Assembly (NCBI GenBank): GCA_944324455.1
Contig: CALUWJ010000004.1
Location: forward strand, 62,001 to 126,000
Direction: 5' to 3'
Length of the DNA: 64,000 nucleotides
Origin: Candidatus Gastranaerophilales bacterium
GTDB lineage: Bacteria; Cyanobacteriota; Vampirovibrionia; Gastranaerophilales; Gastranaerophilaceae
Part shown: positions 1 through 64,000 of the stretch, piece by piece
Layout: each line of letters starts with the position of its first letter
Position numbering within the stretch: position 1 is the stretch's first letter
Translations under genes and position numbers: made by a program
The notes under the pieces: generated by a model
What the model saw: the letters and a program-made list of their open reading frames with translations, nothing else
Told to the model about the DNA's origin: nothing
Database searches by the model: none

Positions 1-67
1 CTTTTTCTATTGCTGTTGACTTCAGTAATTCTAATTTTTCCTGAACTGTATAAGGTTTTCTTTTCAT
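1..67 (-). CDS. 5' end of a transposase OrfA-like gene (partial)
   Basis: A leftward gene is cut by the left edge, leaving 22 codons. The start is ATG at 65-67 on the minus strand, behind a strong AGGAGG ribosome site at 73-78. The visible peptide begins MKRKPYTVQEKLELL. That resembles the start of the helix-turn-helix OrfA subunit of IS3-type transposases, which usually open with a short basic stretch and an EK-rich helix. Only the beginning is visible, so it could also be another small HTH protein. The family call is inference; the presence of a translated start is well supported. Confidence 0.5.
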   Translation of the reverse strand, partial: MKRKPYTVQEKLELLKSTAIEK

Positions 68-87
68 TTTTGCCTCCTTATATATTA

Positions 88-132
88 AAACCCTAAAACC
101 GACTTTTTTTTCTTTGTCTAGTTTTAGGGTTT
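88..132. repeat. 12-bp inverted repeat upstream of the transposase start
   Basis: AAACCCTAAAAC at 88-99 is the exact reverse complement of GTTTTAGGGTTT at 121-132, with a 21-base loop. In the leftward transcript the hairpin would sit just upstream of the AGGAGG ribosome site of the transposase-like gene. It could be a protective 5' hairpin limiting translation from read-through transcripts, an element end, or a terminator arm. The sequence does not decide between these. Confidence 0.5.
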
Positions 133-227
133 CAGTTCAAAACGGTCTTTTTTCTTTTAAAAATATCTTGATATTTAATTTTTTTTATGAGAGAATTAAT
201 ATACTTGATAACTGAATTATATTTTAT

Positions 228-301
228 GGCAAGGTAGCTCAGCTGGCTAGAGCGTACGGCTCATACCCGTGAGGTCGAGAGTTCGAGTCTCTCCCTTGCT
301 A
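228..301 (+). tRNA. tRNA-Met (CAT), elongator type
   Basis: A full cloverleaf folds. The acceptor GGCAAGG (228-234) pairs with CCTTGCT (294-300), with one G-U pair. The D stem is GCTC/GAGC, the anticodon loop is CTCATAC with anticodon CAT, the T stem is GAGAG/CTCTC with TTCGAGT, and the discriminator is A301. The anticodon stem lacks the three consecutive G-C pairs of initiator tRNAs, and the body closely follows bacterial elongator tRNA-Met. A lysidine-modified tRNA-Ile2 is the alternative but fits less well. No CCA is encoded. A TATACT box at 200-205 is a possible -10 element. Confidence 0.95.
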
Positions 302-309
302 ATAAATAG

Positions 310-333
310 AGGCTTAGAAATAAGCCTTTTTTT
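310..333 (+). terminator. Intrinsic terminator of the tRNA-Met gene
   Basis: AGGCTTA (310-316) pairs with TAAGCCT (321-327) around a GAAA loop and is followed by seven T residues. It lies 9 bases after the tRNA and ends that unit. Confidence 0.9.
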
Positions 334-695
334 ATTGCCAATCTCGGTGTAATTGTATTTTAACGGGACATTTTACTTGAACGAATAAAAGGATTATTCG
401 GCAAGGTTGGCTTTGTGTTTGAATTATGACGGTCGGAAGTAATCGTTTTATGTGTTATGAAACCGGACGAAAAGTCTCTTTTGGGTATCACAAATGTCCT
501 CAAAATTCAAAAAATTTTATCTGAAAAACAAATCGTAATCGCTGTTTGTCCTAATTTTACTAAATTGTACGGATAAAACGATTATTGGACTTTTGAAGTA
601 AATAATGTCCGATTTGGCTTTAATAAGAGTAATTTGTGTTGGTATGTTACAAAAGTAGGAAAACAAGAACACTTTTCCGACTTCAGAGTTAATCT
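334..695. other. Non-coding stretch next to the tRNA, no intact gene
   Basis: No convincing gene is seen. There is a perfect 7-bp hairpin, CGAATAA (382-388) with TTATTCG (394-400). Two short open stretches exist, about 427-525 and 577-717, but they lie in different frames, have no ribosome site, and match no family I recognise. Given the decayed transposase directly downstream, this is most likely remnant mobile-element DNA. Confidence 0.4.
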
Positions 696-1122
696 GTGTG
701 TATGGATGAATTATTTATAGATTTATATAACAGCGGAATGTATCTGCCACAAATATATAAATTTGTAGGTTCAATTTCAATAGGCACACTTCATCGATGG
801 ATTTGGGCATATGAAGATAGTGAAGATTATAGAGTGCTTTTACCTAATTACAAATATACAAAACAGGGTGAATATAATACAATTTTAACTCAAGAAATGA
901 AAGATATATTTATTAAATTTCTTCTTCATCCAAATAAATTCTCTGTTACAAAAGCAATCAAATTAACTCAACATATACTAGAAAAGAAAGGAATTGAAAA
1001 TATTCCTCATATTATTAATTGTCTGTTTGGCACAAATTTATTACTGTATTTCATCAAAAGATCCTGAGGCAATCTTAATATTTGACAAAGCTGAAAAATA
1101 TTATTCTAAAATTATAAATTAA
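696..1122 (+). pseudogene. Decayed Mu-type transposase N-terminal fragment
   Basis: The 123 residues from 696 carry the pattern of the N-terminal region of Mu-type (MuA-like) transposases. These are a DLYNSG start, the G-S-x-S-x-x-TLHRW helix (about residues 25-36), then LTQEMKDIFIKFLLHPN and a basic helix. Intact relatives run to several hundred residues with a DDE catalytic core, which is absent here. After about residue 103 the text stops resembling the family. A different frame is open from 1021 to the stop at 1120-1122 and reads like coding sequence of an unknown, perhaps repeat-type, helical protein (contains IFDKAEKYYSK). A frameshift or fusion of two remnants is likely. No good ribosome site precedes 696. 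Confidence 0.6.
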
Positions 1123-1224
1123 TTTATTTTTCCTGTTGATAATTTATGTATCTTCTGGTAAGTTAGAATGTTAAAATTTTAAAAAGTAGTTTCCCTGTTT
1201 TCGAATTTGAAATATAATTATTCT

Positions 1225-1707
1225 ATGAAAAAAATTATTTTATTAATAGCTGTAATCGTTTTATGCACTGTACCTTTTTGTTTTTCTCAAGTTCGAAATT
1301 CAATTAAAGAAAAAGTAGAAAATATTTCACATCCAAATATTCCTAAAAAAATTGATGATGAATTCAATAGTTGTTTAGAAAAAGAAGATATTACATATCA
1401 TCAAATGCTTCAATGTACAATTGAAGGAAAAAATAAATATAACATTGAAATTGAAAAAATGGTAAAAAAATTAAAAAAAGTATTATCGGATGAACAATAT
1501 AGCAAATTAATTAAATCTCAACAAAAATGGCAAGAATTTTATGAGCAAGATAACTCATTTTTAGATAGTACTTTTGGCGATAATTATCCGCCATATATGC
1601 CGATAACCATTTCTGAAAATTATAAATTATTGAATGCAAAATATAGATTAGAACAATTGTATGAAATACTTTATTCAACTGAATTGTATAAGCAAAATGC
1701 TAATTAA
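1225..1707 (+). CDS. Exported LprI/DUF1311-like protein
   Basis: This is a 160-residue exported protein. Residues 1-21 form a signal peptide (MKK followed by a hydrophobic run ending in CFS). The mature part has the DUF1311/LprI layout: Cys50, Cys64 in LQCT, an amphipathic helix with KKLKKVLSDE, then SQQKWQEFYEQ around Trp102. LprI-type proteins in other bacteria inhibit host lysozyme; whether this one does is unknown. An in-frame TTG at 1207 would add six residues before the signal peptide, so the ATG at 1225 is preferred, although neither start has a clear ribosome site. It converges with the muramidase gene, overlapping by 4 bases. A lysozyme-inhibitor-like gene beside a muramidase is suggestive, but the two are on opposite strands. 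Confidence 0.65.
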   Translation: MKKIILLIAVIVLCTVPFCFSQVRNSIKEKVENISHPNIPKKIDDEFNSCLEKEDITYHQMLQCTIEGKNKYNIEIEKMVKKLKKVLSDEQYSKLIKSQQKWQEFYEQDNSFLDSTFGDNYPPYMPITISENYKLLNAKYRLEQLYEILYSTELYKQNAN

Positions 1708-2729
1708 TTATTTTCTTTCATCTTTTTTATTCTGTTAATTCTATCTATCCATCCATTATAAAAAACTTTTTGATTAGGTCTTTCTACAATTCTATTGTCA
1801 TAATATTTTTTTCTTAAGGCATAATACTTATCAAAATCTCCTTCGGATTTTTCCAAAAATTGTTTTGCTCTACCTACCCCATGATTAATAGCTGAATCAT
1901 AATGCAAATATGCAAGATTTTTATCTTTTATTTTATCCGCGCCAGATGCTTTGTAATATTCCTTGTAATAAATTTCATCTGCCTCATCAAAAGTTATATC
2001 TTTTACATCTTTTAATGGTCTATTCATTTTCTTGTTGTATGCATCAAAAGTTTTTTGAGTTATTCCTTTGTTTGTCCTGCCACCTAAATCATTTTTATTG
2101 TCTACAAAACCGCCTTCTGTTTTATATATATGCTTCATCATTTTATTAAAGTTTTCATCTTGAATTTCAGGTTTTCTTTCATCTGAGTTATCATTAGAAA
2201 TCTTAACTTCATTATCTTCTTTTGTTTCTTCATACTCAGCATGTAATTTAAAAGGTGTTATGTCTTCTGTTTTTTTATGTTCTTTGTCAACATTCTTTTT
2301 TGAATCATACAACTCTTTATTTTCAATATTTTCATCACTGTTTTCATTGTTTGTATCATCATTAATTAGTATCTTATCTTTTAATTTTACTCCATTAATT
2401 TCAATTTCACCTTCTTTAATATCATTTCTTGGCGTTTCTTTTTTATCATTTTCATTAGTTTTATTGATTTCAGAGTTATCCTTTAAAAAATATAATTCTT
2501 CATCTGAATTATTGCCCGGCAAAGGCACTTTTGAATTATTATTCTTTTTATTTTTTTCATCTTTCATTTTTATTAATTCTTCATTTGATGAATACAGTAC
2601 ATGTTTTGGTTCTATTTTGTCACCTAATTCACTAATTAGTGAATTTCTTAATTCTTTTTCTTTTTTCTTTTTCTTTTCATCCTTGTATAAAATTTCTGCT
2701 GCATTTTTAAAAATGTTTTGATTTGACAA
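1704..2729 (-). CDS. GH108-type N-acetylmuramidase with long disordered N-terminus
   Basis: A 341-residue protein with two parts. Residues 1-190 are very rich in Lys, Glu, Asp and Asn and look disordered. Residues 193-341 are a glycoside hydrolase 108 domain. It has the catalytic EGGF (Glu205), the following DLGGRTNKGIT block (214-224) and a C-terminal part ending in a putative peptidoglycan-binding helix bundle. GH108 enzymes cut the glycan backbone of peptidoglycan and occur in phage lysis systems, secretion systems and export of large proteins. There is no signal peptide, so it would need another route to the periplasm. The start is TTG at 2727-2729 with an AAAGGATA ribosome site upstream. 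The low-complexity N-terminus is unusual for the family. Confidence 0.75.
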   Translation of the reverse strand: MSNQNIFKNAAEILYKDEKKKKKEKELRNSLISELGDKIEPKHVLYSSNEELIKMKDEKNKKNNNSKVPLPGNNSDEELYFLKDNSEINKTNENDKKETPRNDIKEGEIEINGVKLKDKILINDDTNNENSDENIENKELYDSKKNVDKEHKKTEDITPFKLHAEYEETKEDNEVKISNDNSDERKPEIQDENFNKMMKHIYKTEGGFVDNKNDLGGRTNKGITQKTFDAYNKKMNRPLKDVKDITFDEADEIYYKEYYKASGADKIKDKNLAYLHYDSAINHGVGRAKQFLEKSEGDFDKYYALRKKYYDNRIVERPNQKVFYNGWIDRINRIKKMKENN

Positions 2730-2788
2730 AATATTCTATCCTTTTATTTAATTAACACTCCTGTATTCTATTGTATGGAATTATATAA

Positions 2789-3300
2789 TGTAGCGAAAAA
2801 CGGGCAAAATTTGTAAGACCTTCCAAATTTAGGCGGATTTTATGGAATAAAATTCATAGTGATGGTATAATAAAAAATAATAAAAAGACCTACGATTTAT
2901 TTATCCCTTTTGGAAGAAGCTGTCATTGCGCTATGCATTTGGATATTTTTAAATTAAGAACAATTTCATCTCCTTTTGATTGGTTGATTCCATCAGATTT
3001 ATCTATTGAGCCCATAAAAGAAAGGTTTGATTTATTAAATAATTTTAGTGATTTTTTTAATTATTATTTGATTTTATTATATTTGAACATTCTCAAATAA
3101 TGGAAAAAGGGGAAGTTAAAGAAATAGTTATAAATAAAAATATTATAAAATATATTTCTAATCATTCTTATTTAGAGCTATCAGATGAACAATGGCAAAA
3201 AAATGGTAGAAAAATGCCAAATATATCCCCTGCGATAACAATAAAAAAAGTATTTGAAAATTATAAACTTAATTCAAATTTGAATACATATTGTAAATAA
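2789..3300 (+). pseudogene. Frameshifted DUF1796 (papain-like) gene remnant
   Basis: From about 2852 to 3067 one frame reads like DUF1796, a predicted papain-like cysteine peptidase family. It has YDLFIPFGRSCHCAMHLD, then LRTISSPFDWLI with the SPFDW signature. This frame ends at a TAA at 3098-3100. The natural continuation (DFIIFEHSQIMEKGE and beyond) is in another frame from 3070 to the stop at 3298-3300, so one base appears to have been lost near 3068. No in-frame ATG, GTG or TTG with a ribosome site is seen at the front, where the frame opens at 2789. The 3' part also ends early for the family. The 66-codon frame from ATG 3100 alone is therefore probably not a separate gene. Confidence 0.6.
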
Positions 3301-3458
3301 ATATTACAATTGTCTTTTTTGATATTGTATAAATTAAATTTTCATATATTATATAAATTAATGTGTTTACTAATAAAGATACAATACAAAGGAAAATAAT
3401 GCTTCCGCCCAATTTCACAACAGCATTTAATTTATATCAAAATCTTATATTAAAAATT

Positions 3459-3483
3459 AAGACGGTTTTTCAACCGTCTTTTT
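3459..3483 (+). terminator. Intrinsic terminator
   Basis: AAGACGGTT (3459-3467) and AACCGTCTT (3472-3480) form a 9-bp stem with a TTTC loop and a short T run. It ends rightward transcription from the accessory strip and lies 21 bases before the next start codon, so it could also act as a leader hairpin for the small gene at 3505. Confidence 0.75.
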
Positions 3484-3504
3484 AGCATTTAGAAAGGAAA
3501 AGCC

Positions 3505-3732
3505 ATGCCTGTTGAAACATTGTTTAAACAAAAAGTAAATTATAAAGATAATATAAAAATTTCATTTAAAGGAGCTAATTTAGGAAGTGAAACAGCAAGG
3601 GTTTTAAATATTATAAATATGCTTAAAGAAGATAAAGTTTTAAAATTTGAAAACAAAACCCATATAGAGCGTTTAATTTGCAAGCATAATATAGCACGAA
3701 GGATATTTTTTGATGAAATAACGAGATTATAA
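3505..3732 (+). CDS. Small protein of unknown function with an N-terminal ISFKG motif
   Basis: A 75-residue basic protein with a good AAAGGAAA ribosome site 6 bases before the ATG. I recognise no family. Residues 14-23 read DNIKISFKGA, after a short Asn/Lys-rich lead. A comparable hydrophobic-F-K-G/A motif follows an Asn-rich lead in the small protein at 46017-46274. The rest is helical and charged with one Cys and no membrane segment. It is flanked by terminators on both sides and so is a single-gene unit. Confidence 0.6.
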   Translation: MPVETLFKQKVNYKDNIKISFKGANLGSETARVLNIINMLKEDKVLKFENKTHIERLICKHNIARRIFFDEITRL

Positions 3733-3789
3733 TTTATTTTCATACCGATATTTGTTACTTTCGATACAAGTGAAATGCACAAAAAGTGC

Positions 3790-3820
3790 AAAATCCGCTT
3801 TATTTTTTAAAGCGGATTTT
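3790..3820. terminator. Bidirectional intrinsic terminator
   Basis: A perfect 12-bp stem, 3790-3801 with 3809-3820, contains AATCCGC. It carries A-rich and T-rich flanks on both sides. It separates the rightward small gene from the leftward TerC-like gene. Confidence 0.9.
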
Positions 3821-3841
3821 CTTTAGCTAAATATTTAATAA

Positions 3842-4894
3842 TTAGGGATTGTTTTTTATTTTGTTATTTTCCTTAATTGAGGCAAAAAATGCGGCCAAAA
3901 TAAAGACTAAACCAATAAATCCTGTTATAATTTCGCTAACTTCTCTAAAAGATGAAATATACATTATTATAGCTAACGCTCCTATTGCCCAGTGAGCACC
4001 GTGTTCTAAGTAAATATATTGTTTTAGAGTCTTTTTTTCAACAAGCATAATGGTTAGAGAACGAACAAACATAGCACCTATTGAAAGCCCTATTGTAATA
4101 ATCAAAATATCTTTACTTAGCGCAAATGCTCCTAAAACACCGTCAAGAGAAAAAGAAGCGTCAATTAATTCAAGATATAAGAAATTTACAAAACAACTGT
4201 TTGTTAGGCTAAAATGCGGTGAACAAGTTTTTATGGCATTATTTTCGCTATGTTGTTCTAGTGCATGAGATATGCCATCAATTAAAAGATAGATTATTAT
4301 TCCCCAAATTCCAGCTATTAAAACCTCTGTTCTATCTTGCTCTAAAACATGGCTTTGAGCAAAATATATCATTAATAAAGTTAAAACAACTCCAAGACCT
4401 CTAACATGACCCAAATGTGTTAATTTTTCTTCTATAAAAGGAATCCAATGGACATCTTTTTTTGGATTTGTAAAATATGTAAAAAATAACATAATTAAAA
4501 AAGATGCGCCAAAAGTTATTATTGGAGGGTGCGAAATATGAAGATAATGAGCATATTTATCAGCGTCATTTAGCGCCATATTAACTACTTCAACAATATT
4601 TAAATGAGAAAATATTGCAACAACTAAAACAGGAAATAAAAATCTCATTCCAAAAACCGCAATTAAAATACCCCAAGTTAAAAACCTATGCTGCCACAAT
4701 GGGGACATTTTTTCTAACTTTGTCGCATTAACAACAGCATTATCAAAAGACAAGCTGATTTCTAATATACTTAAAACTAATACAATAAAAATTGCTTGAA
4801 GTTCTGCGCCAACATGGGCGTGATGTGCCCAAAAATAGGCTAAAGTTAGTCCAAGAGCTGTAAAGATATATGAGCCTTTAAAATATTGAAGCAT
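3842..4894 (-). CDS. TerC/DUF475 family integral membrane protein
   Basis: A 350-residue polytopic membrane protein of the DUF475/TerC-like group. Two pseudo-symmetric acidic motifs lie in membrane helices: FDNAVVNA (50-57) and FSLDGVLGAFA (248-258). A cytoplasmic loop with NPKKDVHW lies around 143-150. Related TerC proteins act in metal homeostasis, particularly manganese export, and in tellurite resistance; the paired Asp residues are thought to handle the ion. The substrate here is not shown. A GGAG ribosome site lies just upstream of the ATG. The gene is monocistronic, between two strong terminators. Confidence 0.85.
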   Translation of the reverse strand: MLQYFKGSYIFTALGLTLAYFWAHHAHVGAELQAIFIVLVLSILEISLSFDNAVVNATKLEKMSPLWQHRFLTWGILIAVFGMRFLFPVLVVAIFSHLNIVEVVNMALNDADKYAHYLHISHPPIITFGASFLIMLFFTYFTNPKKDVHWIPFIEEKLTHLGHVRGLGVVLTLLMIYFAQSHVLEQDRTEVLIAGIWGIIIYLLIDGISHALEQHSENNAIKTCSPHFSLTNSCFVNFLYLELIDASFSLDGVLGAFALSKDILIITIGLSIGAMFVRSLTIMLVEKKTLKQYIYLEHGAHWAIGALAIIMYISSFREVSEIITGFIGLVFILAAFFASIKENNKIKNNP

Positions 4895-4957
4895 TATTTT
4901 CTCCTAAATTAATATATTAATATTGTAAAAGCTACATAAAATAATACAATACAAATA

Positions 4958-4993
4958 AAAGAGGAATAGCCAATATGGTTATTCCTCTTTTTA
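4958..4993. terminator. Strong terminator, 15-bp stem
   Basis: Bases 4958-4972 pair with 4976-4990 (one G-T pair), followed by T residues, with A residues on the other side. It ends the leftward Hsp20 gene and would stop rightward transcription as well. Confidence 0.85.
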
Positions 4994-5009
4994 TTATTGT
5001 TTAATAGAG

Positions 5010-5468
5010 TTATTTAATTGTTAATTTTTTCTTGTTTTCGCTTTCAACAACCTTTTTAGGTGCTTCAATTTTTAAAATACCATGTTCTAATTTTGCTTCA
5101 GTCTTATCGATATCTATTTCATCAGGGAAATAAACGGTTCTTGAAAATTCGCCATATCTAAATTCTGATTTTTTATAGTTATTTTCATTTTCTTCTTTTT
5201 CTTCTTCTTTTTTGGCGTTAATTATAACGTAATTAGAATCGATATCTATATCAAGATTTTCTTTTTTAACTCCGGGAAGTTCGGCTTTTAATTCGTATTT
5301 TTTACCTTTATCTGTTACTTCAACAGGCATTGAATATTTTTCCATTTCTTGTTCCCAATATTGAGCTTCAGGAAAATAGCTATCGAAATGTCTGTTTAAT
5401 AAAGAACTGATTTCGTCATTTACGGTTCTTATAAAATTTTGTGGAGCTTTTCTAACTAAAAATTTCAT
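5010..5468 (-). CDS. Small heat-shock protein, Hsp20/alpha-crystallin family
   Basis: A 152-residue ATP-independent chaperone that holds unfolding proteins. The alpha-crystallin domain spans about 47-150. It has ELPGVKKENLDI (63-74), a charged variable loop rich in Glu (88-98), FSRTVYFPDEID (108-119) and the LEHGILKIE motif (127-135). An in-frame ATG eight codons upstream (5492) exists, but the AAAGGA ribosome site lies 8-13 bases before the ATG at 5468, which also gives the usual N-terminus. Single-gene unit, bounded by terminators. Confidence 0.92.
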   Translation of the reverse strand: MKFLVRKAPQNFIRTVNDEISSLLNRHFDSYFPEAQYWEQEMEKYSMPVEVTDKGKKYELKAELPGVKKENLDIDIDSNYVIINAKKEEEKEENENNYKKSEFRYGEFSRTVYFPDEIDIDKTEAKLEHGILKIEAPKKVVESENKKKLTIK

Positions 5469-5560
5469 AATATCTGTCCTTTCATACTTCATTACTTCTT
5501 ACAATCTTATTATCGCTCTTTTTTTAAAAAAGCCCCTGTTTTTAATCAAAAATTAATTAT

Positions 5561-5590
5561 TTAAAAAAGAGCCTTGTTATTAAGGCTCTT
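5561..5590 (-). terminator. Intrinsic terminator of the gene at 5613-6017
   Basis: AAGAGCCTT (5567-5575) and AAGGCTCTT (5582-5590) pair around a 6-base loop. On the minus strand the stem is followed by a run of T residues. Confidence 0.88.
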
Positions 5591-5612
5591 GGATGTTTTA
5601 TACTTTTGCTTT

Positions 5613-6017
5613 TTAATTACTAAATTCAACGTAACTTTCTGATGATGAGGTTGAATTATCGGTTTTTACCATACATTGTTGGTATTGTTTAGTTAGATTT
5701 TCTTTTTTTGATTTTAGTGTTACGGTGTAGCAATTAAAATCTTTTGACGGTTCATATTTATATGTTAAATCTTTTTTAAGTTTAATATTTTCAATAGTTT
5801 CAGGATATTTTCCGTTTTCTTTTTGATAATCTTGAACATAATTAATTATAGGTTTAATATCTTTCATTTTGTTAATGTTTTCAGGCATTTTAAATGTTGA
5901 ATTTGCAAAAGTAATTATTCCGATGAAAGCACCTAAAATAAGCAAAAGCTGTATAAAAAATATTATACCTAAAACTATAAAAAACCATTTTAAAACTGTT
6001 AAAAATCTTTCTTTCAT
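5613..6017 (-). CDS. Membrane-anchored hypothetical protein
   Basis: A 134-residue protein with one N-terminal membrane segment (about 8-38) and a soluble C-terminal domain. The part after the anchor has INYVQDYQKENGKYPETIENI (about 58-78), which resembles the helix-to-sheet region of type II secretion or type IV pilin-like proteins. The prepilin cleavage site is missing, so a pilin role is doubtful. A Ser-rich tail follows. Two Cys residues could form a disulfide outside the membrane. It lies 66 bases after the endonuclease IV-like gene and has its own terminator. Function unknown. Confidence 0.65.
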   Translation of the reverse strand: MKERFLTVLKWFFIVLGIIFFIQLLLILGAFIGIITFANSTFKMPENINKMKDIKPIINYVQDYQKENGKYPETIENIKLKKDLTYKYEPSKDFNCYTVTLKSKKENLTKQYQQCMVKTDNSTSSSESYVEFSN

Positions 6018-6083
6018 ATTATTTTCCTCATTTTTTCTTTATTATACTATTTTTTAAAAATTAGTAAATTGATAATATAGAGG

Positions 6084-6908
6084 CTATAAGGAATAATAAT
6101 AATCTTTTAAGATTTTTGTATCTATTTCAATATTCGGGCTTTCACATACAAGCGCGCCTTTTATATTAAATTTTTTCAAAGCTTTAATTAAATCTTTATA
6201 ATTAAAATCGCTTTCTTCAAAAATTAAATGGTTTTTTTCACCTTTATCTGTGTATTTTATTCCTGCAACGTGCCCATGGAAATTATTTAGAGCGATTTCC
6301 CCTAATTCATTTCCCAGATGTTCTAAAATATAGCAAAATTCATCATAGGTGTTAAATTTGCCGTTTTCTCTTGCATGGATATGAGCAAAATCTATACAAG
6401 GAAGAATTTGGGAAAAATTTTTAGATAGTTCAATTATTTCATCCAATGTTCCCCATTGGGTCTTTTTTCCTGTGGTTTCAGGCCTAATCCAAACATCATT
6501 ATCTTCTTTTTGAAGTGTATCAATAATAATTTCGTGTCTTTTAATCATTCTATCTAAAACTGTTTTAGAGTCATCTCCTAAATAAAAAGCAGCATGATAG
6601 GTTATTGAATAAGCCCCTAAATCTTTTGCAGCTTTGGCAGTATCTAATACTCTTTTAATACTCGCTTCAATTTTTTCATCTTCTTTGGCGTTTAGGTTGA
6701 TATAATAGGGTCCATGGTGAGTTATTAATTTATCATTTCTATTTAAAATCATTTCTCTTGTTTTTTCGCTATATCGAACCCCATGGACAAATTCAACTTC
6801 AAGCCCATCCAGTTCTAATTCTTCAAGTTTTTTAAAAGCATTAGAATAATCTTTTGCGCTTGATGGTATTCCGGGTGTTAAAAAATTTAATTTATCAACT
6901 TTAATCAT
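6084..6908 (-). CDS. Endonuclease IV-like TIM-barrel protein (AP endonuclease family 2)
   Basis: A 274-residue TIM-barrel protein. Candidate metal ligands stand at the usual spacing: His65 (HHGPY), His105 (YHAAF), Glu144 (RPETTG), Asp173 and His176 (DFAHIH), His211 (NFHGH), Asp221 and Glu256 (CESPN). Endonuclease IV cleaves DNA at abasic sites using three zinc ions. The sequence looks more like the archaeal and anaerobe-type Nfo relatives than E. coli Nfo, so a sugar isomerase of the same fold remains possible. It follows the formyltransferase gene by 11 bases and is probably the last gene of the ffh operon. Confidence 0.75.
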   Translation of the reverse strand: MIKVDKLNFLTPGIPSSAKDYSNAFKKLEELELDGLEVEFVHGVRYSEKTREMILNRNDKLITHHGPYYINLNAKEDEKIEASIKRVLDTAKAAKDLGAYSITYHAAFYLGDDSKTVLDRMIKRHEIIIDTLQKEDNDVWIRPETTGKKTQWGTLDEIIELSKNFSQILPCIDFAHIHARENGKFNTYDEFCYILEHLGNELGEIALNNFHGHVAGIKYTDKGEKNHLIFEESDFNYKDLIKALKKFNIKGALVCESPNIEIDTKILKDYYYSL

Positions 6909-6919
6909 AAATAATTCTC

Positions 6920-7864
6920 CTAAAGAATAAATTCACCAATTTTTGGACTAAACGTATTATAAAAATCATAAGGGTTAAACACGCCCCAGGTGCCGATTTG
7001 CAGAACTTCAATTGAAATATAACCATTTTTTGCTGCAATTAAAAGTTTGTTTTCATCAGCCTCAACAATAGAACCCAATTCATAATCGTGTTTTATATAA
7101 ATCGGTTTTGCTTTTATTATTTTTGTGTTTACACCTCTAAAATATGCGTAAACATTGAAAAATGGGTTACAAGCTCTAATTAAACAATCAATTTTTGAAA
7201 CATCGTTTTTCCAGTTAATTCTAAAATTCCCTTCGGTTTTTGGCGCTAAAATATAGTTTTCCTCCTTGTTTTGAGGAATTCTGTTTATTTGACCTGTTTT
7301 TTCTAACCTTTTTAATACTTCAATTAAAGCATCTGAAATCATATATGTTGTGCGGTTAAAAATTGTTCCCATTGTTTCAAATGGCATTACATCAAATTTT
7401 TCTTGATAAATAATATCACCTGTATCAAAATTTTCATCCATAAAATGAAGCGTAATACCTGAAATTTTTTCATTATTATTTATTATATGAAAATAAGGCA
7501 TAGCACCTCTATAATAAGGTAATAGCGATGGATGAGAATTAATATATCCTAGTTTTGTTGTGGATAAAAATTCTTTAGATAAAAGATTATTATAAGAACA
7601 AACTACTCCAATATCAGCATTTAATTTTTTAATTTTATCAATGCATTTTTTTTCATTAGGGCTTTTTTCAAATTCAATTAAATTAAGTCCTTTTGTTTGG
7701 GTAAAATTTTTAAAATATGAATATGTTTCATGGGTTTTTTTAGGAGGAACAACCCCTACAATATTAAACCCTTTTTCTAAAAGATTAGCTAAACAAACTA
7801 ATGCCATATCAGGAATGCCGACAAAGATTATTTTAAGCTTTTTATCCATTGTTAATTTTTCCAT
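6920..7864 (-). CDS. Methionyl-tRNA formyltransferase-like enzyme
   Basis: A 314-residue formyltransferase. The N-terminal Rossmann-like domain carries the catalytic set Asn109 and His111 (INSHPSLLP) and Asp147 (FDTGD), as in Fmt. A C-terminal OB-like domain covers about 210-314. Fmt formylates the initiator Met-tRNA from 10-formyl-tetrahydrofolate. The sequence departs somewhat from textbook Fmt (GAMPYFH where Fmt usually has GAAPI), so a sugar-nucleotide formyltransferase cannot be excluded. The start at 7864 overlaps the end of trkH by 13 bases. A second ATG lies five codons later. Confidence 0.7.
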   Translation of the reverse strand: MEKLTMDKKLKIIFVGIPDMALVCLANLLEKGFNIVGVVPPKKTHETYSYFKNFTQTKGLNLIEFEKSPNEKKCIDKIKKLNADIGVVCSYNNLLSKEFLSTTKLGYINSHPSLLPYYRGAMPYFHIINNNEKISGITLHFMDENFDTGDIIYQEKFDVMPFETMGTIFNRTTYMISDALIEVLKRLEKTGQINRIPQNKEENYILAPKTEGNFRINWKNDVSKIDCLIRACNPFFNVYAYFRGVNTKIIKAKPIYIKHDYELGSIVEADENKLLIAAKNGYISIEVLQIGTWGVFNPYDFYNTFSPKIGEFIL

Positions 7865-9303
7865 AAATCTTTATTTAAAATTGCAAGAAAAGGAATAATT
7901 TCTAAACGTCCGATTAGCATTAAAAGAATTAAAATCCATCTTGTTGATGTGTGTAATATTGCAAAACTATCTAGTGGGCCGACAATTCCATACGCAGGTC
8001 CAACATTACCCAATGCAGTAATTGAGGTGCTAAAAGCAATAACTGCATTTTTTTCTATTAAAAGAATTAAAAGAACCCCTATGGCATATATTAAAAAGTA
8101 AAAAATTAAAAAAGCCACCATTTGAGAAATGATATCAGAAGCAATTGCACTTCCTTCCAGTTTAATTGGATAAACTCCCTGTGGATGAATAATTTTATTT
8201 AATTCTCTTTTTAAATATTTGGCTATAAACACCCATCTTATTATTTTAATTCCGCCCGATGTAGAGGCGGCACAGCCTCCTGTAAAAAATGCCAAAAATA
8301 AAATAATTTTGCTTACTATATCCCATTTTACATAATTATCAACAGCAAAACCTGTTGTGGTCATTGTTGTAATTATTTCAAAAGAAGAATTTATAAAAGC
8401 ATCTTTAATACTGTAATGCGAATTTAAAATTAAGCTAAAAGCTAATAATAGTGATAATATAATTGTTGTTAGGGTGTATATTTTCAATTCTTCGCTTTTA
8501 AATAGGGCAGCAGGTTTTTTGTTTTTAATACACCTATAAATAATGATGTAGTTTATTCCTGCTAAAAACATAAATAATAGAACGCATATGGTAACTTTTG
8601 TGTTGTTGTAATCAATAATGCTGTTTGGCATAGCACTAAGGCCTCCTGTGGCAATAGTGGAAAAGCTTGTTATTGTAGCATGATATAAATCAAGTCCGCA
8701 AAATTTTAATGCAATAATTTCTAAAATAGTATAAGTTAAATATATTGCCCAAAGCCAGCTTGCTGTATATCTTATCCTTGGGGTTGCTTTGTCTTGCGTT
8801 GGAACAGGGGCTTCTGCGTAAAACATTTGGCGCCCTGCAACTGCTATTCTTGGTAATACCGCAATAAATAAAACAACTATTCCCATACCTCCAAGCCATT
8901 GACTTAAAGAACGAAAGAAAAATAGGGTTTTGGGATACAAGCTAAAATCTTGCATTATGGTTGCGCCTGTTGTAGTTATTCCTGACATGGATTCAAAACA
9001 GGCATTTGTAAAACTCATATTATAAAATAGATATGGAATTGAATATATTAAGGCAAAAAGAACCCAAGAAAAAAACACTATTGTTAATGATTCCGTTTTT
9101 TTAATGTTATCAACTTCTTTTTGGTTAACTTTTTTTATAGTGAATAAAAAACCGAGTGCAATTGTGAAAATGCCCGTTATCAGAAAAGGAATAATTTCTT
9201 TTGATTCATTTAAAAAAAATGCTGCTATTATCGGAACAATAAATAATGCGCCGATATGTTTTAAAAATGTGCCGAGAATATTAAAAATTATACTGTATCT
9301 CAT
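7852..9303 (-). CDS. trkH: Trk potassium uptake channel subunit TrkH
   Basis: A 483-residue membrane channel for K+ uptake. The four selectivity-loop repeats are recognisable: SGITTTGAT, STIATGGLS, TMTTTGFA and TALGNVGPA, each between paired helices. TrkH associates with the cytoplasmic NAD/ATP-binding regulator TrkA. The trkA gene lies directly upstream and overlaps in an ATGA junction (9300-9303), indicating translational coupling. Full length for the family. Confidence 0.93.
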   Translation of the reverse strand: MRYSIIFNILGTFLKHIGALFIVPIIAAFFLNESKEIIPFLITGIFTIALGFLFTIKKVNQKEVDNIKKTESLTIVFFSWVLFALIYSIPYLFYNMSFTNACFESMSGITTTGATIMQDFSLYPKTLFFFRSLSQWLGGMGIVVLFIAVLPRIAVAGRQMFYAEAPVPTQDKATPRIRYTASWLWAIYLTYTILEIIALKFCGLDLYHATITSFSTIATGGLSAMPNSIIDYNNTKVTICVLLFMFLAGINYIIIYRCIKNKKPAALFKSEELKIYTLTTIILSLLLAFSLILNSHYSIKDAFINSSFEIITTMTTTGFAVDNYVKWDIVSKIILFLAFFTGGCAASTSGGIKIIRWVFIAKYLKRELNKIIHPQGVYPIKLEGSAIASDIISQMVAFLIFYFLIYAIGVLLILLIEKNAVIAFSTSITALGNVGPAYGIVGPLDSFAILHTSTRWILILLMLIGRLEIIPFLAILNKDLWKN

Positions 9304-10640
9304 GGTTTGAAGTATTCCTTGACAGCCATTACATCATCAGATTTAACAAATACCAATAAAACATCGTTTGGCATAATTTCTGTTTGACCTTTTGGAATAA
9401 TAACTTTTGAGCCTCTATTGATTATTGCAATTACACAAGGAAACGGCAGTTTTATTTCAAACAACGGTTTTGTTTCAAAATTTTTAGGGACAAGTATTTC
9501 TATAATTTCACCTTGTCCTCGTTCAACTGTGGCTAGTACACAGGCTCTGAAATCCATTATCCGATTTTTAATTTCATGTACACAAGCTTCTCTTTGAGAT
9601 ATTGCAACATCAACTCCGACTCTTTCAAAAAGATTGCCTGTAATGCCTTGGGAAACTCTTGTTATAACTTTTTTGGCGCCTAATTGTTTAGATAATAAAG
9701 AGCATAAAAGATTTTTTTCATCATTATTGGTTATAGCTACAACAACATCGTTTCTGCCTATTTCTTCTTGTTCTAATAATTCAAGATTTGTACCGGAGCC
9801 ATTTAAAACTAAAGATTTTTTAAGATTTTGAGATAAAAATTCACATCTTTCATAATCATTTTCAATTAATTTTATATTCATTGAAGTTTTTTCAAGCGCT
9901 TGTGCTAATTCACACCCAACCGAACCACCGCCAATAATTGCGATTTTTTTAACATTTCCTTTTGAAACAAAAAGTTCACTAACTGCAATATCAAGCCCTA
10001 TGGGTGTACCCATTAAAATAATTTTGTCGTTTAATAAAAATTCGCTGTTGCCGTTTGGAATAAATAATTCATCATTTCTTACAATGCCGACAACCAGAAC
10101 TTCTGAATTAAAATAACAATCCTTTAGTTTTTGATTTAAGAGCTCAGAATCTTCTTTTATTCTATATTCTAATAATCTCGCTCTGCCTTGCGCAAAATTT
10201 TCAACATCCACTGCTTCAGGAACCGTAATGATTTTAAAAATTTCTTGTACAAGTAAATTTTGCGGCCAGATAATATTTTCTATTCCTTGAACATAGCTTG
10301 AATGATACTCGTCTTTTAGAGCATTTAAAGATTCAAGAGATTCTTTTTTGGATACAAAGCAAACAGTTTGAGCTCTTGAAACTTCTTTTGCCATTAGACA
10401 AGCTATTATATTTTGTTCATCATCAGATGAGCAGGCTATAAAAACATCTGCTGATGCTACATCTGCTTTTTTTAATATGTTAATATTTAACGCGTCAGCG
10501 CAAATTACACCGACATCCAGTCTTGAAAAAGATTCCAGATTTTTTTGATTTGGGTCAATAACAATGACATCATGATCTTCAAAAAATTCAACTGCTATTG
10601 CGCTTGCCATCTCATTTGCGCCATATATTATTATTCTCAT
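9300..10640 (-). CDS. trkA: Trk potassium uptake regulator TrkA
   Basis: A 446-residue cytoplasmic regulator with two tandem RCK units. Each has a Rossmann NAD-binding domain: YGANEMASAIA near the start, and IGGGSVGCELA in the middle. Each is followed by a TrkA-C domain. The conserved acidic residue ending the second nucleotide site lies in LIENDYERC. TrkA gates TrkH according to nucleotide state. It starts 6 bases after ffh and overlaps trkH by 4 bases. Confidence 0.93.
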   Translation of the reverse strand: MRIIIYGANEMASAIAVEFFEDHDVIVIDPNQKNLESFSRLDVGVICADALNINILKKADVASADVFIACSSDDEQNIIACLMAKEVSRAQTVCFVSKKESLESLNALKDEYHSSYVQGIENIIWPQNLLVQEIFKIITVPEAVDVENFAQGRARLLEYRIKEDSELLNQKLKDCYFNSEVLVVGIVRNDELFIPNGNSEFLLNDKIILMGTPIGLDIAVSELFVSKGNVKKIAIIGGGSVGCELAQALEKTSMNIKLIENDYERCEFLSQNLKKSLVLNGSGTNLELLEQEEIGRNDVVVAITNNDEKNLLCSLLSKQLGAKKVITRVSQGITGNLFERVGVDVAISQREACVHEIKNRIMDFRACVLATVERGQGEIIEILVPKNFETKPLFEIKLPFPCVIAIINRGSKVIIPKGQTEIMPNDVLLVFVKSDDVMAVKEYFKP

Positions 10641-10646
10641 AATTAA

Positions 10647-12005
10647 TTAAAACGGAAACTTAGGCATTCCTTTAAAAGGCATTTTACCTTTTTTGCCTTT
10701 TAGGGATTTTTTAAGCCCGCCAAATCCTTTCATCATTTTTCTCATTGTTTCAAATTGAGCTATAAAAGCATTTAATTCATTGATATCCATGCCTGCACCC
10801 ATGGCAATTCTTTTTTTTCTTGAAGCATTTAAAATGTTTGGATTTTTTCTTTCTTGCGGCGTCATAGATTGAATGAATACTTCAATTTTTTTGAATTGTT
10901 TTTCTCCTTCATGGGAGATTTTTTCTGTATCGTCTTTAGAAATTCCCAAAGGAAGCATAGATAAAATTCCGCCAAAAGAGCCTAAGGCTTTAATTTGCTT
11001 TTGGATTTTAAGAAAATCCTCAAAGCCGAATTCATCTTTTAGCATTTTATCTTCAAGAGCTTTTGCTTCTTTTATATCTATATTTTTTTGAGCACGTTCA
11101 ACCAAAGTAACGATATCACCCATGCCTAAAATGCGATTTGCCATTCTGTCTGGGTGAAAATCTTCAAGAGGAACAATATTTTCCCCTGTTGCAATTAATT
11201 TAATCGGTTTTTTGGTCGCATGGACAATACTTAGCGCGCATCCGCCTTTTGTATCGCCATCTAATTTTGTTAAAATAACACCATCTATTCCTAACTGTTC
11301 GTCAAAATCAAGGGCAACTTCAAGAGCGGCTTGACCTATCATAGAATCCACAACAAGCAGTTTTTCATTTATTTTAAAGCTATGGTTTAAAATCATAAGT
11401 TCAGCCATCATATCAGAATCAATCTGCAGTCTTCCGGCTGTATCAAATATTAAAACAGTATTATTGTTTTCTTTTGCAAAATCCAGTGAAGCTTTTGCGA
11501 TTTTTGTAACATCTTTTTCTTCATCAATCGAAAAGAAATCAATATTGTTATCATTAGCTAGAGTCTTTAATTGCAATATTGCAGCAGGTCTATATACATC
11601 TAATGCAACCAAAAGAGGGGATTTGCCTTCTTTTTTTAATTTGAGGGCTAATTTAGCAGCACTTGTTGTTTTACCTGAACCTTGCAAACCTAACATCATG
11701 ATGATTGATGGGTTGGTATCTAATTTTAATGGCGATTGCTTTTCACCTAATAAATTTGTTAATTCATCATTTACAATTTTTATTAATGTTTGAGATGGAT
11801 TAGTAGATTCAACAACTTTTTCACCTATTACTTTATCTTTTATAGATGAAATAAACCCTTTGACAACATTCAATGAAACATCAGCCCCCAATAAAGCCCG
11901 TCTAATTTCTCTTAGGGCATCTTGGATATTCTCATCTGTTAAAGTTGAGTTTTTGCCTGTTGTTGCAATAATTTGCTGTAATTTTTCAGATAAATTATCA
12001 AACAT
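10647..12005 (-). CDS. ffh: Signal recognition particle protein Ffh
   Basis: A 452-residue SRP GTPase targeting nascent membrane proteins. The N domain covers about 1-95. The G domain has GLQGSGKT (106-113), DTAGRLQ and TKLDGD. The Met-rich M domain covers about 325-452, with GMGAGMDINELNAFIAQFE, and ends in a basic Gly/Lys/Pro-Phe tail. Usual length. It is the first gene of a leftward operon with trkA, trkH, the formyltransferase and the endonuclease. No strong ribosome site is visible before the ATG. It diverges from the HEAT-repeat gene across about 130 bases of AT-rich DNA. Confidence 0.96.
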   Translation of the reverse strand: MFDNLSEKLQQIIATTGKNSTLTDENIQDALREIRRALLGADVSLNVVKGFISSIKDKVIGEKVVESTNPSQTLIKIVNDELTNLLGEKQSPLKLDTNPSIIMMLGLQGSGKTTSAAKLALKLKKEGKSPLLVALDVYRPAAILQLKTLANDNNIDFFSIDEEKDVTKIAKASLDFAKENNNTVLIFDTAGRLQIDSDMMAELMILNHSFKINEKLLVVDSMIGQAALEVALDFDEQLGIDGVILTKLDGDTKGGCALSIVHATKKPIKLIATGENIVPLEDFHPDRMANRILGMGDIVTLVERAQKNIDIKEAKALEDKMLKDEFGFEDFLKIQKQIKALGSFGGILSMLPLGISKDDTEKISHEGEKQFKKIEVFIQSMTPQERKNPNILNASRKKRIAMGAGMDINELNAFIAQFETMRKMMKGFGGLKKSLKGKKGKMPFKGMPKFPF

Positions 12006-12137
12006 AAAAATATTTTACTATAAAAATAAAAAATAATTAAATCTTTATATCGATATAAAGATTGTATAAGGAAATCAAAAAAAACATTTTTTATGTGTAT
12101 AATGAAGAAAATGAAGAAGTAATAATGAGGTAAGATA

Positions 12138-12440
12138 ATGCAAGCAGTAGTAAATTCAAGCATCATTCAACAAGACAATATTTCTGAAAAACTTGATTAT
12201 TTATTATCTGATGTTGATTCAAATACAAAAAACGATGTTGAAAATTCAATCGTAGCAATGGGAGCAAAAGCAGTTAATGCGCTTGTTCAAAAGTTAAGAA
12301 CATTAAAAGGTTTACAAAGAGGAATTGTTGCTATGAGTTTGATTAGAATTGGAGAAAGCTCAATCGCTCCTTTAAAAGCGCTTGCATATGAAGATGAAAG
12401 TTGTCAATGGATGGCAGATTATCTTTTATCTGAAATATAG
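12138..12440 (+). CDS. Small HEAT-repeat-like protein
   Basis: A 100-residue soluble protein with a GAGGTAAG ribosome site. About residues 37-98 read as two HEAT/PBS-lyase-type helical repeats (AMGAKAVNALVQKLRTL, then RIGESSIAPLKALAYEDE). Such repeats normally bind other proteins; in cyanobacteria they occur in phycobilin lyases, but here there are no phycobilisome genes. A TATAAT at 12098-12103 may be the -10 element. Own promoter and terminator, so a single-gene unit. Partner unknown. Confidence 0.75.
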   Translation: MQAVVNSSIIQQDNISEKLDYLLSDVDSNTKNDVENSIVAMGAKAVNALVQKLRTLKGLQRGIVAMSLIRIGESSIAPLKALAYEDESCQWMADYLLSEI

Positions 12441-12455
12441 CATAAAATGTTTATA

Positions 12456-12488
12456 AAAAAGACGCACATAATTTTGTGCGTCTTTTTT
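12456..12488 (+). terminator. Intrinsic terminator after the HEAT-repeat gene
   Basis: GACGCACA (12461-12468) pairs with TGTGCGTC (12475-12482), with flanking A and T runs of six to seven bases. Confidence 0.92.
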
Positions 12489-12545
12489 TATTCAAATAAT
12501 TAGCATTTTGGATAACCTTTTATGGTAATGAATACAAACCAAAAT

Positions 12546-12580
12546 AAACGCATAATCTTAGAATAAAAATTGTGCGTTTT
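12546..12580 (+). other. Leader hairpin before the SLH gene
   Basis: AAACGCA (12546-12552) pairs with TGCGTTT (12573-12579), followed by a short T run. It lies 35 bases before the SLH start codon and its sequence echoes the terminator just upstream. It may be a second terminator or a 5' leader structure that stabilises or controls the surface-protein mRNA. Confidence 0.4.
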
Positions 12581-12614
12581 TGTAAAAAATAAATGCAACA
12601 TAAAAGGAGGAAAA

Positions 12615-14483
12615 ATGACTATCAAAAGAAGTTTATTATCTGGCGCTACAATTGGTTTATGTGCACTAGCTTTAACTGTTCCAATGTCATTTGCAGCATG
12701 TCCTGTAGCAAATGATGATTGCGGTTGCAATAAGAAAACTGAGATTGTAACACCTGACAACGCTACATGCTCAAAATGTAAACAAGCAGATTGCAATTGT
12801 GAAAAGAAAAAACAAAAATGTGATCCATGCGAAAAACAAAAATCTGATTGCGGTTGCCCTACTGGAGCTGCAGCACCTTGTGTTGAAACAAAACCCTTAA
12901 ATCAACAAACTTATGCTTATCCGAATGCTATTTATTCAAATTCCAACACTGCACAAGTGGGGGAGGAGTTAAATAACGCAACTATTAATGATTCATTATT
13001 AACACCATCATATAGAGGTGTTCCTGTTGAATGTGGCTGCGCTACCGGCGGTGCTGCTCCTGTAATTAGCGCAGACGATATGCCAAAATATGATTGCGAT
13101 GCTCCATCAAATGTTTATTCAACTACAACAATGGATATTATTAAGACATCTAAAGAACCATGCTCTTGCTTAGGTTTTACAGGTGCTGCTGCTGATATTA
13201 CAGCTCAACAATATCCTGATGTATTTGATAGTTACTGGGCAAGCAGTGATATTAACCGTTTAACAGAACAATGTGTTCTAGAAGGTTATCCTGATGGTAT
13301 GTTCAAGCCAAACAGAAAAGTATCACGTGCTGAAATGGCAACAATGGTTGTTAAAGGATATAATTTAGATGTAACTTCTGATTGTGATTCTTTAACATTT
13401 AAAGATGTTCCTAAAAATCACTGGGCTCATGACTACATTTCAAAAGGTGTGGCTGAAAACATGATTGCAGGAAAAACAAATAATATGTTTGCACCTAACG
13501 AAAATATAACAAGAACAGAAGCATTAACTATTATGGCAAAAGGTTTAAGCTGTCCTATGGATGAAGCAAAAGCTGATGAAATTTTGTCAAAATATAAAGA
13601 TGGTGCTCAAGTTCCATGCTGGGCAAAAGAACATGTAGCTAAAGCCATCGATAATGGTGCGCTAAAAAATGAAAGAAATCAAGATTATATCAGACCAAAC
13701 GACAAAGCAACACGTGCTGAAGCAAGCTCTATGTTGCAAGGAATGAGAATTGCAGGCGGTTATGATAAATCTACAAAAACTGCTTCTCAAGATTTAGGCG
13801 GTAAAACTTATATTGAACGTGAAACAAAGGTTACTATACCAACATTACAATTAACAATGAATGATATCATTAATGCTAAACATGCAAATGTAGGTGAACA
13901 ATTTGCAGCCAAAACACTTAATGAAATCACTATAAATGGTCAAGTATTCCCATGCGGTTCAACTGTTAGAGGTAAAGTAACTGAAGTTACAAGACCAAGC
14001 AAAAATAATGAAGGTTCATTGAGATTATCATTTAATGAAATCATTAACTGTGATGGTTGCAAGGCACAATTGCCAAAACAAATCTTAACTGCTAAAGTTG
14101 AAAGACAAAAAGATATTAACCCATTGTTAAGATTAGTTCAATTCCCATTCACTTGGACAGGTTCATTAATTGGTACTGCAGGAAGAACAATCGGTGGTGC
14201 TGCTATTGGTATTGCAAATGCTGCTGAAGGATTGCTTGATCAAACAGGTGTGGGTACATCTGAATTATTATCAGGTAAATTTAAAGCCGCAGGTAGAAGT
14301 TACCAAGATGGTATTAAAACCGTTGTTAAAGCTCCTGTTGATTTAACAAGAACTGCTCTATCAGGTACTATGGGATTATTCCAAACTTCAGGCGAAGAAT
14401 TGGCATATCTTGTAGATTCATCAGGAACACCAATTTCAAAAGTTAACCCTAAAGAAAAAATAACTATTGCTTTTGGACAATAA
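12615..14483 (+). CDS. Cys-rich SLH-domain surface protein
   Basis: A 622-residue exported protein. The signal peptide covers 1-27. Residues 28-90 hold 12 Cys in a metallothionein-like spread. A short CGC-TGAAAP motif occurs three times (79-88, 140-149, and the variant CSCLGFTGAAA 183-193). Three SLH domains follow (about 203-253, 261-312, 327-380). SLH domains bind secondary polymers of peptidoglycan. The C-terminal part (400-622) is not the porin barrel usual in cyanobacterial SLH proteins; it has a beta-type GSTVRGKVTEV segment and a Gly/Ala-rich stretch (514-540). The same architecture recurs in the exported protein at 27353-28042. The start at 12615 is chosen for its perfect AGGAGG site. 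Its own leader and terminator suggest an abundant envelope protein. Confidence 0.85.
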   Translation: MTIKRSLLSGATIGLCALALTVPMSFAACPVANDDCGCNKKTEIVTPDNATCSKCKQADCNCEKKKQKCDPCEKQKSDCGCPTGAAAPCVETKPLNQQTYAYPNAIYSNSNTAQVGEELNNATINDSLLTPSYRGVPVECGCATGGAAPVISADDMPKYDCDAPSNVYSTTTMDIIKTSKEPCSCLGFTGAAADITAQQYPDVFDSYWASSDINRLTEQCVLEGYPDGMFKPNRKVSRAEMATMVVKGYNLDVTSDCDSLTFKDVPKNHWAHDYISKGVAENMIAGKTNNMFAPNENITRTEALTIMAKGLSCPMDEAKADEILSKYKDGAQVPCWAKEHVAKAIDNGALKNERNQDYIRPNDKATRAEASSMLQGMRIAGGYDKSTKTASQDLGGKTYIERETKVTIPTLQLTMNDIINAKHANVGEQFAAKTLNEITINGQVFPCGSTVRGKVTEVTRPSKNNEGSLRLSFNEIINCDGCKAQLPKQILTAKVERQKDINPLLRLVQFPFTWTGSLIGTAGRTIGGAAIGIANAAEGLLDQTGVGTSELLSGKFKAAGRSYQDGIKTVVKAPVDLTRTALSGTMGLFQTSGEELAYLVDSSGTPISKVNPKEKITIAFGQ

Positions 14484-14504
14484 TAAAAATCAGCTCTGAT
14501 TTTT

Positions 14505-14533
14505 AAGACTGCAATTTTATTGCAGTCTTTTTT
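14505..14533 (+). terminator. Intrinsic terminator of the SLH gene
   Basis: AAGACTGCAA (14505-14514) and TTGCAGTCTT (14520-14529) form a 10-bp stem followed by T residues. The reverse strand lacks a T run, so it mainly serves the rightward SLH gene. Confidence 0.92.
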
Positions 14534-14538
14534 GATAT

Positions 14539-15906
14539 TTAAACTTCTATAACAGGTTTCATTTTGTTTTTAAATTTAGTGGTTGAGCCAAAGAATAATA
14601 AATCTACACTTCCCACAGGGCCGTTACGTTGTTTTGCGATAATGATTGAGGCTTTGTTTTTTAACTCCGGATTTTCTTTATCGTAATATTCTTCCCTATG
14701 AACAAACATTACAACATCAGCGTCTTGTTCGATTGCACCTGATTCTCTTAAATCTGACAGCATGGGACGTTTATCTGTTCTATCTTCAACCTTACGAGAT
14801 AATTGCGATAGAGAAATAATGGGGACGTTTAATTCACGGGCTAATGATTTTAGTCCTCTTGAAATACCTGAAATGGCTTGGTTTCTGTCCATAATTGTTT
14901 TATCTTCGATTAATTGAAGATAGTCTATTATAATTAAACCTAAATCAGGATATTTTGTTTTAATTCTTCTTGCTTTCGCTCTAATATCGGATAATGTAAC
15001 TCCTGATGAATCATCGATTAATATAGGAGCTTCATGGAGTTTATTCATTACATCGGCTATTTTTTCCCATTCTTGTTCATTTAATTCGCCAGTTCTTGCT
15101 CTTTGGGCATCAATTTCAGCTTCAGAACATAAAATACGCTGGGTTAATTGTCCGGCTGACATTTCAAGAGAGAATATCAAAACAGGAACATGCTGCTCTA
15201 TTCCTATGTTTTGCGCTATATTAAGTGCAAATGCGGTTTTACCCATTGATGGACGTGCAGCCAAGATGATTAAATCAGATTTTTGAAAACCTGCAAGCAT
15301 AGCATCAAGGTCGTAATAACCGCTGGGAACACCTGTGTATGAGCCTTTATTGTTAAATCTGAATTCAAGTTGTTCAACTGTTTCCATTAATAAATTTGTA
15401 ATTAGTTTGACATCTTGAGAGGATTTTTGTTGAGCAATATCAAAAATTGTCTTTTCTGCTACTTCAAGCGCAACTTCAGCTTCAGGATTTTTAAAAACTT
15501 CTTCAATTATTATAGACCCCGCATTTACAAGTTTTCTTTTGAGTGCATTTTCTTTAATGATTTGAGCATAATATTCAACATTTGATGATAGTACATTATC
15601 AAGCCCTAATTCACCAAGGTATTCTACTCCTCCTATGTCATCAAGCTTATTTCTTGAGCGAAAATATTCAGCTAAAGATAAAACATCGGTTGGTTTATTT
15701 TGGTTGTATAGGGTAAAAACGGCTTCATAGATTAATTTGTTTTGAGGTGAATAAAAGTGGTCAGGTTCTAATAATTCAACCACTTTATTCATGCTTTCGG
15801 GGTTTATTAATATTGAACCCAATACGGCAGCTTCTGCCTCAATATTATGAGGGGGGAGTCTTTTTATCATGGGTGCTGCTATTTTAGATGATGTTTTTGT
15901 TGCCAT
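14539..15906 (-). CDS. dnaB: Replicative DNA helicase DnaB
   Basis: A 455-residue hexameric helicase that unwinds DNA at the replication fork. The N-terminal domain begins PPHNIEAEAAVLGSIL (18-33). The RecA-like C-terminal domain has Walker A ARPSMGKT (217-224), Walker B LIIIDYLQL, and the SQLSRKVEDR and QDADVVMF motifs. Normal length, no intein. Transcribed leftward as an apparent single gene between the SLH and flagellin genes. Confidence 0.97.
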   Translation of the reverse strand: MATKTSSKIAAPMIKRLPPHNIEAEAAVLGSILINPESMNKVVELLEPDHFYSPQNKLIYEAVFTLYNQNKPTDVLSLAEYFRSRNKLDDIGGVEYLGELGLDNVLSSNVEYYAQIIKENALKRKLVNAGSIIIEEVFKNPEAEVALEVAEKTIFDIAQQKSSQDVKLITNLLMETVEQLEFRFNNKGSYTGVPSGYYDLDAMLAGFQKSDLIILAARPSMGKTAFALNIAQNIGIEQHVPVLIFSLEMSAGQLTQRILCSEAEIDAQRARTGELNEQEWEKIADVMNKLHEAPILIDDSSGVTLSDIRAKARRIKTKYPDLGLIIIDYLQLIEDKTIMDRNQAISGISRGLKSLARELNVPIISLSQLSRKVEDRTDKRPMLSDLRESGAIEQDADVVMFVHREEYYDKENPELKNKASIIIAKQRNGPVGSVDLLFFGSTTKFKNKMKPVIEV

Positions 15907-16017
15907 TTATAATTCCGTTTTTATATTCTTTGGATAATTCTATCACAAAACCATACTTTTGTTTAGTAAAGTTCTAACTTTTTTATAATTCTTTTGGCAT
16001 TTTAAAAACGTTACTAT

Positions 16018-16086
16018 ATCAGTGTTAGAGAAATTAAGCCAAGCCAAAGATTTAAATAATAGTAATTTTTAAATCATCAGTGTTAG
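16018..16086. repeat. Pair of 11-bp direct repeats upstream of flagellin
   Basis: ATCAGTGTTAG occurs at 16018-16028 and again at 16076-16086, 58 bases apart start to start, in the 226-base region between dnaB and flagellin. The spacing is between five and six helical turns. They could be binding sites for a flagellin regulator. No matching promoter consensus for a flagellar sigma factor is clear. Confidence 0.5.
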
Positions 16087-16090
16087 TAGT

Positions 16091-16108
16091 GCACTTAAGG
16101 ATAAGTGC
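16091..16108 (+). promoter_or_regulatory. 5'-leader hairpin with GGA loop before the flagellin ribosome site
   Basis: GCACTTA (16091-16097) pairs with TAAGTGC (16102-16108), exposing AGGA in the loop. The flagellin ribosome site AAAGGAG follows about 10 bases later. Two GGA elements, one in a hairpin loop and one in the ribosome site, is the arrangement bound by the translational repressor CsrA in flagellin leaders of other bacteria. No csrA gene is in this window, so the role is inference. Confidence 0.45.
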
Positions 16109-16132
16109 TAAAAATAGTAAAGGAGTATTGTC

Positions 16133-17032
16133 ATGGCAGTAGTTATCAACACAAATGTAGATTCAATTAAAATCCAAGGGCTTTTATCAAGCTCAACAAG
16201 TGCTTTATCTAAAGCAATGGAGAGAATGTCTTCAGGTTTAAAGGTTACTTCAGCAAAAGATGATGCAGCAGGTACAGTTATTGCAGCTCGTATGCAAGTG
16301 CAATTGGATGGTAATCAAACAGCACAAAATAACGTACAAAACGGTAATGCAATGTTAGCAACAGCTGAAGGTAATCTTGATGTTATTCAAGACAATTTAT
16401 CAAGAATTCGTGACTTAGCACTACAAGCAAAAAACGGTACTTATTCAGCTGAAGAAATTCAAGCAATGCAAGATGAAGTAGATGAACGTATGGCTGAAAT
16501 TGACCGTATTTCAACATCATCTAAATATTCTTCATTATCTTTATTTAATGATGAAGATTTGCAGGATAATGGTGTAACATTCCAAGTGGGTGCTGATTAC
16601 ACTGAAGATAATACAATTCTTGCAGATGGCAGTATTTTTGCAAAAGTAACATTTTCTGCTTTAACCGGAATGAACACTTTTGATTTAACAGTTATGACAA
16701 ATGCCGATCCTCAAACTCCAGCCGGCCCCGGTCAAGCTGAAGTTCCTGCAGCAGGTACATTTGCTGAAGCTGTATTAAATCTTGATACTGCTCTTGATAA
16801 TATTACAAGCAGAAAATCTGAAATAGGTTCAGCTCAAAACCGTCTAGAATCAGCTCTTGATACTTTGACAACACAATATGAAAACTTATCAAGCGCTAAA
16901 TCAATAATTATGGATGCTGATATTGCTTCTGAAGCTTCAAACTTTACTCAACAACAAATTCTTCAACAAGTATCAACATCTTTATTGGCTCAAGCAAACC
17001 AAGCGCCATCAATTGCTTTGAGTTTAGTATAA
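16133..17032 (+). CDS. Flagellin, short form
   Basis: A 299-residue flagellar filament subunit with conserved ends: an N-terminal D0/D1 helix region (about 1-140, with SGLKVTSAKDDAAG) and a C-terminal D1/D0 region (about 210-299, with IMDADIASEASNFTQQQIL). Only about 70 residues lie between, so the outer D2/D3 domains are essentially absent. The C-terminus ends IALSLV rather than the common LSLLR. Strong AAAGGAG ribosome site. No other flagellar gene is nearby; the gene has its own leader and terminator, as expected of a highly expressed filament gene. Confidence 0.93.
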   Translation: MAVVINTNVDSIKIQGLLSSSTSALSKAMERMSSGLKVTSAKDDAAGTVIAARMQVQLDGNQTAQNNVQNGNAMLATAEGNLDVIQDNLSRIRDLALQAKNGTYSAEEIQAMQDEVDERMAEIDRISTSSKYSSLSLFNDEDLQDNGVTFQVGADYTEDNTILADGSIFAKVTFSALTGMNTFDLTVMTNADPQTPAGPGQAEVPAAGTFAEAVLNLDTALDNITSRKSEIGSAQNRLESALDTLTTQYENLSSAKSIIMDADIASEASNFTQQQILQQVSTSLLAQANQAPSIALSLV

Positions 17033-17083
17033 AAGAAGTGGTATAAATAGGCAAAAATATCTAACTGGTGATGGCAATACAGT

Positions 17084-17112
17084 GGGTCGATTGAAAAATC
17101 GACCCTTTTTTT
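17084..17112 (+). terminator. Intrinsic terminator of flagellin
   Basis: GGGTCGATT (17084-17092) pairs with AATCGACCC (17097-17105) around a GAAA loop and is followed by seven T residues. Confidence 0.93.
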
Positions 17113-17121
17113 AACTATAAA

Positions 17122-17718
17122 TTATATTTCTACTCTGCCATCTAAAGCTCTTGCTAGAGTCATTTCATCGGCATATTCAAGTTCTGAACCTAAAGGCAAG
17201 CCAAAAGCTATTCTTGTAATTTTAATATTAAAGGGTTTTAGTAATTTTCCTAAATATAAACTTGTAGCCTCGCCTTCAACAGAAGGATTTAGAGCTAAAA
17301 TAACTTCTTTTATATCATTTTTGTTAATTCTAAATAGAAGCTCTTTAATTCTGATATCATCAGGTCCGATGCCATCAATAGGAGAAATTAAACCTTGTAA
17401 TACATGATATTGCCCATTGTATTCGTTTGTTTTTTCAATTGCCATTAAGTCTTTTGTTTCAGCTACAACGCAAATAATACTCTTATTTCTTGTTGAATCT
17501 TTGCATATTTCACAAGGGCTTTCACAAGACATATTAAAACAAGTTTCACAATATTTTATAGTGGTTTTAGCTTCTATCATAGATGAAGCAAAATTTTTTA
17601 CTTCATTTTCGCTCATTTTAACAATATACAAAGCAAGCCTTTGAGCCGTTTTTGGACCAATGGAAGGCAGATGTTGAAAATGTTCGATTAATTTTGCTAA
17701 AGGTTTAGTGTATTCCAT
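17122..17718 (-). CDS. recR: Recombination mediator protein RecR
   Basis: A 198-residue protein that helps load RecA at gaps. The N-terminal helix-hairpin-helix has LPSIGPKTAQRLA. A four-Cys zinc finger follows (CETC and CEIC, about 57-72), then a Toprim domain with VVAETKDLMAIE and LALNPSVEGEAT. Usual length. It lies 5 bases after the YbaB gene, the common bacterial ybaB-recR pairing, although dnaX is not adjacent here. Confidence 0.96.
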   Translation of the reverse strand: MEYTKPLAKLIEHFQHLPSIGPKTAQRLALYIVKMSENEVKNFASSMIEAKTTIKYCETCFNMSCESPCEICKDSTRNKSIICVVAETKDLMAIEKTNEYNGQYHVLQGLISPIDGIGPDDIRIKELLFRINKNDIKEVILALNPSVEGEATSLYLGKLLKPFNIKITRIAFGLPLGSELEYADEMTLARALDGRVEI

Positions 17719-17723
17719 AAGCT

Positions 17724-18059
17724 CTAAAATAATCCGGGGATAGAAATTCCGCCTGTAATAGACTTCATTTTAGCTTCCATTTGAGAATTTGCTTTTTGAG
17801 TTGCATCATTAAGAGCTTGAGTTAATAAATCTTCAAGCATTTCAAGATTATCTTTATCAACATCTTGAGGATTTTCAGGATTAATTGCTTCAGGAGTTAA
17901 TTTAATTGATTTAAATTTACCTTGACCGTTTAAAATAACCGTAATAGCACCATTACCCACAGTTGAAATAACTTCTGCCTTTTCAAGTTCACTTTGAGTT
18001 TCTTTGAACTTTTTTTGCATTTTTTGTGCTTGTTGCATTACTTGCATCATATTCATCAT
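17724..18059 (-). CDS. YbaB/EbfC nucleoid-associated protein
   Basis: A 111-residue DNA-binding protein. It starts with a Met/Gln/Lys helix (MMNMMQVMQQAQKMQKKF), followed by the beta core AVITVILNGQGKFKSIKLTPEAI and a C-terminal helix with EDLLTQALNDATQKA. This is the whole YbaB fold. The protein binds DNA as a tweezer-shaped dimer. It is the first gene of a two-gene unit with recR. Confidence 0.94.
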   Translation of the reverse strand: MMNMMQVMQQAQKMQKKFKETQSELEKAEVISTVGNGAITVILNGQGKFKSIKLTPEAINPENPQDVDKDNLEMLEDLLTQALNDATQKANSQMEAKMKSITGGISIPGLF

Positions 18060-18123
18060 AATTGTTTATTCTCCACCAGTGTCTATTTAATTTCTTTATT
18101 ATTATATGATATTATATATTTAT

Positions 18124-18897
18124 ATGCAAACTATTACTTATTTAAATGACTGTTTTAATAAAAATAAATTATCCAGATGGCCCGATAATATTATGCCTTT
18201 GAAAGTTTTTATCGGCAAATTTAATTGGTATAAATCTCAAGGTAAAAACGATGAATACAAATATACTCAAATGATTATAGACGGTTTTAATCTTTGGGAA
18301 CAATTATCAGGGGGTATTGTTTCATTTGAGAGGACTATGAATATCTATGATTCACAAATTAATATTGATTGGAAAAGAGTAGATAGAAAATCTTTGGGTA
18401 ATTGTACTTTTAATTTTGATAAATTGGGAAGATATTATTCGGCTGAGCTTTCAATAGGGCTATCAGACGGAATTATTCATCATCAATATATGGATGAAAA
18501 TGAAGTCTTTCACACAATAATCCATGAAATTGGTCATAGTGTCGGTTTAGGACACTCAAAAACCAAAGGAGATATTATGTATGTACCTCATGAATATGGG
18601 GTTGTTAATATTTCACAAAATGACCTAATGACCCTTAAATGGCTCTATAAATTACCGGTAGGTAAGACACAAAGCGAAATTTTATCAATGTATCCAAATT
18701 ATGGTGCAGCTGACGTTGATGATTTGATATTGAAAATAAATAACGAAGGTTATAAATCTGATTTTGAAAAAACAAAAGATTCTTTAATAAATTCATCTCA
18801 ACAAAAAGATTTACTTCAGGAAAATGAAAATATAGGCGATTTAAAAAAATATTTAATGCAGATTAATAACATAAAAATCAATTATAAAAATAAATAA
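18124..18897 (+). CDS. Metzincin (matrixin-like) metalloprotease without signal peptide
   Basis: A 257-residue protein with the extended zinc motif HEIGHSVGLGH (134-144) and a downstream Met-turn (DIMY, Met152). Together these define a metzincin of the matrixin type; His134, His138 and His144 would bind zinc and Glu135 would be the base. Family members are usually secreted, but no signal peptide or propeptide cysteine switch is apparent. The 90 residues after the catalytic region are helical and charged. An in-frame ATG six codons upstream (18106) exists; neither start has a good ribosome site. It lies 26 bases before radA. Confidence 0.75.
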   Translation: MQTITYLNDCFNKNKLSRWPDNIMPLKVFIGKFNWYKSQGKNDEYKYTQMIIDGFNLWEQLSGGIVSFERTMNIYDSQINIDWKRVDRKSLGNCTFNFDKLGRYYSAELSIGLSDGIIHHQYMDENEVFHTIIHEIGHSVGLGHSKTKGDIMYVPHEYGVVNISQNDLMTLKWLYKLPVGKTQSEILSMYPNYGAADVDDLILKINNEGYKSDFEKTKDSLINSSQQKDLLQENENIGDLKKYLMQINNIKINYKNK

Positions 18898-18923
18898 TAA
18901 AATTTCTATGCTAGAATAGGTCT

Positions 18924-20318
18924 ATGGCTAAAGTAAAATCAAAATGGGTTTGTCAAAATTGCGGTTATGAATCTTTTTCATATCTTGGAAAATGCCCTGA
19001 TTGTAATCAATTCGGTGTTTTTGTTGAAGAAATTACAACACCTTTAACTAAAATAGATTCATCTAAACCATCTAATATAGTTACTGAAAATAAAATATCT
19101 ACAATTAAAGATATAGAGCTTGATGAAAAAATTCGATTTAAAACAAATATAGAAGAATTAAACAGAGTATTAGGCGGCGGGTTTGTTCAGGGGTCATTGC
19201 TGCTTTTAGCAGGAGATCCCGGAATAGGTAAATCTACTTTAGTATTACAAACCACAAAAAGTATTTGTGAAACAAAGCTTGATGGAAAAAATTTAAAAGT
19301 TCTTTACGTTTGCGCTGAAGAAAGTCCCTTGCAAGTTAAATTGAGGGCCAAAAGATTAAATGTTGAGCCTGAAGGGTTATATTTAACAAATCAAGTTTGC
19401 ATTGATGAAGTTATAAAACAAATTGATGAAATAAAACCCGATTTTTTAATTGTGGATAGTATTCAATCTGTTTTTTGCGCAAATATTTCTTCATCTTCAG
19501 GAAGCGTATCTCAAATAAGAGAATGCACAAATGTTTTAATGCGAATTGCAAAACAAAAAAATATAACAACAATAATAATAGGTCATGTTACAAAAGAAGG
19601 AAATATTGCCGGTCCAAAGGTTTTAGAGCACATGGTTGATTGTGTTATTAATTTTGAGGGGGATAAATATAAGCAATATAGGCTTTTAAGATGTATTAAA
19701 AACCGTTTTGGGACAATATCGGAAGTTGGCGTATTTAAAATGGAGGATAATGGATTAATTGAGCTTAATTCTGCCTCTCAAATGCTTTTAGAAAGACCAA
19801 AAGATGCTTCAGGAAGTGCAATTGTGGCAACTTTAGAGGGCAGCAGAATATTTTTGCACGAAATTCAAGCGCTTGTTGGTTCAACAAATTATTCCAACCC
19901 AAGACGAGTGGCGGTTGGATTAGAATATAACAGGCTTTTGCAGGTTTTGGCGGTTTTAGAAAAAAAAGTCGGACTCAATTTATCAAAACAAGATGTTTAT
20001 GTTAATGTAGTTGGCGGAATTGATATAATAGAACCTAGTTACGACCTTGCTTTGTGTCTTGCAATAATTAGTTCAATAAGAGATATTCCGATTAATCCTT
20101 TTGTTATTGTTATTGGCGAAGTTGGGCTTTTAGGCGAAATTCGATATGTGGATAATATCGAAAGACGCTTAAAAGAGGCTTTTAAATTGGGCTTTAAAAA
20201 AGCTATTATTCCAAAAGTAAATAACACAGTTTTTGATAAAATAAGTTCTATCGGGCTTGAAATCGTGCAGGTTGAAAAAATAACCGATGCGATTATTCAA
20301 GGTTTGAAACAAGATTAA
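18924..20318 (+). CDS. radA: DNA repair protein RadA (Sms)
   Basis: A 464-residue helicase promoting branch migration in recombination. It has an N-terminal zinc finger (Cys10, Cys13, Cys24, Cys27), a RecA-like ATPase with Walker A GDPGIGKST (97-105), the RadA-specific KNRFG motif, and a C-terminal Lon-like domain with SKQDVYVNVVGGI. All key residues are present. It converges with the small gene at 20315, overlapping by four bases. Confidence 0.96.
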   Translation: MAKVKSKWVCQNCGYESFSYLGKCPDCNQFGVFVEEITTPLTKIDSSKPSNIVTENKISTIKDIELDEKIRFKTNIEELNRVLGGGFVQGSLLLLAGDPGIGKSTLVLQTTKSICETKLDGKNLKVLYVCAEESPLQVKLRAKRLNVEPEGLYLTNQVCIDEVIKQIDEIKPDFLIVDSIQSVFCANISSSSGSVSQIRECTNVLMRIAKQKNITTIIIGHVTKEGNIAGPKVLEHMVDCVINFEGDKYKQYRLLRCIKNRFGTISEVGVFKMEDNGLIELNSASQMLLERPKDASGSAIVATLEGSRIFLHEIQALVGSTNYSNPRRVAVGLEYNRLLQVLAVLEKKVGLNLSKQDVYVNVVGGIDIIEPSYDLALCLAIISSIRDIPINPFVIVIGEVGLLGEIRYVDNIERRLKEAFKLGFKKAIIPKVNNTVFDKISSIGLEIVQVEKITDAIIQGLKQD

Positions 20319-20623
20319 AGTGCTAAACAGGATTTTAGATATCCTATTGTTTGAACTTTGTTTTCATATAAATATCGAACAAAATTCAAGTATTCACCTT
20401 GTCTTGATGCAAGAGTGATATTGATTTCAAAGCCATCCGAGCAAAAAGGTTCATAGTCGTATATTACATAGTTATTATATTTACTTTTCCACTCTTTTTT
20501 TTCAATTCTGCATCTATACTCCCATGCTAAGTTTTCTAGCCATGGCAAAAGTTCTTTTGAAATGTTCTTGAATTCAGTAAAAAAATACTGATCATTTTGG
20601 TTGTATGTTTTATCTGTAATCAT
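20315..20623 (-). CDS. Small hypothetical protein
   Basis: A 102-residue soluble protein with several aromatic residues (WLENLAWEYRC, YDYEPFCSDG) and no recognised family. The start at ATG 20623 is preferred over the ATG at 20638, because AGAGG sits six bases upstream of it. This ribosome site lies inside an 11-bp inverted repeat, so translation may be controlled. It overlaps the end of radA, convergently. Confidence 0.55.
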   Translation of the reverse strand: MITDKTYNQNDQYFFTEFKNISKELLPWLENLAWEYRCRIEKKEWKSKYNNYVIYDYEPFCSDGFEINITLASRQGEYLNFVRYLYENKVQTIGYLKSCLAL

Positions 20624-20678
20624 AAAAAACCTCTGCATTATATCTTTTATTAATCTAAGATATTTATAGAGGTTTTTT
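20624..20678 (-). promoter_or_regulatory. Inverted repeat covering a ribosome binding site
   Basis: AAAAAACCTCT (20624-20634) is the exact complement of AGAGGTTTTTT (20668-20678). In the leftward transcript the 3' arm contains the AGAGG ribosome site of the gene ending at 20315, immediately before its ATG. If transcription starts upstream of 20678 the site would be sealed. A TATAAT on the minus strand (20642-20637) inside the loop could instead start a transcript lacking the 5' arm. The arrangement could give a promoter-dependent translation switch; this is inference. Confidence 0.5.
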
Positions 20679-20720
20679 AATATGCTATGGGATTATTATA
20701 AGTTGTCTTATGTACTATAT

Positions 20721-21116
20721 TTATGCTGAAACATTTAGATATATGTTGTGTTTATTGGATTGAATTTGATGATTATTTATATGATTTGCTTGAAGAAATC
20801 TGTTTTGAGCTTTTTTTAACCCAAGCCTGTCTTGAACCAATGATAAAATCATTGTTGGCATTTCACCTGTTTGAGGGTTTTTTGTTTTTAAAAGTTTTTG
20901 AGCGCAAATTTCACTTGCTCTTTCAGATAAATCAATATAATTATCATCATTTAAATCTAGTGATTGAGCGTCATATACATCAATATTATTTTTTGCTGCA
21001 TAATTTTTAATTGAGATTTTTGGAGCGTTATTAAATTCTTTATATGCTTTACTAATAGATTTTTTAATAAATCTATTTGAAACATAAGCTTTTGTAGGTT
21101 TAATTGTATTTTCCAT
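20721..21116 (-). CDS. Small protein with one EF-hand-like calcium loop
   Basis: A 131-residue basic soluble protein. Residues 54-65 read DLNDDNYIDLSE, matching EF-hand loop positions 1, 3, 5, 9 and 12 (Asp54, Asn56, Asp58, Asp62, Glu65) with the hydrophobic Ile at position 8. Position 6 is Asn instead of the usual Gly. A helix follows (RASEICAQKLL). The start ATG 21116 is chosen for its GAAAGG ribosome site; an upstream in-frame ATG at 21194 would add 26 residues with no ribosome site. No signal peptide. Family unknown. It follows ispD by 77 bases. Confidence 0.6.
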   Translation of the reverse strand: MENTIKPTKAYVSNRFIKKSISKAYKEFNNAPKISIKNYAAKNNIDVYDAQSLDLNDDNYIDLSERASEICAQKLLKTKNPQTGEMPTMILSLVQDRLGLKKAQNRFLQANHINNHQIQSNKHNIYLNVSA

Positions 21117-21193
21117 TTTTTGCCTTTCGATATTTATTGTTGGTGACAATAAATAATAAAAACATAAATATTGATTATTGACAAAAAATAGCA

Positions 21194-21841
21194 TTATATT
21201 AAGTTTTGTTGCAAATCATCTTTGGTTGTAATTTTTTTATTAGTTATTAAGCCTTCAAGAATATAGACGTCAGCCCCGTATTTTTCAACCATAGAACAAT
21301 CATCAGTGAAATTAGGGTCGTTTTTATATAATAGATGGACTTTTTTAATTAAATCAAAATCAAAGCACTGAGGAGTTTGCGCTTGGAATATTGTTTTTCT
21401 GTCTAGTGTTTTAATGATTTTTCCATCTTGAACTTCTTTAATTGTGTCAATCGCATAGATTCCTACTAAAACAGCTTTTTTTTGATAAGTTAAATCAATC
21501 GCTTTTTTAATTGTTTCTTTTTCGATAAATGGTCTTGCGCCGTCATGGATTAAAACAATTTTAGGTTTAGAACACATCATAAGCCCGTTATATACACTCT
21601 TTTGGCGAGTTTCGCCGGCAGGAGCAAATTTGATTTTATTGCAATATAATTTTGAATTTAAAATATGGTTTTTTATATCATCTTTAGATGGAATAATTAT
21701 TTCATCAGCTAAATCAAGAAATTTTGAAATTGTAGTTTCAATAACGCTTTTATCATTAATTTTTTCTAAAAGCTTATTTGAACCAAAACGAGTTGAATTT
21801 CCGCCGGATGTTATAATTGCGCTAATTTCAATATTATTCAA
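21194..21841 (-). CDS. ispD: 2-C-methyl-D-erythritol 4-phosphate cytidylyltransferase IspD
   Basis: A 215-residue enzyme of the MEP isoprenoid pathway. It joins CTP and methylerythritol phosphate to give CDP-methylerythritol. The nucleotide loop reads TSGGNSTRFGSNK near the N-terminus; the substrate region has GETRQKSVYNGL and VLIHDGARPF, and FQAQTPQCFDF and TDDCSMVEKYG follow. The first loop departs slightly from the usual AAGxGxR. It overlaps thiL by 8 bases and is last in an overlapping biosynthetic operon. Confidence 0.92.
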   Translation of the reverse strand: MNNIEISAIITSGGNSTRFGSNKLLEKINDKSVIETTISKFLDLADEIIIPSKDDIKNHILNSKLYCNKIKFAPAGETRQKSVYNGLMMCSKPKIVLIHDGARPFIEKETIKKAIDLTYQKKAVLVGIYAIDTIKEVQDGKIIKTLDRKTIFQAQTPQCFDFDLIKKVHLLYKNDPNFTDDCSMVEKYGADVYILEGLITNKKITTKDDLQQNLI

Positions 21842-22706
21842 AATGCTTAAATCCTCTGTAATCTACTTTTTTATTATCTATATAAACGCCCTTACCCTCT
21901 TTTACAACTCCTATTTTTATAAGTCCTTTGATTTTTTTAAAATCATCAACAGAAAGGCATATAACGGGGCAATAATCTTCTCCGCCAAAAAGAACAAGAT
22001 TTTTATTATCGATTTTTTTGGGAATTAAATCATAATTTACATCTATTCTAACATTACTTTTAGATGAAATTTGATATAAACAATCAAATAAGCCGTCTGA
22101 TGAATCCATCATAGCATAAGGGTTTTTAGTAAGGGTTGCAATTTTTGATGTAATCTTTTCAAATAATGGCGGATTTTTATGATATTCAATGAAATAATTG
22201 TCTTTTAAACCGTTTTTTAAATCCTCTAAACCTTTAGCGCTTGAACCGAATTCACCAACAGCTGCCACAATATAGTCTTTTTTAGCATTTTTCCTTGATG
22301 AAATATTTCGATTTTTATAATCTCCTAAAATTGTAATTGAAATTGAAAGTTTATCTGCTTTTGTTAAATCACCGCCAATTAATTTAATATTATATTTTTC
22401 AATCGTATCATTTAAGCCTTGATAAAATTCTTTTATAAATTTTTCATCTAATTTCCCTGATAAACCTATTAATATATATTTTGGTTTTGCTCCGGAAACT
22501 AAAATATCAGAAATGTTAACTAAAACAGCTTTTCTTGCTATTTCATAAGGCGTCATAAAATTAAATGAAAAATGAACATTTTCAATTAAACAATCTTTTG
22601 AAATTGCAAGTTTATATTCATCAAGATAAGCGCAATCATCGCCCAGATAACTTGAAGAAGTAAGAGTATCAGAAATTATTTTTAAAAATTCAAATTCTTT
22701 ATTCAT
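21834..22706 (-). CDS. thiL: Thiamine-monophosphate kinase ThiL
   Basis: A 290-residue enzyme making thiamine diphosphate from thiamine monophosphate and ATP. Seen motifs are YLGDDCAYLD, KAVLVNISDILVSGAKP, GGDLTKADKL, MDSSDGLFD and LFGGEDY, the expected metal and substrate sites of the PurM-like fold. Slightly shorter than most ThiL. It overlaps aroQ upstream and ispD downstream by 8 bases each. Confidence 0.93.
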   Translation of the reverse strand: MNKEFEFLKIISDTLTSSSYLGDDCAYLDEYKLAISKDCLIENVHFSFNFMTPYEIARKAVLVNISDILVSGAKPKYILIGLSGKLDEKFIKEFYQGLNDTIEKYNIKLIGGDLTKADKLSISITILGDYKNRNISSRKNAKKDYIVAAVGEFGSSAKGLEDLKNGLKDNYFIEYHKNPPLFEKITSKIATLTKNPYAMMDSSDGLFDCLYQISSKSNVRIDVNYDLIPKKIDNKNLVLFGGEDYCPVICLSVDDFKKIKGLIKIGVVKEGKGVYIDNKKVDYRGFKHFE

Positions 22707-23139
22707 TTTTTAAATAATCATAAAGCCCTAAAAGCGCCATTTTATAACTTGTTTTATTAAAACCTGCAACTGAGCCTATGCAAGATGAAGCTGTAAAAGA
22801 ATTTTTTCTGTAATCTTCTCTTGAATATATGTTAGACAAATGAACTTCAACCGCCTTTATTTTTGTTGCTTTAATGGCATCAGAAATTGCAATACTTGTA
22901 TGAGTATATGCGGCAGGATTAATTATTAAGCCGTCATAATTTTTGATTGAATGGATTTTATCTATTATTTCACCTTCGTGGTTTGATTGGAAAAAATCAA
23001 GCTTGATATCATCTGAAAGATTTTTTGCAAATTCAACTAATTCTTGATTTATATCTTCTAATGTTGTTGAGCCATAAATTTCAGGCTCTCTTGTCCCTAA
23101 TAAATTAAGGTTTGGACCATTTATAACTAAAATTTTCAT
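22699..23139 (-). CDS. aroQ: Type II 3-dehydroquinate dehydratase AroQ
   Basis: A 146-residue shikimate-pathway enzyme. It dehydrates 3-dehydroquinate to 3-dehydroshikimate. Family signatures are INGPNLNLLGTREPEIYG at the start, FFQSNHEGEIID, NPAAYTHTS and VEVHLSNIYSRE. The active-site Tyr and His are in place. Full length, 12 bases after ribD. Confidence 0.97.
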   Translation of the reverse strand: MKILVINGPNLNLLGTREPEIYGSTTLEDINQELVEFAKNLSDDIKLDFFQSNHEGEIIDKIHSIKNYDGLIINPAAYTHTSIAISDAIKATKIKAVEVHLSNIYSREDYRKNSFTASSCIGSVAGFNKTSYKMALLGLYDYLKNE

Positions 23140-23151
23140 CTTAAATTCCTT

Positions 23152-24204
23152 TTATTTTTTAATTTTACCATTAATTAAAAAATTATCATCAAATCTTTTT
23201 ATTTTAATATTTTCAAGTTCAATTGCTTCGCCAACTTCATCAATCAATATATCATCAACATAATTTAAGCCTGAGCCAAAAATTTTAGGTGCAAAAAAAT
23301 GATTAATTTCATCAATTTCATTATTTTTTAAAAGCAAAGAATTTAACCCTTGACCTGCTTCAATCATTATTGAATATATATTCATTTCATAGAGTTTTTT
23401 GAATAATTCATCAAAATTTGTGAAATTAATTTGTTCAATATCTTTTTTTAAATTGATTTTTGAATTGTTAATTAAAATTTTTCTAACTCCATCATCATTA
23501 AAAACATTATAATCAAGAGGAACTTTGTTATTAGGGTCAAAAATTATTCTAATTGGAGATTTTTTATTTTTTAAACGTACATTTAACCTTGGATTATCAG
23601 CTAGAATTGTGCCTGAAGCAGACACTATTGCTTGATATGAATTTCTTAATTTTTGCACTTCAAGCCTTGCTTTTTCATTTGTAATCCATTTTGATTTATT
23701 GTTTATGGTTGCTATTTTAGCATCCAATGTAGTCGCTGTTTTAAGCATTACATAGGGTTTTTTAGTTAGAATATTTTTTATAAAAACTTTATTTAATTCT
23801 TTTGCTTCATCTTCTAAAACTCCTGATATAACTTCAATAGAAGCATCTTTTAATTTTTTAATGCCGTTATATCTTACAATAGGATTAACATCAGCCATTG
23901 CAATTACAACTTTTTTAATTCCTGATTGAATTATTAAATCAGCGCAAGGCGGGGTTTTTCCATAATGGGAACAAGGTTCAAGATTAACAATTAAAGTTTT
24001 ATTTTTAGTGTTGCCTTTTGCATTTTTAATTGCTTCAACTTCAGCGTGGGCTTTTCCGTATTCTTTATGGTATCCGGATGAAACTATTTCTTTTTTTTCT
24101 TCATCCCAAATAATCGCTCCCACAAAAGGATTGGGCATATTTTTACCCTTGGATAGTTTTGCAAGTGCAAAACATTTTTTCATTAGTTGATTATAAGTTT
24201 TCAT
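23152..24204 (-). CDS. ribD: Bifunctional riboflavin deaminase/reductase RibD
   Basis: A 350-residue enzyme for two riboflavin steps. The N-terminal cytidine deaminase-like domain has PNPFVGAIIWDEE, HAEVEAI and the zinc site EPCSHYGKTPPC. The C-terminal reductase domain has TTLDAKIAT, SGTILADNP and IMIEAGQGLNS. The other riboflavin genes are not in the window. Its start overlaps the end of the CpaF-like gene by 14 bases, suggesting translational coupling to an unrelated gene. Confidence 0.94.
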   Translation of the reverse strand: MKTYNQLMKKCFALAKLSKGKNMPNPFVGAIIWDEEKKEIVSSGYHKEYGKAHAEVEAIKNAKGNTKNKTLIVNLEPCSHYGKTPPCADLIIQSGIKKVVIAMADVNPIVRYNGIKKLKDASIEVISGVLEDEAKELNKVFIKNILTKKPYVMLKTATTLDAKIATINNKSKWITNEKARLEVQKLRNSYQAIVSASGTILADNPRLNVRLKNKKSPIRIIFDPNNKVPLDYNVFNDDGVRKILINNSKINLKKDIEQINFTNFDELFKKLYEMNIYSIMIEAGQGLNSLLLKNNEIDEINHFFAPKIFGSGLNYVDDILIDEVGEAIELENIKIKRFDDNFLINGKIKK

Positions 24205-25594
24205 TATTTTCTTGTTGGATATTTTCTTCTTCTATTTGAATTTCTTCATTTTCTAATGATTCTATTTCATTATTTTTCATATTTTGTTTTAGTTCTTCAA
24301 ATTTTTCTTGAGCTTTAATCATTAATTCCTCTGCTGAAAGCTCTTTATTTTCTTCTTTTTCTTCTTCTTGAATACTAAAATCTTTCTTGAATTTTTTTAA
24401 AATTTCAAGATTAACTTTTTTGCTTTGGTCATATAAAGATTCATTTTTTGTTGGTTTATGGTAAGTGTGTTTATAGTCTTTATCAAATATGTTTGAGCTT
24501 ACAGGTAGAGAATTCATCTTTATTTCTTCAAAAAAGTCTGGAATAAAACCGCAGGATTTGTGTTCTGCTTGATTATATCTAAAAATATCTCTGATTGAAT
24601 AATTGTTATTCATATCTATATTAATCTGAGAAATTGAAGAAATAACTCTTTTATTTAATTCATCTTTTTTAACGAAAATAATTAGTTCGCAGAATTTATA
24701 TGCAAGAGTTTTAGCTATATTATAATCTAATTTCGGGTTGTCTTTTAGAATTTCCAGTGCAATTTTTTCAAAAGCTTCTTTTGGGTTTTTTGCTTCAATG
24801 GTTAAGATAATCCCTTTTGCGCCGGAGATTATTTTTTCATTAATAAAGCTTAGAGTTTTTTTGTTGCAGTCATTTATAAAAATTCTATCAGGATTAGACA
24901 TAAATATTGAGTTTAGAATTTCTAATTCTTCTTTTTTATCTATAATGTTTGAAAAGTCAAAATTTGAAAAATTTGAACTTTCGTTTTTGATTTCTGAACC
25001 ATAATCTATTATTGTACCCCTATTGTTAGAGGGAAGATTTTTTAAAAGTGTAGATAGTATTGTTGTTTTAAGAGTGCTTCTTTCGCCTGCTATGATTATA
25101 TTTGTTCTAAGAGTCGCAATTGCTTCTAAGATAAGCGCAATTTCTTTTGATATTGATTGGCTTTCTTGAAGTGCTTGAAAGCTGGCATGGCAATCTTTAT
25201 AGCATTTTACATACATTGTTGCATTTGATGATAATGGAGGCAGAGTTGCAACAACATTAATCCCTAATTTATGGTTAAATTTTATATATGGGTTTTGTTC
25301 ATCTATTTTATAACCTATATTTTGAGCGTATTTTTTAATCAAATTTTCAAGCTGAACATTATCTCTGTATGTAGTTGTGCTTTTGTGGGTTTTATTGTTT
25401 CTTTCAATGTAGATATTTTTTGCGCCGTTGACATAGATTGAATTTAGCTCATCATCAGCTAAAAATGTATCAATTACTCCCAGTGAAACAATGTTTTGAG
25501 CAATTGAATCATTTTGATAGTATTGTACTGGTTCTTTTTCTTCTTTTGTTTCATTTAATTTAGTTGTTGTATTAAGTCTATCTTTTAATGACAA
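24191..25594 (-). CDS. CpaF/VirB11-like secretion ATPase with degenerate motifs
   Basis: A 467-residue protein of the CpaF (TadA) secretion-ATPase family by layout. An N-terminal domain (30-150) is followed by a RecA-like domain (155-330). The catalytic motifs are altered. The P-loop is GERSTLKTT (170-178), with Leu175 replacing the Gly before the Lys. PDRIFINDCNK stands where PDRIxxGEVRG is expected, and TIEAKNP replaces the TxHANxP His box. A Glu-rich coiled tail covers 405-467. It is probably a weak or inactive ATPase, or a structural partner. It sits 2 bases after a CpaE-like gene, but no other Tad pilus gene is nearby. Its intact frame and overlap with ribD argue against a pseudogene. 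Confidence 0.75.
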   Translation of the reverse strand: MSLKDRLNTTTKLNETKEEKEPVQYYQNDSIAQNIVSLGVIDTFLADDELNSIYVNGAKNIYIERNNKTHKSTTTYRDNVQLENLIKKYAQNIGYKIDEQNPYIKFNHKLGINVVATLPPLSSNATMYVKCYKDCHASFQALQESQSISKEIALILEAIATLRTNIIIAGERSTLKTTILSTLLKNLPSNNRGTIIDYGSEIKNESSNFSNFDFSNIIDKKEELEILNSIFMSNPDRIFINDCNKKTLSFINEKIISGAKGIILTIEAKNPKEAFEKIALEILKDNPKLDYNIAKTLAYKFCELIIFVKKDELNKRVISSISQINIDMNNNYSIRDIFRYNQAEHKSCGFIPDFFEEIKMNSLPVSSNIFDKDYKHTYHKPTKNESLYDQSKKVNLEILKKFKKDFSIQEEEKEENKELSAEELMIKAQEKFEELKQNMKNNEIESLENEEIQIEEENIQQENNENL

Positions 25595-25596
25595 TT

Positions 25597-26781
25597 TTAT
25601 TCTCCCATTCTGCGAAGCAGATTAAATACTCCGTGGTTATAGTTTGTTTTGCTGTCTTCAATTATATTTGTAAAGTTTATATTATATATTTCATTAGCTA
25701 AATTTTTAAATGCTTTTGCAATATTTGATTGTGAATTAACTTCTCCAAGTGCTTGACCTCTGTTTATTGCATCAATGAGTGTTAAATAGTTGTTTGGAAT
25801 TTTGAAAAATACTTCTTTTGATGTTGTTTTTTCAATATCTTTAATTGTGATTTCAGAATTTTCAATGTGCCTATTGATAATTAATTTTACTTTGTCTTTA
25901 TTGTATCCCATATTATCAAATAATTCACGGCATTTTTGCAGATTTCTTATGGAAGCAAGATTTTCTAATCCTATCAATAATATTAAATCCATTGTATTTA
26001 ATATTGAAACTGTTCTTTCATCTATTACACTTGTTAAATCAATAATTATGTATGAAAATAGATTTTTTAGTGCGTTTAGTATTTTGTTTATTGTCTGAAT
26101 GTTTATTTTTGTTTTTAAGTTTATTTCATCTTGCATGGAAAATACATAGAGATTTGTATTTTGATAGTTATTTAAAAGTGATAAAAATAAATTATTATCG
26201 GAATTTTCAATGTTTTTTAAAATATAATCAATATTAAATTTTTGTTCTATATTTAAATATGTCAAAATGTCTTCTGAATTAAAGCTTAAATCAAGCAAGC
26301 ATACTTTTTCTTCAGTCTTTTTTGAAAGTTCGTATGCTAAATTAACCGCTATTGAGGTTTTGCCTACACCTGCTTTATTTGAAAAAATACAAATTGTATT
26401 TGCTTTAGCGCTGTTTTGATTTTTTGTTTTTATTTTTTTAATTGATGCTTCTAAAATATTTGGTATAACAGGTTTTAATAAAAAATCTTTTACACCTTCT
26501 TTTAATATCGAAGTTGTGAGTTCAGAATTAATTTCATAAGATAGAGCAATAAAATTAAGTTTTGAATTTTGTTCTTTTAATTTACTTATTTCTTTGATGA
26601 TTGTATTTGAATTTTTTAAATCAACATCAAAGATTATTAAATCAACCTCTCTTGGATTAAGATTAAAGTCTTTAAATTTATCAAAAGAAGCTAAAAACTC
26701 AATATCATCAATATTTTTTAAAAATGCTGATATTGTTTCTTTTGAATTATTAGTTTTATCAATAATGACCGTTTTAATCAT
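25597..26781 (-). CDS. CpaE-like protein: receiver domain plus MinD/ParA-type ATPase
   Basis: A 394-residue protein. Residues 1-115 are a response-regulator-like receiver with Asp8, a candidate phospho-Asp52 (FDVDL) and Lys103 (LLKPV). Residues 126-380 are a MinD/ParA-type ATPase with a deviant Walker A KAGVGKTS (136-143). CpaE proteins position Tad pilus machinery at the pole. It is paired with the degenerate CpaF-like gene immediately downstream and lies 68 bases after pncC. A TATAAT in that gap may be a promoter. Without pilin or platform genes nearby, the pair's job here is open. Confidence 0.82.
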   Translation of the reverse strand: MIKTVIIDKTNNSKETISAFLKNIDDIEFLASFDKFKDFNLNPREVDLIIFDVDLKNSNTIIKEISKLKEQNSKLNFIALSYEINSELTTSILKEGVKDFLLKPVIPNILEASIKKIKTKNQNSAKANTICIFSNKAGVGKTSIAVNLAYELSKKTEEKVCLLDLSFNSEDILTYLNIEQKFNIDYILKNIENSDNNLFLSLLNNYQNTNLYVFSMQDEINLKTKINIQTINKILNALKNLFSYIIIDLTSVIDERTVSILNTMDLILLIGLENLASIRNLQKCRELFDNMGYNKDKVKLIINRHIENSEITIKDIEKTTSKEVFFKIPNNYLTLIDAINRGQALGEVNSQSNIAKAFKNLANEIYNINFTNIIEDSKTNYNHGVFNLLRRMGE

Positions 26782-26849
26782 TTTAAAGACTTTTTATATA
26801 TAATCCGCCCCGATGCTATTATATTTAATAGTAAAAAATAAAGATATAC

Positions 26850-27344
26850 TTAATTAAGAGTATTTTTTATAAAATCTAAAAACTCTTTTAAGGCTTGTTT
26901 TGCTATATCTTTTTTGATTTTATGTCTTAGATTGGTGTCAGCTTTTTTTGAAATATATTTTATAACTTTTATTTTATCTTTATAGCCTACCGAAATATAA
27001 ACCAGTCCAATGGGTTTTTCTATGGTTCCTCCTGTTGGGCCTAAAATTCCTGTTGTTGCTATTGAACAATCTGCGTATTTTAAAAGTCCTAAAGACATTT
27101 CATGTGCAGTTTGTTCGCTAACTGCTCCATATTTATCAAGCGTGGATTTTGAAACTTCTAAAAATTTCATTTTTGCTTCGTTGGAGTAGGTAACAAAATT
27201 TTGAAAAATAAATTTGCTTGCGCCATCAATATCGGTTAAATATGAACTTACCAACCCTCCTGTGCAGCTTTCTGCAGTTGATAGGGAGAGTTTATTTTTT
27301 ATTAAAATATCTTTTATTTCTTTTAAAATTTCTTGTTTTTTCAT
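26850..27344 (-). CDS. pncC: CinA C-terminal domain nicotinamide-nucleotide amidase
   Basis: A 164-residue stand-alone CinA C-terminal domain, which deamidates nicotinamide mononucleotide to nicotinate mononucleotide in pyridine nucleotide salvage. Hallmarks are STAESCTGGLVSSYLTD, FVTYSNEAK, YGAVSEQTA and ATTGILGPTGGT. The N-terminal CinA domain is absent, as in PncC. It lies 8 bases after the exported protein gene, in the same leftward operon. Confidence 0.92.
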   Translation of the reverse strand: MKKQEILKEIKDILIKNKLSLSTAESCTGGLVSSYLTDIDGASKFIFQNFVTYSNEAKMKFLEVSKSTLDKYGAVSEQTAHEMSLGLLKYADCSIATTGILGPTGGTIEKPIGLVYISVGYKDKIKVIKYISKKADTNLRHKIKKDIAKQALKEFLDFIKNTLN

Positions 27345-27352
27345 AAATAAAA

Positions 27353-28042
27353 CTACGATGGAATATCAAGCGTTTTTAATAATATAATATTAAATTCAGA
27401 GCCTTTATCTATTATTATTTCATCTCCATGGCGAAATAAATCAGCTATGGTGTTATATACACCTGAACCAACACAAGCAATTGAGCCTCCAAGAGCAGCA
27501 ACGGGAACAAATAATATTTTTGCTCCTTTAAATAATTCATCTCCTGATGTTGCGCCCCATTTAATTGTTCTTGGGACAATTTGACCTGCTTTTTTCCAGT
27601 CTCTGCCGACTGCTCTAAAATAATTTCCGTTTGTAGTCAGTGCGCCATCCGGTTTTAGGATATAGCTGAAATGGCTTGCAATCCCAGCGCTTAGAGGAAG
27701 TTGAGTACCTTTTTTTGTGATTAAATGATCAAGTGTTAAATATAAAACAGCCGGTCTTGAAAGACTTTTTGAGTATTCAATTTCTGAGACTCTGCCTCTA
27801 AATATTGTTTTAGAAGGCAGTACTAATTTATTATTTACATATATATCATTTTTTAAATATGCTTGAAACATATCGCCTTGGACAATATTTTGCGTTGTGA
27901 TGTCTTGTGCCATTTCTAAATCCAGTTTAGTGCCATAAGGAATACTTATTCCATCTATATCAGCATATAATTGGTGTGCTGCTTGAGCTTTTGTAAAAAA
28001 TAATAAACAAAAAGTAAGCAATATAATTTGAAATAATTTCAT
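27353..28042 (-). CDS. Exported protein sharing the C-terminal domain of the SLH protein
   Basis: A 229-residue exported protein with a signal peptide at 1-21. The mature part has VQGDMFQAYLKNDIYVNNKLVLPSKTIFRGRVSEI (in 54-88), then a Gly-rich hydrophobic stretch (about 174-200), and an end with DEIIIDKGSEFNI. Order and motifs parallel residues 426-620 of the SLH protein: NVGEQF, FPCGSTVRGKVTEV, a Gly/Ala stretch and a KEKITI end. The two probably share an envelope-associated beta domain. Function is unknown; I know no named family with confidence. It lies between yhaM-like and pncC in a tight operon. Confidence 0.7.
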   Translation of the reverse strand: MKLFQIILLTFCLLFFTKAQAAHQLYADIDGISIPYGTKLDLEMAQDITTQNIVQGDMFQAYLKNDIYVNNKLVLPSKTIFRGRVSEIEYSKSLSRPAVLYLTLDHLITKKGTQLPLSAGIASHFSYILKPDGALTTNGNYFRAVGRDWKKAGQIVPRTIKWGATSGDELFKGAKILFVPVAALGGSIACVGSGVYNTIADLFRHGDEIIIDKGSEFNIILLKTLDIPS

Positions 28043-28045
28043 TTT

Positions 28046-28885
28046 CTATCCCTCATTTTTAATATCGTTTGTGCTTGTGGCACCGAATTTTGCACTTAAG
28101 TCATCGATATGATGAATTATATAATAAAAAGGCTCTAAATCTTTTTCGCCTAAGTCAATCATAGCACCCCAATCTGATCTTCCGTGGTGGGAAGCTATCA
28201 TTTTGGCTATATTTAAAAAACCTTCTTGCATGCAAAGAAAAAAGCCGTATTGAGAATGGCTAATCCAATCTTTTCTAAATTGTTCGTTATAATCAATTAA
28301 CCCTGATTCAAGATTTATTTCATATTCAAAAATTTTGCCTATATCATGTAAAATAGCTGCGGCTACTACTTCATCTTTATCTAGAGGTTTTTTTAAGATA
28401 GGAAGAATTGTTTTTGCTATTTCAACACATTCTTTTGTGTGCATGATTAAACCGCCGATATAGTTGTGATGCATGTGTTTAGCGGCAGGTGAGATTAAAA
28501 ATTTTTCTTTGTTTTTATTTAAAATATCAAGAACGAATGTTTTTAGTTTTTCATTATTAAAATCATTTACAGCATTTAAAATATAAGAGAAACATTCTTC
28601 TTGCTTGTTTTTATCAATTCCTAAAGAAGCAGTATCTAATACTTCAAAATTATTTAAAAGACAATTATTGTATTTTTCGTTATAGCTTCCTGTGATTATT
28701 TTGATGATATTTCCTGTCCTAAGAGCTATATCAGGAAGTCTGTTTAGTGCTTCTTCCCATAATACGCAATTTAAGATTGAACCATCTTCAACTTTTTTAA
28801 GCTGCATTTTGCCCATTTTGGTTCCGGCTTTTGTATCTCCAACAGAGAATGATAATATTTCATATTTGGCATTAAAATCTAACAT
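28046..28885 (-). CDS. YhaM-like 3'-5' exoribonuclease (OB fold plus HD domain)
   Basis: A 279-residue protein. The N-terminal OB-fold (about 1-90) resembles the nucleic-acid-binding part of YhaM. The C-terminal HD domain has HHNYIGGLIMHT, AAILHDIGK and ASHHGR, so the metal ligands are intact. YhaM shortens RNA and single-stranded DNA from the 3' end. It is shorter than B. subtilis YhaM but has both domains. It lies between nagZ and the exported protein gene. Confidence 0.85.
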   Translation of the reverse strand: MLDFNAKYEILSFSVGDTKAGTKMGKMQLKKVEDGSILNCVLWEEALNRLPDIALRTGNIIKIITGSYNEKYNNCLLNNFEVLDTASLGIDKNKQEECFSYILNAVNDFNNEKLKTFVLDILNKNKEKFLISPAAKHMHHNYIGGLIMHTKECVEIAKTILPILKKPLDKDEVVAAAILHDIGKIFEYEINLESGLIDYNEQFRKDWISHSQYGFFLCMQEGFLNIAKMIASHHGRSDWGAMIDLGEKDLEPFYYIIHHIDDLSAKFGATSTNDIKNEG

Positions 28886-28897
28886 AAAATCATTCTA

Positions 28898-29953
28898 CTA
28901 CAATTGAGCTTTTAGCGCCATAATTTTTTTATAAGATTTATTTATGTCTTCTTCTTTTATGGTACCTTTTTGGATTTCTTCTTTAATTATTTTATGAATT
29001 TCATTTGCAATGTTTTTGTTATTTTTACCTATATTATTTGAAAATAATAATATATCTATCCCTGAATTTATTGCATTTACTATAACTTCTCTAAGAGAAT
29101 AATTTTTTTTGATTGCCCCCATATCATAATCATCAGAAATAATTACTCCCCTAAATCCGATTTTATTTATTAATAAGTCATTTATTGTTTTTTTGGATAA
29201 ACTGGCTGGGAAATCTTTATCTATATTTTCATTATAAATATGAGAAACCATTACCATATTCATTTTGTCTAAATCTTTTAATTCTTTATATGGTATTAAT
29301 TCAATTTCTTTAAAATCATTTGTGGAATTAACAAAACCTTTATGCGTGTCGCCTTTGGCTGAACCATGTCCAGGGAAGTGTTTAATTGATGTTATTATTT
29401 TTCTTTTATTGTGTTCTTCAATAAAAATTCTTGCAATATCAGAAACAATCATAGGATTATCTGAGTAGCCTCTTTGTTTTTTTGCTATGATAGAATTTTC
29501 ATTTATTGCTAAATCAACGCAAGGGGCGAAATTAAGGTTGAATTTTATCTCAGATAGTGTGTCTGCCATTTTAGAATATTCTTTTTTTATTTCAAGTTCA
29601 TTTTTATCTGCAACTTCTTTAGCAGTTAGGCTTTCATAAAAATTATGCCTTTGAATAAAACCGCCCTCATTATCTATTGCTATAAATGGCGCTATATCTG
29701 ATGAAGATAAAAGTTTTTCATTCATTTTTATTAAATCATTTTTAGATTTAATGTTTTTTGAAAAAAGTATAACTCCTGATATTTTTTTATTTTCAACATC
29801 TTTTAATATTTTCTTAAAACCAATAGAATTAATGTTATTGCCATTAAACCCAAGAATTATCATCTGTCCGATTTTATCATCTAAATCGACTGCAAAACAA
29901 CAAGAGCTTAAAAGAAGAATAATAGTGATTAATTTTTTTATGGTTATTCGCAT
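28898..29953 (-). CDS. nagZ: Beta-N-acetylhexosaminidase, GH3 (NagZ-like), exported
   Basis: A 351-residue GH3 enzyme removing N-acetylglucosamine from peptidoglycan fragments. The His/Asp loop KHFPGHGSAKGDTHKGF identifies the NagZ type, and the nucleophile Asp lies in IISDDYDMGAI. The N-terminus is a signal peptide with a lipobox-like LSSC (about 15-18), so this form is probably periplasmic or a lipoprotein, unlike cytoplasmic E. coli NagZ. It overlaps yihY upstream by 10 bases. Confidence 0.9.
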   Translation of the reverse strand: MRITIKKLITIILLLSSCCFAVDLDDKIGQMIILGFNGNNINSIGFKKILKDVENKKISGVILFSKNIKSKNDLIKMNEKLLSSSDIAPFIAIDNEGGFIQRHNFYESLTAKEVADKNELEIKKEYSKMADTLSEIKFNLNFAPCVDLAINENSIIAKKQRGYSDNPMIVSDIARIFIEEHNKRKIITSIKHFPGHGSAKGDTHKGFVNSTNDFKEIELIPYKELKDLDKMNMVMVSHIYNENIDKDFPASLSKKTINDLLINKIGFRGVIISDDYDMGAIKKNYSLREVIVNAINSGIDILLFSNNIGKNNKNIANEIHKIIKEEIQKGTIKEEDINKSYKKIMALKAQL

Positions 29954-30819
29954 TGTTTTTGTTTTTTCTTTTCTAAAATAATTAATTTTCTCAAAGTTTG
30001 GTTATTTACTTGTCCGCCAATTAAAAGAATAATTGATGAATAATATAGCCAAACCATTAAAATAGCAAAAGTTCCGATTGTTCCATAAACTTTATTGTAT
30101 GTTCCAAGAGAATTAACATATAAAGAAAATGCCCAAGAACCAATTAACCAAAAAACACAGAAAAACGATGCTCCGGGGATTATGCTTTTTCTTTTTGCGC
30201 TAAAATCTCTTGCAGGAAGAACATAATAATTAATTGCGGCCAATAAAAACAACATAATAAATGCAATTGGCCATCTGATGAATAAAACGGTATCAATAAT
30301 ATGTGATGGAATTGATAAATAAATTCCTATAAAATTAAGGATTAATTTTCCTAAAACAATTAAATTTATGCTTATAAATAAGAAAAATGTGTTTACAAAA
30401 ACCATTAAAATTGATAAAAAACGAACTTTAATAAAGCTTCGATTTTCAGTTACATTATTGGCGCGATTTAAACCTTTTATGATAACTGCTATGGCGTTTG
30501 AAGTTAAAAATAAAGTTACAAAAAAGCCGACTATTGCCATTAATTTTCCGCTTTTAAAAATAACAACTTCAGCTAAAACACTGTTGATTAAATCTATAAC
30601 TCCTTGAGGGGCAATGGTTGACAGTCCAAAAATAATTTTATTTATAAAAAATGTTTTTCCAAGCCAGCCAAAAACAGCCATTGAAAAAAGCATAAAAGGA
30701 AAAATTCCTAATGCCATCATATATGCCATCTCTCCTGCTGCATTTGCAAAATCATCTCTGATAATGCTGTTTATGAGATTTTGAATGTATTCTTTTAATA
30801 TCTGTATTACTTTTTTCAT
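29944..30819 (-). CDS. YihY/BrkB family membrane protein
   Basis: A 291-residue polytopic membrane protein with about six helices. YihY-type signatures are AAGEMAYMMALGIFPF, ALNRANNVTENRSF in slightly different form (KGLNRANNVTENRSF), PGASFFCVFWLIGSWAFSLYV and YNKVYGTIGTFAILMVWLYY. The family was once called RNase BN but is a membrane protein of unsettled function, perhaps a transporter. It follows nrnA by 5 bases. Confidence 0.9.
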   Translation of the reverse strand: MKKVIQILKEYIQNLINSIIRDDFANAAGEMAYMMALGIFPFMLFSMAVFGWLGKTFFINKIIFGLSTIAPQGVIDLINSVLAEVVIFKSGKLMAIVGFFVTLFLTSNAIAVIIKGLNRANNVTENRSFIKVRFLSILMVFVNTFFLFISINLIVLGKLILNFIGIYLSIPSHIIDTVLFIRWPIAFIMLFLLAAINYYVLPARDFSAKRKSIIPGASFFCVFWLIGSWAFSLYVNSLGTYNKVYGTIGTFAILMVWLYYSSIILLIGGQVNNQTLRKLIILEKKKQKQCE

Positions 30820-30824
30820 ACTTT

Positions 30825-31778
30825 TTATAATAGTGTTTTTGTTTCTTTTAATAGAGCTTCAAGTGCTTGATTTAGTTTTAATTTAATGGTGCAGCCTGCT
30901 GCCCTTTTGTGTCCGCCGCCATTAAATTTTTGAGCAATTTTTGTTGCATCAATTTCTTTTGTTCTGATTGAAACCTTAACTCCGTTTGTTGTTTCTTTTA
31001 AAACAAATGCAGCTTCAACATTTTTTATAGAGCGCAGTGTTTCGCAAATTCCTTCTGTGTATTCGTCTTTTGCGTTATATTTTTTTAAAATTTCTTGTGA
31101 AATTAAAGTGTAAGCAATTTTGTCATCCAGACAAAATTGCGCATTTGAAACAAGATTGTTTTGAAATAATATCAGATTTTTTGGTTTATTTGTGTAGCAC
31201 AAATCTGCAATTTGAGAAGTGTCAATACCAGCTTTAGATAACTCTGAAGCAATTTCAAAAGTATGAGAAGTGGTGCTTTCATATTTAAAACAGCCTGTAT
31301 CTGTTAATATTGCGCAATATAAACCAACTGCCATTTCTTTTGTGATTTCAATATTCAAATTTTTGAAAAAATCATATAAAACTTCACCTGTTGATGAAAT
31401 ACCGCCTCTTATATGGTTTAATTTTGCATAGCCTTTATTTGTTTTGTGGTGATCAATTGCGATTGTATTTTTCGCATTATCAAAAATTTCTCTTGCACTA
31501 CCTATCATTCTATCTATTGAAGCGATATCAAGGGCTATAATTAAATCATATTTATTTTCAATATTTGAAAAATTTTTAGCATTATTGATGTAAGGTAAAA
31601 ATGAATAAGAAGACGGAAAATTAAAATTATCTTCAATTTGAATTAAAATATCGGCTTTGTCTCCTATAAAACTTTTCATAGCGGATGCGCAACCCAATGT
31701 ATCGCCATCGGGGTTTATATGTGTTATTATAAGAGGGCACAATGAACTATTTATTGCGTTTAAAATTTCTCTTTCCAT
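30825..31778 (-). CDS. nrnA: DHH/DHHA1 oligoribonuclease NrnA-like
   Basis: A 317-residue phosphoesterase that degrades very short RNA and often adenosine 3',5'-bisphosphate. Four metal motifs are seen: THINPDGDTLG (about 19-29), ALDIAS, IDHHKTN (the DHH), and a C-terminal DHHA1 GGGHKRAAGC. Full length. First gene of the leftward run nrnA-yihY-nagZ-yhaM-exported protein-pncC. It diverges from the exchanger gene across 36 bases. Confidence 0.93.
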   Translation of the reverse strand: MEREILNAINSSLCPLIITHINPDGDTLGCASAMKSFIGDKADILIQIEDNFNFPSSYSFLPYINNAKNFSNIENKYDLIIALDIASIDRMIGSAREIFDNAKNTIAIDHHKTNKGYAKLNHIRGGISSTGEVLYDFFKNLNIEITKEMAVGLYCAILTDTGCFKYESTTSHTFEIASELSKAGIDTSQIADLCYTNKPKNLILFQNNLVSNAQFCLDDKIAYTLISQEILKKYNAKDEYTEGICETLRSIKNVEAAFVLKETTNGVKVSIRTKEIDATKIAQKFNGGGHKRAAGCTIKLKLNQALEALLKETKTLL

Positions 31779-31814
31779 TAGTTATAAAATACCATAAAAA
31801 CAAAGGAAAAATAA

Positions 31815-32831
31815 ATGCTTTTTTTAATTCACTTATTTGCAGTAATATTTTATCTTTTGATGATTATATATGCTTGTTCATTATTTACAAATGCGGTTGA
31901 AAATTTAGGATGTAAATTAAAAATAGGAAATAATGCAATAGGTTCAATTTTTGCCGTTTTTGGAACTAGCTTTCCTGAAACAATTGTTCCTATAATAGCT
32001 ATTTTTGGTTCATTGATATTAAAAAAAGATGTTGTTTTGGGTCAAGATATAGCTCTTGGTGCGATTATAGGTTCTCCATTTATATTATCAACTTTTGCTC
32101 TATTTTTAATGGGGGCTGTTTTGATATTTATAAAGCGCCCTAAAAAAGAGTTAAACCTTGATTACAAAAATGTTTTAAGACAATACAAATATTTTATTTT
32201 TGCTTATGCAGTTGCGATATTATCATCTTTTTTACCTTACTATTATTTAAAAATAGTCGCAGTTTTGTTTTTGTTGACTTTGTATTGCATATTTGTTTAT
32301 CGAACAATAATAAAATCAAAAGAATGTTTTTGTGAAAACTATACAGATGAGCTTTTTATAATAAAAATTTTTAAATTAAAAGATAAATTAATTTATACCA
32401 TATTTCAGTTTGTTTTTTCGATTTTTGCATTAGCTATTTTTTCTCATTTTTTTGTAAATGAAATTGGATATTTTTCAACAATCTTAAATATAAATCCTGT
32501 TATTTTAAGTTTAATTGTAACTCCTTTTGCAACAGAGCTTCCTGAATGTATAAATAGCATAATATGGATTAAAAATAATAAAGATGATTTAGCTATGGCA
32601 AATGTGCTTGGCGGAATTGTTTTTCAAGCAATGATTCCAACCTCAATAGGGATAGCGTTTACTCCTTGGGTTTTGAATTTTGATATATTATTGAATGCGT
32701 TATTGGTTGTTATTTTTTCTTTTATTTTTATTATGAGCATTTTAATTTTGAAAAAAATAAAATTGATACCATTATTATTTGCGGGTTTATTTTATTTTGG
32801 ATATTTAATATACATATTTTTAGCGCATTAA
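31815..32831 (+). CDS. Ca2+/Na+ exchanger family (CaCA, YrbG-like) membrane protein
   Basis: A 338-residue membrane protein with about ten helices in two inverted halves. Each half carries the ion-binding alpha repeat: SIFAVFGTSFPETIVPI in the first and LIVTPFATELPECINSI in the second, each with the conserved Glu. These proteins exchange Na+ or H+ for Ca2+. A rightward single-gene unit ending in a bidirectional terminator. Confidence 0.9.
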   Translation: MLFLIHLFAVIFYLLMIIYACSLFTNAVENLGCKLKIGNNAIGSIFAVFGTSFPETIVPIIAIFGSLILKKDVVLGQDIALGAIIGSPFILSTFALFLMGAVLIFIKRPKKELNLDYKNVLRQYKYFIFAYAVAILSSFLPYYYLKIVAVLFLLTLYCIFVYRTIIKSKECFCENYTDELFIIKIFKLKDKLIYTIFQFVFSIFALAIFSHFFVNEIGYFSTILNINPVILSLIVTPFATELPECINSIIWIKNNKDDLAMANVLGGIVFQAMIPTSIGIAFTPWVLNFDILLNALLVVIFSFIFIMSILILKKIKLIPLLFAGLFYFGYLIYIFLAH

Positions 32832-32859
32832 AAAACCCTCTTATAAAAGAGGGTTTTTT
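32830..32859. terminator. Bidirectional intrinsic terminator
   Basis: A perfect 13-bp stem, 32830-32842 with 32847-32859, with an ATAA loop. It contains six A and six T residues at its ends and overlaps the stop codon region of the exchanger. It separates that gene from the leftward MFS gene. Confidence 0.93.
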
Positions 32860-32876
32860 AATGGTTTAGAATTTAT

Positions 32877-34259
32877 TTAGTCGTTTTCATCTTCTTTTAC
32901 TGTAAGAGTTATCATAACGGCAATAATTAACATTATAGCACCTGCTAAAAACGCATAATCCCAGTGATTATTTGTAAATTCACCCATTTTAAATGTGGAT
33001 AGATTAATAAACCAAGCCAAAAGGGTGCAAACTAATACTTGGGGAGCTGAAATGAAGATGTTGAATATTCCCATTGCAGAACCTTCTGTTCCTTCTTTTA
33101 TATATTTTGAAAGCATTGCAAAAGGAAGTGATAGGGTTGAAGCCCAACCAATACCTGCAAGGCCCATAGCAGCAAATACTGTTACATTATTCGGCATTAA
33201 AGTCATTAATAAATATGCAAATGCCATTAAAAATAATGCACCGGCATGAACTTTTTTGTTTCCTCTTGTTTCTGCCATTTTAGCAACAGGAATTGCAATA
33301 ATAAAACATATCAAATTAAAAAATGCAAAACATATTGAAGCAAAGTTTTGCGCTTGAATTTGACGAGCTTGGAATGTTTCTATGATATTTGATGGCAAAT
33401 CTGCAGTATTTGGAATTGAATATAAAATGTGTACTACATATTGTGTGAAGAAAATAAATAAACACATTATACCTATCCAAGCAAAAAATTGAACCATACA
33501 AATTTTGCCTACTTCAGGGCTTGCGTTTAAAAATTCTTTTACATTTTCTATGAAAGGTTTAGAAACTTGTTTTTTTGCTTCAAGTTTCTTTTCAATCATA
33601 ATTTCTTTGCTGGGCATATTTTCTCTAAAAGTAAAACAGGTCCAAAGCATACCTAAAATAAACGCTACACCTGCCATTGTAAATTGAGCACCTGTTGACA
33701 TTTGATAGTTAAAAGCCCATTTTAAAAATGGAGCTGCACCTGCTGCAATAACCGAGCCTAAGCCAATAGCAAAACTTAAAAACGAATTAGCTATTGCATG
33801 TTGGCTTTTTACGATATTATCCGGAATCAATGCTCTGTATGGCCCTTGGGCAGCATTAACACAAGCATCTATTATCCAAATAAATATTGCTGCAATAAAT
33901 AATGCAAGCCAAGCAGGGTGGTTTTGACCGAACAAGTTGCTTATTGCTTCGCTTTTTGGCAATAAAATTAAACCCATTGCGCCAAGTAAAGCACCAAAGA
34001 ATAAATATGGAATTCTTCTTCCGAATTTAGTGAATGTGTTATCTGAAAGTGCACCTATTATAGGCTGCACAACAATTCCGGTTACAGGACCGGCAAGCCA
34101 AATAATTCCGTATAAAAGAGGGCTTGCACCTAATGATTCTGTCAATGGACCAGACAAAATAATTCTCATTTGCCATGCAAATTGTAAGCCAAAGAAGCCT
34201 ATACAGAAATTTAGCAGTGCCAAAGAGCTGAATTTTCTTAAATTCTCATCATTGGACAT
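32877..34259 (-). CDS. MFS sugar transporter, SLC45/GPH-like
   Basis: A 460-residue, 12-helix major facilitator. The N-terminal half has AWQMRIILSGPLTESLGASP, then GPVTGIVVQPIIGALSDNTFTKFGRRIPY, the loop 2-3 motif typical of the maltose/sucrose (SLC45 and GPH-like) group. The substrate is likely a sugar or glycoside but is not shown. The start is set at ATG 34259 because GGAGG precedes it; an upstream in-frame ATG at 34277 lacks a ribosome site. It diverges from spoIID across about 70 bases. Confidence 0.87.
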   Translation of the reverse strand: MSNDENLRKFSSLALLNFCIGFFGLQFAWQMRIILSGPLTESLGASPLLYGIIWLAGPVTGIVVQPIIGALSDNTFTKFGRRIPYLFFGALLGAMGLILLPKSEAISNLFGQNHPAWLALFIAAIFIWIIDACVNAAQGPYRALIPDNIVKSQHAIANSFLSFAIGLGSVIAAGAAPFLKWAFNYQMSTGAQFTMAGVAFILGMLWTCFTFRENMPSKEIMIEKKLEAKKQVSKPFIENVKEFLNASPEVGKICMVQFFAWIGIMCLFIFFTQYVVHILYSIPNTADLPSNIIETFQARQIQAQNFASICFAFFNLICFIIAIPVAKMAETRGNKKVHAGALFLMAFAYLLMTLMPNNVTVFAAMGLAGIGWASTLSLPFAMLSKYIKEGTEGSAMGIFNIFISAPQVLVCTLLAWFINLSTFKMGEFTNNHWDYAFLAGAIMLIIAVMITLTVKEDEND

Positions 34260-34331
34260 TTTTTCCTCCGTAAGCATATTAAAAACATTATTAATTTTAC
34301 ATTAATATTTTTTAATTGTAAAATTAATAAT

Positions 34332-36002
34332 ATGAAAAAAGGACTAATTATATTATTAATAACAACATTTTTATTTATGAATGCTTATGCTCAAATGGAG
34401 AAAAGCACTGTTAGAGTTGGTATTTCAAATCAATCTTTTTCTCAATTTGATTATCAAAATATTAAATTATCGTCACAAAATATTATAAAAGTTGTAGATA
34501 TGTCGCAAAATACTTCAATACAAGATATTGAAGCGAATAAAATTGTAGAAATACAAATGATTGATGGTTTATATACAATTTTAGTCGATGGAGAAAAGAA
34601 ATACGAAAATCTACAAGGACCTCTTTTGTTTAGTTCAAATGCTAAATTAGAGGTGGTTGAATTAAATAGAAAAGGCATGCCTGCAAAATATGATGGCATG
34701 ATTGAAATTACCAAATCAAAAAATGACCAAAGATTTAATGTAGTGAATGTTGTAGATATTGAAAATTATTTAAGAGGCGTTGTGCCTAATGAAATGCCGA
34801 TTTCTTTCGGGCTTGAAGCTCTAAAAGCTCAAGCGGTTGCAGCAAGAAATTATGTAACAAACGCAAAAATCAGCCCTAATTACGATGTTACTGATTCAAC
34901 GGCATCTCAAGTGTATTATGGTGTAAATTCATATAGAGATATTTCTGATAAAGCAATAAATGAAACAAAAGGAATTTATGCTCTATATAATGAAAAACCG
35001 ATAAGTGCGCTTTATTTTTCAACTTCAGCAGGTATAACAGATGATTGGGATGATGTTTTTGCAACCGATAAAAATAAAGGTTTACACCCTTATTTAAAGG
35101 CAAGTTATGATAAAGAAAATCAAAAACCATTAAAATCAGAAGATGATGTTAAAAAGTTTTATTTATCAAAAGACACAGGTTTTGATATAAACTCTCCAAA
35201 ATTTAGATGGGAATACGATTTTACAAGAGTTGAACTTGAAGAAGTTTTACATAATACCCTGCAGCAACAATCAAAAGCAGGCTTGGTTGAGCCAAAATAT
35301 GATGGTGACATAAAATTAGAAGGTCTAAAAGAAATTAAACCAATTAAAAGAACTCAATCAGGTAAGCTTGTTGAGATTGAAATTGTTGCAAAATCCGGTA
35401 ATTACAAGGTTAAAAAAGAGCTTGGAATTAGAAGATTAATTAAGAAAAATAATACAGCCCTGCCGAGTGCTAATTTCTTTGTTGAAACTCAAGGCAGGGA
35501 AAAATTGGCTCAAGACAACGAAGAAAATAATAGTTTTTTTGATTCATTTGATATGGAAAAATATCCTTCCAATTTTAAATTTATTGGCGGCGGTTATGGT
35601 CATGGTGTCGGCATGAGTCAATTTGGAGCTTATAATTTATCTAAAGCGGGTAAAAATTATATTCAAATTTTAAAACATTATTATTCCGATATAAATATTT
35701 CGACCATACCTAAAACGGTTTTTTATAATGAATATAATGTTTGGTATAAGACAGAATTTTATTTTGACAAAAAGGCTTTTAATAAAGCGTATTTAATTGT
35801 TGATAATCCTAAAAATGTTACTGAATTTCCTTTTAAAATAAATAATTATGATTTTAATGATACAAAATCAATAACAAAAGATAAGTTAATTAAAATGGAT
35901 ATAACCCAATATTTAAAAGAGGGTATAAATATAATTAATTTCGCGCCTTTGACAAGAGAAAACAAGGGTAAAACAGTTGATTATAGAGTGGAATTATTGT
36001 AA
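34332..36002 (+). CDS. SpoIID/LytB-domain exported protein
   Basis: A 556-residue exported protein with a signal peptide at 1-20. The SpoIID core has VVDIENYLRGVVPNEMP (about 140-156), LKAQAVAARNYV with the catalytic-type Glu and Arg, and GGGYGHGVGMSQFGAYNLSKAG (about 420-441). SpoIID in spore formers is a lytic transglycosylase acting on denuded glycan. Homologues also occur widely in non-sporulating Gram-negatives, including cyanobacteria. An extra C-terminal domain (about 460-556) is unassigned. It is followed after 2 bases by murJ, consistent with cell-wall work. Confidence 0.9.
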   Translation: MKKGLIILLITTFLFMNAYAQMEKSTVRVGISNQSFSQFDYQNIKLSSQNIIKVVDMSQNTSIQDIEANKIVEIQMIDGLYTILVDGEKKYENLQGPLLFSSNAKLEVVELNRKGMPAKYDGMIEITKSKNDQRFNVVNVVDIENYLRGVVPNEMPISFGLEALKAQAVAARNYVTNAKISPNYDVTDSTASQVYYGVNSYRDISDKAINETKGIYALYNEKPISALYFSTSAGITDDWDDVFATDKNKGLHPYLKASYDKENQKPLKSEDDVKKFYLSKDTGFDINSPKFRWEYDFTRVELEEVLHNTLQQQSKAGLVEPKYDGDIKLEGLKEIKPIKRTQSGKLVEIEIVAKSGNYKVKKELGIRRLIKKNNTALPSANFFVETQGREKLAQDNEENNSFFDSFDMEKYPSNFKFIGGGYGHGVGMSQFGAYNLSKAGKNYIQILKHYYSDINISTIPKTVFYNEYNVWYKTEFYFDKKAFNKAYLIVDNPKNVTEFPFKINNYDFNDTKSITKDKLIKMDITQYLKEGINIINFAPLTRENKGKTVDYRVELL

Positions 36003-36004
36003 AA

Positions 36005-37609
36005 ATGGAAAATGCGGAAAAAGATAAAAAGCCTGTTGGGCTATTAAGGAGTGCTGGTTTAATAGTAATTGTTATTTTGTTATCAAAAATAGCAGGTTTT
36101 TTAAGAGATATTTTTGTTGCAAATTATTATGGCGCAAGCATTGTATCTGACGCTTATTTATATGCTTATCAAATACCTGCTCTTGCAATAGTTATTTTAG
36201 GTGGAATGGGCGGTCCTTTTCATTCTGCAACGGTTAGTGTGTTTTCAAAAGTTATTAAAAATTTTAATTCTAAACCTGAACCTGAAGTAAAAAAATTATT
36301 TAATACATTTGAAACATTTTCGATGTTGATATTTGGCGCTATTGCTTTAATTTGTTTCTTTTTCCCGCAGCAGGTAATGAATATAATTATATCTCAGGCA
36401 AGCCCTGAGTTATCGTCATTAGCGGCATATCATTTAAAAATTATGTCTCCTGTTATATTAGTAGGTGCACTCTTAGGTTTATATTACGGGATTTTAGTTA
36501 CATATAATCATTTTCTTTTACCTAATATAGCTCCATCTATGTTATCTTTTGGGGTGATTTTAACTTTGTTATTTTCAAAAGGCGATGATACGGGATTTTA
36601 TCTTGCCATAGGTACAACAATCGGCGCGCTTTTGCAATTTATTATGCAATCGCCTGCAGTTATTAAATTGGGTTATACTTTTAAGCCTTGTTTTGATTTT
36701 TTTCATAATAAGAATTTTAATGAAATTCTTGAATTGCTAGCTCCTGCTTTTTTATCTTCAACCATAGGTCAAATTGGGATATATGTTGATATTTTCTTTG
36801 CGTCAGGTCTTGCTGAAGGGCAGTGGACTGCGTATGGATATGCTAATAGAATTTTTCAATTTCCTGTCGGTTTAATGTTGTCAGCTCTTTTGGTTCCTTT
36901 ATTTCCTTTGTTTTCAAGGCTTGTTGCTCAAAAGAAATTTGATGAAGTAAGATATTATTTTAATAAAGGTGTAGGCTCATTAATTTTAGTCGGCACATTT
37001 ATGATGATATTTATTTTCATTTCTCGTGTTGATTTAATTTCGCTTGCGCTTGAGCGTGGTGCATTTGATCATAAAGCAACGGTTATGGTTGCTGATGTGT
37101 TGTTTTATATAACATTATCTATAATTCCATATATGTTTAGAGATTCAATAACAAGACTATATTATTCTTTTAATGATTCCAAAACACCTTTTTATATTGC
37201 GATAGGTTCAATATTATTAAAATTAATCTTTAATTCGATTTTTGTAAGATTTATGGGAATAAATGGTATTGCTTTATCTACAACTATTATTACTTTGATT
37301 AATGCAACACTTTTGGCACTTTTAATTAGAAAGAAAATTTCAATAGGGTATAGAGCTTTCTTGGTTCAGGTTATCAAAATTATAATTGCTGCCATTGCTG
37401 CATTTTTAATTGGAAGCTTGATAAATTTGGTTTTAGGTAATCTTTTAGCTTCAACATTTGTTTTAAAAATAGTTAAAGTAAGTATTATTTTTGCTATAAG
37501 TCTTTTTGTGTATGTTATTTTGGCTCATTTATTAAAAATAGAATACCTTGAAGACTTAAAAGAAAAAATCGAAGCAAAATTAAAAAGGAAGAAAAATGAA
37601 GTTAACTAA
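36005..37609 (+). CDS. murJ: Lipid II flippase MurJ (MviN)
   Basis: A 534-residue, 14-helix MOP-superfamily transporter flipping lipid II across the inner membrane. Conserved blocks include LLSKIAGFLRDIFVANYYGA near the N-terminus, DIFFASGLAEGQWTAYGYANRIFQFPVGL in the middle, and ERGAFDHKATVMVADVL. Residues around the central Arg cluster are kept. It starts 2 bases after spoIID and overlaps tsaC by 14 bases, a clear operon. Confidence 0.95.
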   Translation: MENAEKDKKPVGLLRSAGLIVIVILLSKIAGFLRDIFVANYYGASIVSDAYLYAYQIPALAIVILGGMGGPFHSATVSVFSKVIKNFNSKPEPEVKKLFNTFETFSMLIFGAIALICFFFPQQVMNIIISQASPELSSLAAYHLKIMSPVILVGALLGLYYGILVTYNHFLLPNIAPSMLSFGVILTLLFSKGDDTGFYLAIGTTIGALLQFIMQSPAVIKLGYTFKPCFDFFHNKNFNEILELLAPAFLSSTIGQIGIYVDIFFASGLAEGQWTAYGYANRIFQFPVGLMLSALLVPLFPLFSRLVAQKKFDEVRYYFNKGVGSLILVGTFMMIFIFISRVDLISLALERGAFDHKATVMVADVLFYITLSIIPYMFRDSITRLYYSFNDSKTPFYIAIGSILLKLIFNSIFVRFMGINGIALSTTIITLINATLLALLIRKKISIGYRAFLVQVIKIIIAAIAAFLIGSLINLVLGNLLASTFVLKIVKVSIIFAISLFVYVILAHLLKIEYLEDLKEKIEAKLKRKKNEVN

Positions 37610-38147
37610 AGGAGAAGTTTTAGCTTTTAAAACCGATACTGTTTGGGGTTTTGGAGCAGATCCTAGAGATTTTTGTGCTATAAAAAAAATTTATGAAATA
37701 AAAAAAAGAGATATTAAAAAACCATTGATACTAATGAGTGACAGCATTGAACCATTAAAAAAATATATAAAATATATTCCCGATTACGCTATGGAATTAA
37801 TAGAAAAATATTTGCCCGGTGGTTTAACTTTAATTTTTGAAAAATCAGAATTGTGTCCTTTTGAAATAACTTCAAACAGTAATACAATTGGAATTAGAAT
37901 TCCTAAAAGTGAAGATTTTTGCGCTTTGGTTTCTAAAATTGAGGGTAGAGTATTAGCGACAACATCTTGTAATATTTCGTTTGAGCCTCCTGTAAAAAAT
38001 TATAAAGAAGCCTTGGAAAAATTTTCAAATGTTGCAACAATAATAAGACCATTTAATGATGATGAAAATGAAAACTTGCCATCAACCGTTATTTTATGCA
38101 ATAATGATACTTATGAAGTGTTGAGGTTAGGAGCTGTAAAATTATGA
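37596..38147 (+). CDS. tsaC: YrdC/Sua5-domain protein, TsaC-like
   Basis: A 183-residue single YrdC domain that makes threonylcarbamoyl-AMP for the t6A modification of tRNA. Motifs seen are AFKTDTVWGFGADP (about 9-22), KKRDIKKPLILMSD, YLPGGLTLIF, IGIRIPKS and TTSCNISFEPP. The family call is firm; TsaC versus the related YciO is less certain. The ribosome site AGGAAG lies inside the end of murJ. Confidence 0.85.
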   Translation: MKLTKGEVLAFKTDTVWGFGADPRDFCAIKKIYEIKKRDIKKPLILMSDSIEPLKKYIKYIPDYAMELIEKYLPGGLTLIFEKSELCPFEITSNSNTIGIRIPKSEDFCALVSKIEGRVLATTSCNISFEPPVKNYKEALEKFSNVATIIRPFNDDENENLPSTVILCNNDTYEVLRLGAVKL

Positions 38148-38440
38148 AAAAGATGTTGATGATTTTAGCTATTCTTGGGTTTTCTTTTGTAATTGCAAAA
38201 GAAGAAGTTCCTCTTTTGATTGATAATTCTGCTATTATTACGGATTATGAAATCGATAACAGCCAATCACTTATTCAATATGACAAAATGAAAAAATCTG
38301 ATAAAATTAGACAAGTTCAAGAAGAGCAGGCAAAATATAAAACTCCTAAAATAAAACTTGATGCTGAACAAATCAATCGCCAAAGAGCACTTGATTTTAC
38401 TACTAAACAAAATAATTCAATGATGTTACCTACTTTTTAG
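38144..38440 (+). CDS. Small exported hypothetical protein
   Basis: A 98-residue protein with an N-terminal signal peptide (about 1-18, MKKMLMILAILGFSFVIA). The mature part is acidic near its start, then basic and Gln-rich with a likely helix (SDKIRQVQEEQAKYK). No Cys in the mature part and no family I recognise. It overlaps tsaC in an ATGA junction, so it is the last gene of the spoIID-murJ-tsaC unit and may act in the periplasm. Confidence 0.65.
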   Translation: MKKMLMILAILGFSFVIAKEEVPLLIDNSAIITDYEIDNSQSLIQYDKMKKSDKIRQVQEEQAKYKTPKIKLDAEQINRQRALDFTTKQNNSMMLPTF

Positions 38441-38492
38441 TTTTTTTAGGGTTTTATCTTGTTTTAAAAAATTGTTGCGCTACAATTAAAAT

Positions 38493-39128
38493 ATGGAAGA
38501 AAATAACGAAAATCTCTTATATTTTTTAGATGGTAAGCCATATATAAATATGACAAACGCATGCACTAACGCATGTGTTTTTTGCGTTCGCGACCAAAAA
38601 GAAGATGTTCAAGGTGCAAAGTTGTGGCTCGATTTCGACAACACAAAAGCTCAAGATGTCATAAATCAAATTGAACTAAACAAAGATAAAATTTTAAATA
38701 GTCAAGAAATTGTATTTTGCGGATATGGTGAGCCTTTAATAAGATTAAACGAAGTAATAGAAATCTCAAAATATTTAAAAGAAAATTATCCAAATTTAAA
38801 AATAAGAGTAAATACAAACGGGCATGCTAATGCAATTTTTAAAAGAAATGTGGCGGATGAATTAGCTTTATATATTGATGATATTTCAATCAGTTTAAAT
38901 GCTGAAAATGAAGAAAATTATAATAAAATTTCCAACCCAAAAATAGAAAATGCTTATGAAGAAGTTAAGCGTTTTATCAGAGCTTGTGTTGAAGCAAAAA
39001 TTAAAACAACAGCATCTGTTGTAGCTAATGTACCAGATTATCCGATAGATGTTGAAAGATGTGCGCTTATTGCTAAATCTTTAGGAGCAAAATTCCGCTC
39101 CAGAGATTTTATACCAAATGGATATTAA
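38493..39128 (+). CDS. Radical SAM protein (TatD-associated type)
   Basis: A 211-residue radical SAM protein. The iron-sulfur motif CTNACVFC supplies Cys24, Cys28 and Cys31. The SAM-binding GYGEP motif lies about 78-82, and VNTNGHAN and ISISLNAENEENYNKI follow as in the compact TatD-linked radical SAM family. No extra cluster domain. The reaction is unknown. It lies 27 bases before the acyl-CoA synthetase gene and may be cotranscribed with it. No tatD gene is adjacent here. Confidence 0.85.
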   Translation: MEENNENLLYFLDGKPYINMTNACTNACVFCVRDQKEDVQGAKLWLDFDNTKAQDVINQIELNKDKILNSQEIVFCGYGEPLIRLNEVIEISKYLKENYPNLKIRVNTNGHANAIFKRNVADELALYIDDISISLNAENEENYNKISNPKIENAYEEVKRFIRACVEAKIKTTASVVANVPDYPIDVERCALIAKSLGAKFRSRDFIPNGY

Positions 39129-39155
39129 ATAAAAAAGAGGAAAGGATGAAATAAT

Positions 39156-41312
39156 ATGCTAAGCAAAATTATGAAGCCAAAATCAATTGCGGTTATTGGC
39201 GCATCTACAAAAGAGCATACAATTGGCTCTGATATTATGAAAAGATTACAAGAATATAAATTCAATGGGAAAATTTACCCCGTTAACCCAAAAGGCGGAA
39301 TAATAGAAGGTATACAAGCCTATACAAATGTTACTGAAATTCCTGATGAAATTGATTTAGCTTTAATTGTTGTAAACGCTAAATTTGTTTTAAATACAAT
39401 TGATGAATGTCATAAAAAAGGTATTAAAGGACTTTGCATTATTACGGCAGGTTTTAAAGAAACGGGAAAAGAAGGCGCAGAATTAGAAAAACAATTATTA
39501 GAAAAAGTTAGACAATATGGTATGCGCTGCGTTGGTCCAAACTGCCTTGGCGTTGTTAATACTCATCCTGATATTAGAATGGACGCTTGTTTTGCTGAAT
39601 CATTGCCTGAACGCGGTAATATTGGTTTTGTTTCTCAATCAGGCGCACTTGGCGGCGGTATTTTAAATATTTTAAAAGACTTAAACCTTGGTTTTGCTCA
39701 ATTTATTTCAATCGGCAATCAGGCTGATGTTAATGCTGAAACTGCTCTTGAGTATTGGGAAAATGAAGATGATGTTGAACAAATTCTTCTTTATATGGAA
39801 TCAATTCAAAATCCTCAAAACTTTAGAAAATTAGCTACTAAAATTTCTAAAAAGAAACCTATTTTAGCCCTTAAAGCCGGAAGAAGTGCAGCAGGTGCTT
39901 CAGCAGCTTCATCTCACACAGGTTCATTAGCAGGTGCTGATAAAGCAGCAAATGCACTATTGGCTCAATCAGGTGTAATTAGAGAATACTCATTAAAAAA
40001 TCTATTTGCAACAGCTAAAATGTTTGCGACTTGCCCAATTCCAAAAGGCGACAGAGTTGCTATCATCACAAACTCAGGCGGCCCCGGAATTATGGCAACA
40101 GACGCAGTTTGCGAATATGGTATGCAAATGGCAAAAATTACAGATGAAACTAAAGAAAAACTAAGAAGTTTCTTACCTTCAGCTGCATCTGTTAAAAATC
40201 CGATTGATATGATTGCTTCTGCTCCAATTGAACATTATCAACAAACACTTGAAACAGTTATTGCTGATCCTAATGTTGATATGATTATGGTTATTTACTT
40301 ACCATTCTTAGGCTTGAAAGATATTGATGTAGCTAAAGCAGTTATGGAAATTAAAGCTAAAAATCCATCTAAACCTGTTGTTGGCGTATTTATGACAAAG
40401 AGCGAGTTTTTCTCAAAATTGTCTGATTTAAATGTTAATATGCCATTCTTTATGTATGCTGAAGAAGCAGCAGACGGATTTAACAGATTAAATCAACAAA
40501 GACTATGGCAAGAACGCCCCGAAGGCAAAATTCCAACATTCAATGTTGATAGAGCTCGCGCTGAAGCTATTATGAAGCAATCAATTATGGAAAACAGAGC
40601 TCAATTAACAACTCGTGAATCAATCGATGTGTTGGACGCATACGGTATCAGAGTTTGTAAATCAGGCTTTGCAACAAATATTGATGAAGTGGTTAAAGTT
40701 GGTAATTCAATCGGATATCCTGTTGTTATGAAGATGACATCTAAAACAACATCACATAAAACAGATGTTGGCGGTGTTAGAGTTAATATTCAATCAGAAG
40801 AACAATTAAAAGCAGAATACAACGATTTAATTGCTAAATTAACGCAAAAAGGTCTAATTGACGGTCTTGAAGGTGTAATTATTCAAGAAATGGTTAAAGG
40901 CAACCGCGAAATGGTATGTGGTATTGCAACAGACCCTCAATATGGACCTATGATGATGTTTGGCTTAGGCGGTGTATTTATTGAAGTTATGAAAGATGTA
41001 ACATTTAGAATTGCACCATTAACTGATGTTGACGCTTCTGAAATGATTAAATCAGTTAAAGCATATAAATTATTAGAAGGAGCAAGAGGCACAAAACCTG
41101 CTCAAATGGATCAAATTCAAGAAACATTATTAAGATTATCTCAATTAGTTTCTGATTATCCATTTATTGATGAATTAGATATTAACCCATTGTTGATATC
41201 AGAAAAAACAGGTGAAGGCATCGCAGTTGACGGTCGTATCAAGGTTCGTCTTGAAGAAGCAATGGATAAATTAAATACATCTTGTGCTGCATGCAGTTCA
41301 TGCTGCAAATAA
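39156..41312 (+). CDS. ADP-forming acetyl/acyl-CoA synthetase, fused subunits
   Basis: A 718-residue enzyme that turns acyl-CoA, ADP and phosphate into acid, CoA and ATP; it conserves energy in many fermenters. Order: CoA-binding domain (IAVIGASTKEHTIG, 11-24), ligase domain with the phosphohistidine His254 (SSHTGSLAG), then an ATP-grasp domain (about 490-700, with PVVMKMTSKTTSHKTDVGGV). Alpha and beta are fused, as in many bacterial forms. The C-terminus is unusual: after a normal end it finishes CAACSSCCK, with four Cys (710, 713, 716, 717). Its own terminator follows. Confidence 0.93.
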   Translation: MLSKIMKPKSIAVIGASTKEHTIGSDIMKRLQEYKFNGKIYPVNPKGGIIEGIQAYTNVTEIPDEIDLALIVVNAKFVLNTIDECHKKGIKGLCIITAGFKETGKEGAELEKQLLEKVRQYGMRCVGPNCLGVVNTHPDIRMDACFAESLPERGNIGFVSQSGALGGGILNILKDLNLGFAQFISIGNQADVNAETALEYWENEDDVEQILLYMESIQNPQNFRKLATKISKKKPILALKAGRSAAGASAASSHTGSLAGADKAANALLAQSGVIREYSLKNLFATAKMFATCPIPKGDRVAIITNSGGPGIMATDAVCEYGMQMAKITDETKEKLRSFLPSAASVKNPIDMIASAPIEHYQQTLETVIADPNVDMIMVIYLPFLGLKDIDVAKAVMEIKAKNPSKPVVGVFMTKSEFFSKLSDLNVNMPFFMYAEEAADGFNRLNQQRLWQERPEGKIPTFNVDRARAEAIMKQSIMENRAQLTTRESIDVLDAYGIRVCKSGFATNIDEVVKVGNSIGYPVVMKMTSKTTSHKTDVGGVRVNIQSEEQLKAEYNDLIAKLTQKGLIDGLEGVIIQEMVKGNREMVCGIATDPQYGPMMMFGLGGVFIEVMKDVTFRIAPLTDVDASEMIKSVKAYKLLEGARGTKPAQMDQIQETLLRLSQLVSDYPFIDELDINPLLISEKTGEGIAVDGRIKVRLEEAMDKLNTSCAACSSCCK

Positions 41313-41334
41313 GATAATTTAATTTATTTAGTAA

Positions 41335-41366
41335 AAAATAGCTCCCATATTAATGGGAGCTATTTT
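41335..41366. terminator. Bidirectional intrinsic terminator
   Basis: A 14-bp stem, 41335-41348 with 41353-41366, contains ATAGCTCCCAT, with A and T runs at the ends. It separates the acyl-CoA synthetase from the leftward pyruvate kinase gene. Confidence 0.93.
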
Positions 41367-41382
41367 AAATTAATTATCGATA

Positions 41383-42813
41383 TTATGTTCCAATTTTATG
41401 AACTCTGATGAAGTTTGTTTTGCTTGTGATTAATTTTGGCGCTGAACCCGTTATTATTACATAATCACCGTGGCTTAAGCCTATTTCATTTATTAGAAAG
41501 TTGTCGATGTTGATTAATATATCATGATTTAAGACATCATCCCAATTTTTTAAGAAAGGATAAACACCCCAGCTTAAAGCCATTTTTTTACAGGTTGTTT
41601 CAGAGTCTGAAACCATTATAATTGGAACAGAAGGTCTTAATTTTGACATTAATCTTGTTGAGTGTCCAAGATGTGAAAAGCTTAAAAGCGCTTTTGCTTT
41701 GACGTGTTTAATCATTCTATCTGCGCCAAAAGCAATAGCTTGTCTTGTGATTGCTTTTTCATCTATTGATTCAAATTCGTTATCAAATTTGTAAAATGGG
41801 CTGTTTTCTGTATATTTTGCAATTTGTGCCATTGTTTCAACTGCTTTTGTTGCATATTTACCCACTGATGTTTCTCCGCTTAACATAACAGCATCTGCGC
41901 CATCTAAAATTGCATTAGCAACATCAGAGCTTTCTGCTCTTGTTGGAATGGGTTCATCTATCATACTTTCAAGCATTTGAGTTGCAACAATAACAGGTTT
42001 ATTTTGTTTATTGCATTCTTTGATTATTCTTTTTTGGCAAATCGGAACTTCAACAGCAGATAACTCTATTCCTAAGTCGCCTCGTGCAACCATAATACAA
42101 TCAGATATAGCTATAATGCTTTCAAGATTTTCAATGGCTTGCGGTTTTTCCATTTTTGATATAACAGGAATATCTGCTCCGTAGTCATTTATATATTTTT
42201 TAGCTAATAATACATCTTCTTTTTGTCTTACAAATGATAGTGCTATATAGTCCGCTTTTTTTTCAACAGCAAATTTAATATATTCAATATCTCTTTTTGT
42301 AACTGCCTCAAGGCTGTTTGTTGAGCCGGGGATATTTAAGCCTTTTCTTGATTTTAATATGCCTCCGTTTGTAATTGTGGCATAAACTTTGTTTTCTTCT
42401 ACTTTTTCAACGGTAGCTTGAATTTTGCCATCATCAAGAAGTATTCTGCTTCCTTTTGTAACATCTTGAGCTATTCCTTGATAATCAACAGGGATTATGC
42501 CGTTTTCATAATTTTCTTGATGTGCAAATATTACATTTTGACCAGTGGTTAAATTGATATTTTCTTTTAGGGTTCCAACTCTGATTTTAGGACCTTGAAG
42601 GTCTATCATAATTGAGCAGTAAACTCTTAATTTAGCGCAAACTTGTCTTATTAAATCAAATCTTCTGTTGTGTACTTCTATTGTTTCATGGGAAGTGTTT
42701 AATCTAAATATATTTACCCCTGATTTAATCAATTGTTCAATTTTTTCTTCTGAATCAACAGCAGGGCCAATTGTTGCAACTATTTTGGTTCTTTTAAAAA
42801 ATTTATTTTTCAT
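41383..42813 (-). CDS. pyk: Pyruvate kinase
   Basis: A 476-residue glycolytic enzyme making pyruvate and ATP from phosphoenolpyruvate. Seen motifs are TKIVATIGPAVDSEE at the start, FRLNTSHET, the active-site ISKMEKPQAIENLE with its Lys, IMVARGDLGIELS, and ATQMLESMIDEPIPTRAESSDVANAI. The C-terminal domain is standard. An AGAGGT ribosome site precedes the ATG, and a 10-bp inverted repeat lies just upstream (42843-42869). Confidence 0.97.
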   Translation of the reverse strand: MKNKFFKRTKIVATIGPAVDSEEKIEQLIKSGVNIFRLNTSHETIEVHNRRFDLIRQVCAKLRVYCSIMIDLQGPKIRVGTLKENINLTTGQNVIFAHQENYENGIIPVDYQGIAQDVTKGSRILLDDGKIQATVEKVEENKVYATITNGGILKSRKGLNIPGSTNSLEAVTKRDIEYIKFAVEKKADYIALSFVRQKEDVLLAKKYINDYGADIPVISKMEKPQAIENLESIIAISDCIMVARGDLGIELSAVEVPICQKRIIKECNKQNKPVIVATQMLESMIDEPIPTRAESSDVANAILDGADAVMLSGETSVGKYATKAVETMAQIAKYTENSPFYKFDNEFESIDEKAITRQAIAFGADRMIKHVKAKALLSFSHLGHSTRLMSKLRPSVPIIMVSDSETTCKKMALSWGVYPFLKNWDDVLNHDILINIDNFLINEIGLSHGDYVIITGSAPKLITSKTNFIRVHKIGT

Positions 42814-42842
42814 TTGTACCTCTTTAATATAGTCTAAGCATT

Positions 42843-42869
42843 TTTGATTTTACCATGGATAAAATCAAA
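42843..42869. repeat. 10-bp inverted repeat between pyk and ferritin
   Basis: TTTGATTTTA (42843-42852) is the complement of TAAAATCAAA (42860-42869) around a seven-base centre, CCATGGA. It lies 30 bases upstream of pyk and 81 bases upstream of ferritin. It may be an operator for either gene or a leader hairpin of pyk. It does not look like a typical Fur box. Confidence 0.55.
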
Positions 42870-42949
42870 GCAAAAATTATTTTTCTTTGTGATTTTTTTA
42901 AAATTTTTTATGTTATAAATTAAATATAATAAAATAAGGAGATACGGCT

Positions 42950-43459
42950 ATGATTTGTGAAAGAATGGAAAAAGCTTTTTTAGAACAAATTAATAAAGAA
43001 TTGTTTTCTGAATATCTTTATTTATCCATGAAAGCATACTTTGCAAATTTAAATTTAAATGGTTTTGTAAATTGGATGGATGTTCAAGTTCAAGAAGAAA
43101 GAGCTCATGCAATGGGTATGTTTGATTATGTTTTAGAAAGAGGTGGAAAAGTTGAGCTTGAAGCAATAAATAAACCTCAAACATCTTGGAATGGACCATT
43201 AGATGTTTTTAAGGCAGTTTTAGCACATGAACAATTTATTACATCAAGCATTAATGCCTTGATGGATGTGGCTGAAGAAACAAAAGATAGAGCTGCTATG
43301 ATATTTTTAAATTGGTATTTAAAAGAACAAGTTGAAGAAGAAGCAAATGTGGGTAATGTTTTAGCTCAATTAGAGTTAATCGGTGATGATAAAAATGCTC
43401 TTTTTGCTCTTGATAAAGAGCTTTCAACAAGAACATTTGTTGCCCCTGTTATTGGATAA
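42950..43459 (+). CDS. ftnA: Ferritin
   Basis: A 169-residue iron-storage protein of the non-haem bacterial ferritin type. The ferroxidase ligands are in place in NKELFSEYLYLS (Glu17 region), QEERAHAMGMFDYV and LKEQVEEEANV. It oxidises Fe2+ and stores it in a 24-mer shell. Clear AAGGAG ribosome site and its own terminator. Common in anaerobes for iron and oxygen protection. Confidence 0.96.
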   Translation: MICERMEKAFLEQINKELFSEYLYLSMKAYFANLNLNGFVNWMDVQVQEERAHAMGMFDYVLERGGKVELEAINKPQTSWNGPLDVFKAVLAHEQFITSSINALMDVAEETKDRAAMIFLNWYLKEQVEEEANVGNVLAQLELIGDDKNALFALDKELSTRTFVAPVIG

Positions 43460-43465
43460 AATTTT

Positions 43466-43494
43466 AAATGCCTGCATAAAGCAGGCATTTTTTA
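43466..43494. terminator. Bidirectional intrinsic terminator
   Basis: AAATGCCTGC (43466-43475) pairs with GCAGGCATTT (43481-43490), with T residues following. It separates ferritin from the leftward nucleoside phosphorylase. Confidence 0.92.
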
Positions 43495-44301
43495 AATATT
43501 CTTTATAATTTCTTTAATTAAATTTGAAACTTTTTGACCTTGTTTTTTTCCTGTTTCAATAACTTCTTGATGAGATAGTTTGTTTTGCGAAACCCCTGTT
43601 GCAAAGTTTGTTACAAGACTTAGGGTCATAGTTTTTATTTTAAGCCAATTGGCTACAATTGCTTCAGGAACAGAGCTCATTCCGACAACATCTGCACCTA
43701 AAATTCTGAATGCATTAATTTCTGCCGCTGTTTCATAGCTTGGGCCGGTGGTAGCCAGATACACTCCTTCTTTTAAATCAATATCAAGGTTTTTTGCGCA
43801 ATTTTTAGCAATTTCAATTAAATTTTTATTATAGCAGTTGCTCATATCGGGAAATCTTTCTCCCATTGAGTCGTCGTTTTTTCCTATTAAAGGGTTGGTG
43901 CCCATAAAGTTGATATGGTCTTTAATAAGAATTATATCACCCATATTGAGATTTTTATTAACTGCACCTGCAGCATTTGTTATAATTAAGGTATTCACAC
44001 CTAATTGCTTAAAAATTTTAATAGGGTATGTTGCTTCTTGCATGGAATTGCCTTCATAAAAATGAAATCTTCCTTGCATAATTACGCAATTTTTTTCTTC
44101 AATTTTGCAAAACAATAATTCCCCTTTATGTCCTTTTACATTTGAAGAAGCAAAATGAGGAATATCATTGTAAGGAATGTTGTATCCTTTTAAATTATTG
44201 CAAAATGAACCTAAACCCGAACCAAGAATGACTGCAATTTCGGGTTTAAAACCGTTTGTTATTGAATTTATATAATCAAGTGTTTCTTTGATTTTTTTCA
44301 T
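43492..44301 (-). CDS. punA: Purine nucleoside phosphorylase
   Basis: A 269-residue trimeric-type phosphorylase that splits purine nucleosides with phosphate. Key motifs are VILGSGLGSF (about 20-29), GHKGELLF, MQGRFHFYEG, TNAAGAVN, and DVVGMSSVPEAIVA with LVTNFATG. Full length. It follows rpoZ by 18 bases and may be cotranscribed. Confidence 0.95.
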   Translation of the reverse strand: MKKIKETLDYINSITNGFKPEIAVILGSGLGSFCNNLKGYNIPYNDIPHFASSNVKGHKGELLFCKIEEKNCVIMQGRFHFYEGNSMQEATYPIKIFKQLGVNTLIITNAAGAVNKNLNMGDIILIKDHINFMGTNPLIGKNDDSMGERFPDMSNCYNKNLIEIAKNCAKNLDIDLKEGVYLATTGPSYETAAEINAFRILGADVVGMSSVPEAIVANWLKIKTMTLSLVTNFATGVSQNKLSHQEVIETGKKQGQKVSNLIKEIIKNI

Positions 44302-44319
44302 AAATTTTTAGATATTATA

Positions 44320-44565
44320 CTAGCCTACAAGGCCGTCATCATCTGATTCTGACGCTTTAACCATGATTGCATGTTGAACGGGTTTTTCTTTTTTAACGTT
44401 AGAATCAAATGTAATATCTGAATCAAAACCATAATCATCTCTAGGTTTTTTCATTTGAGATTCATCAACTAATTTTTTAGCTAATTCAATTAATTCATAT
44501 ACTAATTGATATCTGTTTGGGGCTTTTTCATTTAAATCCCAAGCGGTTTTAGTAATTTGGTTCAT
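44320..44565 (-). CDS. rpoZ: RNA polymerase omega subunit (probable)
   Basis: An 81-residue protein with the omega hallmark PNRYQLVYELIELAKKL (16-32), where bacterial omega has NRxxLVxxAxxRA. KPVQHAIMVKASES follows near the end, matching the conserved KPxxxAI block. Omega helps assemble and stabilise RNA polymerase. The acidic middle and tail are typical. GGAGATAA lies upstream of the ATG. The call rests on these short motifs. Confidence 0.75.
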   Translation of the reverse strand: MNQITKTAWDLNEKAPNRYQLVYELIELAKKLVDESQMKKPRDDYGFDSDITFDSNVKKEKPVQHAIMVKASESDDDGLVG

Positions 44566-44618
44566 ATTTATCTCCTATATGTTAATATTACAATGAGAAT
44601 AGTTAACATGCAAGAGAT

Positions 44619-45161
44619 TTAATATTCATATTTATAATACATATCTTCGCTATATCGCCTGTATTGTTCATATTTTTCAGGGCTAATTAACCTTAAAAAG
44701 CCGTCTATTAATCCGGGGTTATCCTTTTTTCTTATTCCTATTGAATCATTTGCCATTCTTTTGGCGTTTCTTTTGGAGCTTATTGAGGCAGGAAGTGAGG
44801 TTCCGGATATCATAGCGTTGCTTGAAGCAATACCTAATTTTCTTATTCTATCTTCTTGAGGGCTGAATTTCCAACATCTGCCCAATAATTCAAATTCAAG
44901 ATTTCTTAATCTTGTGCTGTCATCCAGCTCGGGGTATGATTTTAGAAAATGTCTTTTTTCCATCATTTCAATTTTTTTTAAATCTTTTGTTGAAAAATTA
45001 ACAGGCGCAGGTGTTCCTTGGGCATTTTGGATATCTTCTTTTGTTATTGTGATTGTTTGAACATGTTCATAGCAATAGCACGCCAATGGAACAATCATTG
45101 AATGCAAAATGATTGCGTAGATAATGCAGTATAATATTTCAAATTTAACATATTTTAGCAT
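44619..45161 (-). CDS. Membrane-anchored/exported protein with cyanobacterial-type RLxxLE motif
   Basis: A 180-residue protein with one N-terminal hydrophobic segment (about 8-30), either an uncleaved anchor or a signal peptide. A segment at about 78-114 reads YPELDDSTRLRNLEFELLG, then EDRIRKLGIA. This RLxxLExxLxG...RIxxL pattern recurs in exported proteins of Cyanobacteria and relatives, often next to peptidase domains. The C-terminal part is basic then Tyr-rich. Its AAGG ribosome site lies in a hairpin. Function unknown. Confidence 0.65.
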   Translation of the reverse strand: MLKYVKFEILYCIIYAIILHSMIVPLACYCYEHVQTITITKEDIQNAQGTPAPVNFSTKDLKKIEMMEKRHFLKSYPELDDSTRLRNLEFELLGRCWKFSPQEDRIRKLGIASSNAMISGTSLPASISSKRNAKRMANDSIGIRKKDNPGLIDGFLRLISPEKYEQYRRYSEDMYYKYEY

Positions 45162-45166
45162 TAAAA

Positions 45167-45192
45167 TTAACCTTGGTTTAATTTAAGGTTAA
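45167..45192 (-). promoter_or_regulatory. Short hairpin over a ribosome binding site
   Basis: TTAACCTT (45167-45174) and AAGGTTAA (45185-45192) can pair across a 10-base loop. In the leftward transcript the 3' arm carries the only AAGG ribosome-site candidate of the gene starting at 45161. It may reduce its translation. A similar arrangement is seen at 20624-20678. Confidence 0.4.
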
Positions 45193-45355
45193 ACTTTATA
45201 GTGCTTAAAAACATTGCTCTCGATAATTTTTAACTGTTTATTATTAATTTTTGTAAAAAACTAATTTAAATTTTAAATTTTCTTTAAAGTTTTTTTTAAT
45301 ATTGTCGTTTAAAGATTCATACATATAAAGGAATGATTAAAGTTATTGGAGTAAA

Positions 45356-45922
45356 ATGCGAAGATTATTCTTAGTTTTATATATAATACTAAGCATTTTG
45401 ATTGGTTTTCAGTCGTCTTTTGCGCTGGACTATTCAAAGATTTCAACTAATCCTAAAATAGTTGCTGCGCTTAATTCGCTAGAAGGAATAAATCGGCGAG
45501 ATGTTATAGCAATTTTATATGGAAGAAATGCTACTAAAAAACCGATTCGAGTCATGTTTAGGGATTTAGCCGTATATGGATGTCAGGATTGTGAAGCATT
45601 AACAATCAGAACAAAAAGTAACGGGCTTGTAATTTATATCAGTAATGAGCATAGAGGCTCAAGCACCGAAGGTTTGGCATGTTTAATTGCCCATGAATCT
45701 CAACATCATACATATACAAATACAAAAGCCGAAGAATTAAGAGCTTGGATATCCGAATCACAAGCTTGGAATGAATTTACAAAAAGAAATAAAACACTTT
45801 TAACTTCTAATGACCCTCTGGCAAAAAGAGAAAACTACATAGCAAAACTAAGAGCAAGAAATGGCATCCAAGGGGTGCAAAAATTGATAGCTAATAATCC
45901 TGTATACGCAGGTTTGAATTAA
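45356..45922 (+). CDS. Exported putative zinc peptidase with HESQH motif
   Basis: A 188-residue exported protein with a signal peptide at about 1-23. Residues 107-117 read GLACLIAHESQ-H, giving an HExxH zinc site (His113, Glu114, His117). A helix follows with EELRAWISESQAW, whose Glu residues (for example Glu127 or Glu134) could be the third ligand as in gluzincins. Cys76 and Cys79 (CQDC) could form a disulfide. No family name is assigned. GGAG lies near the start. A rightward single-gene unit. Confidence 0.65.
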   Translation: MRRLFLVLYIILSILIGFQSSFALDYSKISTNPKIVAALNSLEGINRRDVIAILYGRNATKKPIRVMFRDLAVYGCQDCEALTIRTKSNGLVIYISNEHRGSSTEGLACLIAHESQHHTYTNTKAEELRAWISESQAWNEFTKRNKTLLTSNDPLAKRENYIAKLRARNGIQGVQKLIANNPVYAGLN

Positions 45923-45936
45923 ATTATATATTAAAA

Positions 45937-45960
45937 AGCCTTATCAAGATTGATAAGGCT
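45937..45960. terminator. Intrinsic terminator, stronger leftward
   Basis: AGCCTTATCA (45937-45946) and TGATAAGGCT (45951-45960) form a 10-bp stem. On the minus strand a T run follows, so it ends the small leftward gene at 46017. Rightward the T tract is weak, but it may still stop the peptidase transcript. Confidence 0.82.
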
Positions 45961-46016
45961 AGTTGTTTTGTTGTTTATGCTTCGAGATTGTGTTGTTAGG
46001 TGTTGATAATGCTTTT

Positions 46017-46274
46017 TTACGCAATAGCGTTAAGAGTTTTTCTTTCTACATTTAAACCTTTTTCAATGCTTGCTTGTCTTTGCATGAATGTTTCGTAGAA
46101 TATTGGAGATTGTTTAATTGTTCCTAAGAAATCTGTTAAAAAGCTTCCTTCGTGTTTAACATCTGTTGTGTTGTTTATAACATTCGCACCATAGTTAGAA
46201 CGAACACCTGCTTTAAAACGTATATTATTATTAATTGTATTTTGTACATTTTTTATTTTGCTTACTGTTAACAT
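46017..46274 (-). CDS. Small protein with an N-terminal IRFKA motif
   Basis: An 85-residue protein of unknown function. After an Asn-rich lead, residues 16-24 read NNIRFKAGV, resembling DNIKISFKGA in the protein at 3505. The rest is soluble and polar without Cys. Good GAGGTGAG ribosome site and a strong promoter (46343-46371), so it is likely well expressed. Single gene with its own terminator. Confidence 0.65.
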   Translation of the reverse strand: MLTVSKIKNVQNTINNNIRFKAGVRSNYGANVINNTTDVKHEGSFLTDFLGTIKQSPIFYETFMQRQASIEKGLNVERKTLNAIA

Positions 46275-46342
46275 TTTGGTTTTCTCACCTCTTGTTTTTT
46301 CTATTTATTAGTGTTTATTTAACACTTGTTCTTTATATTTTT

Positions 46343-46371
46343 ATTATGCACCTAAAAATTTTATTTGTCAA
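46343..46371 (-). promoter_or_regulatory. Sigma-70-type promoter of the gene at 46017
   Basis: On the minus strand a perfect TTGACA (-35, 46371-46366) is followed by a 17-base spacer and CATAAT (-10, 46348-46343). The predicted start is near 46336, giving a leader of about 60 bases. Confidence 0.75.
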
Positions 46372-46556
46372 CCCCTATTTAAAAATATTTTATTTTAAGC
46401 TATATCTAGATTTTAGGTTGATTTTTGTAAAAAAATTTAATAACTGTCAAAAGTACACTTATTAAATATTTATCAAGATTATAATTAATTTTAAAAAAGA
46501 TTACCCATGTGTGTAATTGTAATAAGCATAAAATTATTATTATATATAATTAATCT

Positions 46557-46616
46557 TTTTCATACTTCCAGCTATTCTTAATTCCAGACAGTTTGGGGCG
46601 CAAGCCCCTTTTTTTT
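46557..46616 (+). ncRNA. Candidate small RNA with GNRA-capped terminator
   Basis: A TATAAT at 46545-46550 is followed, about 60 bases on, by GGGGC (46595-46599), a GCAA loop, GCCCC (46604-46608) and eight T residues. This is a textbook terminator with no rightward coding gene in front. The body (46557-46594) has no recognised RNA family. The -35 element is weak, so the exact start is uncertain. Confidence 0.4.
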
Positions 46617-46753
46617 ATTTTGTTTTATAAAAATAGTCAAAAAGCAGGGTGTCTATGGCTGTTTTTGGAAATAATTCGCTTTAGGGGAAACCATAAAGTA
46701 AATAAAATATATATAATAATTGTTTAAATAACACTTAATTTAGGCGACAAAGT

Positions 46754-47539
46754 TTATTCTTTTGAATAGTGATTTTTTTCTCCGACTTCTGAACCTAAAA
46801 GAAAATATATTACAGGCATGAGCCTGTCAAGAGCAAGTCCATTAAATATACTGTTTTTTGATGACGCCAAAATTGGAACTATATCATCAACATGCACTAA
46901 TAAATCAGTTGGTTTTATTGTTTTTTTGCGTGTGTCGTCGGGTTCTATTATTTTTGTATTTATATAATTTGAAACATTCAAACTGCCAACAAGCCCTGCT
47001 GCCAATCCTAATAATACCGCAATATTTTTTAGAAGTTTATTGTTTGCAATTTTTTTCAATAGATTTGATTTATTTGTGATGTTTTCTTTTGATAATAAAT
47101 GTTCAATTATTTTTGCTGCTGCGGTTGGAATAGCAACATTATTTATTACAAAAACAGCTTCTTTTGTTTTTTCTAATCTGTTTTCTTTGTTTTTGTCTCG
47201 CCATGAGCCTGCGATTAAGCTTCCAAAGCTTGCTCCGGTTGCTTGTAAAATCATATAGATATATCCTCTAAAACCCTCATAATCCAGTTTTGTAAAAGCC
47301 AGCATGTTTTTTATTGTTTTTTTAACGTCATTTTTAACAAAGATATCTTTAACAGGGTCTTTTTTTCTTGCCAATGCAATACTTAAAGCTAAACCAACTC
47401 CTGTACCTACCGCGCTTCCAATCATGCTTGCTTTTTTTGTTTTTCTTTCTTTTTGAAGTGTAAGATAAGCTTCCTTTTCCGGAAAATTAAAATTCTTATA
47501 TAAATTTTTTTGAGTTTCAGAAATTTTAAACATAGGCAT
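46754..47539 (-). CDS. Membrane protein of unknown function
   Basis: A 261-residue protein. After a charged start (1-36) there are Gly-rich hydrophobic segments at about 38-57 (GSAVGTGVGLALSIALA), 90-110, 130-150 and 172-192, separated by Lys-rich loops. The Gly/Ala-rich segments may be membrane-inserting or membrane-associated. No family recognised and no signal peptide. No clear ribosome site before the ATG; the second Met two codons later is an equal candidate. It diverges from minC across 135 bases. Confidence 0.6.
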   Translation of the reverse strand: MPMFKISETQKNLYKNFNFPEKEAYLTLQKERKTKKASMIGSAVGTGVGLALSIALARKKDPVKDIFVKNDVKKTIKNMLAFTKLDYEGFRGYIYMILQATGASFGSLIAGSWRDKNKENRLEKTKEAVFVINNVAIPTAAAKIIEHLLSKENITNKSNLLKKIANNKLLKNIAVLLGLAAGLVGSLNVSNYINTKIIEPDDTRKKTIKPTDLLVHVDDIVPILASSKNSIFNGLALDRLMPVIYFLLGSEVGEKNHYSKE

Positions 47540-47674
47540 GTACTACAAGTATTCTCAATAAAAATAATTGCTTTGATAAAAATTATTTTACATTCCGTTA
47601 TAAATAATTGTAGTTATAACATATTTAATGTAGTCTTTTCATGAGTATTAGATTATTTTTTTAAGGTAATTTTT

Positions 47675-48742
47675 ATGTATGATAATGAATTTTTTGTTGT
47701 AGATATGGCGTCTTGTTCATCTACCGGCGAAATTATAAATAGTTTATCTTTAGCTCTTGAAACCTTAAATCATTCAGGCAAGAAAATAATATTAAAATTA
47801 AACGATAGTCAGCTTAATCAGTCTCAATTATTAAGTATTCAATCTTTAATTACGAGTTATGGATGTATATTAGATACAATTGAAACCTTGAATGAGCAAA
47901 CGGTTCAAGTTGCTCAAAATATGAATATTTTAGTTCAAAAACCTATTGAAAAACGAACAAATGATGATTTTTCGAATAACGAAAATCAAGAATTTCATTC
48001 TTTTTCTATGAGTTCTGATACTGATAATTCAATTGCTTTAAAAGAGGTAAACGGACTTCATTTTGAAGCAAATTTAGATGAAATACAAAGACAACAAGAT
48101 AGAATAGATATAAACAGAGATTTGGTTAAGGCAGGAATAAATCCTGAGGGTAGTTTCGGTCAAATCGAACGTCAGGCGGTCGAAAAATATTCGTCCGTTG
48201 AACAAATTAATAATATTTCCGATGAATTTACGAAACCTTTGTCTATGGATTTGGATGAGGTTGGAAATCTTGAAAAAAATTCAATCGGCGTATATAAAAA
48301 AGCTTACGATGAAAATGAAATTTCAGATGACACATGGGAAGAAGTTGATTTTTATGAAACACCAACAAATGACCCCGTGGTATCTGATTCTAAAAAAACT
48401 ACTTATATTAATCAAACACTTCGTTCCGGTCAAATTCTTGAATCGGACGGAAATGTTGTAATTATAGGTGATTGCCATCCCGGAAGTGAAATTAGAGCTT
48501 TAGGCGACATTACGGTTTGGGGTGTATTATCAGGGATTGCTCATGCCGGTTGTAAGGGCAATTTAAATGCAAAAGTCAGAGCATTAAAATTGAATGCAGT
48601 CCAATTGAGAATAGGTAATTGCTATTCAAGACGTCCTGATGGGACTAATATTCCATATATCATAAGGTCATCAATTTTTACTCCAGAAGAAGCAAGAGTA
48701 GTAGATGGCGAAATAATGTTGTTTAAGATTAATCAAAATTAA
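47675..48742 (+). CDS. minC: Septum site-determining protein MinC
   Basis: A 355-residue inhibitor of FtsZ assembly. The N-terminal domain (about 1-90) is MinC-N-like. A long acidic, low-complexity linker (about 95-235) follows. The C-terminal beta-helix domain is clear, with LRSGQILESDGNVVIIGDCHPGSEI and ALGDITVWGVLSGIAHAG. MinC is recruited by MinD to block division near the poles. The linker is longer than in E. coli MinC (231 residues). First gene of minCDE, 12 bases before minD. Confidence 0.93.
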   Translation: MYDNEFFVVDMASCSSTGEIINSLSLALETLNHSGKKIILKLNDSQLNQSQLLSIQSLITSYGCILDTIETLNEQTVQVAQNMNILVQKPIEKRTNDDFSNNENQEFHSFSMSSDTDNSIALKEVNGLHFEANLDEIQRQQDRIDINRDLVKAGINPEGSFGQIERQAVEKYSSVEQINNISDEFTKPLSMDLDEVGNLEKNSIGVYKKAYDENEISDDTWEEVDFYETPTNDPVVSDSKKTTYINQTLRSGQILESDGNVVIIGDCHPGSEIRALGDITVWGVLSGIAHAGCKGNLNAKVRALKLNAVQLRIGNCYSRRPDGTNIPYIIRSSIFTPEEARVVDGEIMLFKINQN

Positions 48743-48754
48743 AGGAGCATATAA

Positions 48755-49567
48755 ATGACAGGTTCTGTTATTGTTATTACATCTGGAAAAGGCGGAGTAG
48801 GAAAAACCACCACATCTGCCAATATTGGTACAGCCCTTGCTCATATGGGCAATAAGGTTGTTTTAATCGATACGGATATTGGATTAAGAAATCTTGATTT
48901 GTTGCTTGGTTTGGAAAATAGAATTGTATATACAATTGTTGATGTTGTCGAAGAACGTTGTAAATTAAAACAAGCATTAGTAAAAGATAAGAAAAACCCT
49001 AATTTATGTTTGTTAGCTGCGGCTCAAACAAGGGATAAATCTGCTGTTGATGCCGATCAGTTGAAAGATATTTGTGAACAATTAAAACAAGATTTTGACT
49101 ATGTTCTTGTTGATTGTCCTGCGGGTATCGAGCAAGGATTTCAAAATGCAGTGGCGGGAGCTAATGAAGCAATTGTTGTAACAACACCTGAGATGAGTGC
49201 CATACGTGATGCCGATAGGATTATCGGATTGTTGGAATCTAAAGAGGGTGTTGAAAAATACAGACTTCTTGTAAACAGAGTAAGACCAAAATTAATTAAA
49301 TCAAATGATATGATGGGTGTAGATGATGTTGTTGAGATATTATCTTGCGATTTAATCGGCGTTATTCCCGAAGATACCAATATTATTACTTCAACAAACA
49401 AAGGTGAACCTGTTGTAAATGATGAAAAATCCATGGCAGGTAGAGCATATATGAATGTTGCAAGAAGAATAATGGGCGAAGATGTTCCATTATTAGATAT
49501 TGATGAACCGGCTACACTTATAGAAAAAATTAAAAAATTCTTTGCTACAAAGAAAGCGCAGGGCTAA
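48755..49567 (+). CDS. minD: Septum site-determining ATPase MinD
   Basis: A 270-residue membrane-associated ATPase that places MinC and is displaced by MinE. The deviant Walker A is GKGGVGKTTTSANIG near residue 10, and DTDIGLRNLDLLLGLE and DCPAGIE follow. The C-terminus has the amphipathic membrane-targeting helix LIEKIKKFF. AAAGGAG ribosome site. The minE start follows one base after its stop. Confidence 0.97.
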   Translation: MTGSVIVITSGKGGVGKTTTSANIGTALAHMGNKVVLIDTDIGLRNLDLLLGLENRIVYTIVDVVEERCKLKQALVKDKKNPNLCLLAAAQTRDKSAVDADQLKDICEQLKQDFDYVLVDCPAGIEQGFQNAVAGANEAIVVTTPEMSAIRDADRIIGLLESKEGVEKYRLLVNRVRPKLIKSNDMMGVDDVVEILSCDLIGVIPEDTNIITSTNKGEPVVNDEKSMAGRAYMNVARRIMGEDVPLLDIDEPATLIEKIKKFFATKKAQG

Positions 49568-49568
49568 A

Positions 49569-50078
49569 ATGAAAGATATTTTTTCGGATTTATATGATAA
49601 AGTTTTGAGCTTTTTTACAACTCAATCTGCGGATGAAACAAAAGTTGTTGCAAAAAGCAGATTGAAAACAGTATTAATGCAGGATAGAGTTGGGTTTTCA
49701 GAGCGTGCTATGCAGATGCTTAAGGATGATATGCTTAATTCTATTTCAAGATATTTGGAAATTGATGTAGATTCTTTTGATTTAAGTATTGATGCGGGTG
49801 AAAATACTACTATTTTAAATTTAAGTATTCCTGTATTAAGAACTAAAACCGATGAAGAAATAGATGAAGCTATTGCATTAGCTCAAAATAAAAAAATAGA
49901 AAAAACCAATGAAATAGTTGGTGAACTAAAAGAACTTGTAAAAGAAAAGGCTCAAGAGCTTGCTGATCAATTATCCGATAAAGATGATGAACAGAATACC
50001 GAAGAAGATACAGAAAATATTAATGAAGATGAAAAAGAGCAGATTGAAGAAACAAAAAAGAAAAAGAAAGCTGATTAA
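49569..50078 (+). CDS. minE: Cell division topological factor MinE with long acidic tail
   Basis: A 169-residue MinE. The N-terminal MinD-activating helix and the AKSRLKTVLMQDR segment (about 28-40) precede the topological beta domain with SISRYLEIDVDSFDL and ILNLSIPVLR (up to about 95). Beyond this an extra 70 residues form a Lys/Glu helix and an acidic, then Lys-rich, end. E. coli MinE is only 88 residues. The start ATG at 49569 directly follows minD and is preferred over an upstream in-frame start inside minD. Confidence 0.9.
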   Translation: MKDIFSDLYDKVLSFFTTQSADETKVVAKSRLKTVLMQDRVGFSERAMQMLKDDMLNSISRYLEIDVDSFDLSIDAGENTTILNLSIPVLRTKTDEEIDEAIALAQNKKIEKTNEIVGELKELVKEKAQELADQLSDKDDEQNTEEDTENINEDEKEQIEETKKKKKAD

Positions 50079-50164
50079 TTACAATATTTAACCATGGCTT
50101 GAAATTTAGTTATGTTTTAAATATTATTAAACTTAGCTCATCACATAAATAAAAGGAGAAATCA

Positions 50165-50659
50165 ATGCAAGTTATATTAAAAAAAGATGTTCAAAATATA
50201 GGTGAAGTTGGCGATTTAGTTAACGTTAAAGATGGTTATGCAAGAAATTATTTAATACCTAATTCCTTAGCTGAAGTTGCCACAAAAGGTGCACTAGCTC
50301 AAAGAGAAAGAAATATTGCAAGAATTAAAGCAAAAGCTGAAAAATTACATCAAGAAGCACTTGCTGCAAAAGAAGAAATAGAAAAAATAGGCGTTATTTC
50401 TTTAAGCGCAAAAGCAGGTGAATCAGGTAAATTATTTGGTACAATCACAACTAAGAAATTAGCTGAAGAACTTCTTGCAAAATGTGGAATGGATATTGAT
50501 AAAAAATCAATTATTCTTGATAATCCAATTAATCATATTGGCAATTTTGTTATGACCATTAAACTTTCTTCAAAAGTAAAAGCTCAATTAAATGTTGAAG
50601 TTAGTGCTTCCGAAACAATTAAAGAAGTTTTTGAAGAAGCTGTTGAAGAAGAAGTATAA
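50165..50659 (+). CDS. rplI: Ribosomal protein bL9
   Basis: A 164-residue large-subunit protein. The N-terminal domain has VILKKDVQNIGEVGDLVNVKDGYARNYLIP (in 3-32) that binds 23S rRNA. A long central helix of Ala/Lys/Glu and a C-terminal domain with FGTITTKKLAEELL follow. AAAAGGAG ribosome site. It lies 86 bases after minE and has its own terminator. Confidence 0.97.
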   Translation: MQVILKKDVQNIGEVGDLVNVKDGYARNYLIPNSLAEVATKGALAQRERNIARIKAKAEKLHQEALAAKEEIEKIGVISLSAKAGESGKLFGTITTKKLAEELLAKCGMDIDKKSIILDNPINHIGNFVMTIKLSSKVKAQLNVEVSASETIKEVFEEAVEEEV

Positions 50660-50677
50660 TAAATAAATATTGTTATT

Positions 50678-50714
50678 AAAATGCCCTCTTTAAATAAAGA
50701 GGGCATTTTTTGTT
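50678..50714 (+). terminator. Intrinsic terminator of rplI
   Basis: AAAATGCCCTCTT (50678-50690) pairs with AAGAGGGCATTTT (50697-50709), followed by further T residues. Confidence 0.93.
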
Positions 50715-50827
50715 AAGAAATGTAAAACGAAAAAAGTAAAAATGTTATTGAGAATTTAGTTGTGGAATTAATTCACTAGATGAAATAAAAATCTGCAAGT
50801 AGTTTAATTAAAGCAAAGGTGGTAAAA

Positions 50828-51706
50828 ATGGGTTTATCAGCAAGTCAGGGCAGAATGCTATTATTAACTGCCAGAAAGAGTGATTTAGAATTCAGGGCAC
50901 AACAAATTTCACAAAAAAGATTAGTTCTATCTCAACAATTAGAAGATATTGCTTCTGATTATGAAGATGCAACTTCAGACAGACAAATGAAGATTACGCT
51001 TTATTCAACAAGTTCTGATTCCGAAGATGCAGCACAAAAAATTACTAAAGAGGTAAATTTAACATACTCAAACCTGGTTAGCGGTTCTCTTGGAACAACT
51101 GATGGCAGTATCCAGCCTAACTTAATTACAGGTGAACAGGCATATACAAGTAACGTTGCATACAGGCTTGTAAATTTTGATGGAGCTATTGTAGTTTCAA
51201 ATGTAAACGAAATCCCCGGTGTAAGTTTCGATGACAATGGCGAATTAAATACTACGGATTCAGCTTATGAAGTTAAAAAAGGTGCTGATGGAAAACTTAG
51301 GGTTTCAATGGAATCAACCGGTGCTGTTTATGTTGTAGATACAAATTTAGCAACAGGTTCAACAGATACAACAGGCTCAATTACGGGTCCTAATTATTTA
51401 CAGGACTGTTTAAGGAATGGCAAATATTTAATTCAAAGATTTGATTCTTCATCTGATGAAGGAAAATGGAGAAATATATCTTGGGATGCTACTGCAAATA
51501 TTTCAGATGGTTATTATCAAGATAATGATGACTCCGCAAAAGCAAAATACGACAGATTGCAACAACAAATTCAATCTCAAGATAAAAAACTGGAAATGGA
51601 ACTTGATAATGTTGAAACACAAAGAAGTGCTGTTAAAACAGAAGAAGAATCAGTTAAAAAAGTTATAGATGAAAATATTGAAAAATCATTTAATGCCTTT
51701 GGCTAA
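50828..51706 (+). CDS. Unknown protein with flagellin-like helical ends
   Basis: A 292-residue protein. The first 55 residues form a helix beginning MGLSASQGRMLLLTARKSDLE. Residues 230-292 form a second long charged helix (LQQQIQSQDKKLEMELDNVE, ending IEKSFNAFG). Between them is a Ser/Thr/Gly/Asp-rich beta-type region. Such pairing of helical ends is reminiscent of flagellin, hook-associated or other filament proteins, but there is no clear homology. No signal peptide, no Cys cluster. AAAGGTGG site five bases before ATG 50828, preferred over the GTG at 50819. Single gene with a strong terminator. Confidence 0.6.
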   Translation: MGLSASQGRMLLLTARKSDLEFRAQQISQKRLVLSQQLEDIASDYEDATSDRQMKITLYSTSSDSEDAAQKITKEVNLTYSNLVSGSLGTTDGSIQPNLITGEQAYTSNVAYRLVNFDGAIVVSNVNEIPGVSFDDNGELNTTDSAYEVKKGADGKLRVSMESTGAVYVVDTNLATGSTDTTGSITGPNYLQDCLRNGKYLIQRFDSSSDEGKWRNISWDATANISDGYYQDNDDSAKAKYDRLQQQIQSQDKKLEMELDNVETQRSAVKTEEESVKKVIDENIEKSFNAFG

Positions 51707-51744
51707 ACCTACATACCCACATTCCGCTTAACTTAAATTACTTT

Positions 51745-51774
51745 AATGCAAATCGAAAGATTTGCATTTTTTTT
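51745..51774 (+). terminator. Intrinsic terminator
   Basis: AATGCAAATC (51745-51754) pairs with GATTTGCATT (51759-51768) around GAAA and is followed by six T residues. It ends the gene at 50828. Confidence 0.93.
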
Positions 51775-52456
51775 ATCTTGATGGAATTTCAAAACCAAAT
51801 ATATTTGTATTGTTTTCTAATGAATTTACTATAATTATTCCAAAATGGGCATTAATAATTTCTTTTGATAAATATAGTCCAAGCCCAAGAGTTGTTTTAT
51901 TAAAAGTAGATTTTCTTTTGAATTTTTCAAAAATTTCTTTTGAAACATTTGCCATAATAGGATTTCCATGGCTTTTTATCTCAAAAATAATATTGCCTTT
52001 TTTCTTGTGAAAGTTGATATCGATATTGCTGTTATCAAAAGCATAGTCAATACTGTTTGATAACAGATTAAATATTGTTATTTTCATATATAGTTTATCG
52101 GCATATATAAATTGTTCTTTGTTTGTGTTGATGTTAATTGTTATATTGCGATATTTAAGAATAATTTTAAGTTCATTTAGTATTTTTTCTAAGATTTCAT
52201 TTATATCAAAAATTTCGCAATAAGGTTTGATTTTCTCACATTCCAGGGTGTTAATTATGCTATAAATATCCAGTAAATGCTGCATATATCTGCAGGAATG
52301 AATAGTAAGCTCAATTAGGTCTTTATCTTGTGAGCCAAAATTTTTTCCACTTATTTTAAGTAAAGTTTCAAGTGCTGTTATTTGTGCTAATGTCGGAGTT
52401 TTGAGATCGTATAAAATTTTTGGTAAAAAATCGTGATTCTTATTTTTAGTTCTCAT
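51773..52456 (-). CDS. Histidine-kinase-like protein lacking the acceptor His
   Basis: A 227-residue protein with the HisKA-plus-HATPase layout and no sensor or membrane part. The H-box region reads LYDLKTPTL, with Tyr16 where the phospho-acceptor His of SHELRTPL stands. The N-box is kept (LLSNSIDYAF, Asn134), and so is the G2 box (GLGLYLSKEI, 191-200). The G1 box is changed: SHGNPI (162-167) replaces DxGxGI. It probably cannot autophosphorylate and may bind ATP poorly. It may act as a scaffold or a decoy partner for another kinase or regulator. No response regulator gene is adjacent. It converges with the gene at 50828. Confidence 0.7.
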   Translation of the reverse strand: MRTKNKNHDFLPKILYDLKTPTLAQITALETLLKISGKNFGSQDKDLIELTIHSCRYMQHLLDIYSIINTLECEKIKPYCEIFDINEILEKILNELKIILKYRNITININTNKEQFIYADKLYMKITIFNLLSNSIDYAFDNSNIDINFHKKKGNIIFEIKSHGNPIMANVSKEIFEKFKRKSTFNKTTLGLGLYLSKEIINAHFGIIIVNSLENNTNIFGFEIPSR

Positions 52457-52470
52457 TTTTTTAATCTAGC

Positions 52471-52503
52471 TTTGTAGTATTTACCATAAAATAATACTAC
52501 AAA
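52471..52503. repeat. 11-bp inverted repeat upstream of the kinase-like gene
   Basis: TTTGTAGTATT (52471-52481) is the complement of AATACTACAAA (52493-52503) across 11 bases. It starts 15 bases upstream of the kinase-like start codon. No T run follows on the minus strand, so it is more likely an operator or leader hairpin than the metXW terminator. Confidence 0.5.
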
Positions 52504-52550
52504 TATAAAAAAAATGTAAATATAATTTATATATTTAATGTAAATTGTAT

Positions 52551-53165
52551 TTAGATATCTTTTGTAATTACAAAAATTGCTTGTTCACAAAAAAGATTTG
52601 CAATGTTTTTTATTAAAAAACCGCTCCTTGCTTTATTGTGTGTTAGATAAATTGATTTTTCAATTTTAATATTTCTTTTTTTGCAAAACTCAAAAAAATC
52701 TTCAATGGTTAAAAGATGCACATTTGGTGTATTATACCATTCGTAAGGAAGTGCTTTAGATTTTGGCATTTTACCTTTAAAAAAAAGATAAAACCTAACT
52801 CTCCAATAAGCAAAATTAGGAAAAGATATAATACATTTATTTGCAACTCTTAACATTTCATAAATTACAAACTCCGGATTTTTGGTTGATTGGAGGGTTT
52901 GATTTAAAATTGCCCAATCATAGCTATCATTTTGAAATTCATTTAATCCTTTATCTAAATCCCCTTGAATAACACTTAATCCGTTTTCAAGAGCTTCAAC
53001 GACGCAATCTTCATTTATTTCAACTCCTAGAGAATTTGTTTGTTTTTCATTCTTTAAAATCTTTAAAAGTTCACCGTTACCACAGCCTAAATCCAGCACT
53101 TTTGCATTTTTTTCAATCAAATTTAAGACAATTTTATAGTTTAAATTAAGATTTTTGGTAGTCAT
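52551..53165 (-). CDS. metW: MetW methyltransferase-like protein
   Basis: A 204-residue class I methyltransferase-fold protein. The SAM motif VLDLGCGNGELL lies at about 19-30, and VIQGDLDKGLNEF and LNQTLQSTKNPEFVIYEMLRV follow. The FPNFAYWRVR and YEWYNTPNVHLLT blocks are MetW signatures. MetW works with MetX in methionine synthesis, and the genes are adjacent with a single-base gap. Confidence 0.94.
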   Translation of the reverse strand: MTTKNLNLNYKIVLNLIEKNAKVLDLGCGNGELLKILKNEKQTNSLGVEINEDCVVEALENGLSVIQGDLDKGLNEFQNDSYDWAILNQTLQSTKNPEFVIYEMLRVANKCIISFPNFAYWRVRFYLFFKGKMPKSKALPYEWYNTPNVHLLTIEDFFEFCKKRNIKIEKSIYLTHNKARSGFLIKNIANLFCEQAIFVITKDI

Positions 53166-53166
53166 T

Positions 53167-54261
53167 TTATCCTCTTAAAAAGCTTTTTATTATTTTTGTT
53201 TGTTTGTCAAATTCCAATAAAAACGCATCATGCCCGCATTTACTTTCTAATTCAACAAAAGAAACATCTTTATTTATTTTTACTAATGCGTTAACCATTT
53301 GTTTTGCTTGTTTGGTGGTGAAAAGCCAATCAGTTGAAAAAGATATAATTAAAAATTTGGATTTTGTATCTTTGAGAGCGTTTTCAAGTGAACCGTATTC
53401 TTTAATGGGGTCATAATAATCTAGTGCTTTAGTTATATAAAGATAGCTGTTTGCGTCAAATCTATCTACAAAAATTTGCCCTTGGTGTTCTAAATAACTT
53501 TCAACTTGAAAATCTATGCCAAAATCAAAATTTGGTTTATCTTTAAATTCTCTGCCGAATTTTTTAATCATTGCTTCTTCGCATAAATATGTGATATGTC
53601 CTATCATTCTTGCTATTGCAAGCCCTGATTCAGGATGTTTTTTATCATAATAATTACCATTATTAAAATTAACATCTGTTAAAATTGCATTTCTCATAAC
53701 AGCGTTAAAAGCAATCGATTGAGCATTTAGGCGAGCGCTTGAAGCAATTATTATAGTTTTTTCAACAATATCAGGAAATTTTATTGACCACTCGAGAGCC
53801 TGCATGCCTCCCATAGAGCCTCCTGCTACTATGAGTTTTTTAATACCAAAAAAGTCAATTAATCTTTTTTGAACGTTTACCATATCTTCAACTGTAATTA
53901 CTGGAAAATCAAGTGCATAGGGTTTATTTGTTTCAGGATTAATGGATGATGGGCCCGTTGTTCCTTTGCAGCCGCCTAAAATATTTGATGAAATTATAAA
54001 ATATTTAGAGGTGTCAAAAGCTTTATTTTCCCCTATCATATCATTCCACCAGCCCGGTTTTTTACTGTCTTTATGGTAATAAGCGGCATGCGCATCTCCT
54101 GTTAGGGCATGGAGAACTAAAATTGCATTGTCTTTATTTTCATTTAATTTGCCATAAGTTTCATAAGCAATTTCGATATTATTTAAAGTTTTACCGCATT
54201 TTAATTTAAGCGGTTCTTTAAGTTTTAGAATTAATGTTTCAGAATATATTTTATTTTCCAT
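53167..54261 (-). CDS. metX: Homoserine O-acyltransferase MetX
   Basis: A 364-residue alpha/beta hydrolase. It acylates homoserine from acetyl-CoA (or succinyl-CoA in some MetX) for methionine synthesis. The nucleophile Ser is in GGSMGGMQALEW. The early part has VLHALTGDAHAA and NILGGCKGTTGPSS, and the late His is in KCGHDAFLLE. Full length. Operon with metW. Confidence 0.95.
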   Translation of the reverse strand: MENKIYSETLILKLKEPLKLKCGKTLNNIEIAYETYGKLNENKDNAILVLHALTGDAHAAYYHKDSKKPGWWNDMIGENKAFDTSKYFIISSNILGGCKGTTGPSSINPETNKPYALDFPVITVEDMVNVQKRLIDFFGIKKLIVAGGSMGGMQALEWSIKFPDIVEKTIIIASSARLNAQSIAFNAVMRNAILTDVNFNNGNYYDKKHPESGLAIARMIGHITYLCEEAMIKKFGREFKDKPNFDFGIDFQVESYLEHQGQIFVDRFDANSYLYITKALDYYDPIKEYGSLENALKDTKSKFLIISFSTDWLFTTKQAKQMVNALVKINKDVSFVELESKCGHDAFLLEFDKQTKIIKSFLRG

Positions 54262-54283
54262 AAAGCTATTTTATCATCTACAT

Positions 54284-54338
54284 CTAAAGTATAAAAATTT
54301 ATTAACTAATGTATAGATTATTAAAAAAAATACTTTAG
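54284..54338. repeat. 9-bp inverted repeat between metX and the HD-GYP-like gene
   Basis: CTAAAGTAT (54284-54292) is the complement of ATACTTTAG (54330-54338). It lies in the region between the divergent metX and HD-GYP-like genes and could be a shared operator. No SAM-riboswitch pattern is visible. Confidence 0.35.
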
Positions 54339-54394
54339 TTTTCAAAATTCCTGCCGATATGGTATTATATAAACGGCACAAGGATTGGGTATTT

Positions 54395-55678
54395 ATGAGC
54401 AGAACTAAAAAAACTAATAATGATGCTTCACTATATACAAGGAGTATAAACCTTTTAGAAGATGATCCTTTAGAAGAAATTTTTGCGCTGAATTTAGGTG
54501 ATTTTTTTACAGAGCATTTAATAAATCCTGAATTTGTAGAAAAAATATCTAAAAAGGCAAAAGAAAAAGATAAAAAGCAAAGTCTTAAAGAACAATTGAA
54601 AGAGCTTATTTCGATTTATTCAATTGATAATACTTTGAGCCTTTTAGGGTTTAACAATAATGAAGATTTTGTTATTTATAATTCCATAGCTAAAACAATA
54701 AAATTAATGCTAAATTTAGTTGAATGTAATATATTTTTAGCTAAAAAGAACTTACCTTTATGTCATTCGGGTTCATCAGAAGAAAAAATTTCAAATGAAA
54801 ATATAACAGATTATATAAAAGAAGTTATGAAAGAGGAAACAGAGCGTGTTTTTGAAAAAGACGGTTTTCAATTTTCCTTGTTTCCGATGAAAAATAATTT
54901 TGAATGTATAGGCGTAATTGAAATTGTAAGAAAGATTGAAAGACCCCTAGAATTTGAATACGCTGATTTAATTCAAAATATGGCAGGTCTGTTTGTAACA
55001 TCTTTAGGACTTCAAAAATTGATTGATGAAGTTAAAAGATTAATATCAGATGATAGTGTTTCAACGCTTGAACTTCAAAATCTTAGAGCTCAATTAACTG
55101 CTATTATCGGTGATTTAGGTGATCAGCAACAAGCATTTGTTGAAAAACTAGCTTATGCGGTTGACTTAAAAGGTCAATATAAACGCTCTCATTCAATAGA
55201 ATGTGCTGAATTATCTCGTGAAATTTGTAATCACATGGGATTAAATGAAAAAACAACCGATTTAATTTATTATGCAGGGTTGCTGCAAAATATCGGTAAA
55301 ATCACTTTATCAGAAGAATTGTTCACTAAAAAAGATAAATTAACAGATGCAGAATGGAATGAATTGAAAAATTCTCCTAATGTTGGAGTTGATTTATTGA
55401 TGAATATAAATTTCATGTCTGAAGTTGTTCCATATATTAATTATCAACAAGAAAGATATAACGGTTGCGGATATCCTGAGGGCTTGAGCGGAAATTCCAT
55501 TCCTTTGGGTTCAAGAATTATTGCGCTAGCCGGTGCATATTGTGCCTTAACTCAAGATAGAATTCATAGAAAAGCCTTAAGCAACAAAGAGGCTCTTGAA
55601 ATAATAAAACAAGAATCGGGTATAAAATGGGATCCAAATATTGTTGATGTTTTATTGGAGATAAAGGCTGAAAAATAA
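54395..55678 (+). CDS. GAF plus degenerate HD-GYP domain protein
   Basis: A 427-residue cytoplasmic protein. The N-terminal part (1-90) is unassigned, a GAF-like domain covers about 95-210, a linker helix follows, and an HD-GYP-type domain covers about 245-427. HD-GYP enzymes degrade cyclic di-GMP. Here the metal ligands are replaced: LLQNIGK (Gln298, Asn299) stands for HD, Ser327 for a His, QQE (351-353) for HHE, and Gly380 for an Asp. His266 and the GYPEGL signature (359-364) are kept. It is probably a non-catalytic c-di-GMP or protein-binding sensor. The ATG at 54395 is preferred over the one at 54359, with AAGGA upstream. Its own terminator follows. Confidence 0.8.
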   Translation: MSRTKKTNNDASLYTRSINLLEDDPLEEIFALNLGDFFTEHLINPEFVEKISKKAKEKDKKQSLKEQLKELISIYSIDNTLSLLGFNNNEDFVIYNSIAKTIKLMLNLVECNIFLAKKNLPLCHSGSSEEKISNENITDYIKEVMKEETERVFEKDGFQFSLFPMKNNFECIGVIEIVRKIERPLEFEYADLIQNMAGLFVTSLGLQKLIDEVKRLISDDSVSTLELQNLRAQLTAIIGDLGDQQQAFVEKLAYAVDLKGQYKRSHSIECAELSREICNHMGLNEKTTDLIYYAGLLQNIGKITLSEELFTKKDKLTDAEWNELKNSPNVGVDLLMNINFMSEVVPYINYQQERYNGCGYPEGLSGNSIPLGSRIIALAGAYCALTQDRIHRKALSNKEALEIIKQESGIKWDPNIVDVLLEIKAEK

Positions 55679-55701
55679 AACAAAATAATTATATTTATGA
55701 T

Positions 55702-55734
55702 AAAATCTTGGTATTATTTATGCCAAGATTTTTT
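55702..55734 (+). terminator. Intrinsic terminator between the HD-GYP-like and ATP-grasp genes
   Basis: AAAATCTTGG (55702-55711) pairs with CCAAGATTTT (55723-55732) and is followed by T residues. It ends just before the ribosome site of the next gene. Confidence 0.82.
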
Positions 55735-55750
55735 AAATAGAGGAATAAAA

Positions 55751-56893
55751 ATGATTATTTTAAATAAACCCTACGTATCTGATTTTTTAATTGAAACAAT
55801 AAAAAAGAATGGTTTTAGTGTATTAGATAATGAAATTGCAAGAAAATATTTTAATAGCGAAAATTTATTATCAGATGAAAAAGCAGTTGAGGTTTCTAAA
55901 AATGAGCCGATTTATTCAAATTCTGAAAATTCGATTGATTGGGTTGTAGAGAATTTAAAAAATTCAGATATTTCAAAAATGATTAAAATAAGCAAAGATA
56001 AGGTTTTATTCAGAGAATCATTAAGAAAAATCTACCCTGATTATTATTTTAGAAAAGTTACATTAGATGAAATTAAAAATATAAAAATTAATGAATTAAA
56101 ATTTCCTTTTGTTTTAAAACCAAGTGTAGGCTTTTTGAGTTTTGGGGTTTATCCTGTTAAAAACGAATTTGAATGGAAAAATGTGGTTGAAAAAATAAAT
56201 AAAGACATTGAAAAACTAGCAGGTTTTTTCCCAAAAAGCGTTGTAGATATGTCTGATTTTATTATTGAAGAAATGATAGATGGAGAAGAATATGCGCTTG
56301 ATGCTTATTATGATAAAAATGGTGAAGCTGTTATATTAAATATTTTTCATCATCCGTTTTTTGATGATAAAGATGTATCTGATAGGGCTTATTATACTTC
56401 TAAAAAGATTATTGAAACATATCATGATAAATTAAAAGTTTTGTTAGATGAAATCGGCAAAGAAATCGGATATAAGAATTTTCCGTTTCATATTGAATTA
56501 AGAATAAATGAAGATAAAATTATTCCGATTGAAGTTAACCCAATGCGTTTTTGCGGATGGTGCATAACTGATATTGCTCAAAATGCTTGGAATATAAATG
56601 TTTATGAATATTTTTTAAAACAATTAAAACCAAACTGGCATGAAATATTAAAAAATTCAACCGATGATTATTTTTATTTCACAATGGGTGATATTCCATC
56701 TTCGATGGATAAAAAAATGATTAAATCAGTTAATTATGAGAAATATTTAAAAAATATTTCAAATCCTTTAGTGATAAGAAAAATTGATTATAAAAATAAT
56801 CCTGTTTTTGCGATTGTTTTTGCAAAAACTTCATCAATTGATGAGATAAAAAATATTCTAAAATTAGATATGAAAGAGTTTATTGAGCTTTAA
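55751..56893 (+). CDS. ATP-grasp ligase-like protein of unknown substrate
   Basis: A 380-residue protein with an ATP-grasp fold. The Lys site lies in FPFVLKPSVGFLSFGVYPV (about 118-136), the metal residues in FHIELRINED and IPIEVNPMRFCGW (around 255-280), and IIEEMIDGEEYALDAYY between. The family joins a carboxylate to an amine or thiol using ATP; the substrate is not evident. An AGAGGAATA ribosome site supports ATG 55751; the in-frame ATG at 55697 lies in the terminator and is rejected. It converges with the ribonucleotide reductase-like gene, overlapping by 14 bases. Confidence 0.8.
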   Translation: MIILNKPYVSDFLIETIKKNGFSVLDNEIARKYFNSENLLSDEKAVEVSKNEPIYSNSENSIDWVVENLKNSDISKMIKISKDKVLFRESLRKIYPDYYFRKVTLDEIKNIKINELKFPFVLKPSVGFLSFGVYPVKNEFEWKNVVEKINKDIEKLAGFFPKSVVDMSDFIIEEMIDGEEYALDAYYDKNGEAVILNIFHHPFFDDKDVSDRAYYTSKKIIETYHDKLKVLLDEIGKEIGYKNFPFHIELRINEDKIIPIEVNPMRFCGWCITDIAQNAWNINVYEYFLKQLKPNWHEILKNSTDDYFYFTMGDIPSSMDKKMIKSVNYEKYLKNISNPLVIRKIDYKNNPVFAIVFAKTSSIDEIKNILKLDMKEFIEL

Positions 56894-58175
56894 AAACACT
56901 AATACCCTTAATTCCTTTTTGTTTAGAATATCTTATAATTTGATTGATGTCATTAATATTGCTTTCAGGTGCCAAATTTATCGTTTTTGAAATTTGTCCG
57001 TCAGTATATTTTTGTGCAGTTGCTAAAGTGTCGATTTCATTATAATAATTAAGCGATTTATTTTTATGTGGTTCAATTGATGGAGTTGTTTTTAATAGTC
57101 TTGAAATTGTTCCTGTGGGCGAAATTGCGGTTTTTAAACCGTTTGAATTTACTTCTTTTTTAATAATTTTAAGACAATTTTCTAAAATTTCATTTGCATT
57201 TTTTTCTCCATAATTATATCCAAGATAATCAAGAAGTTTTTGATAGCCTAAAACTCCTATAAAACCGTCAGACGCAATATTTTTAAAACCTTTAGATAAT
57301 AAATTTGCGCTATATTTTAAAAGCTTATAATTTATAGTATTGGTTTTTTTATCATAAAATTTAGATAAATTAATCTGTGCTAATTTTAGACCTTGGTTCT
57401 CTTTTAATTCTGCTGCAGCACAGCAATCACAAAGATAATTTTCATTGTTTGAAAAAATTATGGCAGGTTCACCTGATTTTAGCATTGAAGATAAAAGATT
57501 ATTATAAATTGTTTTTGCATTTACTTTAGAACCGTTTTTTAAGATTAAATCTTTATTATTATCAACTTTAGTTAAAAAATCATCATTTATTATAACCGAT
57601 AAATCAAAGCACCAGTTTTTGTAGTCTTTATTATCTTTTAAATGAATAAAATCAAGAATTTTGGGATGATTTATCGGCAACAATCCTATTAATGCAGGAG
57701 GACGAGAAAGCGAGCTTTCTCTAAATTTAAAATATTTATTTATCTTTTTAATTTCATCAGTTGGGTTTTGAAAATCTTTAAAATTAATCCCGATTCCAAA
57801 ACCGTTTTTAATTGAATTTTCTAATAAAACACAATGTGATAGAGTTGTTTTTTTTGGGTTTAATTTTATTGCAACTGCGCTTTTTGGGTCATTAAGATTT
57901 GAATAAGCATTGCTTGATAGGCTAACATAGCCTCCTTTTAAAAGGGTGGAAAAATTTTTTTTATCATTAGAATTTGAAAAAAGTTTATTTGAAATATTAT
58001 CAAAAAAATCATTGATATTTTGATTTTGGTTTATGATTTTTCTTTGAATTAAAACTTTTTTATCTATATTTGGATTTTCAAAAGCACAAAAATCATTCCT
58101 ATAAGCTGGATTTATCTTGGGAATGTAGTTATATTTTATTGATTTAATTGGCTGAGTTGGCAATATTTGAAGCAT
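56880..58175 (-). CDS. Short class II ribonucleotide reductase-like protein lacking the NPCGE motif
   Basis: A 431-residue homologue of B12-dependent (NrdJ-type) ribonucleotide reductase. Matching landmarks are SHCVLLENSIKNGFG (113-127, with the first redox-type Cys115), RPPALIGLLPINHPKILDFI (158-177), INLSKFYD (268-275), SPTGTISRLLKTTPSIEPH (352-370), KYTDGQISKTINL (389-401) and the end GIKGISVF. The region that should hold the catalytic NPCGE reads LCDCCAAAEL (248-257), with no match to the Asn-Pro-Cys-Gly-Glu set. No N-terminal ATP cone or C-terminal Cys tail. Reduction of nucleotides seems unlikely. It starts 1 base after scpB, last in the smc series. Confidence 0.75.
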   Translation of the reverse strand: MLQILPTQPIKSIKYNYIPKINPAYRNDFCAFENPNIDKKVLIQRKIINQNQNINDFFDNISNKLFSNSNDKKNFSTLLKGGYVSLSSNAYSNLNDPKSAVAIKLNPKKTTLSHCVLLENSIKNGFGIGINFKDFQNPTDEIKKINKYFKFRESSLSRPPALIGLLPINHPKILDFIHLKDNKDYKNWCFDLSVIINDDFLTKVDNNKDLILKNGSKVNAKTIYNNLLSSMLKSGEPAIIFSNNENYLCDCCAAAELKENQGLKLAQINLSKFYDKKTNTINYKLLKYSANLLSKGFKNIASDGFIGVLGYQKLLDYLGYNYGEKNANEILENCLKIIKKEVNSNGLKTAISPTGTISRLLKTTPSIEPHKNKSLNYYNEIDTLATAQKYTDGQISKTINLAPESNINDINQIIRYSKQKGIKGISVFKAQ

Positions 58176-58176
58176 T

Positions 58177-58689
58177 TTATAGATTTTTTAGGTCTTGAGT
58201 AGCGTCAAGCTTTTTAACAAGAGCTTTGATATCTCCTTTTAGTTTAAAATATTCTTGGAATTTTTTTGTCGTTCTAATATTAAAACTTCTTCCGTTTTTA
58301 TCTTTTGTTCTTGAAATTAGCCCTTGTTCTAATAATTCTGCAATATGTTCATAAGCACTTGGGCGAATTTCTTTTAAATAAGATTGTCTTATAGGTTCTT
58401 TTAGCGCAATTACCGTTAAAGTTTTTAAAACTGCGGGTTTTAATTCAACAGGACATAATTTTTCAACTATATCCATGTGTTCTGCTTTAACTTGGATAAT
58501 ATATCCGTCTTCATCATCAATTTCCAGTGCACCGTTTCTGGAAGAATAATCAAACATTAAATCCAAAAGCGCACTTTCAACTTGTTCAACATCAATATCT
58601 ATAATCTGAGCAATTTCATCAGGGTGCATTGCTCTTGATGTTATAAATAAAACAGCTTCTATTTTTGATTTTAATACTTCAGGTTCCAT
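58177..58689 (-). CDS. scpB: Condensin subunit ScpB
   Basis: A 170-residue winged-helix protein, partner of ScpA and SMC in chromosome segregation. Hallmarks are SKIEAVLFITSRAMHPDEIAQI near the N-terminus, LKTLTVIALKEPIRQSYLKEIRP in the middle, and LLEQGLISRTKDKNGRSFNIRTT (GLI...GR.. block). Two bases after scpA. Confidence 0.93.
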   Translation of the reverse strand: MEPEVLKSKIEAVLFITSRAMHPDEIAQIIDIDVEQVESALLDLMFDYSSRNGALEIDDEDGYIIQVKAEHMDIVEKLCPVELKPAVLKTLTVIALKEPIRQSYLKEIRPSAYEHIAELLEQGLISRTKDKNGRSFNIRTTKKFQEYFKLKGDIKALVKKLDATQDLKNL

Positions 58690-58691
58690 TT

Positions 58692-59564
58692 TTAATTTTC
58701 TTTCTTGGTTTTATTTTGTTCTTTTTTTACGAACAATTTTCCATAAAATTCATCTTGATAAAGTTCACATTCTTCTTCACGAGCCAAGAACAATAATGCA
58801 ATAAAAGCTGAACTTCTATCAAATCCTAAAAGGCAAAGCTCTCTTAATTCAATATTTTCTTCTCTTTGAAAAATCTGCACAAGATTTTGGCGCATTTTTT
58901 CAACAACTTGTTCAACATATTCTTCATGGGCTAATTCTTTAATATCAGAAGCTTTTAAATTAGCATAGTTTCGAACGCGCCTTTCTTTTCTATCCAGCGC
59001 AGATTTAATTGCATATTTTTTTTCTAATTCTTCATAAAATTGAATATGGCGGATTAAATCTTTTAAGGTTACCGTTCTTTTTCTATTTAATCTTACTGAT
59101 GTTCTTCTTTGTAAAACCTCATCAAATGAAACAACATTGTTTGTCGGTATTTGCATTTGTTCATAATCAAGTTCATCATTGAAATCATCTTCAAAATAAT
59201 CTTCAGGTTCCATTTCAAAATCATTAATGGAAATTCCTTGCAAGATATCGGATTTAATTTTTAAAAGAGTGGATGAAAATAAAATAGCTTTTCCGACAAA
59301 ACGAAGATTGTCTTGTTTTAATTCAGAAATTCGCTTCATGTATTTATCATACAAATCAACAATATCAATGTTCCAAGGGTCAATTTTGCCCATTTTAACT
59401 AAATCAAGGATGATTTCAATGGCGTCTGTTTGAACATTTTTTTTAATACCGGTATTTGAAATAAACTCAATATTATCACCAAAATCAACTGTGCCATCAA
59501 GCACTTTGATTTCATCATACATATTTTTATTATTACCGTAAAACTCGCTAACTGCTTCAGACAT
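58692..59564 (-). CDS. scpA: Condensin kleisin ScpA
   Basis: A 290-residue kleisin linking the SMC heads. The N-terminal part has LDLVKMGKIDPWNIDIVDLYDKYM, which binds the SMC neck. An acidic linker follows (about 117-134), and the C-terminal winged helix has AFIALLFLAREEECELYQDEFYGKLFV. Its ATG overlaps the stop of smc in TAATG, implying coupled translation. Confidence 0.94.
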   Translation of the reverse strand: MSEAVSEFYGNNKNMYDEIKVLDGTVDFGDNIEFISNTGIKKNVQTDAIEIILDLVKMGKIDPWNIDIVDLYDKYMKRISELKQDNLRFVGKAILFSSTLLKIKSDILQGISINDFEMEPEDYFEDDFNDELDYEQMQIPTNNVVSFDEVLQRRTSVRLNRKRTVTLKDLIRHIQFYEELEKKYAIKSALDRKERRVRNYANLKASDIKELAHEEYVEQVVEKMRQNLVQIFQREENIELRELCLLGFDRSSAFIALLFLAREEECELYQDEFYGKLFVKKEQNKTKKEN

Positions 59565-62500
59565 TATTCATCCTTTATTTTAATTCCTGAGATTTTTGTA
59601 ACCCCTTTGTCTTTTTGAGTTACACCAATCATTCTGTCTGCATTATCAAGCATCGGTTTTCTAAGTGAAACAACGATAAATTGAGCAGTTTTAGATTGAT
59701 TGGTGATGATTTGAGCCAATTTTTCAACATTTGGTCCATCAAGGTGCATATCAACTTCATCAAATGCATAAAATGGTGCGGGCAGATATTTTTGAATTGC
59801 AAACACAAAAGCAAGCGCTGTTAGAGATTTTTCCCCGCCTGACATACCGGCAAGTTTTTGGTTTCTTTTATCTCTTATGTTTGCAACAAAAGTTAAACCG
59901 CCCATAAACGGATCTTCTTCATTTTCTAATGATAGAGAACCTGAGCCTTGAGAAATTTGTTCAAAAACTTCTTTGAAATTGTTGTTTATTGCATGATAAG
60001 CTTCAAGGAAAGTTTCTTTTTTTAGCCCTTGATAGCCATTCATCCTTGTTTTGATTTCATTTTTTTCATTGTTTAGAGTTTCAACTTTTTCTTTATAAGA
60101 ATTTTGACGTTCTAAAACTGCGTCATATTCTGTTAGAGCTCTCATGTTAACAGGTTCTAATTCTTCCATTTTCTTTTGCAGTTTAGAAATTTTAGAATTG
60201 ATTTCATCAAGAGAAATTTCTGTTTGCTCAAGCTCTTTTGGATTAATTCCGATTTCATTAAATTCTTTTAAAATATTTTCTAAAATCGGCTCTAATTCGC
60301 GTCTTCTTGCTTTATAGCTTTCTTCTTGTTCTAATAATCTTTCGATATCATCTTGAATTTTATTTTTAGAGGTTTTAGAGTTCAATAATTCTTCTTGTAG
60401 TTCATCTCTTTTTTGTTGTAATTCAACAAGGTTTTTACCCAGTTCAAGAATTTCTTTTTCAAGCTTTTCAAGAACTTCTTTTAGAGATGAAATTTCTTTT
60501 TCAAATTGTTCTTTTTCGGTTTTTAGATTTTCATTATCACTTGTTAATTTTTTAATATCATTTTCACGAGTTGAAATTTGACTTTGTTGGAATTTGATTT
60601 GGTTTTTATCTTTTTCAATGTCATTTTCCTTTGTCATTATTGCTTTTTCAAGGTCTTTTATATCTTGTTCAACTCCTGTTGTTTTTTCTTTTAATTTTTT
60701 TAATTCACCCTCATCAATTAATTTTTCAACAGCTTCAAGTTCTTCTTGGAGGCTTTGTGTTTGTTCATTTAATTTAATGTGTTTATTTTCAATTAAATCA
60801 AGTTCACGAGATAATTTTGTATTTTTTTCTTTTAATTCTTTTAAAAGTTTTTCGCCGTCAGAAATAATATTTGAACTTGACTCATTATTTGAAATAAGGT
60901 TTTTAAGCTCAATTTTAGCCCCATTTAGAGTATTTAGGGCGGTTGAGTGTTTTTGTCTTATGTTATCCAATCTTCTCTCTAAATCTTTTTCTTTTTGAGC
61001 TAAATCTCTTGATGATTGTTCTAAATCTTTTAGTGCTTTTTTGTATTTTTCCAGTTCTCTTTCTTGGCTTTTATCAAAAAATGAAGCATTTTTCTTTTTG
61101 GCACCACCTGTTATAAGACCGCTTTTTTCCGTTATATCGCCATCAAGGGTTACTACTCTATATTTACCTGCTAATTTTTTAGCGCAGTTTTCATCTTCTA
61201 CAACAATGGTTTCACCAAGTGCAAAATAAAATGCATCAAGATATTTATCATCAAAATCAATTAAGTTGATTGCAAAATCAATAACACCTTTTTCTTTTGG
61301 CAGTGATAATCTATTTGGTGTTTTTTTGATTATGCTTAAAGGAATAAAAGAGGCTCTATCTCTACCCAATGAACGCAAGACCTGAATTGCTTTATAAGCA
61401 ACATCTTGATTATCAACAACGATTGAATAAGCTCGAGCGCCCATTGCAACATTAATAGCGTCAATATATTCACCTTCAACATCGGCTAATTGAGCCAAAG
61501 GCTGATGAACACCCTCAATATGTGCATTTAAAACTGATTGAATGCCTGAACCTTGCCCTGCTGTTTTATAAGCATTTTTATTTGCATCCAAGATTGCTAT
61601 TCTTTTTTGTGCTTGTTGGATTTTATAGAATGAATCTTCTTTTTGTGCTTTTGTTTTATCTAATTCTTCGAAGGTTTTTGTTTGAATTATTTTGCATTCT
61701 TCAACCTCTTTAGATAGTGTTTCAATTTGAAGATTTAATTTATCTTTTTCATCTTCAAAGATTTTGGATGAATTTAAAAGTTTTTCAATTTGAGTTTTTG
61801 TTTGATTGATTTTCTCAGAATTATTTTTGTATTCACTCTCAAGAGGCAGTTGTTCTTTTATTAATTCTGTTTCTTTATCTTTTAGAGTTTCTATTTCTTT
61901 TTTTAATTTATTTCTGTTTTGGATGTGTTCATCAGCAGATTTATTTAATCCTGTCATTTCTGTGATGATTTTATTCAGTTCTTCTTTTTTTGCTTTTAGA
62001 GAAGCATTTAATTCATCAAGCTCTTTATTTTTTTCTTCAATTGCGTTTGTGTATTCTTCAATTTTTTGTTTTTGAACTTCGATACCGTTTTTATAGCCCT
62101 CGATAGATTTAAGATTATCAAGCGTTGTTTTATCACATTGAGCTATGGCAGATTTTTTGCGCTCAACTTCACCTTTTTTTTCTTCTAAAAGTTTTTTAAC
62201 TTCAAGTTGTTTTTCTTCTCCTTGAGCTTTAACTTTTGAATTTATTTCGTCATATTTTATTTTAAGGTCTTCAATTTTAGTTGTTGCTTCTTTTAGCTTT
62301 TCGTTTAATTCTTTTTTTGTTTTTGTTGCCATTAAAATATTTTGATGTACAAGCTCTAAGGAACGAACGGTATCAAAGTATTTTGCACTTTGAATTTTTG
62401 TTTCAAGCTCTGTTTTTTCGTCTTTAAATTTTTTGTATTTAAGCGCAACTTCTCTTTCTTGTTTTAATTGTTCAATTCTATTATCTATTTCATTAATTAA

Positions 62501-63061
62501 AATTGTATCGTTTGCAATTTTATCTTCAACATTTTGTATTTGTTCGCTTGCAAGAGCAATTTTTCTGTCAAAATCGGCTGTGCCTGCGATTTCGTCAATG
62601 ATTTTTCTTCTCTCAATAGCAGAACATCTTGTAATTTCTGTAACATCCCCTTGCATCATAACATTGTAGCTGTTTGGAGAAATATTATATTTTTCTAATT
62701 CTAAATGGATTTGAGTTAAACTGCAGGGTTTATCATTATAGTAATAATTAGACTGAACACCGTTTTTGCCTTTTTTAACATATCTTCTTATTGAAAATTC
62801 TTCTCCGTTTTCATTTGCAAAAACAACCTTAACGCTGGCTTCACCGCGTTTATTATGGTTAGAGATTAAATCCGCCACACCTTGTTCAGAGCGCAATGAG
62901 CGAGCTGTTCTTAAACTTAGGGCAAAAAGAATGCTATCTATAATATTGCTTTTTCCTGAACCGTTTGGACCGGAAACAGCTGTAAAACCTTGCATTAAAG
63001 GAATATTAACCTTAGATGCAAAAGATTTAAAGTTATCAATTTCGAGTTCTTTTATATACAT
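59564..63061 (-). CDS. smc: Chromosome segregation protein SMC
   Basis: A 1165-residue SMC ATPase. Walker A GPNGSGKSNI lies at 31-40. Two long coiled coils (about 165-495 and 670-1000) flank a hinge (about 500-660, with GGAKKKNASFFD at its end). The C-terminal head has the signature AGMSGGEKSLTALAF and Walker B FYAFDEVDMHLD. It compacts and separates chromosomes. First of smc-scpA-scpB. The end of lepB lies 70 bases upstream in the same direction. Confidence 0.97.
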   Translation of the reverse strand: MYIKELEIDNFKSFASKVNIPLMQGFTAVSGPNGSGKSNIIDSILFALSLRTARSLRSEQGVADLISNHNKRGEASVKVVFANENGEEFSIRRYVKKGKNGVQSNYYYNDKPCSLTQIHLELEKYNISPNSYNVMMQGDVTEITRCSAIERRKIIDEIAGTADFDRKIALASEQIQNVEDKIANDTILINEIDNRIEQLKQEREVALKYKKFKDEKTELETKIQSAKYFDTVRSLELVHQNILMATKTKKELNEKLKEATTKIEDLKIKYDEINSKVKAQGEEKQLEVKKLLEEKKGEVERKKSAIAQCDKTTLDNLKSIEGYKNGIEVQKQKIEEYTNAIEEKNKELDELNASLKAKKEELNKIITEMTGLNKSADEHIQNRNKLKKEIETLKDKETELIKEQLPLESEYKNNSEKINQTKTQIEKLLNSSKIFEDEKDKLNLQIETLSKEVEECKIIQTKTFEELDKTKAQKEDSFYKIQQAQKRIAILDANKNAYKTAGQGSGIQSVLNAHIEGVHQPLAQLADVEGEYIDAINVAMGARAYSIVVDNQDVAYKAIQVLRSLGRDRASFIPLSIIKKTPNRLSLPKEKGVIDFAINLIDFDDKYLDAFYFALGETIVVEDENCAKKLAGKYRVVTLDGDITEKSGLITGGAKKKNASFFDKSQERELEKYKKALKDLEQSSRDLAQKEKDLERRLDNIRQKHSTALNTLNGAKIELKNLISNNESSSNIISDGEKLLKELKEKNTKLSRELDLIENKHIKLNEQTQSLQEELEAVEKLIDEGELKKLKEKTTGVEQDIKDLEKAIMTKENDIEKDKNQIKFQQSQISTRENDIKKLTSDNENLKTEKEQFEKEISSLKEVLEKLEKEILELGKNLVELQQKRDELQEELLNSKTSKNKIQDDIERLLEQEESYKARRRELEPILENILKEFNEIGINPKELEQTEISLDEINSKISKLQKKMEELEPVNMRALTEYDAVLERQNSYKEKVETLNNEKNEIKTRMNGYQGLKKETFLEAYHAINNNFKEVFEQISQGSGSLSLENEEDPFMGGLTFVANIRDKRNQKLAGMSGGEKSLTALAFVFAIQKYLPAPFYAFDEVDMHLDGPNVEKLAQIITNQSKTAQFIVVSLRKPMLDNADRMIGVTQKDKGVTKISGIKIKDE

Positions 63062-63131
63062 TGTCTTTTAAATACTTAGCTAAACCCCATAGTCTGCGTA
63101 TCTTAATTACACTATAAAAGTTGTCATGCTG

Positions 63132-64000
63132 TCAAATTTTATATAAAAATTCATATCTGTTAACTATATAGTTTTGTTTTTTAAAACCATTTTTTGTTTT
63201 TTGTTTATTTAGGGTGATATATTTATCTTTTAAGATGTTAATTCTATGAATTGGGAAGAACATAAAATTAGCTCTGCCTATGACTCTATCTTGTGATAAA
63301 AAGCCCCAAAATCTGCTATCTTGTGAATTAGAGCGATTATCCCCCATCATAAAATAATTATTTTCAGGGATTATAAAAGGCCCGCAAAACATTCTATCAG
63401 AGCATGGTGTCCAGATTTCTTTTGAGCTTATATAAGGTTCATTAAGCGCAACATCATTAATATAGACTCTGTATTCATTTGTGTAGTCATCATATTTAAT
63501 TTCAAATTTGTCTTTAGGCATGCCTACAACTCTTTTTATGAATGCTACATCTTTACACATTATGCCTGATAATCTTGTAAAAATTGCCCAAGGTGAATTA
63601 GAAAGATTTTCTTCGGGCGGATAGAAAACCAAAATATCCCCTCTTTTAATTTCTTTATGCGGATATTCAAGTTTTTCAACAAATACTCTATCATGCTCCA
63701 TAATAGTGGGGCGCATAGAACCAGATGGAATCCATCTTAATTCCCCTATAAAGTACCTTATAGCTATAACGCAAACTAATACAAAAACGATTGTGTTGAT
63801 TATTTCTCTTGTTGCGCTTGTTTGCTTTTCTTCTTGAATGCTTTCATCAAAAAATATTTTTCTTAAAAAATATCCAATTCCTTTTTCTTTGGTTTTCTTG
63901 AAAAGTGTTATTGTATTTTCTTTTTGTTTTTTGATGAAGTTTGAGAGATTTTCTTTTGTTTCCTTGTTTAGTTTTTTGTTATCGCAAATTAAATATAAAA
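63132..64000 (-). CDS. lepB: Signal peptidase I LepB (5' end outside the window)
   Basis: Leftward gene running off the right edge; the frame is open from 64000 with no in-frame ATG before the core. It cleaves signal peptides outside the inner membrane. A Lys-rich cytoplasmic part of at least 60 residues is followed by one membrane segment (about 63773-63817). RWIPSGSMRPTI follows with the nucleophile Ser in GSM, then FIKRVVGMPKDKF with the general-base Lys, and GDNRSNSQDSRFWG. The Met at 63716 within SGSM-RPT is not the start, since essential residues lie upstream of it. The long N-terminal cytoplasmic part is unusual. It may be cotranscribed with smc. Confidence 0.94.
   Translation of the reverse strand, partial: LYLICDNKKLNKETKENLSNFIKKQKENTITLFKKTKEKGIGYFLRKIFFDESIQEEKQTSATREIINTIVFVLVCVIAIRYFIGELRWIPSGSMRPTIMEHDRVFVEKLEYPHKEIKRGDILVFYPPEENLSNSPWAIFTRLSGIMCKDVAFIKRVVGMPKDKFEIKYDDYTNEYRVYINDVALNEPYISSKEIWTPCSDRMFCGPFIIPENNYFMMGDNRSNSQDSRFWGFLSQDRVIGRANFMFFPIHRINILKDKYITLNKQKTKNGFKKQNYIVNRYEFLYKI

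Follow-up and report, generated by a model that had tools for sequence, protein, structure and literature searches.

Within the window, that is the whole 64,000-nucleotide stretch of DNA analysed here, smc (59564..63061), scpA (58692..59564) and scpB (58177..58689) are all encoded on the minus strand. The gene that concerns us, which we call pseudo-NrdJ (56880..58175, minus strand), belongs to the same smc-scpA-scpB group, its ATG start lying 1 base past the scpB stop. The reading frame has no internal stops and specifies a protein of 431 residues. At its far end it overlaps by 14 bases a convergent plus-strand gene (55697..56893) for an ATP-grasp protein (PF13535, ATP-grasp_4), a neighbour that is common at this place in the genus but not constant. 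The direct placement after scpB made in the original prediction is borne out, but its description of the gene as fused into the smc-scpAB operon is not: the gene is adjacent and co-directional.

The ORF matches the ribonucleotide reductase (RNR) barrel family in Pfam (PF02867, 2e-21) and NrdJ_Z in NCBIfam, where an e-value of 2e-27 goes with a score of 95.8 bits, far under the curated cut-off of 399.95. It is the sole PF02867 protein in the window's genome, which is 99.4% complete. A confident predicted model (pLDDT 89.4, pTM 0.86) contains a complete 10-stranded RNR barrel; model confidence is low in an N-terminal extension (residues 1-31; 58083..58175, minus strand), which is also poorly conserved. 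Thermotoga NrdJ had been suggested as the natural structural comparison, and T. maritima NrdJ (1XJE) is indeed the top fold match to the model in Foldseek (E 1e-20) as well as the closest relative of solved structure in a sequence-profile search (1.2e-26). Set against 18 full-length NrdJs from the same order in a profile-profile comparison, 26 orthologues give E 1e-43. The Foldseek and profile-profile results, together with conservation across the genus (see below), put the homology beyond chance, and the ORF is a homologue of the NrdJ-type (class II) RNRs.

Catalytic residues and missing segments

The original prediction was of a short RNR homologue without the NPCGE motif. The homology stands (PF02867, NrdJ_Z, Foldseek), but the motif is not gone, being rewritten and still alignable. 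Residues were mapped using the 18 full-length NrdJs of the order as reference and the 26 short orthologues as queries, and the register on T. maritima NrdJ is the same. In profile alignments with both, D250-C251-C252-A253-A254 sits exactly on N-P-C-G-E. These residues form part of the finger-loop block CDCCAAAEL (residues 249-257; 57405..57431, minus strand); across the 26 species the motif takes the form D-[C/S/P]-C-[A/G]-[A/T], and in two orthologues (L019, L023) it reads DPCGA.

The thiyl-radical Cys (C281 in sister NrdJ, C322 in T. maritima, C439 in E. coli) corresponds to C252 (57420..57422, minus strand) and is Cys in 26/26. The catalytic Asn (sister NrdJ N279) has become D250, Asp in all 26, and the catalytic Glu (E283) has become A254, with 23 Ala and three Thr among the orthologues. 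Both reducing cysteines are replaced, the first (C98) by an invariant Ala, A100 (57876..57878, minus strand; 26/26), and the second (C292) by L263 (57387..57389, minus strand), which is Leu in 23 cases and Phe in three. The Cys of LSHCVLL was considered as the first redox Cys, but was ruled out since the profile alignment places Ala100 there. Judging from the profile register and from the place of the finger loop between two strands of the model, C252 appears to be in the catalytic position. The original prediction had set repurposing against a CDCC seated in the Cys pocket with a working Glu; what is found is a Cys aligned at the catalytic position and a missing Glu.

The substrate-site phosphate-binding loop PTGTIS (353-358; 57102..57119, minus strand) is retained, with P353 and S358 invariant, and the INL and ISKT signatures are kept too. 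Of 42 aligned invariant columns, 26 carry the NrdJ consensus residue, and the pocket therefore remains under constraint. The orthologues also have fixed derived states. These are D250 and, in an invariant triplet where a barrel strand begins (W188-C189-F190; 57606..57614, minus strand), W188 and C189, the triplet being N-N-F in NrdJ.

Several segments of the full-length enzyme are missing. Loop 1, the specificity-effector loop, is some 14 residues shorter than in sister NrdJ and comprises residues 132-137 (57765..57782, minus strand). A further 60 or so residues are missing after SIEP, corresponding by alignment and model to the class II cofactor hairpin region (for the roles of loop 1 and of this region see PMC9531940 and PMC9669993). 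Full-length copies in the order carry a Cys-rich tail at their C-terminus, whereas the short orthologues finish with the last barrel strand and lack the tail in 26/26. No ATP cone is present in the 431-residue sequence. Both the ATP cone and the Cys tail are therefore missing, as originally noted, but, by sequence only, an ATP cone seems to be missing from the start of the full-length sister-genus NrdJs as well, so that loss of the tail alone counts as derived. Compared with NrdJ (TIGR02504; 1XJE; the full copies of sister genera), pseudo-NrdJ shares the complete alpha/beta barrel, the thiyl Cys, PTGTIS, INL, ISKT and the collinearity of the barrel, but is without the Asn and Glu, the reducing Cys pair, the Cys tail, loop 1 and the cofactor hairpin; it is about 230 residues shorter and is located behind scpB.

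In RNR chemistry, normal turnover requires the Glu and the two reducing cysteines. Because the Asn, the Glu, both reducing cysteines and the Cys tail are lost in 26/26 orthologues, pseudo-NrdJ is, to judge from its residues, unable to act as a normal reductase.

Distribution, selection and ancestry

Within a single Gastranaerophilales genus, 26 of the 28 genomes have the gene. Scanning a large collection of genomes produced no further members; three additional matches are ordinary RNRs at 22-23% identity. Those relatives that have names are uncultured, mostly Candidatus Gastranaerophilales, and many come from animal guts. In all 26 carriers pseudo-NrdJ lies beside scpB on the same strand, scpB lying immediately upstream and separated from it by -4 to +6 bases, and no NrdJ was seen next to scpB at any scpB locus examined in relatives outside the genus. 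The scpB-linked copies that the original prediction looked to in related genomes are thus conserved; the link to chromosome segregation that it drew from the placement after scpB holds as synteny, with near-zero spacing in 26/26, while a functional link is putative.

Two members of the genus, G016 and G027, lack the gene. At the G016 locus (L101, 4854-6589) 5 bases separate scpB from a convergent ATP-grasp gene, and pseudo-NrdJ is cleanly missing; a match in G027 (on C25) has phage-like neighbours, covers residues 14-71 only and looks like chance. Since both genomes nest within the genus in a tree of ScpA and ScpB, loss of the gene is the simplest explanation, and pseudo-NrdJ was present next to scpB in the genus ancestor. 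SMC-ScpAB is still there in both, yet the gene is not, so pseudo-NrdJ is dispensable.

Pairwise dN/dS values of 0.14-0.22 for closer pairs indicate purifying selection on pseudo-NrdJ. Across much of the genus its sequences are around 45-60% identical, against around 82-92% for ScpB, which points to weaker constraint than on the core SMC subunit.

A full NrdJ is found in none of the 28 genomes of the genus but is kept by most relatives outside it. The corrinoid adenosyltransferase CobA is likewise found in 0/28, against 27/27 searched relatives with full NrdJ. The adenosyltransferase search covered the CobA and PduO types, and PduO-type enzymes were found nowhere (0/28 in the genus). Two relatives without NrdJ (G030, G070) are also without CobA, and in one incomplete genome (G073) CobA is present and NrdJ was not found.

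Whether the genome carries another complete RNR also bore on the original prediction: NrdD with NrdG is encoded in the window's genome, but a full NrdJ is absent. NrdB or another ferritin-like beta subunit (PF00268) was not found there. NrdD occurs in 27/28 genomes of the genus, the exception being a 91% complete assembly, and deoxynucleotides in the window's genome are supplied by NrdD/NrdG. The order has two kinds of NrdD (PF13597 at about 385 versus about 680 bits), the genus having only the lower-scoring one (L004, on C6, in the window's own genome).

In a tree of short and full NrdJs the former have a long branch (2.7) and do not resolve as sisters; descent from the order's NrdJ is compatible with an AU test (p 0.575). 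We infer that the order's own NrdJ gave rise to pseudo-NrdJ once adenosylcobalamin had been lost. A phage origin was considered and rejected: the viral matches inspected are ordinary-length RNRs with NPC motifs and around 20-32% identity, and the altered block occurs in none of them.

Possible roles of the retained barrel

Pseudo-NrdJ is very probably a non-reductase maintained by selection. That it is repurposed rather than a working RNR, as first proposed, agrees with the four catalytic and redox losses in 26/26, the loss of tail and hairpin, the presence of NrdD/NrdG, the loss of CobA and the purifying selection. Since selection preserves a protein unable to carry out the RNR reaction, this apparently disarmed gene has probably acquired a new job.

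Our favoured reading, to which we give a probability of roughly 0.4, is that pseudo-NrdJ is kept by selection and has an accessory role with SMC-ScpAB. Loss of adenosylcobalamin in the lineage would have made NrdJ useless as an enzyme, freeing its barrel for other use; the class II barrel would have lost its reductase chemistry and been retained for another job; a nucleotide or a comparable phosphorylated compound may bind at the retained phosphate loop and pocket; and pseudo-NrdJ, co-made with SMC-ScpAB, may modulate or scaffold that complex. A ligand in the barrel is suggested by the constrained, ancestral-looking pocket (26/42 invariant columns matching NrdJ), a changed use by the fixation of D250, W188 and C189 as derived residues, and work with SMC-ScpAB by the unbroken link to scpB. 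A role with SMC would also fit a finding reported for B. subtilis, where an smc deletion is partly rescued by hydroxyurea, which depletes dNTPs (PMC4634966), and which makes a link between dNTPs and SMC biologically plausible. It is from synteny that a role in SMC-ScpAB control is suggested, and operon membership in a compact genome is not proof of joint function.

A more specific proposal is that an RNR-derived pseudoenzyme, made with ScpB, binds nucleotide in the old barrel and couples DNA-precursor status to SMC-ScpAB organisation. This we consider unlikely. The nucleotide-sensor role of the original prediction is possible, the phosphate loop PTGTIS being kept, but less likely now that the specificity site is known to be lost: with loop 1 deleted and no ATP cone, the protein is not expected to sense dNTPs allosterically in the usual way.

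Second in our estimate, and a serious if doubtful contender, comes selection for a function unrelated to SMC-ScpAB, such as nucleotide or phosphometabolite binding or regulation of NrdD, with adjacency to scpB serving promoter and translation only. The intact smc-scpAB of the two genus members without the gene would fit such a function, as would an evolution much faster than that of ScpB and an RNR ancestry that hints at nucleotides. It is harder to reconcile with a near-zero spacing to scpB that is unbroken in 26 species while the ATP-grasp side varies. Also improbable is a changed radical enzyme, in which a thiyl radical would still be formed on C252 and act on another substrate, with Asp and Ala standing in for Asn and Glu. 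The invariance of C252 in 26/26 and the fixed derived D250, W188 and C189 would be accounted for, but no radical source is evident, the cofactor hairpin being deleted and CobA and NrdB absent, and the protein stops before any C-terminal glycyl-radical loop.

A working minimal RNR, for example of the phage class O kind, is hardly credible. The class O enzymes of cyanophages and marine bacteria (such as that of S-CBP4) resemble pseudo-NrdJ in size (average 412 aa), in the absence of an ATP cone and in having minimal insertions, and the catalytic Cys is retained. However, class O has a reducing Cys pair, a C-terminal double Cys, a TTP-bound loop 1, a hairpin and a ferritin-like partner (PMC9531940), whereas pseudo-NrdJ has neither the C-terminal CXC/CXXC nor the active-site Cys pair. 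The loss of Asn, Glu, both reducing cysteines, Cys tail and loop 1 rules out a functional minimal or class O RNR; there is also no PF00268 beta subunit in the genome, and the class O structure 7URG is missing among the profile matches. By predicted fold pseudo-NrdJ is an RNR barrel; its defining active-site features place it outside both the working NrdJs and the class O enzymes. A pseudogene in decay or an artefact of assembly, to which the loss in G016 and G027 and the fast evolution might point, is no more credible, being ruled out by dN/dS of 0.14-0.22 and by intact frames in 26 separate assemblies, with the fixed derived residues also against it.

For an RNR homologue of this kind, the nearest precedent is viral and, as an analogy, a clear one. 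The inactive R1 of betaherpesviruses (murine cytomegalovirus M45) is likewise an RNR large subunit that no longer catalyses the reaction and has come to bind proteins instead, but it comes from an unrelated viral lineage and targets host signalling proteins (PMC12282084). In the literature that could be searched we found no described cellular protein like pseudo-NrdJ, nor any cellular RNR pseudoenzyme that selection has maintained throughout a bacterial genus. Its history is legible as loss of adenosylcobalamin, loss of catalysis and retention of the barrel, and its genetic tie to SMC-ScpAB is fixed. A possible connection between nucleotide supply and chromosome segregation could be probed with this protein. 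More practically, annotation based on PF02867 would wrongly credit the genus with a second RNR.

A minor observation concerns the N-terminus of pseudo-NrdJ (58083-58175), which resembles the M-x-I-x-P/S-like, Asn-rich starts of other proteins. Such a start followed by an Asn-rich linker is seen elsewhere in the window (46017-46274) and at two other loci (L116, 12752-13693; L124, 14036-14797). This pattern scan is suggestive only, and the N-terminus may be a shared targeting tag or the resemblance may be due to chance.
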